Shown here one piece after another: positions 1 to 24,936 of a DNA stretch of 24,936 nt (positions are counted from its first letter, which is position 1; every line of letters starts with the position of its first letter). Made by a program: the position numbers and the translations under genes. The notes under the pieces were generated by a model. That model was not told the DNA's origin, searched no databases, and worked only from the letters and a program-made list of their open reading frames with translations. Source of the DNA: a virus; IMG/VR virus record IMGVR_UViG_3300040810_000185, positions 1 to 24,936 of that record; one strand, written 5' to 3'.

Positions 1-564
1 GTTCTGCGCTTGTTGTTGTGCCTGTTGATAACCTTGCGAACGAAGCTGTGAGCCTGTGCGAGCCTGTTGCTCCATGACGTTGCGGTTAAGTTCTTGCTCT
101 GCAATTGCCTGACGAGAGCCACCAAAGGCCCCGCTTCTTGTCGCTTGAGCACCAATACCTTGCTGGGCAATCTGACCCTGACGACCAATATCAGCCTGTG
201 CCTGTTGTACAACGTCTTCTAAATATGGGTCCATGTATGCGGAAACTGACCGAGGGTCATACGCACCAAGAGACTGCCCGATCAAAGGAGCACCCGACAT
301 TGTTGTGCCGATACCTTGCCCGATGGCCGAGGCCCCAGCACCAAGTGTCTGTTGACCCGCTTGCATCATCGGGATGTATGAACCAACGCCAGAGTAGCCA
401 AGACCGATTGCCGCCGTTTGACCGGGAGTCAGCCCTGCGATCTGTTGACCGGGGACAGTGACTGGAGTACCACCAAGCTGTCGCGCAGAAGCAAGCAAAT
501 CTTTTAAATAGTTTTCCTGATACTCAGGAAGCTGAACGCTAGTTGTACTTGTCGTCGTTGCCAT
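1..564 (-). CDS. Gln/Gly-rich phage tail or internal virion protein, N-terminal part (runs off left edge)
   Basis: The reading frame is open from an ATG at 564 to the window edge (188 codons seen) with no stop, so the gene is truncated by the window, not broken. The start overlaps the TAA of the upstream gene by one base (TAATG). The protein opens with a low-complexity Thr/Ser stretch, then GYSGVGSYIPMMQAGQQTL, and at about residues 109-120 has the motif SAYMDPYLEDVV, followed by a Gln-rich helical region with many QQ and QAQ pairs. I associate SAYMDPYxxDVV with a conserved but functionally vague protein downstream of nozzle genes in marine phages. The Gln/Ala-rich helices would suit a tape-measure-like or internal virion protein. 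The function is inferred; the reading frame is certain. Confidence 0.8.
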   Translation of the reverse strand, partial: MATTTSTTSVQLPEYQENYLKDLLASARQLGGTPVTVPGQQIAGLTPGQTAAIGLGYSGVGSYIPMMQAGQQTLGAGASAIGQGIGTTMSGAPLIGQSLGAYDPRSVSAYMDPYLEDVVQQAQADIGRQGQIAQQGIGAQATRSGAFGGSRQAIAEQELNRNVMEQQARTGSQLRSQGYQQAQQQAQN

Positions 565-833
565 TATGCCAGCGCCTCATACTTTTTCATCATTTCGTAC
601 ATTTTGGCTGCTCCTCCAGCACCATTAACGGCTTTTTCTGTGAAGACAAACTCACCGTCCGAGAGCCTTGCTTCTTGGACCGGTGCACCGTTCTGGTAAA
701 TCATAGCAGGAATATCGTCGCTAGTCCCGGTTCCTGGACCTTGAATAAACCCACCCATTGCATAGCCAATACCTTGCATGTTCTGTAAATACTGTAAATA
801 AGGGTGAAGACTTCCTATCCCTTGATCCATCAT
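564..833 (-). CDS. Small conserved phage protein with GPGTGTSD...DGEFV motif (tape-measure C-terminus-like)
   Basis: An 89-residue protein with two consecutive ATG codons at the start; the outer one is used here. It carries the distinctive run FIQGPGTGTSDDIPAMI at about residues 29-45 and LSDGEFVFTEKAV at about 57-69, ending in a Met/Lys-rich helix. As I recall, this GPGTGxSDxIPAxLSxGEFVxxAxAV pattern is common in phages, either at the C-terminus of tape-measure or internal virion proteins or, as here, free-standing. It lies one base after the upstream gene and overlaps the downstream Gln-rich gene by one base, so the three are probably co-translated. A structural role at the tail or ejection apparatus is likely by position; the biochemical role is unknown. 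Confidence 0.8.
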   Translation of the reverse strand: MMDQGIGSLHPYLQYLQNMQGIGYAMGGFIQGPGTGTSDDIPAMIYQNGAPVQEARLSDGEFVFTEKAVNGAGGAAKMYEMMKKYEALA

Positions 834-834
834 G

Positions 835-1062
835 TTACTTGTCCTCGGGCCTTACGACCTTGACTATGCCATCTTCTTGATACAACCGCCCAACTTCGAG
901 TACGGTAATAGCGTCTCTGGTTGGTAAGTCAGATGCCGAAAACACTGGGTTACGCACGTCTCCGACAAGGTTTTCCAACGAACGAACAAGCTGGTTCAGG
1001 TATGTTGGATCATACTGTGCGGGCGCACTGGGCAAGATAGCATTAACACGTTTTCCACTCAT
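835..1062 (-). CDS. Conserved hypothetical tail-module protein, 75 aa
   Basis: A 75-residue protein whose ATG overlaps the TGA of the nozzle gene by four bases (ATGA), which points to translational coupling. The segment YDPTYLNQLVRSLENLV (about residues 17-33) forms an amphipathic helix of a type I recognise from small proteins next to tail-nozzle genes in marine phages. The C-terminal half is mixed (FSASDLPTRDAITVLEVG). There is no signal peptide, transmembrane segment or catalytic motif. Position suggests a minor tail component or assembly factor, but I do not know its function. Confidence 0.75.
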   Translation of the reverse strand: MSGKRVNAILPSAPAQYDPTYLNQLVRSLENLVGDVRNPVFSASDLPTRDAITVLEVGRLYQEDGIVKVVRPEDK

Positions 1063-2621
1063 CGTTTACCGTCCGGTCTAGCGTCTAACCTTGGAGCACC
1101 CAGTCTCCACATCGTACCTAATTCGTTACTTTCTACCCTAACGGCCATTTGCCGTCCTCTTGCTCGTAAATATAACTGATCCGTGTGCTTTTCTACAGGG
1201 GTTGCGATAGTCCTGACAACATCTCCAGACACGGTTTCTGTCGGGCTTCCAGAAGAAAAGTCTTTTGACTTAACGGAGAAAGTTGTTGTTGGGTTATCAG
1301 AAATAGAATCCTCATACAAAATATCCGGGATGACTCGACGAACCAACATGAACTGATCACCGTCGCCAATGTCAAAATCTGCACTCTCAATAAAGGCGTT
1401 AAGAGGAGTTGAAGGCGTTGTACTGGTGTCGTCAAACAAGCCGTCAATTTCATGCTTGTATAAGTTTCCATCGGAAGATGCGGCAAAGGGGTAACTACGA
1501 ATCGCGGTTCCGGGTTCAAGCCACGCGGTTCTGTCCATCGTTCCGAAATACCAAACGTTATCTAAGTAGTTGTAAACAACATATCGGTTGCACTCTCCCG
1601 AGGATTCGTCTGGATAGAACCACCAAATCTCGTTGTTCCAACTAAATGCTCCGGCATACACTTTAAAGGACTGCGGACGGTTGAGGTTGTCAAAAACAAA
1701 CTTACGGACCGAGCAAGGAATTGTTTGAACACGTCCATCATAAACGTAAAAATTGTTTTGCCCCATCCAGTAAACTTTGTCGTTGATCGAAATACCTGCG
1801 TTGGGACCAATCACGCGGATATTGTCCGCGATCAGTGTTTCGCCAAAAGTAAACGGAGGACCGATAAACTGAAGGCTGTGCAAACTGTGCTCCGTAAACA
1901 CCAAAATCTGGCGAGATGTTTTAAAAGCCGCAATGATGTCCGAGCCTTGCCCCAACCGGATGTCCCCCGCAGTATTGGTTGCGGTTGGTAACCAGTCTGC
2001 TGGGTTTTCTTGAGACGAGAATCGAATCAGAAGAGGGTCTTGTTCGGTGCTTCCAACGGGATTACAGCCTAGCGCAAGTACATGTCTGTCGGCCTCAGAG
2101 ACCATAACCTTTTTGGCAATAATTGGTACTTCTCTGGCATTCCCCAGATTGCCTAGCTCAATAGCTCTGGAAGTCAGTCCTTTTGACGCATCCCAATAAT
2201 AGATACGCCCGTCTGTATGATTAAAAATTAAGTCTTCGCCAAAGTTATCGGCAGACCAAATTCTTAAAGTCTGGTTATAAAGATTAGCAAGCGTACTGCC
2301 CCAACCTAAACGGCCCCAAGTTCCAGAGCCCCAGCCCGGACCCGCAACGGAAGTAGCTAATCCTTTTTCTAAAAGATAAAAAGCTTGTGCTTGTCCTTGT
2401 TCGGAATAGGTAGTTCCAGCGTTTGCCGGAAGGGTGATAGTGTATGTGTTAACCGTTGGGATTGTTTGAATAACAAACTCCCCCGTTAACAAGTCTTCCG
2501 TTGTTCCATCTAGTCCAGAAACCGTGTCAAAAAGAACACGGTCGCCAAGCTCTACACCATGTTCAGGATCGTGTACCGTGGCTGTTGCGCTTCCGGATGT
2601 CGTAGAAAAACTGATAGCCAT
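1059..2621 (-). CDS. Tail nozzle/tail tube protein, C-terminal (main) part
   Basis: A 520-residue beta-rich protein. It begins with FSTTSGSATATVHDPEHGVELGDRV (first ~28 residues), then a GWGSGTWGRLGWGS glycine/tryptophan patch at about residues 96-109, then repeated propeller-like segments: WSADNFGEDLIFN, YYWDASKG, LLIRFSSQENPADW, VYWMGQNNFYVYDGRV and WWFYPDESS. These are hallmarks of the large podovirus tail-nozzle proteins (P22 gp10/T7 gp12-like role), from memory of marine phage homologues. In relatives I remember, this sequence is preceded in the same polypeptide by the MPLSKL...GGWYDGDKVRFR segment. Here that segment is a separate upstream gene ending exactly where this one begins (TAATG). 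It should form the distal tail tube through which DNA passes. Confidence 0.88.
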   Translation of the reverse strand: MAISFSTTSGSATATVHDPEHGVELGDRVLFDTVSGLDGTTEDLLTGEFVIQTIPTVNTYTITLPANAGTTYSEQGQAQAFYLLEKGLATSVAGPGWGSGTWGRLGWGSTLANLYNQTLRIWSADNFGEDLIFNHTDGRIYYWDASKGLTSRAIELGNLGNAREVPIIAKKVMVSEADRHVLALGCNPVGSTEQDPLLIRFSSQENPADWLPTATNTAGDIRLGQGSDIIAAFKTSRQILVFTEHSLHSLQFIGPPFTFGETLIADNIRVIGPNAGISINDKVYWMGQNNFYVYDGRVQTIPCSVRKFVFDNLNRPQSFKVYAGAFSWNNEIWWFYPDESSGECNRYVVYNYLDNVWYFGTMDRTAWLEPGTAIRSYPFAASSDGNLYKHEIDGLFDDTSTTPSTPLNAFIESADFDIGDGDQFMLVRRVIPDILYEDSISDNPTTTFSVKSKDFSSGSPTETVSGDVVRTIATPVEKHTDQLYLRARGRQMAVRVESNELGTMWRLGAPRLDARPDGKR

Positions 2622-3304
2622 TATTCACCTTCTGTAGTTGTTACAGTCACGGTACCAACAGTGGTCGTAGCCGCATCGGTATACGGTGTTAACTCCAGAT
2701 CAATCGTACCAGAAAGTATGACAGGCATTGTAATTACTCCAACCTGACCAACCTGACCAGAAGACGACAGACCCGCATCCTCTGGTTGCCTGATTTCAAT
2801 CATTAATAGGTTATTGGCTACAATACCAGCGGCCTCCAGACCTTCTGGAATAACCCGTTCTCCGTTGTGGGTAACGGTCACTTCCCCGACTGCCACTGTT
2901 CCAAGAGGTCCGTTTTCCCCAATAATGTCTTGCAACAAAATTGGTATAGGAAGTCCGACGTTTAAAGAAATAGTTTGAGCGGTCCCTGAAACACCTGTCA
3001 CTTCAATTGGCAACAACACCGTTCTGCGGTACGGAGTAATGTCGTACAAAGTTCCAGATTCTTCTAGATAAACTTTTTCTTCCGTCCCGATCATCATCAA
3101 GCTTAGGCTTTGCAGTGTCACAAACTCGTGGAGTTTACGCACCGTACCAAGGATACTCGTGTCGATGGTTTCCCATCCGCGGATACGTTCAACGTATCCG
3201 TTACGAAAGCGGACTTTATCGCCATCATACCAACCGCCCTCGTTTGAGTAGTTGGTGCCCTCTCTGTTTATTCCGGGCTTAAAGACTAGCTTGGATAACG
3301 GCAT
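2621..3304 (-). CDS. Tail nozzle protein N-terminal segment encoded as a separate gene, with extra C-terminal module
   Basis: A 227-residue protein. Residues 1-45 (MPLSKLVFKPGINREGTNYS, then GGWYDGDKVRFRNGYVERI) and GTLYDITPYRRT at about 84-95 match the start of the single large tail-nozzle protein I know from marine podoviruses. From about residue 100 the sequence departs: a 125-residue beta-rich segment with VGEVTVTHNGERV, VGQVGVITMP and VGTVTVTTTEG replaces what would normally continue into NPFxTTSGSxTVTV. The protein ends where the 520-aa nozzle gene starts (TAATG). The two products probably assemble as a split nozzle. A frameshift or sequencing error is less likely because the inserted segment is long, open and ends cleanly at a start codon. 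Confidence 0.82.
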   Translation of the reverse strand: MPLSKLVFKPGINREGTNYSNEGGWYDGDKVRFRNGYVERIRGWETIDTSILGTVRKLHEFVTLQSLSLMMIGTEEKVYLEESGTLYDITPYRRTVLLPIEVTGVSGTAQTISLNVGLPIPILLQDIIGENGPLGTVAVGEVTVTHNGERVIPEGLEAAGIVANNLLMIEIRQPEDAGLSSSGQVGQVGVITMPVILSGTIDLELTPYTDAATTTVGTVTVTTTEGE

Positions 3305-3315
3305 TATCTTTTACT

Positions 3316-3525
3316 TTAAGTTCCTGCTTCTAATAAAGCTAGACGTTTTTCTAATTCAGAAATTTTATCTTCTGTATTTGATTCCAAAGCTTTAAGTTCA
3401 TTTTCTCGTGTTACAAATTCTTCTGGTTTTGTTTCAGTCCAACCATCAGCTAAATGAGCTTCAATATCCATGTCACCTTCAACAGTTTGGATGACACCGT
3501 TAGTTAATTTATATAGTGTTGTCAT
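3316..3525 (-). CDS. Small coiled-coil protein downstream of tail fibre, possible fibre assembly factor
   Basis: A 69-residue acidic protein with a good ribosome site (AAGGAG, 5 bases before the ATG). Residues 1-33 look like a small beta domain with conserved-type ADGWTETKPEEF. Residues 39-67 form a heptad-patterned coiled coil (ELKALESNTEDKISELEKRL). It sits 12 bases after the end of the 1091-aa fibre, where many phages carry a fibre assembly chaperone. That role is inferred from position only. Base composition is visibly more AT-rich than the flanking nozzle genes, as if it travelled with a different fibre cassette. Confidence 0.72.
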   Translation of the reverse strand: MTTLYKLTNGVIQTVEGDMDIEAHLADGWTETKPEEFVTRENELKALESNTEDKISELEKRLALLEAGT

Positions 3526-3537
3526 ATCAACTCCTTA

Positions 3538-6500
3538 TTAAAAGTAAACAACATATTGAGTAATTGTTGTGGAGTCGTCGTTGTCTCCTAGACTAGTTGA
3601 AACAGTTGATGTTGTGCCTGTGCCATATGTAAGAGTCATATCGCCGTATTGAATGGAGCTATTAACTCTTACTTTTTGAAATCTAATCCAACCATTATTT
3701 GTAGGAATAGTAATTGTGCTAGTTGCAGATCCGCTTCCAGATCCAGAGCCTGATACTTGACCAGCAGGTCCACTACCGACATTTGATATTTCATTATCTA
3801 CATACGCTTTAATTGACTGCTGTGTGGCGAGTGCTGTGGCACTGTCAGAAGTCATGTCGTCTTCGTCTTTGATGCTTGTAACTTTTGTTGTTTCGCTAGC
3901 TATGTTGAAACCATGAGCGAAATTTGCAATCCCTTGTTTTGTTGCATCATAGGCATAAAGTGTAAACATCCCATCGTAAAATTGGATAAACGAACCATCG
4001 CCAACTGGGTTCACACTACATTCTATAACCTCTAAATCGTTACCTATCGATGGGTCATAAATAATTTTACGATTACCAATTTTGTAAATTGAGTCGCCAG
4101 CTCTGCCTATCTGAACTACGCCAGTGCCACCGTTGTCCGCAATTCTCAAGCTACCCTCTGTATCGGTTGCTTTAATCGTGTTGCCATCGATCTGCACATT
4201 GTCGATGTCTACTGCACCTGTAAATTCAGTACCGTCTGCATCAATAGTGACAGCCGTGGTCAAACTTCCATTTTTGGTGACTGAAAAAAACATTGACCCG
4301 TCTTCAGTACCAGCGGATACATCCGCAGATTGAACTTCAATTTTTCCGTAAAAAGGATACGATGGAATTCCACCAGCGTTATTCGGCCCACGAAAATAAA
4401 GACGGCCTATCACATCATTGTCTGATGGAGTTAGATGTTCACTTATTAGGCTAAGATTAACCGCACTTTCATCATCTGTTCCTCTGATTTCTACAGTGTC
4501 AGATTCTAGTCTTAATGAAGTACCATCATCATTAATTTCAGGTGTTGTTATACTATTGCTAGCATTAAAATTAATGCCTGCAACATTGCCAGTAAATGTA
4601 GCGCCACTTAATTGTGCGTAACCACTAAGGTCATATGTTGTATCCGTCCAAGGGACGTTGACATACATTTGTTCGTTATCAAGCTCTACGGGATAATTTT
4701 TACCGTCTTCGGTGTAACCAACTTTAACTAGACCTAGAGCAGAACTAGTTGCAACTGTGTAGGTTGTGTCATTATCCGTCCAAGGAACGTTGACAAACAT
4801 TTGTTCGTTATCAAGCTCTACGGGATAATTTTTCCCGTCTTCGGTGTAACCAACTTTAACTAGACCTAAAGTAGAACTGGTTGCAAGGGAGTAAGTGGTG
4901 TCAGACAAAGACACTGTTCCGCCCGCATCCGGGAATGTAATCGTCCTGTCGGCTGTTGGGTCAGCAAAGGCAATTGTGGTTTCAAACTCATCCGCAGTAC
5001 CTTCATAAACAATATTATTAAGGACCAAGTCCGCGGGGCTGTAAGAAATATTGCCTGTTGAATCTGCTGTTGCGGTGGTTGTACCTAATGCAAACTTATC
5101 TAAGCTTTCATCCCAAAGAAATATTGCATTATCACCAGTAGTGCCACGCTCAATGATAATACCGCTGTCATTAGCGTTAGCTGTAGCGCCAGAGTTAAGC
5201 TCTAACAAATTGTCTTCAACGACTGTGTTTGTAGAATCCAGTGTTGTGGTTGTTCCGTTAACCGTCAAGTTACCGGATAAAGTTAAGTTCGTACCTGAAA
5301 CATTACCTGTAAACGTAGCACCAGCTAACGGAGCGTAAGGACTAAGATCGTATGTTGTATTTACCCAAGGGACATTGACAACTAAGTTATCCGAACCGTC
5401 CACTTGAATGGCATAAGTTCTGCTGGCGGTAGCAGAAAGAGTATTTGCCGCTACTGTTTGAGAAGTTTCAGGCACGTTGGCATTAAAAGTGTTGTCTTCC
5501 GCCAGGGTTAAACCGGTGCCTGATGCGTATTGAGTATCTGTCCCTTCAGTGTTTACCCAGGGAACGTTGACAACTAAATCACCATCACTATCAGTTTGAA
5601 CGAGGTAGGTTCGTCCATCCGCGGTACCTACAGACGCTTGAGTCGCTGTGTTTGTCGCAGCGGTACCTAAATTAACGCTAAATTCTGTACCGGAAAGTTC
5701 AAGCCCCGTTCCAGCGGTATATGTTGTGTCAGACAAAGACATTGTTCCAGTCGAGGTCGGGACTGTAATAGTCGCCGCCCCGTTCTTAATTTGACTGATC
5801 TCCGGCGATGTTAATGTTTTGTTAGTCAGCGTTTGCGTACCAGTTAAAGTTGCAACAGTCGAATCAATGTCTAATGTAATCGTTTGATTGGCGGCGGTTG
5901 AGCTAAGACCCGTGCCGCCAGTAACTGTAAACGTTTGACTATCGAGATCAACAGCACCAGTACCACTGTCGCCCGCGAAGTCCAAATCATGAGCATCAAC
6001 ATACGTCTTAACAGCTTTGGCTGAAGGGATTGTTGTGTCAGTCGCCGCAACTGTAGTTAAGTCAGTATCTAGGACACCTGACTTCAGGTTATCCACTTCA
6101 AGGTTGCTAATGGTGTTGCTATCCGCATCGATAGTTTTGTTTGTTACGGTTTGAGTGCTATCTGTATCAACAAGAGTCTTACTAGACGGGATAGTCGTTC
6201 CATCAAGAGTCGTTGTGCTACTTGAAGTCAAGGTTGTGAAAGCACCTGTTGATGGAGTCGATGCACCTACGGCGCTACTGTCAAGAGTAGAAGATTCAAT
6301 GGTTTTGTTTTGAAATGTCTGGCCGGTGGTAGTTGTTGCAATCTCAGCACCGCCGATAGTCGTTCCAGCGGGGAAGTTATCGATTGCAGATTGTGTGTTA
6401 GTGCCGTCGCAATACAGCACCATTGTTTTACCATTCGGGATAACAAGCCCTGTTCCCGCGGATGTTTTAATAGTAAGTTGTTGCCCGCCAGTAGTGCCGT

Positions 6501-6813
6501 TTTTAATGATGTATATTTTTTCTCTAGGGGGGATTACTACGTTTCTTCCCGCTGTTAAAGCTTCACTGCTAACAATAGATAAAATTGCATAACGCGCTTC
6601 ATCGTCGGTGTAATCTGTCCCGCCTTGAGAAGACGCGTTACCAGTTGCTGTTGTCAGTGTTTTATCAGCATCGGTCATCGTAACTGTTTTAAGACCGGCA
6701 ATCGCTTGCTCTAAGATCGTACCTAAATTGATATTAGTACGGTCGCCCCAAGTACCGGAAAATTCTCCGGTAGTCATTAACTCAAGACGTAATCTATCCG
6801 AATAAGTTGCCAT
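3538..6813 (-). CDS. Large tail fibre protein (1091 aa)
   Basis: A very long Thr/Ser/Gly/Asp-rich protein. Residues 1-40 (MATYSDRLRLELMTTGEFSG, then TWGDRTNINLGTILEQAI) match the virion-attachment N-terminus I know from marine phage fibres. The shaft is built of repeated short beta segments: several NKTI/NKTL units (TVTNKTID, TLTNKTLTSPEI), TSTGTMSLSDTTY-type units, GATFTGNV twice, and NVPWTD/NVPWVN repeats. Two adjacent 44-residue blocks around GYTEDGKNYPVELDNEQM are almost identical. Near the C-terminus a TQQSIKAYVDNE helix and a Gly/Ser linker precede a small beta tip (residues ~1035-1091). No S74 chaperone domain is visible, unlike the fibre at 9961-14388. Function: host receptor binding, inferred from the architecture. 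Confidence 0.88.
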   Translation of the reverse strand: MATYSDRLRLELMTTGEFSGTWGDRTNINLGTILEQAIAGLKTVTMTDADKTLTTATGNASSQGGTDYTDDEARYAILSIVSSEALTAGRNVVIPPREKIYIIKNGTTGGQQLTIKTSAGTGLVIPNGKTMVLYCDGTNTQSAIDNFPAGTTIGGAEIATTTTGQTFQNKTIESSTLDSSAVGASTPSTGAFTTLTSSSTTTLDGTTIPSSKTLVDTDSTQTVTNKTIDADSNTISNLEVDNLKSGVLDTDLTTVAATDTTIPSAKAVKTYVDAHDLDFAGDSGTGAVDLDSQTFTVTGGTGLSSTAANQTITLDIDSTVATLTGTQTLTNKTLTSPEISQIKNGAATITVPTSTGTMSLSDTTYTAGTGLELSGTEFSVNLGTAATNTATQASVGTADGRTYLVQTDSDGDLVVNVPWVNTEGTDTQYASGTGLTLAEDNTFNANVPETSQTVAANTLSATASRTYAIQVDGSDNLVVNVPWVNTTYDLSPYAPLAGATFTGNVSGTNLTLSGNLTVNGTTTTLDSTNTVVEDNLLELNSGATANANDSGIIIERGTTGDNAIFLWDESLDKFALGTTTATADSTGNISYSPADLVLNNIVYEGTADEFETTIAFADPTADRTITFPDAGGTVSLSDTTYSLATSSTLGLVKVGYTEDGKNYPVELDNEQMFVNVPWTDNDTTYTVATSSALGLVKVGYTEDGKNYPVELDNEQMYVNVPWTDTTYDLSGYAQLSGATFTGNVAGINFNASNSITTPEINDDGTSLRLESDTVEIRGTDDESAVNLSLISEHLTPSDNDVIGRLYFRGPNNAGGIPSYPFYGKIEVQSADVSAGTEDGSMFFSVTKNGSLTTAVTIDADGTEFTGAVDIDNVQIDGNTIKATDTEGSLRIADNGGTGVVQIGRAGDSIYKIGNRKIIYDPSIGNDLEVIECSVNPVGDGSFIQFYDGMFTLYAYDATKQGIANFAHGFNIASETTKVTSIKDEDDMTSDSATALATQQSIKAYVDNEISNVGSGPAGQVSGSGSGSGSATSTITIPTNNGWIRFQKVRVNSSIQYGDMTLTYGTGTTSTVSTSLGDNDDSTTITQYVVYF
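4643..4886 (-). repeat. Two near-identical 132-bp direct repeats inside the fibre gene
   Basis: Unit 1 begins at 4643 and unit 2 at 4775, a period of 132 bp (44 codons). About 110 bases of each are nearly identical, differing at a few scattered positions. They encode the shaft segment with GYTEDGKNYPVELDNEQM followed by NVPWTD. The high nucleotide identity, as well as protein identity, suggests a recent duplication or ongoing recombinational exchange of fibre units. Confidence 0.85.
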
Positions 6814-6822
6814 CTATAGTTC

Positions 6823-7746
6823 CTATGCCGCTTTGTTTACCCAGTTAACGTCTGAAGACGGAGATATCTCAGTATAACTCGGAGATTGAGTTGGTGCCAA
6901 TTCAGTATAACTCGGAGATTGCTCCGGAGTAATTAATCCCCAAACAAGTGCTTGACCAAGTTGACCAAGCATGGCTGGAGAAATTGGGAAAACCTCTGCG
7001 TCCGCAGTAACAGTAACATCATTAGTGAAAACCGTCGCTTCAAAGCCAGACACAAATATCTTAATCTGCGTGCGGATGATGTAGTTTTCGTCTAGCTCTG
7101 CCGTCGCTTCAAGGCCGGTAACCTCGGTGACCGCAGTGGCAATAACAGTAGCGTCGTTTGTAAACGCTGTTGTTTCGACGCCCGTAACATCAATATTTGC
7201 GTTAGCAGTAACGACGGCGTCATCAACCGCGCCAGTAGCCTGTACTCCAGTGACATCGATAACTGCTGTTGCGACAACGATAGCGTCATCAACCGCGCCA
7301 GTAGCAAATACACCTGTAACCTCGGTGACCGCTGTAGCAACAGTAACAACGTCATCAGTAACTGCTGTCGCTTCTACACCTGTTACCGGAGTGTTTGCGT
7401 CTGCAATAACAACAACGTCATCAACCGCGCCGGTGACTGACAAACCTGTGACAGGAGCGTCCGCGTTTGCTTTAGCTGTAACGGAGTCAACGGCTAAAGT
7501 GCCTTGAACTCCGGTGAGGGATAGAGTGCTGTCCCCAACAACACTGACGGAACCAACCGCGGAAGAGATACGGAATACGGGAACATCTGTGTTATCTGTG
7601 ATTACCACATTTGCGTTTGCAAACGCGGTAACAGAACCAACCGCCCCTGTAGCGGCGCCAAGTTCTGTTGCTTGAATAACATTGGGGTTGACGCCCCCTT
7701 CTGCGCTAAAGGGGCTTTCTGCGTAGGTTGCGACAGAAAAGCTCAT
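6823..7746 (-). CDS. Structural protein built of tandem 22-residue VTGVxATxxVDDxV repeats
   Basis: A 307-residue protein with no catalytic motif. From about residue 77 to 254 it consists of about eight back-to-back 22-residue units of the type VTGVxATGAVDDAVVxATAx (for example at 121, 143, 165 and 187); the seventh unit is one residue longer. Degenerate VGSVTA/VGSVSV units lie before them. The C-terminus carries a doubled PSYTELAPTQ/PSYTEISPSS segment and ends DVNWVNKAA, an ending I recall from marine phage virion proteins. The strict beta-strand periodicity would fit a beta-solenoid or chain of small beta modules. It sits between two fibre genes, so a spike, whisker or fibre accessory is likely. 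The family is not named here because I cannot place it. Confidence 0.82.
   Translation of the reverse strand: MSFSVATYAESPFSAEGGVNPNVIQATELGAATGAVGSVTAFANANVVITDNTDVPVFRISSAVGSVSVVGDSTLSLTGVQGTLAVDSVTAKANADAPVTGLSVTGAVDDVVVIADANTPVTGVEATAVTDDVVTVATAVTEVTGVFATGAVDDAIVVATAVIDVTGVQATGAVDDAVVTANANIDVTGVETTAFTNDATVIATAVTEVTGLEATAELDENYIIRTQIKIFVSGFEATVFTNDVTVTADAEVFPISPAMLGQLGQALVWGLITPEQSPSYTELAPTQSPSYTEISPSSDVNWVNKAA
6985..7518 (-). repeat. 66-bp tandem coding repeat array
   Basis: About eight units of 66 bp correspond to the 22-residue protein repeat. The shared word cgtcatcaaccgcgcc (plus strand) recurs at 7218, 7284 and, with one unit between, 7416, which gives exact 66-bp spacing. One unit carries an extra codon. 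Third-position drift between units shows the array is not brand new, but the preserved words suggest occasional homogenisation. Confidence 0.85.
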
Positions 7747-7747
7747 A

Positions 7748-7792
7748 TCTCGTCCTTAATGGTTTTCTATATCATACCATTCTCAGACGAGA
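7748..7792 (-). other. Nested inverted repeat in the leader of the 22-aa-repeat gene
   Basis: TCTCGTC at 7748-7754 pairs with GACGAGA at 7786-7792, and inside it ATGGT at 7759-7763 pairs with ACCAT at 7776-7780. It lies in the 57-bp gap before the gene starting at 7746 and after the 55-aa gene. There is no T-tract, so it is not a convincing terminator; it could be a leader structure or chance. Confidence 0.3.
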
Positions 7793-7803
7793 AGAGCGTT
7801 ACA

Positions 7804-7971
7804 TCACTCCTCGTCAGGAACGTTTTCTACAACAGTAGGCTCTGGCTGGTCCGCAGATGCTTGTCGTTGAATGCTCATGATTAGGTTCATAGATGCTTTT
7901 GCAGGCAATTCGCCCAGTGCACCAAGCATAAGATTAAGTTCTTCTGTTGTAAAATTTAATGTGTGATTCAT
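7804..7971 (-). CDS. Small conserved phage protein, 55 aa, helical
   Basis: A short reading frame of 55 codons from the ATG at 7971 to the TGA at 7804, overlapping the stop of the metallopeptidase-like gene by four bases (ATGA). The protein reads MNHTLNFTTEELNLMLGALG then ELPAKASMNLIMSIQRQA, followed by an acidic tail ending in DEE. I recognise the LxxEELNxxLxALGELPAKxSMNLIxxIQ pattern as a small protein seen in many phages, in which a helical hairpin precedes a variable tail. Function unknown. The overlap and the coherent amphipathic pattern make it a real gene despite its size. Confidence 0.78.
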   Translation of the reverse strand: MNHTLNFTTEELNLMLGALGELPAKASMNLIMSIQRQASADQPEPTVVENVPDEE

Positions 7972-8234
7972 AGGGTCTCTGCTTCTCTTGCTTCTACTTC
8001 ATATGGGTTATTCCAATACCCATATCTACTTGTGTAATATATATACTTTACAGCAAATTTCAAGCGACCTTCTTGTTCAATTTGCTCTAAGTGTTTCTTT
8101 TCATGACGTATTAGTTTCTCATCGTCCATGTGCTCAGGATCAAGATAAATGACATTCCAAAACGATGTCCACCCCTGAAATCCACAGAGCTTCATGTACC
8201 ATTTAATCGGACCGAACCAAGGACGTATCTTCAT
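7968..8234 (-). CDS. Mini zinc-metallopeptidase-like protein (HEKKH motif)
   Basis: An 88-residue protein with HEKKH at residues 44-48, a perfect HExxH zinc-binding motif in a predicted helix (LIRHEKKHLEQIEQEG). It is followed about 30 residues on by YEVEARE (residues 78-84), which supplies the downstream glutamate ligand of a gluzincin-type site. N-terminal residues are aromatic (FGPIKWYMKLCGFQGWTSFW) and could contact a membrane or a partner. Tiny HExxH proteins of this kind are recurrent in marine phage genomes as I recall, but their substrates are unknown. A virion-processing, fibre-trimming or peptidoglycan role is possible. It sits between a 2OG-oxygenase-like gene and the 55-aa gene in the fibre region. 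Confidence 0.78.
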   Translation of the reverse strand: MKIRPWFGPIKWYMKLCGFQGWTSFWNVIYLDPEHMDDEKLIRHEKKHLEQIEQEGRLKFAVKYIYYTSRYGYWNNPYEVEAREAETL

Positions 8235-8253
8235 TTAAACGCCTGCATCTTCT

Positions 8254-8775
8254 TTACGTTAATTTAATAAAATCTGAATCAGCATGATCAAAATCATAAC
8301 TTTTAGTATTTTTATTAATAATATCAAAAGCGATTGTAATACGCCTTTCATCCCCAGATACTGAAGTGGTCCTATGTTTAGAATCTTCTGTATTACAGAA
8401 CAAGAGACCGTTGCTTACAGATAATACTCGTTCTTCAACGCCGTCATCTGAAAGGAATTCTGTATATTGATTGGGCGGAGAAGAGACAGTAAAAACACCG
8501 TGATAATTACCTTCAAACCCTACAACATGCCTGTGGTAATCTAAGTTAGGATGTTCATGTGTATAAACATTCATCCATCCGTTTATATAGTATGCTCCTT
8601 CACTTTCTATTTGCCTAAATAATGGTCGAATGGCTTCCAATAAAGGATTCGCAAAAGGTTTTTTAAATATGTTTTGAATGTTGTCATGATCATAAAAATG
8701 AGATAACGAACTAGCCAAACAGCTTTCTTGCAGAGCATCGGTGTCTAAATTTAAGGTGAATGTGCGTATATTCAT
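8254..8775 (-). CDS. 2-oxoglutarate/Fe(II)-dependent oxygenase-like protein
   Basis: A 173-residue protein whose second half has a double-stranded beta-helix pattern. YHRHVVGFEGNYHGVFTVSS at about residues 80-99 has a metal-binding H81/H83 pair. NGLLFCNTEDSKHRT at about 122-136 provides the distal His (H134). DERRITIAFDI at about 142-152 provides the arginine that would bind 2-oxoglutarate. This fits the phage 2OG-FeII_Oxy_5-type family, common in marine phages. The HxH in place of the usual HxD is as seen in some members. Position between fibre genes suggests modification of a virion protein or host metabolite, which is inference. The gene is markedly more AT-rich than the fibre genes around it, a sign of separate acquisition. 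Confidence 0.72.
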   Translation of the reverse strand: MNIRTFTLNLDTDALQESCLASSLSHFYDHDNIQNIFKKPFANPLLEAIRPLFRQIESEGAYYINGWMNVYTHEHPNLDYHRHVVGFEGNYHGVFTVSSPPNQYTEFLSDDGVEERVLSVSNGLLFCNTEDSKHRTTSVSGDERRITIAFDIINKNTKSYDFDHADSDFIKLT

Positions 8776-8776
8776 A

Positions 8777-9961
8777 TCAACTAAATGTCAGCGTAAAGTT
8801 TTGACCAGCACCACTAATAAACTGATAAGGGGGAGCACCGGTGAAAGTTGATCCTGAACCTCCGTAACCAGTGCCAACATCCCATTTAGCGGTAGCTGTA
8901 AAAGTCGCACCAGGCGTAATTGCTGTATAAACGCACTCTGCCCTATTAAAAAACCCAGTTGATGTTCCTGCCGCATTGCTCCAATCGCATCTTGTCCATC
9001 CAGCATTTCCTTGACTACCGTCCATGTATATAGTCATGCCGGTAAATCCGGGATTAGCGTATCTGCGGACATCAAGCACTCGACGCCCTGACGGGGTATC
9101 GGTAGAATTACTTAATGACCCTACATTGTTATTATAACTGCTAGTTGATGTTGAGATTGACCCGCCAATTGAAAGTCTGTATCCGTAAACAGGGTAGTAA
9201 CCAGTTGCAATCGTACCTGAGACACCATTCATTGTTTGAAGCACCTTCGACAAACCATAAAAGTCTGAAAGACTTATTGTGCCGCTTGCAGGTGTGCCTC
9301 CACCCGGTTGAGCAGTCACATCAAGGTATGCGGTTAGCGTTCCCATGGCAGAACCGTAACGAGCCTCTGAAAAATTAAACGTATTGTTAGATCCAGTAAT
9401 AAGCGTTGCCGGGCCACGCAACCAATACTTATTGGCCGAAGCAAAATTCTGAGTAGTCTCCGTGTATAGATACCATCCAGAAGTTGACCCTGCCGCATCT
9501 GTAGTCAAACCTGTACCGCTTGAACTAGTTCCTCCCTGATCTCTACACCATCGCCCATTAATACGAGTGGAAGAGATACCTAAAAAAGTACTGCTTGCGT
9601 AGGCCGCTTGGTTCCCCGAACCGCTTGTTTCCCAACCAATAGCGTTTGCAGAAAAAGTATATAAGTTTGTTCCAAATCCTATATTATCTAATTGCAAATC
9701 TGACTGAAAGTTAGTCATTCCTGTGTGTAAGAAAACTGGACGAACGGTATGCCCAGAATAAGCAGAAACATTTATGCTTCTATTCACCCAAATTGCATTG
9801 TTGCCGCTAACGGTAAAAAGGGCGGGAGATAGTCCAATCGGTTGACTCGCCCCAGCACCACCACCTACGCCATAATACTCACTGATAGAAATCGGGTTTG
9901 AGCCACCAAACTCTGTTTGAACGTCATTGAGTGATATCGCACCAGATGTTTGTAACGTCAT
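8777..9961 (-). CDS. Putative tail fibre/adhesin with two ISLxD motifs
   Basis: A 394-residue Ser/Gly/Thr/aromatic-rich protein. The N-terminus (SGAISLNDVQTEFGGSNPIS, residues 6-25, followed by EYYG) is a motif I know from marine phage fibre and adhesin proteins. A second short copy, SGTISLSDFYG, occurs at about residues 226-236 and splits the protein into two beta-sandwich-like halves. Each half is rich in Trp/Tyr and Asn and ends in a Gly-rich strand (FTLTFS at the end). No signal peptide or membrane segment. It starts on the stop codon of the 1475-aa fibre (TAATG), so it may be the tip or a partner of that fibre. Receptor binding is inferred. Confidence 0.8.
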   Translation of the reverse strand: MTLQTSGAISLNDVQTEFGGSNPISISEYYGVGGGAGASQPIGLSPALFTVSGNNAIWVNRSINVSAYSGHTVRPVFLHTGMTNFQSDLQLDNIGFGTNLYTFSANAIGWETSGSGNQAAYASSTFLGISSTRINGRWCRDQGGTSSSGTGLTTDAAGSTSGWYLYTETTQNFASANKYWLRGPATLITGSNNTFNFSEARYGSAMGTLTAYLDVTAQPGGGTPASGTISLSDFYGLSKVLQTMNGVSGTIATGYYPVYGYRLSIGGSISTSTSSYNNNVGSLSNSTDTPSGRRVLDVRRYANPGFTGMTIYMDGSQGNAGWTRCDWSNAAGTSTGFFNRAECVYTAITPGATFTATAKWDVGTGYGGSGSTFTGAPPYQFISGAGQNFTLTFS

Positions 9962-12900
9962 TAATCAAGCCCCTTCAGTGCAGTGATTTCGTTCTTGAGT
10001 GCGTCTATTTGTTCCTGTTGTTCTTTAACTGCTTCAATAAGTAATCCAACAAGGTTGCCGTATGCGACAGACTTTGTGCCAATCTCGTCATCAGTAGTTA
10101 CTACAACTTGAGGAATAACCTCTTCAACTTCTTGAGCGATAACACCAAGACCATCTTTACCGTCTTTGGTATATGTCACGCCACGCATAGATGTTATTTT
10201 GTCTAGAGCGTTATCAATGGTCTGAACATTTTCTTTTAAACGAATATCAGAAAATGCTGTGACATCACCTGTAGCTGTGACACTTCCTGTAACTTGAATA
10301 CCTGAGCCGGTTGTTGCTAACTTTGTAGAGCCGTCATATCGTAGCTGTACGGTGTTATTCCTTTGGCAATAAATTGCCCACTCATTATCAGTATCATTAT
10401 ATATGCCACAACTGGTAGGCCCATCAGACATAAGTACCCAATCATCTCTGATTGCGTATCCGGCCCAAGTAACTCCACGATCATCATCTACTTTAATTGT
10501 GCCGTAGCTTCCTGTGGCTTGGTCTACCCAAGTAAGCTCATTAGCCGCAGGTTGAAATGCACTAGAGTGATTGCCATCAAGCAAATCAGCATCTAAACCA
10601 CTGCCAGAACCATCAACAGTTTTAATTGCAGTTAATATCTCAGAAGCTGTTTGATCTGCTGTTGCACCATTTTCTACGTTGATAAAAGCACGAATAGATC
10701 CGGCATCACCGTGTCTAATATAATTATCATTTCCAGTTTCAACCATTACTTTGGTAACACCAGAACTAACGTCATTAGCAGTAGTGTTAAAATAGTTGGC
10801 AAAAATGTATCCAGACGAATGGCGTTGAACAATTGTACTATTACTTGCACTTACACTAGGTTGTGCGCCATCTAAAGTGTCAGCATCTAAGCCACTACCT
10901 GATCCGTCATTTCCCGCATGCCATATTTTGTAACGGGACGCACCTTTAGACCATCCACCCACAAACAGATCGTTAGTGTCGCCGTCAAGCCCAAAGTATG
11001 TTGCGTAATCACTGCCAACGTGGAAAGCCATAAAGGCATCGTTACCTGCACCGGAGCTATAACACTCTAAGCTAGCCTGATTTGCAGATGTTGTTGCCGC
11101 ATTAGTGTTAGAAAAGAAAGTAATTTTGTTAGCATAGTTAGTTACTGAATTACTAGTATCGTTTCTAATAAATGAGCTTGCATGAAGACTATCAACAGTA
11201 TCAGCATTACCAGTAATACTGATTCCCCAAGTACCAGAAGCACCGCCACCTGTTTTAGTTGGATATGTCCCATCAGTTACAGCCGACCTAAACTGTGCAG
11301 GAGTGGTTGGTCTAATGTAATTGTTATTTGCAGTGTCTATCTGCGTCATTATGAAGCCAACTGTTGAGTTCGTAGTGTCATATTCGCTTCGGAATAAGCG
11401 AGCATTTATGTCGCCTGACGAATCACGAGCAACAACTTTGCTTGCAGTTGACGCTGTAGTGGCATCTACATTCAGTGTTACTCCACCTGAAGTACCACCA
11501 CCTGTTAAGTATGATCCTGCAGTTACACCTGTAATATCACCTGTGTTTGTGGTATAGCCATTAGGGTTTGATGCAGGGTAATAATATGACCCTTGTTGAC
11601 CGTCGAGAAGGTCAGCATCTAGGCCACTGCCAGAGCCATCGTTAACATCTGTCCATATTTTCTGCCAAGCAGACCAAGAAGTATTATAACCACGAGTGTA
11701 TGGTTGTCCTGTTTGAAAATGAGTAGCTAATTGCCCAGTGACATTACCTTCGTTGCCGAAAGTCATTACAGCATAATAAGTGTTAGTTGGATTAGATCCG
11801 TTGGGGTTTACTCGTCTACTTGATGACTCTTGATAGTTTGGTGAGGTAGTCTCAGACAATTGCTCAACAAAAGAACTAGCGTGATAGCCATCAAGAGTGT
11901 CAGCATCTAAGCCGCTACCAGAGCCATCCACAGTCTTAATTGCAGTTAATATCTCAGATGCCGTTTGATCCGCTGTTGCTCCAGACTCAATGCCATTTAG
12001 CTTAGTATGATCCGCGTCAGTAAATACATTAGAATTTGTTGCTGACTCTACAAGAGTACGAATCTCCGCTGCAGTTTGGTCCGCTGTTGCGCCAGATTCA
12101 ATACCATTTAGCTTAGTATGATCAGCGTCAGTGAATACATTAGAGTCGCTCGCTGACTCTACAAGAGTACGAATCTCCGCCGCCGTCTGGTCCGCTGTTG
12201 CTCCAGACTCAATGCCGTCTAGCTTTGCACCATCAGTGGCAAGGTCTCTGCCATCAACAGTACCGCCAACAGTGACATTACCGGAACCGTCAACAGTTAG
12301 TAAGCTAGTATCACTGGCATTAATAACGTAAAAAGTACCATCGTTTTCAAACCCAACAGAACCTTTTAAAACATTATCAACCCAGAACCCAGCATAGGTG
12401 CCCAAACCATTAGCAGGGGTACCTGTGGTACTCGTATTGAGCTTCAATGACCCAAAGTTGCCCGTGGTATTTGACCCAGCGTCTCGCGTGACAAGAAGCG
12501 GGGGATATGTAGCAGAACTTACACTGACCTGCCCGCTAAAATTAGCGCCAGACAACGTGGCAAACGCAGAGGCATGATTGCCGTCTAACAAATCAGCGTC
12601 TAATCCAGAGCCAGAGCCATCATTGGAAGTATCGAAGAAACCAAGACCACGAATATCTGCGGCGGTTTGATCGGCGGTGGCGTTTGCTTCAATAGCGTTT
12701 AATTTTGAAAGTAATGCATCAGTAAGCGCATTTGTATCACTATTGTTTTCGTAAGCCGTTTTTATTTCTGCATCAGTTTGATCGGCGGTGGCGTTTGCTT
12801 CAATACCGTCTAACTTGGTTCCATCTGTTGCAACGTCTCGGCCATCGACAGTACCGCCAACTGTAATGTTACCTGTGACAGATAGTGCTCCAGAAAGCGA

Positions 12901-14388
12901 GCCGTCTACACCTTCTATATCATCAACAACTAACGTGCCTGCACTGTAAGAGGCATCACCGGTGTCAATTGTTCCGGTAGGCTCTGGATCATACTCATCT
13001 ACCAACTTGAACTTCGAGTCAGTGACATCGAAGAACATGCCGACGTGTGTGTATCCAACACCACTTCCGCCAGTATTGCGGTTAGACCAAATGCCTGTGT
13101 CTACATCTACCGGTGTAGCTGTGCCAGACCACACATCATTCAATGTGTGCCCTGTCGTTGAACCAAAGTCAATTTTAATACCATTATCTAAGGTTTGATC
13201 ACCACCAGTGATGGCAACACCTGTAGCTTCTGTCGTACTAAAGTTATCTTTGGACCAAGAGAATGTATCTGGTGTACCTGTCGCATCAATCTTAACGTAA
13301 TACGTTGTTGATGCTGTGCCACTAAAGTGTCCTGCAAAATAAGCGTCATCAAGCCCACTACCAGTAAATGTAGTGTTTGCTTCGCCTATAGAGTCCCCGG
13401 AATTTAAGTATAAGAAAGGTGCGCCTGTCTCAACATTTGTAGAGGAGGCAACAGTTTGAGAGCCTACAACGGTTAAGTCACCGTCAATGATCAAGTCACC
13501 ACCGATGTGAGTATCGGTACGCACACGGAAAGAGTTGACTGAGTGATTCTGCTGATTGACGAGCAGGATACCTGTTGAGGCATCTGAATTGACAACCCAT
13601 CCCAGACACATAGGGAAGTTAGGGTAGGTAGGAGATGCGTTTTGTACCGCGCCGTCTGTTAAACCAACAAAAAAGTTTGTCCCGGCAGATAATCCAGAGG
13701 TATCAACATCCTCAACTAAACCGGCTGTACATACATAACCGTATGTGTTGTTTTCAATGCTATGAGCGGCTATACCTTGAGCATTGTATTTGTTTACGTC
13801 TGTTGCATTAGCTCTAGCGGCTGTAGGGTAGCCATTGAAGTTTCCGCTAAAGTAAAGCGGCTCGCCTTTAGCAATCGTAACGCCACTGTTATTGTAGACT
13901 TTTTGATGCTCTTCTAAGCCAACTTCGTGAACAAGCCCACTCTCGTCACCATAGTAATTCAAGGTATTATGAATACTATCGTACCAAATCAATCCTTCAG
14001 AATATGACGGATGTTCTGACTGAGCTTCTAGTTGAATTTGATCAATGGTTACAGTGTCTGAACCGCTGTCTTTATACACGGCCTTACCGGCGGGCTGTGT
14101 AACAAAGACAAACTTAGTACCAGCTTGTAAATCGACTTTTGCGTCAGAATTGCTAGACGTGAAAACGGTGTCCCTTGACAGAGTATCAGGCGAGCCCTGC
14201 GTTACTGTGCCAAGACCAACCTCATACTCGCCATTATCATTATCGATAATGGCGTAAAAGGTGGTGTTTCCTGCGCCGACACCCGCAACAAAGGTTTGAA
14301 AGCCGACTTCGGCCCCAGCAAGTGAAACGGTCCCAGTGCCTGTTGTACCGGTCGATTCTTTTACGCGATCCGCGATTGCAAAAGCCAT
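9961..14388 (-). CDS. Large tail fibre with C-terminal S74 self-cleaving chaperone domain
   Basis: A 1475-residue protein. The N-terminal ~100 residues (FAIADRVKESTGTTGTG, then ...DTVFTSS) form a virion-attachment domain of a marine-fibre type. The shaft contains six ATADQT units and five DGSGSGLDAD[LT]LDG units, with a 37-residue block repeated in tandem. The C-terminus is a peptidase S74 intramolecular chaperone: SDIRLKENV with Ser1380 and Lys1385 in the expected Ser-Lys spacing, GLGVIAQEVEEVIP, VAYGNLVGLLIEAVKEQ and a final coiled coil. Known S74 domains drive trimerisation and then cut themselves off just before the serine; here that would release about 96 residues. It is probably a main receptor-binding or glycan-degrading fibre, although no enzyme motif is visible in the shaft. 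Confidence 0.92.
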   Translation of the reverse strand: MAFAIADRVKESTGTTGTGTVSLAGAEVGFQTFVAGVGAGNTTFYAIIDNDNGEYEVGLGTVTQGSPDTLSRDTVFTSSNSDAKVDLQAGTKFVFVTQPAGKAVYKDSGSDTVTIDQIQLEAQSEHPSYSEGLIWYDSIHNTLNYYGDESGLVHEVGLEEHQKVYNNSGVTIAKGEPLYFSGNFNGYPTAARANATDVNKYNAQGIAAHSIENNTYGYVCTAGLVEDVDTSGLSAGTNFFVGLTDGAVQNASPTYPNFPMCLGWVVNSDASTGILLVNQQNHSVNSFRVRTDTHIGGDLIIDGDLTVVGSQTVASSTNVETGAPFLYLNSGDSIGEANTTFTGSGLDDAYFAGHFSGTASTTYYVKIDATGTPDTFSWSKDNFSTTEATGVAITGGDQTLDNGIKIDFGSTTGHTLNDVWSGTATPVDVDTGIWSNRNTGGSGVGYTHVGMFFDVTDSKFKLVDEYDPEPTGTIDTGDASYSAGTLVVDDIEGVDGSLSGALSVTGNITVGGTVDGRDVATDGTKLDGIEANATADQTDAEIKTAYENNSDTNALTDALLSKLNAIEANATADQTAADIRGLGFFDTSNDGSGSGLDADLLDGNHASAFATLSGANFSGQVSVSSATYPPLLVTRDAGSNTTGNFGSLKLNTSTTGTPANGLGTYAGFWVDNVLKGSVGFENDGTFYVINASDTSLLTVDGSGNVTVGGTVDGRDLATDGAKLDGIESGATADQTAAEIRTLVESASDSNVFTDADHTKLNGIESGATADQTAAEIRTLVESATNSNVFTDADHTKLNGIESGATADQTASEILTAIKTVDGSGSGLDADTLDGYHASSFVEQLSETTSPNYQESSSRRVNPNGSNPTNTYYAVMTFGNEGNVTGQLATHFQTGQPYTRGYNTSWSAWQKIWTDVNDGSGSGLDADLLDGQQGSYYYPASNPNGYTTNTGDITGVTAGSYLTGGGTSGGVTLNVDATTASTASKVVARDSSGDINARLFRSEYDTTNSTVGFIMTQIDTANNNYIRPTTPAQFRSAVTDGTYPTKTGGGASGTWGISITGNADTVDSLHASSFIRNDTSNSVTNYANKITFFSNTNAATTSANQASLECYSSGAGNDAFMAFHVGSDYATYFGLDGDTNDLFVGGWSKGASRYKIWHAGNDGSGSGLDADTLDGAQPSVSASNSTIVQRHSSGYIFANYFNTTANDVSSGVTKVMVETGNDNYIRHGDAGSIRAFINVENGATADQTASEILTAIKTVDGSGSGLDADLLDGNHSSAFQPAANELTWVDQATGSYGTIKVDDDRGVTWAGYAIRDDWVLMSDGPTSCGIYNDTDNEWAIYCQRNNTVQLRYDGSTKLATTGSGIQVTGSVTATGDVTAFSDIRLKENVQTIDNALDKITSMRGVTYTKDGKDGLGVIAQEVEEVIPQVVVTTDDEIGTKSVAYGNLVGLLIEAVKEQQEQIDALKNEITALKGLD
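11951..12222 (-). repeat. 111-bp tandem coding repeat in the S74 fibre
   Basis: The word gactctacaagagtacgaat (plus strand) occurs at 12044 and 12155, a period of 111 bp (37 codons). Flanking copies of the ATADQT-encoding segment at about 11960-11990 and 12185-12215 mark the edges. The unit encodes a helix-rich block containing FTDADHTKLNGIESGATADQ. The two full units are nearly identical in DNA, which suggests recent expansion. Confidence 0.82.
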
Positions 14389-14397
14389 TAAAGGTCC

Positions 14398-14859
14398 TTA
14401 TGCGATGCGAATAATTGCGTTACTCGCGTCCGCTGTTGGGAACTGAATTGTAAAATCGCCGTTTGTTGACGTTTTGTCCGCACCAAAGTCTAGAACAGCA
14501 ATTGCATTTCCTGCCGGAGAGCCACCAGATCCACCGGTGCCGGTCTGCTTGTAAATTAAAGCTCCTCGCGCCGTAATGGTAAGACTTGAAAAAGTCTCAT
14601 CGGTAAAATCTACAAAAGCAGTAGTCCCTGACGACGTAGTCGTATGGCCGTCTAGTTCTTGTCCTCCGGGATGGTATGTCCCGGCGGAAGCTGAAGCTTC
14701 ATTAGTTGCACTATACGCTGTTGTAGTTGCGTCAAGCGTTGCCGAGGAAGTATACAAAGCAATGTAATGCTCCTGCGTGCTTGAAGAAGAAAAATCGTGA
14801 ACACCTTCAAGAAGCTCTTCCTTGAAAGAAGTACACATGTAGTTTCCAGAAAAAGCCAT
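14398..14859 (-). CDS. Conserved phage structural protein, 153 aa
   Basis: A 153-residue beta-rich protein. Its beginning, MAFSGNYMCTSFKEELLEG, then HYIALYTSSATLDATTTAYS, is a signature I recall from a conserved protein upstream of fibres in marine phages. The rest alternates Thr/Ser-rich strands (TTTSSGTTAFVDFTDETFSS) with a Gly/Ser loop (TGTGGSGGSPAG) and ends in FPTADASNAIIRIA. A ribosome site AAGGAG lies within the end of the upstream gene. There is no enzyme motif. It is likely a virion component such as a fibre-attachment or decoration protein, by position; the exact role is unknown. Confidence 0.78.
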   Translation of the reverse strand: MAFSGNYMCTSFKEELLEGVHDFSSSSTQEHYIALYTSSATLDATTTAYSATNEASASAGTYHPGGQELDGHTTTSSGTTAFVDFTDETFSSLTITARGALIYKQTGTGGSGGSPAGNAIAVLDFGADKTSTNGDFTIQFPTADASNAIIRIA

Positions 14860-14860
14860 C

Positions 14861-15157
14861 TTAAAGTCTCCTTATGGCGTCCGCTAATTTTGGATGACCC
14901 GCATCCATTAAAGCATTATAAACAGTTGTTCGATCTGCCCGAACAGCTTCTTTAAAATACTGCTCTACAAGTTTAGCAATATTTTCTTTGTAAGCATACG
15001 CCTGTTGTTTAAGAACAGGGTCGGTGGTGTCTGAAACACTAATAATCTTATCAGCACACCGTTGTGCAACTTCCTCGGGGGTAAAACCACGGCCCTCGGT
15101 TGTATGCACCTTTACTAAATTTTCGTATCTTGGGACATCCAAGCTAAACGTAAACAT
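14861..15157 (-). CDS. Conserved helical phage protein, 98 aa
   Basis: A 98-residue protein, mostly alpha-helical, with PEEVAQRCADKIISVSDTTD at about residues 27-46 and a C-terminal DRTTVYNALMDAGHPKLADA (about residues 75-94) followed by IRRL. I recognise the SDRTTLYNALxDAGHPxLAExIRRL ending from small proteins beside adaptor genes in marine phages. Its ATG overlaps the stop of the adaptor gene by one base. Function unknown; its consistent place next to the adaptor suggests a connector or assembly factor. Confidence 0.78.
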   Translation of the reverse strand: MFTFSLDVPRYENLVKVHTTEGRGFTPEEVAQRCADKIISVSDTTDPVLKQQAYAYKENIAKLVEQYFKEAVRADRTTVYNALMDAGHPKLADAIRRL

Positions 15158-15804
15158 TATGTTCTTGCCCTCATCACTGAACCTGAACGGTATTTATCGG
15201 TATTTTCAATTCCTTCGGCAAAGTTTTTCAGTCTAGATAACGCCTGGACGTACTGTTGTTGATATGCTTGTACAACATCAGGCTCACCTTTCATAAAAAT
15301 GTACGCTTCAATCAAAGATCCGTACAACAAGGCTTGTGGTACATTTGTGCTCAACCATGTGGTCCCGTCATCTCCGGCTGCTGTAAGGCTAACAGGGCGG
15401 TAATAATAGTGAAGCTCCACGTTGTATGAAGCATCAGGAGTTGGACCAACAATCAAGTTATCTACGTCATAATATCCGTAATATACAGGCGGCGCTAGAT
15501 TCGCTGGGTCAGGGGCGTACTCTTCAACAAAATTAGCGTCTTTTTGAAGCAAGTATTTAAGGCCTTCTTCCGTAATATACGAAAGAGAAAACGCAGACAA
15601 AAAGTCATTGGGAAGAGCCAAATACTTATTACCTTGAGTCAACGCTCCACCTACGTTCTTTTTAAACAGCTCAAGATCAACAGAATGAAAAATGTTGTCT
15701 TCCGCATTACGAATAAAGTTCGGAAGATTATTGACGAACGTAGTTTCTTGGTTTTCGCAGTAATCTTGAATCGCGGTTTTTAACTGAGAAAATGTATAAC
15801 TCAT
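15157..15804 (-). CDS. Head-tail adaptor protein (SU10 adaptor-like)
   Basis: A 215-residue protein with the arrangement expected of a phage adaptor. A helical N-terminus (FSQLKTAIQDYCENQETTF, NLPNFIRNAEDNIF) is followed by a beta core (YLALPNDFLSAFSLSY, then a VGPTPDASYNVELHYYYRPV strand pair) and a helical C-terminus (ALLYGSLIEAYIFMKGEPDV, then YVQALSRLKNF). This is the pattern of the short-tailed SU10-type adaptor that seats on the portal, as I remember it. Its ATG overlaps the TGA of the upstream gene (ATGA). With the neighbouring gp4/gp11-like protein it should form the connector between head and nozzle. Confidence 0.82.
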   Translation of the reverse strand: MSYTFSQLKTAIQDYCENQETTFVNNLPNFIRNAEDNIFHSVDLELFKKNVGGALTQGNKYLALPNDFLSAFSLSYITEEGLKYLLQKDANFVEEYAPDPANLAPPVYYGYYDVDNLIVGPTPDASYNVELHYYYRPVSLTAAGDDGTTWLSTNVPQALLYGSLIEAYIFMKGEPDVVQAYQQQYVQALSRLKNFAEGIENTDKYRSGSVMRART

Positions 15805-16529
15805 AACGTATTCACCTTATAACCCATACCGCTGTGGACACTACAATATGTATACAATGTTGGCGCACCGATAGCGACGGTTATTTGAGTATATGCTCCA
15901 GCAGACCCCGGTGTGCCTACATAAGTAACACCTGTTGTATATTCTACCCCACCACCGTGTGTGCCGTCAGGAGTTGTTGAAAAACGAAGAGGATGCCCAG
16001 AATTTGAAACATTCGACTGATCGTAACGATAGGTAGAACCTTCGTAAACATCTCTTCCTGCGATACCGGGTTGCGCTCCGTCCTGATAAAAGACGTTTCC
16101 TGAACCCGGATCGGAAACGGTCATTGTGTATGTGGCCGCAATAGTTACAACATTAACCGTAACTTCTCCAACAGACGCTGTAGCATCTACCCCAGTAGCA
16201 GTTGTCGATATGTTGGTTATTTCCGTAACTTCTCCAACAGCCGTAACTGTCCCAACCCTGCCAAAGATTTGTGGTCTAGGTATCGGAAGACCAACTGTAT
16301 CAGTATATACAAAAACTTTTAACCCTTCAGTTACATCAGGTCTAGGATCACGCAAAGCTTGAGGATCTGCACCAACATTTGGTGCGCTTAATTGAGGGTG
16401 TTTTTCTTCATACTCGTCTGGTCCAACTAGCAATCCGTTCCATTCTTTCCGCATCTCGCGCAAACGATACCGGAAACCAGATCGATCCGATATACCGTAC
16501 GCATATTTCGCAGAAGCATAACGAGCCAC
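15801..16529 (-). CDS. Virion-associated protein with C-terminal cupredoxin-like domain
   Basis: A 242-residue protein starting at GTG (16529); the first in-frame ATG lies 26 codons on, inside the conserved N-terminus. Residues 4-62 (AYGISDRSGFRYRLREMRKE, then WNGLLVGPDEYEEKHPQL) are a conserved domain I know from marine phage connector regions. Residues ~91-126 contain VGTVTAVGEVTEITN and VGEVTVN repeats. Residues ~133-240 look like a cupredoxin: HPLRF with H179, then YCSVHSGMG with C229, H232 and M235. The C-x2-H-x2-M spacing equals that of amicyanin. Copper binding is not proven; marine phage proteins often carry similar domains without known activity. The stop overlaps the adaptor start by four bases. 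Confidence 0.8.
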   Translation of the reverse strand: MARYASAKYAYGISDRSGFRYRLREMRKEWNGLLVGPDEYEEKHPQLSAPNVGADPQALRDPRPDVTEGLKVFVYTDTVGLPIPRPQIFGRVGTVTAVGEVTEITNISTTATGVDATASVGEVTVNVVTIAATYTMTVSDPGSGNVFYQDGAQPGIAGRDVYEGSTYRYDQSNVSNSGHPLRFSTTPDGTHGGGVEYTTGVTYVGTPGSAGAYTQITVAIGAPTLYTYCSVHSGMGYKVNTL

Positions 16530-16533
16530 TTTT

Positions 16534-17211
16534 TTAGAACCTAATGTACTGAATATCTGGTTGTAGCTTTAAGGCTACACGATCTTCGTCTTCGTCAGAA
16601 GCACGCTGGAACTCTTCCTCATAGACCGCCTTTAATAACTGCACACGCTCTGGGGCTTTTTTCATAGACAGGTAATAAGATAACCCGGCGATCATGCAAG
16701 GCAGGAACCGGTAAGGAACGTCAGTCGTATTTTGCAACGAGTCAGCATCTTCAATGCGGGTGATGTAGTAGTACACCAGCTCATCTGTACTGTTCTCTGG
16801 AACCGGCCATACGGACAGTTCTGGGCTGGTCTGACGGTTAAAGTAGAATTGGGAGGGTCTCCCGGTAGTCGTCTTGTTGGGAACATTCAAATATTCCCCG
16901 CGACTTATGCGGTCTACTTCGTAATCAGCTCCATTTCGGCGTAATGCAACTTCCAGGATATCGTTCATCGGGGACGTTAGTCCATTTCCCGAGTTGTATG
17001 TCGCCGTCCCAGAAACCAGAGTAAGCGTCGCTTGCTTCACTGTCCAGAGATTTACGCCACGATTTGCCCATTCGGAGAACATGATATTCAATGAACGACG
17101 AGCAGTCTTCGCGTCATACCCTGTACGAACTTCTAAGCCGCATCTTTCGTATGCTTCTTCAATAATTTCTGCGACATCGAGGTCGAAATCTCTTGAACCT
17201 GAAGTTGCCAT
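16534..17211 (-). CDS. Tail tubular / head-tail connector protein (T7 gp11/P22 gp4-like)
   Basis: A 225-residue protein. N-terminal helices (DVAEIIEEAYERCGLEVRTG, then ARRSLNIMFSEWANRGVNLW, residues ~13-56) are followed by a beta section with ILEVALRRNGADYEVDRISR (about residues 85-104), GRPSQFYFNRQ and LSVWPVPE, and a C-terminal helical part (RFLPCMIAGLSYYLSMKKAP). This arrangement, including SRxEYLxxPxKxxxGRPxxFYFxRQ, matches the gatekeeper and tail-tube proteins of short-tailed phages. It would bind below the portal and adaptor and above the nozzle. It starts four bases after the small Cys-rich gene. Family assignment is from motif memory and fairly firm. Confidence 0.82.
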   Translation of the reverse strand: MATSGSRDFDLDVAEIIEEAYERCGLEVRTGYDAKTARRSLNIMFSEWANRGVNLWTVKQATLTLVSGTATYNSGNGLTSPMNDILEVALRRNGADYEVDRISRGEYLNVPNKTTTGRPSQFYFNRQTSPELSVWPVPENSTDELVYYYITRIEDADSLQNTTDVPYRFLPCMIAGLSYYLSMKKAPERVQLLKAVYEEEFQRASDEDEDRVALKLQPDIQYIRF

Positions 17212-17215
17212 TTAC

Positions 17216-17350
17216 TTACTTCCGCTTTTTGCCGTGTACCATTCCGCCGCATGCATATTTCTGTGCATTGCAAGAACAACCGTTTCCGCCGCACTTAGAA
17301 CAAACTGTACCGCCTTTCTTGTAGCCTTTCTTCTTCCCACCACAATTCAT
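17216..17350 (-). CDS. Cys/Gly/Lys-rich microprotein, 44 aa
   Basis: A short reading frame of 44 codons from the ATG at 17350, which overlaps the TGA of the preceding gene (ATGA), to the TAA at 17216, four bases before the next ATG. The protein begins MNCGGKKKGYKKGGTVCSKC and ends QKYACGGMVHGKKRK. It has six cysteines (3, 17, 20, 25, 27, 34), including C17-x2-C20 and C25-x-C27, and many lysines, so a small zinc- or iron-binding knuckle is plausible. The KYACGGxxxGKK ending resembles the KYAMGGSV ending of the 112-aa protein at 24200-24538. Function unknown. The coupled spacing on both sides is strong evidence that it is translated. Confidence 0.78.
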   Translation of the reverse strand: MNCGGKKKGYKKGGTVCSKCGGNGCSCNAQKYACGGMVHGKKRK

Positions 17351-17589
17351 GACTTTTTCCCTTTCCAATTTACACGCTTAGAAGAAGTCTTCTTCTTCAT
17401 TGCCGTTTTTGCCCCTGCAGTTTTACACTGCGCCTTTGTTGGACGACAGGCAGGGTAGCTTTTGCGCTTGTCCTTGCTACCTGATCGTCCGCATGGCTTG
17501 CCGGTTTTACAATCGACCCAGCCTTTTCCTTTGTTCTGGCCGAACCACTTACGAAGTGATGCGCCCTTTGCAGTCTTGCGAACAGCCAT
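17347..17589 (-). CDS. Small basic Cys-containing phage protein, 80 aa
   Basis: An 80-residue, very lysine-rich protein. It has KASLRKWF-like opening residues (GASLRKWFGQNKGKGWVDCK), then TGKPCGRSGSKDKRKSYPAC and RPTKAQC, with cysteines at 27, 33, 48 and 55. The last 20 residues are nearly all Lys, Ser, Arg and Gly. The pattern GKWVDCxTGKPCGRxxGxKRxxYPACRPTKA is a recurrent small family in marine phages and giant viruses (DUF5872-like, from memory). It could bind nucleic acid or metal; no activity is known to me. It begins on the stop codon of the 64-aa gene and overlaps the 44-aa gene by four bases. Confidence 0.78.
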   Translation of the reverse strand: MAVRKTAKGASLRKWFGQNKGKGWVDCKTGKPCGRSGSKDKRKSYPACRPTKAQCKTAGAKTAMKKKTSSKRVNWKGKKS

Positions 17590-17783
17590 TACAGTTTCTT
17601 CGTCTTCTTGCCCCAGTTAGCCGCACCAACCTTCCGGCATTTAGCTAAAGCCCCACTAGCATACGCTGAAGGCCAAACTTTGTAACGCGACTTGACCTTA
17701 GTGTAACACGCGTCTTTCTTTGTCTTACTTTTACTTGGCACTGTCGTCACCTGCTTGCTTATAGCTGAACGTGATATAGCCAC
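17589..17783 (-). CDS. Small basic phage protein, 64 aa (GTG start)
   Basis: A 64-residue lysine-rich protein. The start is GTG at 17783, overlapping the TAG of the upstream gene (TAGTG). There is no ATG anywhere in the frame, so GTG is forced. After a Ser/Lys-rich leader it has the motif DACYTKVKSRYKVWPSAYAS at residues 24-43, continuing GALAKCRKVGAANWG, with cysteines 26 and 49. The YKVWPSAYASGALxKCRKxGAxNWG signature is very widespread in marine phages and cyanophages as I recall, always as a tiny protein of unknown function. Basic charge and neighbours suggest nucleic-acid contact or packing inside the head; this is inference. Confidence 0.8.
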   Translation of the reverse strand: MAISRSAISKQVTTVPSKSKTKKDACYTKVKSRYKVWPSAYASGALAKCRKVGAANWGKKTKKL

Positions 17784-18049
17784 TACTTATCCATAACCAT
17801 AAAGAATAAAGCCCCGGATAGCCCACAGATTTGGACCAAGGCAATAGCCATGATACCCCAAAGTCGGCCATTCACTTCTTTAACAAAATCAGTCAACTTA
17901 TCCACATCTTTTTCGATATGCATAAGATGATTGTTTTCCAACCGCTCGAGGATTGTTTCGATAATCCCGATCTTGTTGTGGATGACGTGGATTTCATCCT
18001 CAATTTCTTCGTGTTTCAAAACAATTTGTCCTTCTACCACTTTTTGCAT
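17783..18049 (-). CDS. XhlA-like coiled-coil protein with one C-terminal membrane segment
   Basis: An 88-residue protein. Residues ~10-60 are an amphipathic coiled coil (EEIEDEIHVIHNKIGIIETI, then LERLENNHLMHIEKDVDKL), and residues 64-85 form one hydrophobic segment (GIMAIALVQICGLSGALFFM) with a short MDK tail. This topology is that of XhlA-type lysis accessory proteins, which work with a holin at the inner membrane. No lysin lies beside it, and the two-TM holin-like gene is 6.7 kb upstream at 24538-24918. It overlaps the upstream 81-aa gene by 16 bases. Alternatives are a membrane-anchored assembly factor or a spanin-like helper. Confidence 0.7.
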   Translation of the reverse strand: MQKVVEGQIVLKHEEIEDEIHVIHNKIGIIETILERLENNHLMHIEKDVDKLTDFVKEVNGRLWGIMAIALVQICGLSGALFFMVMDK

Positions 18050-18279
18050 GACCAGTACTTTGCCTTGAGCTTACTCAAAGTCCCTTTATCGCAGCCGTGC
18101 CGAGCGCGGAAAGACTTACGCGCTTTGGGGTTAGACTTACGAATCTTCATGTTAGCATCGCCAAAACGAACAATCTTTTCTTTGCCGTTTTCGCATGCCT
18201 TAACAACAAACTTTTTACCACCAGAGACCTGACGCTTTGGCTTGTTGCATTTCATTTTGGACTTGTCAATCTTAGCCAT
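18034..18279 (-). CDS. Small basic phage protein with YWSCKxW ending, 81 aa
   Basis: An 81-residue lysine/arginine-rich protein with the motifs IVRFGDANMKIRKSNPKARK at about residues 36-55, SFRARHGCDKG at 56-66 and KLKAKYWSCKKW at the end. C63, C78 and H61, together with C11 and C29, could bind a metal. I recognise VRFGxxxMxIKKxxPxxRKSFRARHxCD...AxYWSCKxW as a widely shared tiny protein of marine phages with no assigned function. It begins on the stop codon of the 266-aa gene. It heads a run of five tiny genes that ends at 17216. Confidence 0.8.
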   Translation of the reverse strand: MAKIDKSKMKCNKPKRQVSGGKKFVVKACENGKEKIVRFGDANMKIRKSNPKARKSFRARHGCDKGTLSKLKAKYWSCKKW

Positions 18280-19079
18280 TACAAGGGTCCTGAATTCTGA
18301 ATGTAGGTGATATCAAGAGTAGCGGAACAGGTAACAGATCCTCCAGAGGAATCGGCCTGCGCCCTAACTTCAATGTCCGTGCACTCGTAAAAAGGAATAG
18401 GGTTCCAGTAAGAAATAGCCGTGCTGTTGTTAGCCAAAAGCACTCTGTCTTTGACGTTAAAAACACCGTCTTTTGGTCTGGCTACTAAAGTAAAAATAGC
18501 AAACTTACCGGCGGAAGAAGATGAAGATACGTCCTTTTGATGTAAATAGGCTGTATAACCAAAAGGCACTGTCCAAATACACATTAAGGTTTGATTATCA
18601 CCAATACCCACCGTTGCATACTTATTTGTAGGGACTCCGCCTACAGGAGCGGCTTCTGTTCCTACATATAAAACCCCAGCGTTTGCCCCGCCAGAACCTG
18701 CTGTATTTACGACTATACGATTAACTCTGTACCAATTTAAAGCACCGTTAAGTTGTACACCTGCCTGACCATTTAAAGGAACAGTTACAGCTATCGGGTT
18801 AAAGTCGGCATCTAGTCCTGAAACTGTTGCGGTCCTTGCACCTGTGCCATCCGAGGTATCATTGATTGAACTGCTTGATATATACATCGTAGACGCGGTG
18901 GTTGGATAAACATACAGTCCGCCTTGGGACCATACTGTCTCCGTGGTTGTACCAATGTCGGGATTGTAACCAAACTTATGAACAAAAAGGTGCCCCGGGA
19001 TTTGACCCCGGGACAATTGCAGTTCAAATGGCTCCGATGTTCCGACTTGGCTGATGGAGCGTATGTCGTAAACGGCCAT
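18279..19079 (-). CDS. Conserved putative phage structural protein, 266 aa
   Basis: A 266-residue beta-rich protein beginning MAVYDIRSISQVGTSEPFEL, then QLSRGQIPGHLFVHKFGYNP and TVWSQGGLYVYP. The segment GTSEPFELQxSRGQIPGHxxVHKFG is a signature I recall from virion proteins encoded between capsid and connector genes in marine phages. Later sections are YISSSSINDTSDGTGARTAT, a Gly-rich loop with LYVGTEAAPVGGVPTNKYAT, and a final SVTCSATLDITYIQ strand. No enzyme motif, no membrane segment. It is probably a decoration, spike or minor head protein; that role is inferred from composition and position. Confidence 0.78.
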   Translation of the reverse strand: MAVYDIRSISQVGTSEPFELQLSRGQIPGHLFVHKFGYNPDIGTTTETVWSQGGLYVYPTTASTMYISSSSINDTSDGTGARTATVSGLDADFNPIAVTVPLNGQAGVQLNGALNWYRVNRIVVNTAGSGGANAGVLYVGTEAAPVGGVPTNKYATVGIGDNQTLMCIWTVPFGYTAYLHQKDVSSSSSAGKFAIFTLVARPKDGVFNVKDRVLLANNSTAISYWNPIPFYECTDIEVRAQADSSGGSVTCSATLDITYIQNSGPL

Positions 19080-19087
19080 TTGATTAC

Positions 19088-19714
19088 CTATGCGTGAAAC
19101 GCGGTTAGGTTAGTAAACACTGTTGTTCCAGCGGTGTATGGGAAATAACACCCATTCTCGAAAATAACGCCTTCACCTGGAATGGTGACATCGCGTTCTG
19201 CAGTCGCTGAAGCAACGGTCCCTAACTTTAGTTTCTCTGTACCTGTTGCGCTTCCATTGGTGAATGAAACAGTGCCTGCAGTCGCTGAGTTCACAATGAA
19301 TGCACCTTTTAAACGGGCGCGTTCTGCGAAAATAACGTCCAAAGCATCGTTAGACATGCCAACAGAAAGAGTGCTGACAGTATCGTCATCAACAGTGACT
19401 GCAGTTACCGTACGGAAGTACAAAGTCCCCGTCGATACACCTGATCCTGTTACACCGATACTTTCTGTCTGAACTGTTCCATTAACATCTGTGCCTGTTA
19501 CGGTAACCGTGCGGTCACCGTCAGCACCTGCCGCTGTCACAGTGATCTTGCGGGCAGCGGTGAAAGTAACCGCCCCGCCCGAAGCATCTGTTCCATCAAT
19601 TGGAATAGCTTGTTCACCACCACCAGAAAGATTCTCTGCGGTACAAACGCTTACGGCATCGGCGGCATTGGTGTCCGCGTCGATGAATTTAGCCTTTACG
19701 TCTGATCCAGCCAT
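19088..19714 (-). CDS. Putative virion protein, beta-rich, 208 aa
   Basis: A 208-residue Thr/Val/Gly/Ala-rich protein preceded by a strong ribosome site (AGAGGAG). It reads as successive beta strands: AVTFTAARKITVTAAGADGD, RTVTVTGTDVNGTVQTESIG, TLYFRTVTAVTVDDDTVSTL, then a final FENGCYFPYTAGTTVFTNLT strand pair. The RTVTVTGTDVNGxxQTExI section resembles immunoglobulin-like modules used in phage surface proteins, although I cannot name the family. It lies in a three-gene group of beta-rich proteins after the capsid operon terminators, so capsid decoration or head fibre is the likely role. Confidence 0.75.
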   Translation of the reverse strand: MAGSDVKAKFIDADTNAADAVSVCTAENLSGGGEQAIPIDGTDASGGAVTFTAARKITVTAAGADGDRTVTVTGTDVNGTVQTESIGVTGSGVSTGTLYFRTVTAVTVDDDTVSTLSVGMSNDALDVIFAERARLKGAFIVNSATAGTVSFTNGSATGTEKLKLGTVASATAERDVTIPGEGVIFENGCYFPYTAGTTVFTNLTAFHA

Positions 19715-19727
19715 GAGCTATCTCCTC

Positions 19728-19970
19728 TTAAGTGAGTGCAGTTGTGGTAACTTTAACCCAAGCTGATCCATCGCTTACAACAAGTGCAAATTCATCGTTA
19801 CCCGCACCGTTGTCAGTAATGATGTACAAAGCGCCTGTGTTACTCGCCGCCGCTGGAAGATCATCAGTCAAAGTTGAAGTCAGAGTGATTGACCCCGCAA
19901 CGTTACCTGTAACCGCGCCAACAAAACCAGCAGTTGAAGTGACTGGACCTGAGAAAGTAGTAGAAGCCAT
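19728..19970 (-). CDS. Small beta-rich putative structural protein, 80 aa
   Basis: An 80-residue Thr/Ser/Ala-rich protein. I take the ATG at 19970, which has AGAGGT seven bases upstream, in preference to a GTG at 19988. Residues 1-25 repeat a short pattern (TTFSGPVTSTAGFVGAVTGN) and the rest is a small beta domain (GALYIITDNGAGNDEFALVV, SDGSAWVKVTT). The FxGPVxSxxGF start resembles fibre or decoration protein N-termini in marine phages. It is the first gene after the two terminators and the 236-bp gap, so it should be the head of its own transcript if a promoter lies in that gap. Confidence 0.72.
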   Translation of the reverse strand: MASTTFSGPVTSTAGFVGAVTGNVAGSITLTSTLTDDLPAAASNTGALYIITDNGAGNDEFALVVSDGSAWVKVTTTALT

Positions 19971-20074
19971 TGTGAATACCTCTTGCACAAGGGTTCGCTC
20001 GTTAGTCTGTGCAACGTCAGGGGGAATGTCCTGTCTAACAAGCTACTGTGATTCCCTGTGTGAAGTATACCCCA

Positions 20075-20102
20075 CAAAAAGAAGGAGTGCATAGCACTCC
20101 TT
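20075..20102 (-). terminator. Rho-independent terminator (second of two)
   Basis: AAGGAGTGC at 20082-20090 pairs perfectly with GCACTCCTT at 20094-20102 (9-bp stem, 3-base loop). On the minus strand it is followed by CTTTTTG. It could stop transcripts that read through the first terminator. Confidence 0.72.
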
Positions 20103-20158
20103 AAGGGGGTTTCTCAAATGAATCGAGAGCTTACCTCGACCCCTAAATAAAACCATAA

Positions 20159-20183
20159 TAAAAAAGGGGGCGCAAGGCCCCCT
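20159..20183 (-). terminator. Rho-independent terminator after the major capsid gene
   Basis: A 7-bp stem (20165-20171 with 20177-20183, core GGGGGC/GCCCCC) with a 5-base loop is followed on the minus strand by TTTTTTATTATGG. It lies 24 bases past the capsid stop codon and is a textbook intrinsic terminator for the head operon. Confidence 0.88.
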
Positions 20184-20206
20184 CTTCACAGTAGTTTAAA
20201 AACTAC

Positions 20207-21121
20207 TTATGCAGCACCGGGTGAACCGAATACAGCGCGTGGATCCGAGAATCCGAAGCTGTAACGCTCACGCGCCTTGAAGCGCATGTTACCTGTGTCG
20301 AAGTCCGCTTCCATGTTAGTAGACAGCGGAGTACGCTCGAAGTGGACGAATCCACGAGGTGCGTCAGTCATGACGAAGAACGCATCTGGATCTGTCAGGA
20401 AGTCGTTGACAGCATAGCCGTCAGGCAACATACCCATAGAACGCAATGCGTTAACATCGTTGTCTGCTGTGCCAACGCGGAGGTTAGACACCATTAACCG
20501 CTCTGCAACGAACTGAAGCTGACGTGGAATAATCAACTTAGTACCGCGCAATGCAACCTTGAGGCCACGCTCATCGACAAAACCAGCGATGCTGATCAAT
20601 GCGTCTTCGAGTGAAGTTTCGTTAAGGTCGGCGGCAGTTGTAGGCTCGTTGGCGAATGAACCGCCAGAAGTCAGTGGGTGGTCAGTCGCACAAAGCGCCT
20701 TACCGTCACCACCAGCATTCGCACCTGCAGTGAACGCGTTGTTCAATACAGAAGCAGCCTTGACTTGCTTAGTGTGAGCCATTGAACGAGCAAGAGCACG
20801 AGTGTAGCGTGAAGAAAGACGATCATACAGATTGTCTTCTACTGCTTCTTCAGTGATCGAGAATGCTAGTGCAACAGTCTCATGGTTGTAGCGAGCTGTG
20901 TAAGCTTCTTGTGCATCGTCATACGATACGCCAGAACCTTCACCCTTAGTAGGTGCAGCTCCGAAACCTGACAACATTACTTCTTCTTCAAATGCACGAT
21001 CTGAAGATTCAGTTGTGTAGATTTCTGCGTGTTGATTTTCGTACTTGGCGTACTCCATGCCGAAGAGGGCATTGAGTCCAGGCTCAAGTTCTTTCGCTAG
21101 TTGTGCGCGAGAAATAGCCAT
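20207..21121 (-). CDS. Major capsid protein
   Basis: A 304-residue protein with the features of an HK97-fold capsid subunit. A helical N-arm (ELEPGLNALFGMEYAKYENQ, about residues 11-30) precedes a long EEEV/GFGAAPTKGEG loop (about 46-62). The spine-helix region is FSITEEAVEDNLYD at 87-100, then RLSSRYTRALARSMAHTKQV. Later come a region with KALCATDHPLTSGGSFANEP and LKVALRGTKLIIPRQLQFVA, and a beta C-terminus ending FSDPRAVFGSPGAA. I recognise it as the capsid type common in uncultured marine phages, with similarity to Mu gpT-like subunits. Scaffold, GroES-like protein and a probable decoration protein are just upstream, and a strong terminator follows. There is no sign of an N-terminal prohead cleavage domain. 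Confidence 0.92.
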   Translation of the reverse strand: MAISRAQLAKELEPGLNALFGMEYAKYENQHAEIYTTESSDRAFEEEVMLSGFGAAPTKGEGSGVSYDDAQEAYTARYNHETVALAFSITEEAVEDNLYDRLSSRYTRALARSMAHTKQVKAASVLNNAFTAGANAGGDGKALCATDHPLTSGGSFANEPTTAADLNETSLEDALISIAGFVDERGLKVALRGTKLIIPRQLQFVAERLMVSNLRVGTADNDVNALRSMGMLPDGYAVNDFLTDPDAFFVMTDAPRGFVHFERTPLSTNMEADFDTGNMRFKARERYSFGFSDPRAVFGSPGAA

Positions 21122-21134
21122 TATTTATGTCCCC

Positions 21135-21752
21135 TTATGCCACGGTGCCTTCAGCGTTGTTAGAAAGCAACGCATGATTGTTGAACATAACGATCATACT
21201 AACGCCAGCCGCAGTGAAGTCTGAGTTCTCAGGATCATCGTAGATACCTACGACCTTCAATGGTAAGGATGGATCAGTATTATCAATCGTATCGACATCA
21301 AAAGCCGCCGCAGAAAGACCTGTAGTGGTCGATCCTGTAGTTGCTGTTGACATTGCAACGTTCTCAAAAATCGCTGCTTTCGCTGCTGCTTCTGTTACGA
21401 AGGTAGCGTCAGTAGAAATAATGAATCGTTGCGTTGGGTTATCGTAAACGTAAGCTACGATATCAAAGTTAGTATCTGCGCCAGAACCAGGCCAGTAGTT
21501 AGACCATGTTTTCTTGCCAGTTACTGAAGAAACGTATTCACAGCCTGAGAATACACCAACGTGCTTATAAGTGTCCCCGGATGCTGAACCAGTAATAGCA
21601 ATAGTGCCATCATTGGTAGCAATGACCGGTGAACCCTGATAAATCGCACTGGCGTCAGACTTGATGAAATACGCAGTTGTACCTGTGCTGTTGGGTGCCC
21701 CACCAGCAAGGTTGATCGGCTTTAGGCCGAAAGCGCCATTTACATTAGCCAT
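21135..21752 (-). CDS. Probable capsid decoration/head-stabilising protein
   Basis: A 205-residue protein directly before the capsid gene, with ribosome site AGAGGTG. It starts MANVNGAFGLKPINLAGGAP, followed by STGTTAYFIKSDASAIYQGS and PVIATNDGTIAI, a beta-barrel-like pattern (strands with GDTYKHVGVFSGCEYVSSVT, then RFIISTDATFVTEAAAKAAI). The MANVNxxFGLxPxxxxGGxPN opening is one I recall from proteins adjacent to capsid genes in marine phages. Capsid decoration is the usual inference for a gene here. No enzyme motif or membrane segment. Confidence 0.8.
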   Translation of the reverse strand: MANVNGAFGLKPINLAGGAPNSTGTTAYFIKSDASAIYQGSPVIATNDGTIAITGSASGDTYKHVGVFSGCEYVSSVTGKKTWSNYWPGSGADTNFDIVAYVYDNPTQRFIISTDATFVTEAAAKAAIFENVAMSTATTGSTTTGLSAAAFDVDTIDNTDPSLPLKVVGIYDDPENSDFTAAGVSMIVMFNNHALLSNNAEGTVA

Positions 21753-21776
21753 TTAGATCACCTCTAAAAGTTTCCT

Positions 21777-22244
21777 TTAATCGGCGTCGTTTTTACGTCC
21801 GCCGAAACTTACACGACTTTGCCGACTTTGATTAATCGGCATTGAAGGGTGTTGTTCCTTCATCAGGTCCTGGTCAACAGCAATCATTTGTTCGCGGGTC
21901 CGGTTCCCGTAATACTCGGCTCTTTCCTGAGCTGTCTCCACAGGTATGCGGCATAACATCAGACCACCTTGGCCGATGACGCCAGCATGTTTGCCCTCTC
22001 CGATAACTGGGTAATCGTAATCTGGATATTCTTCAGCACGGACAGGTTCCCATCCCTCGCGTAATTTAGTGTGGACATTCATTGTGTCCTCTTCATTACG
22101 CATTGCTGTACGAATCCAGCGATGTACATAGCCCTCGGGGGCAGGTGGTGCATCCAACCGACTTGGTGGTGCCCACGGTTTTCTGCGCTCTTCCGTTGAG
22201 CGATTTTTGGCTGCGCGTGGTGTGCGTGTATTAGCTTCTGTCAT
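21777..22244 (-). CDS. Conserved head-module protein of unknown function, 155 aa
   Basis: A 155-residue charged protein with AAGGAG eight bases before its ATG. The first 35 residues are a disordered Arg/Pro/Ala stretch (RTPRAAKNRSTEERRKPWAP). Then comes a compact part with PEGYVHRWIRTAMRNEEDTM, REGWEPVRAEEYPDYDYPVI and GGLMLCRIPVETAQERAEYY. The pattern P-x-G-x-x-x-R-W-I-R then WEPVRxEEYPD...GVIGxGGLxLCRIPxExxxER is well known to me from marine phages, always between scaffold and capsid genes, with no known role. A head-completion or assembly factor is plausible. Confidence 0.8.
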   Translation of the reverse strand: MTEANTRTPRAAKNRSTEERRKPWAPPSRLDAPPAPEGYVHRWIRTAMRNEEDTMNVHTKLREGWEPVRAEEYPDYDYPVIGEGKHAGVIGQGGLMLCRIPVETAQERAEYYGNRTREQMIAVDQDLMKEQHPSMPINQSRQSRVSFGGRKNDAD

Positions 22245-22255
22245 AACAGTTCTCC

Positions 22256-23158
22256 TTAGTCCTTAACGTATTTTGCGTATTCTTCAAGTGGAACGCCAAG
22301 CTTCTTGGCTATGGCCACTTGAGATGGACTTAGCTTGACTGTTCTGCGCCCTGACTTTTTACGAGAAGCTGAAGTATCAGCAGGTGCGACCTGACCACTT
22401 CTCCCGTTTTTCTGACCGGCAAACTTGTGCGGGAACTCCGAACGAATCTGTCGATCTATTTCATTGTAATACTCATCAGAAGTTGGATCAAATCCTTCTT
22501 CTTCCACAAGTCTTTTATGGATACCAAAAGCAGCAAAAGTCATAACATCGTCCTGACCAAACCACTCGTTCTTTGTTGCCCACTCCTGGGCTCTTGGATC
22601 AGGCTCTGGAGCACGCTCTTGCTGTTGTGCGGGCTGTGCAGGAGCGGTCTCCTGTTCTGGCACACGTTCAACTTCCAGTTTTTCCTGCTGTTTTTTAGCG
22701 AGACGATAACGCTCTTGCTCAATGGCAATCTGGTTCATCATCTGTTGTGCTTCAAACTGCTTATCTATGTCGCCACGATCATGCGCGTCTCGGTAAGCTT
22801 GCCTAGCAAGATTCAGTTGATTATCTAAACGTGCGCCATACTCCGTTAGATGCGCCTGCTGTGAGCCCTGCACCTGAGTCTTTAGCTTTTCGTTTTCTTC
22901 GCGCAGTTTTTGCGCTAAACGTACAGCTTCTTCTCGATCACGTTCTTCCTGACGATATTTCTCCGTCAGTTTTTTAATACGTTTCTGGACATTCTTGCTG
23001 TAGTTCTCAAGCTCTTCTTCCGACTGTTCGGGCTCTGCTTGAGCCTGCTGTTTGGTTTCCGCTTCAGGTTCGGCAGTTTCCTCCGCTTCCTCCGCTTCCT
23101 CCGCTTCGGGCAGATCAACCTCTATTTCTTCAATTTCATTCTTTTCTTCTTCAGACAT
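22256..23158 (-). CDS. Capsid scaffolding protein
   Basis: A 300-residue highly charged protein. Residues 1-50 are acidic and low in complexity (EEEKNEIEEIEVDLPEAEEA). Residues ~50-175 form a long coiled coil (KRIKKLTEKYRQEERDREEA, then VRLAQKLREENEKLKTQV). Then come a Gln/Pro/Glu linker, a conserved section (WATKNEWFGQDDVMTFAAFG, FDPTSDEYYNEIDRQI) and a basic C-terminus (SRKKSGRRTVKLSPSQVAIA, ending EEYAKYVKD). An acidic start, long coiled coil and small basic C-terminal capsid-binding domain are typical of phage scaffolds. It lies two genes before the capsid and overlaps the end of the GroES-like gene by eight bases. No protease motif is visible. Confidence 0.88.
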   Translation of the reverse strand: MSEEEKNEIEEIEVDLPEAEEAEEAEETAEPEAETKQQAQAEPEQSEEELENYSKNVQKRIKKLTEKYRQEERDREEAVRLAQKLREENEKLKTQVQGSQQAHLTEYGARLDNQLNLARQAYRDAHDRGDIDKQFEAQQMMNQIAIEQERYRLAKKQQEKLEVERVPEQETAPAQPAQQQERAPEPDPRAQEWATKNEWFGQDDVMTFAAFGIHKRLVEEEGFDPTSDEYYNEIDRQIRSEFPHKFAGQKNGRSGQVAPADTSASRKKSGRRTVKLSPSQVAIAKKLGVPLEEYAKYVKD

Positions 23159-23645
23159 TCATCACATCTCCTGGTTCAAGAATCGTCGCAATGACTTCAT
23201 CATCGTTAATAATCCGGATTTCCCCACCATCAATCTTGAATCGGGAACCCGCATAGCGGCCAATACAAACCCACTCACCTTCTTTACACCAAGGTTCGCA
23301 ATCCCCAAACTTGCCGGGATCTTTATACGCCAACGGACCGATTTTAAGAACGTACGCCACAACAGTAGCCAGTTGTTCCCGTTGCCGGATCTCATCTGGG
23401 ATATATATCCCACCTTCAGTGGTGGATTGACCCTGATATGGCATTACAAGAATCCGCCATCCCGTAGGAGTTGGCAGTCTTTCTTTTAATGATTTATCGA
23501 GGAGGGAGGGGTCTAGGACGCGGTTCGACTCTTCAACATAGGCGTTTTCGAGTGACGGTCCATCTTTCTTCGGTTCTTTCGCAGTGTCTTCAGCAGCTAA
23601 ACTAGCGGCGACGTGCTCCGGAACTAGCAAGGAGGTCTTCGACAT
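23151..23645 (-). CDS. GroES-like co-chaperonin
   Basis: A protein of 164 residues from the ATG at 23645; a GTG at 23654 would add three and has GGAG closer to it, so the start is uncertain. After a ~55-residue extension, the Cpn10 fold begins at LPTPTGWRILVMPYQGQSTT. The mobile-loop segment EGGIYIPDEIR follows (about residues 77-87), then VVAYVLKIGPLAY and GEWVCIGRYAGSRFKIDGGE, and the domain ends INDDEVIATI. GroES proteins cap GroEL; phage versions such as T4 gp31 retune the host GroEL for capsid folding. Its place directly before scaffold and capsid fits that role. No GroEL gene is present, so it must use the host's. The long N-terminal extension and Cys-containing insert (GDCEPWCKEG) are unlike host GroES. 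Confidence 0.87.
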   Translation of the reverse strand: MSKTSLLVPEHVAASLAAEDTAKEPKKDGPSLENAYVEESNRVLDPSLLDKSLKERLPTPTGWRILVMPYQGQSTTEGGIYIPDEIRQREQLATVVAYVLKIGPLAYKDPGKFGDCEPWCKEGEWVCIGRYAGSRFKIDGGEIRIINDDEVIATILEPGDVMNV

Positions 23646-23832
23646 CGTCTTCACTTTTCTCCAGCAGGGTTTTCATTTCGTCGATGGCAGTAGCAATACC
23701 CTGAAGCTCACCTACCATACTGCGATATTGCTCATAGTTCTGAGCAATACCGTTTGCCAATTGATCCCGTAAATCGAATTCACGTTCTCGTAGGACTTTA
23801 TACAATGATTGTGCGAATTGAACAACATCCAT
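23602..23832 (-). CDS. Small coiled-coil protein, 76 aa
   Basis: A 76-residue almost wholly helical protein: FAQSLYKVLREREFDLRDQL (about residues 6-25), then YRSMVGELQGIATAIDEMKT, then LLEKSEDDVEDLL and a basic GARRR end. It starts on the stop codon of the Cys-rich gene (TAATG) and overlaps the GroES-like gene by 44 bases (53 if that gene starts at GTG). I recall similar short helical proteins just before head genes in marine phages, with no assigned function. A helper for head assembly or packaging is plausible. Confidence 0.75.
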   Translation of the reverse strand: MDVVQFAQSLYKVLREREFDLRDQLANGIAQNYEQYRSMVGELQGIATAIDEMKTLLEKSEDDVEDLLASSGARRR

Positions 23833-24200
23833 TATAAAATATCATGCTCCGATCCGTCGTCCGCATCGGTGATTGGACCGCCTTCAGCCCAGCTATCACA
23901 GGTGTGATCCGCACTGCACATGAATTTATACATCTGACAATATCCAAGATTTGGGTTGTTGCCCATGCATTCCATAATGTCATGTGTTTGATTAAACGCT
24001 ACACAGTTTCCACAAACATCAGAAAGCTTAAAACCGCCGTCGTTCTGCGGATCACGGTAGTTTGCTTCTTCTACCGCGGACTGCTTGTTCGCTTCGTTGA
24101 CTTCTGGGTCTTGCGTAGCAAGAGGGCAGTTCTTACCGTCTTCACTTTCTTCCATCTTATCAACAGGCATACCGCCCATTGTGATCGTGATGCTGTACAT
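23832..24200 (-). CDS. Cys-rich HiPIP-like (Fe-S?) protein
   Basis: A 122-residue acidic protein with cysteines at 25, 63, 66, 78, 88, 95 and 101. The core reads ANYRDPQNDGGFKLSDVCGN then CVAFN, and later LGYCQMYKFMCSADHTCDSW. High-potential iron-sulfur proteins (HiPIPs) have an AxYxD start, C-x2-C-x-F/Y, a further Cys, then GWCxxW; this protein matches the AxYxD, CGNCVAF and final CDSW landmarks. A 4Fe-4S cluster is therefore possible, but the extra cysteines could equally form disulfides or bind zinc. No signal peptide. It lies between two small head-module genes, with TAATG overlaps at both ends. Confidence 0.72.
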   Translation of the reverse strand: MYSITITMGGMPVDKMEESEDGKNCPLATQDPEVNEANKQSAVEEANYRDPQNDGGFKLSDVCGNCVAFNQTHDIMECMGNNPNLGYCQMYKFMCSADHTCDSWAEGGPITDADDGSEHDIL

Positions 24201-24538
24201 TAGAACGTACCTTTAAATTTCTTGCCTTGAATAGCAGAACGGGTACCAGCACACACTGAGCCGCCCATAGCGTATTTTTCCACAGGCTCTTGATCTCCTC
24301 GACGAGACGTTTTCTTGTACTCTTCGCGGGATTTCTTGTCTTTTAATCGGCGGTCTTCAAACAGCATCTCGTCCATAAAGGCAGAGGTTTCTTCTTTGCC
24401 AGTTACAGGCTCCATCGGAGGATCACGGTAAACCGAGCCGCCTTTCTCAAAGCCTGCAACGCCGCGACCTTTCAGAACGTCGGCTCTCGTGATTTTGCCG
24501 TCACCTGTTAAATCTGTAAGTTTTTTCTTCCCCGGCAT
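24200..24538 (-). CDS. Small protein with EF-hand/dockerin-like loop and MGGSV ending, 112 aa
   Basis: The ATG at 24538 overlaps the upstream TGA by one base (TGATG) and has AGGAGG six bases before it; an in-frame GTG one codon earlier is less likely. Residues 9-20, DLTGDGKITRAD, match a calcium-binding EF-hand or dockerin loop (acidic at 1, 5 and 12, Gly at 6, Ile at 8). The middle is a charged helix (FEDRRLKDKKSREEYKKTSR), and the end is KYAMGGSVCAGTRSAIQGKK then FKGTF, an ending I recall from small marine phage proteins. Function unknown; the loop suggests calcium-stabilised structure, possibly in the virion. Confidence 0.75.
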   Translation of the reverse strand: MPGKKKLTDLTGDGKITRADVLKGRGVAGFEKGGSVYRDPPMEPVTGKEETSAFMDEMLFEDRRLKDKKSREEYKKTSRRGDQEPVEKYAMGGSVCAGTRSAIQGKKFKGTF

Positions 24539-24918
24539 CACTTGCCTCCTTTCTTCATGGACATGATTTTGTCCGCTGATTTTAAGCCAAAACTAGCACT
24601 GACGGCGATAAACAGCAAATATTGATACCACTCAGGCAATTGATTCAGTGCAGCAAAACCTTCATTAACACGATCAATAATTGCAGTGTCATTCATCGCA
24701 ACACTATACGCAACGGCAATCAAAGGAAGCGACAGGATGATCGAGAAAAATTCATCTTTCCATGAATTCTTTGTGGCGTCCGCCATCTTACTTTCCCAGT
24801 CAGCATCGTTCTGGATCGCATTAATCTTGCGTTCTTGGATTGCTTTCTTTTCGTCCGCTTTGCCTTTGATAAACTCTTTTCCGAGTTCAAGGGCTGGGCC
24901 AAGCAACATGTTTAACAT
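24538..24918 (-). CDS. Holin-like protein with two membrane segments
   Basis: A 126-residue protein from the ATG at 24918 (an adjacent in-frame GTG is also possible); AGGAG lies eight bases upstream. Order: a short hydrophobic start (MLNMLLGPALELGKEFIKGK), a charged helix with ERKINAIQNDADWESKMADA, then membrane segments at about residues 57-75 (FFSIILSLPLIAVAYSVAM) and 97-113 (YQYLLFIAVSASFGL), and a KKGGK tail. This resembles the GTA_holin_3TM type (holin for gene-transfer-agent release), common in marine phages. It would form the membrane lesion for lysis; no endolysin is in the window. Confidence 0.75.
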   Translation of the reverse strand: MLNMLLGPALELGKEFIKGKADEKKAIQERKINAIQNDADWESKMADATKNSWKDEFFSIILSLPLIAVAYSVAMNDTAIIDRVNEGFAALNQLPEWYQYLLFIAVSASFGLKSADKIMSMKKGGK

Positions 24919-24936
24919 CACTTTATCTCCTGTGGT

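Follow-up and report, generated by a model that had tools for sequence, protein, structure and literature searches.

Cupredoxins are Greek-key beta sandwiches with about eight strands, and their type-1 copper sites use His, Cys, His and an axial Met, Leu or Gln, in that canonical order. Amicyanin and the other short-loop type-1 cupredoxins (compare CTPHPFM in 2vmj) carry a His-...-Cys-x2-His-x2-Met ligand set, with a Tyr-x-Tyr-Cys strand running into the Cys. In the second sphere of plastocyanin, azurin and amicyanin, Asn (or Ser) directly follows the first His ligand, and His-Pro is the dipeptide at the type-1 His of multicopper oxidases. Rusticyanin, the blue-copper domain of nitrite reductase and the small laccases are enzymes or periplasmic electron carriers. 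Cyanophages reportedly carry plastocyanin (petE) as an auxiliary metabolic gene, so that a blue-copper ligand set already occurs in marine phages, there as a host-derived, soluble photosynthesis protein. Metal ligands repeated in marine phage virion fibres have also been described: in the Ferrojan horse, HxH motifs in T4 gp37 and in fibres of marine phages bind iron, which His residues coordinate octahedrally in a trimeric fibre (PMC11705849).

Here we describe a familiar fold and metal site in what would be a new context. The window, a 24.9-kb virus record, encodes a putative virion protein with a module predicted to adopt the cupredoxin fold and to carry a Cys/His2/Met site supplied by one chain. 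The module shares with amicyanin the predicted fold, the order and spacing of the ligands and the Tyr-x-Tyr-Cys strand, but it is part of a virion protein, has Pro rather than Asn after the first His, and shows no significant sequence relation. Rusticyanin, nitrite reductase and the small laccases are its closest structural matches, and its His-Pro resembles the multicopper-oxidase type-1 His, although no type-2 or type-3 copper residues were seen. If structural proteins of abundant marine phages keep the full type-1 ligand set under selection, the cupredoxin fold has a use not described before, and copper would join iron among the metals carried by virions. We found no published description of cupredoxins, blue copper or copper binding in phage structural proteins in the open-licence literature, an absence that is weak evidence because only open-licence papers were covered. 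The features of the locus are as follows.

16534..17211, minus strand: upstream SU10-adaptor-like gene (PF24175 SU10_adaptor, 3e-12)
15801..16529, minus strand: gene of the 242-aa putative virion protein (GTG start; phrog and IMG/VR homologues)
16332..16529, minus strand: residues 1-66, an N-terminal module that is a degenerate zinc ribbon of phage type (SDRSGF..EWNG..VGPDEYE.KHPQL)
16143..16331, minus strand: linker or stalk, residues 67-129, low-complexity repeats of the TGVxATxSVGxVTV type, variable in length among homologues
15804..16142, minus strand: predicted cupredoxin-fold domain, residues 130-242 (AF2 and Foldseek)
15993..15995, minus strand: H179, predicted equatorial ligand 1 (SGHPLRF), invariant in the A2 alignment
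15843..15845, minus strand: C229, predicted thiolate ligand, invariant in A2, sole Cys of the protein
15834..15836, minus strand: H232, predicted equatorial ligand 2, invariant in A2
15825..15827, minus strand: M235, predicted axial ligand, about 98% Met, Leu in some relatives
15157..15804, minus strand: downstream SU10-adaptor-like gene (PF24175, 1.9e-28; phrog_2941, virion structural protein)

The initial annotation had described the protein as encoded beside an adaptor, and PF24175 matches indeed flank the gene on both sides; in the sequence TATGA, the stop codon of the gene overlaps the ATG at which the following adaptor-like gene starts. Residues 1-69 are matched by phrog_28581 and residues 92-240 by tail-fibre phrogs; the cupredoxin-like domain itself is matched by PHROGs 27200, 693, 30742 and 708 (tail fibre, baseplate or unknown), none of which is annotated as copper or cupredoxin. 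A homologue in phage S-TIM5 is annotated as a virion structural protein. From this synteny between adaptors and these homologues, we infer that the 242-aa protein is a virion component. An auxiliary plastocyanin gene was ruled out by the gene order, the fusion to virion modules and the lack of a Pfam match.

The protein has three parts. Its first 66 residues form a module common to phages of Roseobacter, Pelagibacter, Planktothrix and others, where it adjoins tail adaptor genes, and this module is probably a virion anchor. Homologues beside tail adaptor genes retain an intact C-x2-C (P0007, CDVCGF...VCLKDWEPRHPQD, and P0009), and relatives from Manatee Spring are zinc-ribbon-like with their Cys in place (CDVCGF...WD..VC..DWEPRHPQD). 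In the window protein the Cys of these phage relatives (the C-x2-C and one further) are replaced by Ser or Gly. The module is also joined to other C-termini: it is followed by repeats alone in CRP-902 gp53 and by a different sequence in phage 023Pt_psg01, and some module proteins (among L054-L073) stop shortly past residue 100. The stalk is predicted to be disordered, with pLDDT below 50 at residues 60-126 of a full-length model. That model was built on just 17 aligned sequences, and its confidence is low everywhere but in residues 130-242.

Residues 130-242 are predicted to form an independent domain with a cupredoxin-type fold, lying within the 15801-16200 range at which a C-terminal domain had been proposed. 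The AF2 model, built on an alignment of 57 relatives, is all beta, with pLDDT 97.6 and pTM 0.89. Its top Foldseek matches in the PDB were nitrite reductase (2dv6), rusticyanin, small laccases and multicopper oxidases, with probabilities up to 1.00 and TM scores of 0.55-0.60 by query length. The E-values of about 1e-3 are modest, which is usual when the query is a beta sandwich of this small size. Coagulation factor VIII (itself related to cupredoxins), antibody chains and SO1698 also appear near the head of the list, and the remainder are type-1 copper proteins. The full-length model likewise matches copper nitrite reductase and laccases. Structure prediction, the check suggested at the outset, thus returned a cupredoxin whose nearest solved folds are type-1 copper proteins, and not the different fold that would have counted against the proposal.

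Sequence comparisons with known cupredoxins support this fold and are below significance by themselves. A profile of 57 diverse copies (A2) aligns with plastocyanins from end to end of the domain and brings Cys, His and Met into register (E 0.24-0.34), and a profile of a second subtype (A3) has copper nitrite reductase as its best match (E 1.5, CTVHSAM on CTPHPFM). Profile-profile comparison with cellular plastocyanin- and pseudoazurin-like sequences gave a probability of just 65-77%. A Pfam search of the window protein matched no copper family. Five of 57 relatives touched Copper-bind (PF00127; best E 0.0043) and the window protein did not, scores remaining below the gathering cut-off (15.3 bits for relative L178 against 21.2). 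Immunoglobulin heavy chains were the top PDB matches of a first, small profile (E 0.005); we rejected this as a chance Tyr-Tyr-Cys match within a beta-sandwich strand, because the broader profile aligns over the full domain with plastocyanins.

All four type-1 ligands named in the initial annotation are present: the C-terminus reads YCSVHSGMG, giving C229, H232 and M235, with H179 upstream. The claimed amicyanin-like C-x2-H-x2-M spacing (here CSVHSGM) is maintained through the family alignments. In the model, C229 closes a strand, H232 and M235 lie in the next loop and H179 sits just before strand 181-184, a placement that suits a type-1 site. Six-frame translation of the window contains the C-x2-H-x2-M motif a single time, and this motif with a suitably spaced upstream His arose in 13 of 200,000 protein shuffles. 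Conservation is a stronger test of the motif than shuffling. Of the roughly 112 columns in A2, H179, C229 and H232 alone never vary; the four ligands stand at 98-100% among 49 representatives of less than 70% identity. Of 280 distinct domain copies, 267 have the complete HCHM set, a count to be read with a bias to conserved copies, as some relative-search patterns included ligand residues (one pattern set included none). Exactly one Cys is found in 273 of the 280, and a disulphide role for C229 is therefore ruled out. Pro directly follows the first His in 266 of the 280, in place of the Asn or Ser of plastocyanin, azurin and amicyanin. A multicopper centre of the multicopper-oxidase kind was ruled out too, as no type-2/3 His pattern was seen.

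Correlated natural losses make the strongest case for the putative metal site. Although 53 residues separate H179 from H232, six sequences (about four events on the tree) have lost both, H232 is never lost alone, H179 is lost alone once and 272 copies keep both (Fisher P = 1e-11, uncorrected for relatedness). In five of the six co-loss sequences C229 has also become Ser (YSQM, NSQM, DSNM and, twice, NSDL), with YCFM retaining the Cys; the sole loss of H179 without H232 is accompanied by Met to Leu (DCHL). The YSQM and NSQM copies are a few bases from close HCHM relatives, Cys to Ser being TGT to TCT. When the ligand columns were left out of tree building, the tree gave about five changes at H179 and about four at H232. 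After correction for the tree the events are few, with two independent pairs on well-supported branches and a sign test that is not significant. Met to Leu is the commonest single change and arose in two lineages (L085/L087/L204 and L127), the first keeping the Cys and both His beside the axial Leu; it is also the usual axial change in natural type-1 copper sites. By these patterns of retention and loss, the complete ligand set appears to be under strong joint selection. The question is directly testable, because natural site-less copies (L007, L010, L349, L413 and L423) are ready controls.

A link to marine phage fibres, mentioned in the initial annotation, is borne out: among cyanophages the domain occurs in structural proteins, tail fibres and connectors between baseplate and fibre, in 53 records with a query from one subtype and 323 with the other. 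It is inserted within an S-TIM5 virion structural protein and stands at the C-terminus of a baseplate wedge-fibre connector of S-SSM4; phage 023Pt_psg01 has it fused ahead of an SU10-like adaptor. In BFVD, 58 viral proteins match with E-values up to 1e-3. To judge from these contexts, the domain is a mobile module of virion proteins. A likely identity can thereby be given to part of several large PHROGs without assigned function, and to a domain that has had no name in over 300 cyanophage records. SAR86 bacteria have the domain on small predicted lipoproteins (LAAC-type lipobox) with ordinary metabolic or chromosomal neighbours (L174, L176, L180, L181 and L187); these are possibly cellular cupredoxins outside Pfam coverage. 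That the four ligands hardly ever change across hundreds of marine viruses suggests that many ocean phage particles may carry a bound copper ion on the outside.

We consider it likely that residues 130-242 are a cupredoxin domain and that His179, Cys229, His232 and axial Met235 make up a genuine type-1-like site for a single metal ion. That the ion is copper is somewhat less secure, and is the choice we favour; that its main role is metal-stabilised adhesion or host contact is a tentative proposal, held at slightly under even confidence. In this proposal the degenerate zinc ribbon would dock beside the head-tail adaptors, and the disordered repeat stalk would keep the cupredoxin domain away from the neck. 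The site would be pre-formed in the apo protein, so that synthesis in the cytoplasm would be possible, with copper taken up after lysis. The metal would then hold the two sheets in place, together with the exposed loop, in a small domain that contacts the host, the least certain step, and it is for this reason that adhesion would be the main role and electron transfer less so. The broader idea that marine phages, many cyanophages included, have working blue-copper centres in proteins of the neck, baseplate and fibres, and that these serve infection through redox sensing or copper-dependent docking, strikes us as unlikely; if it were true, virions would hold some of the protein-bound copper of seawater.

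Zinc is the main rival to copper as the ion. A site of the same geometry might hold Zn (or Cu(I)) in a purely structural role, loaded in the reducing cytoplasm where the protein is made; cupredoxin sites bind Zn readily, and the conservation pattern cannot separate the two metals. However, an axial Met with Met to Leu as the commonest single change is typical of type-1 copper and odd for Zn, whose sites usually have a fourth strong ligand, and we judge this reading unlikely. The domain might instead be redox active, the virion-borne copper accepting or donating an electron at the cell surface and, for example, triggering or sensing contact with an energised envelope. It has the four ligands of electron-transfer cupredoxins, the amicyanin spacing and the predicted fold, and SAR86 bears the same domain on its lipoproteins. 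Yet the window holds no redox partner, the virion proteins that carry the domain are many and unrelated, and a few phages retain entire copies in which the site is missing. Given this carriage and this persistence, a replaceable stabilising metal fits better than an essential electron carrier, and we hold the redox role to be decidedly unlikely.

The iron precedent of HxH sites in phage fibres (PMC11705849) invites a copper variant of the Ferrojan horse, in which the bound copper would dock the particle on copper- or metallophore-uptake receptors. The presence of the module in fibres and baseplate-fibre connectors would suit it, but a type-1 site largely buries its ion, and the copy in the window belongs to a group of neck genes and does not form the tip of a fibre, which leaves this variant highly unlikely. 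More improbable still is a domain that binds no metal, a cupredoxin-like adhesion domain of Ig type that retains His, Cys and Met for packing. The fold is presumably kept where H/C/H has become Y/S/Q, N/S/Q, D/S/N or N/S/D, as such a domain would allow; but residues of three rare types are the only invariant columns and are lost as a set, and the lone invariant Cys has no partner.

Several further proteins are recorded here as side observations. An 803-aa ORF in frame 1 of L188 combines a subtilisin-like SSACPNACG motif with a cupredoxin-like insertion bearing HP...C-x2-H-x2-M, and the BFVD matches include a cyanophage S8/S53 peptidase. Within the window, a 520-aa virion protein (1059-2621) matches the endosialidase beta-barrel domain PF12195 below the cut-off. 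It also matches the C-terminal part of phrog_28581, the N-terminal part of which is the N-terminal module of the 242-aa protein, and the two proteins thus seem to share swappable parts. A 1475-aa tail fibre (9961-14388) ends in a Peptidase_S74 intramolecular chaperone, and the gene adjoining it (8777-9961) encodes a 394-aa protein with a MAM adhesion domain (E 2.5e-6, barely above the Pfam cut-off).
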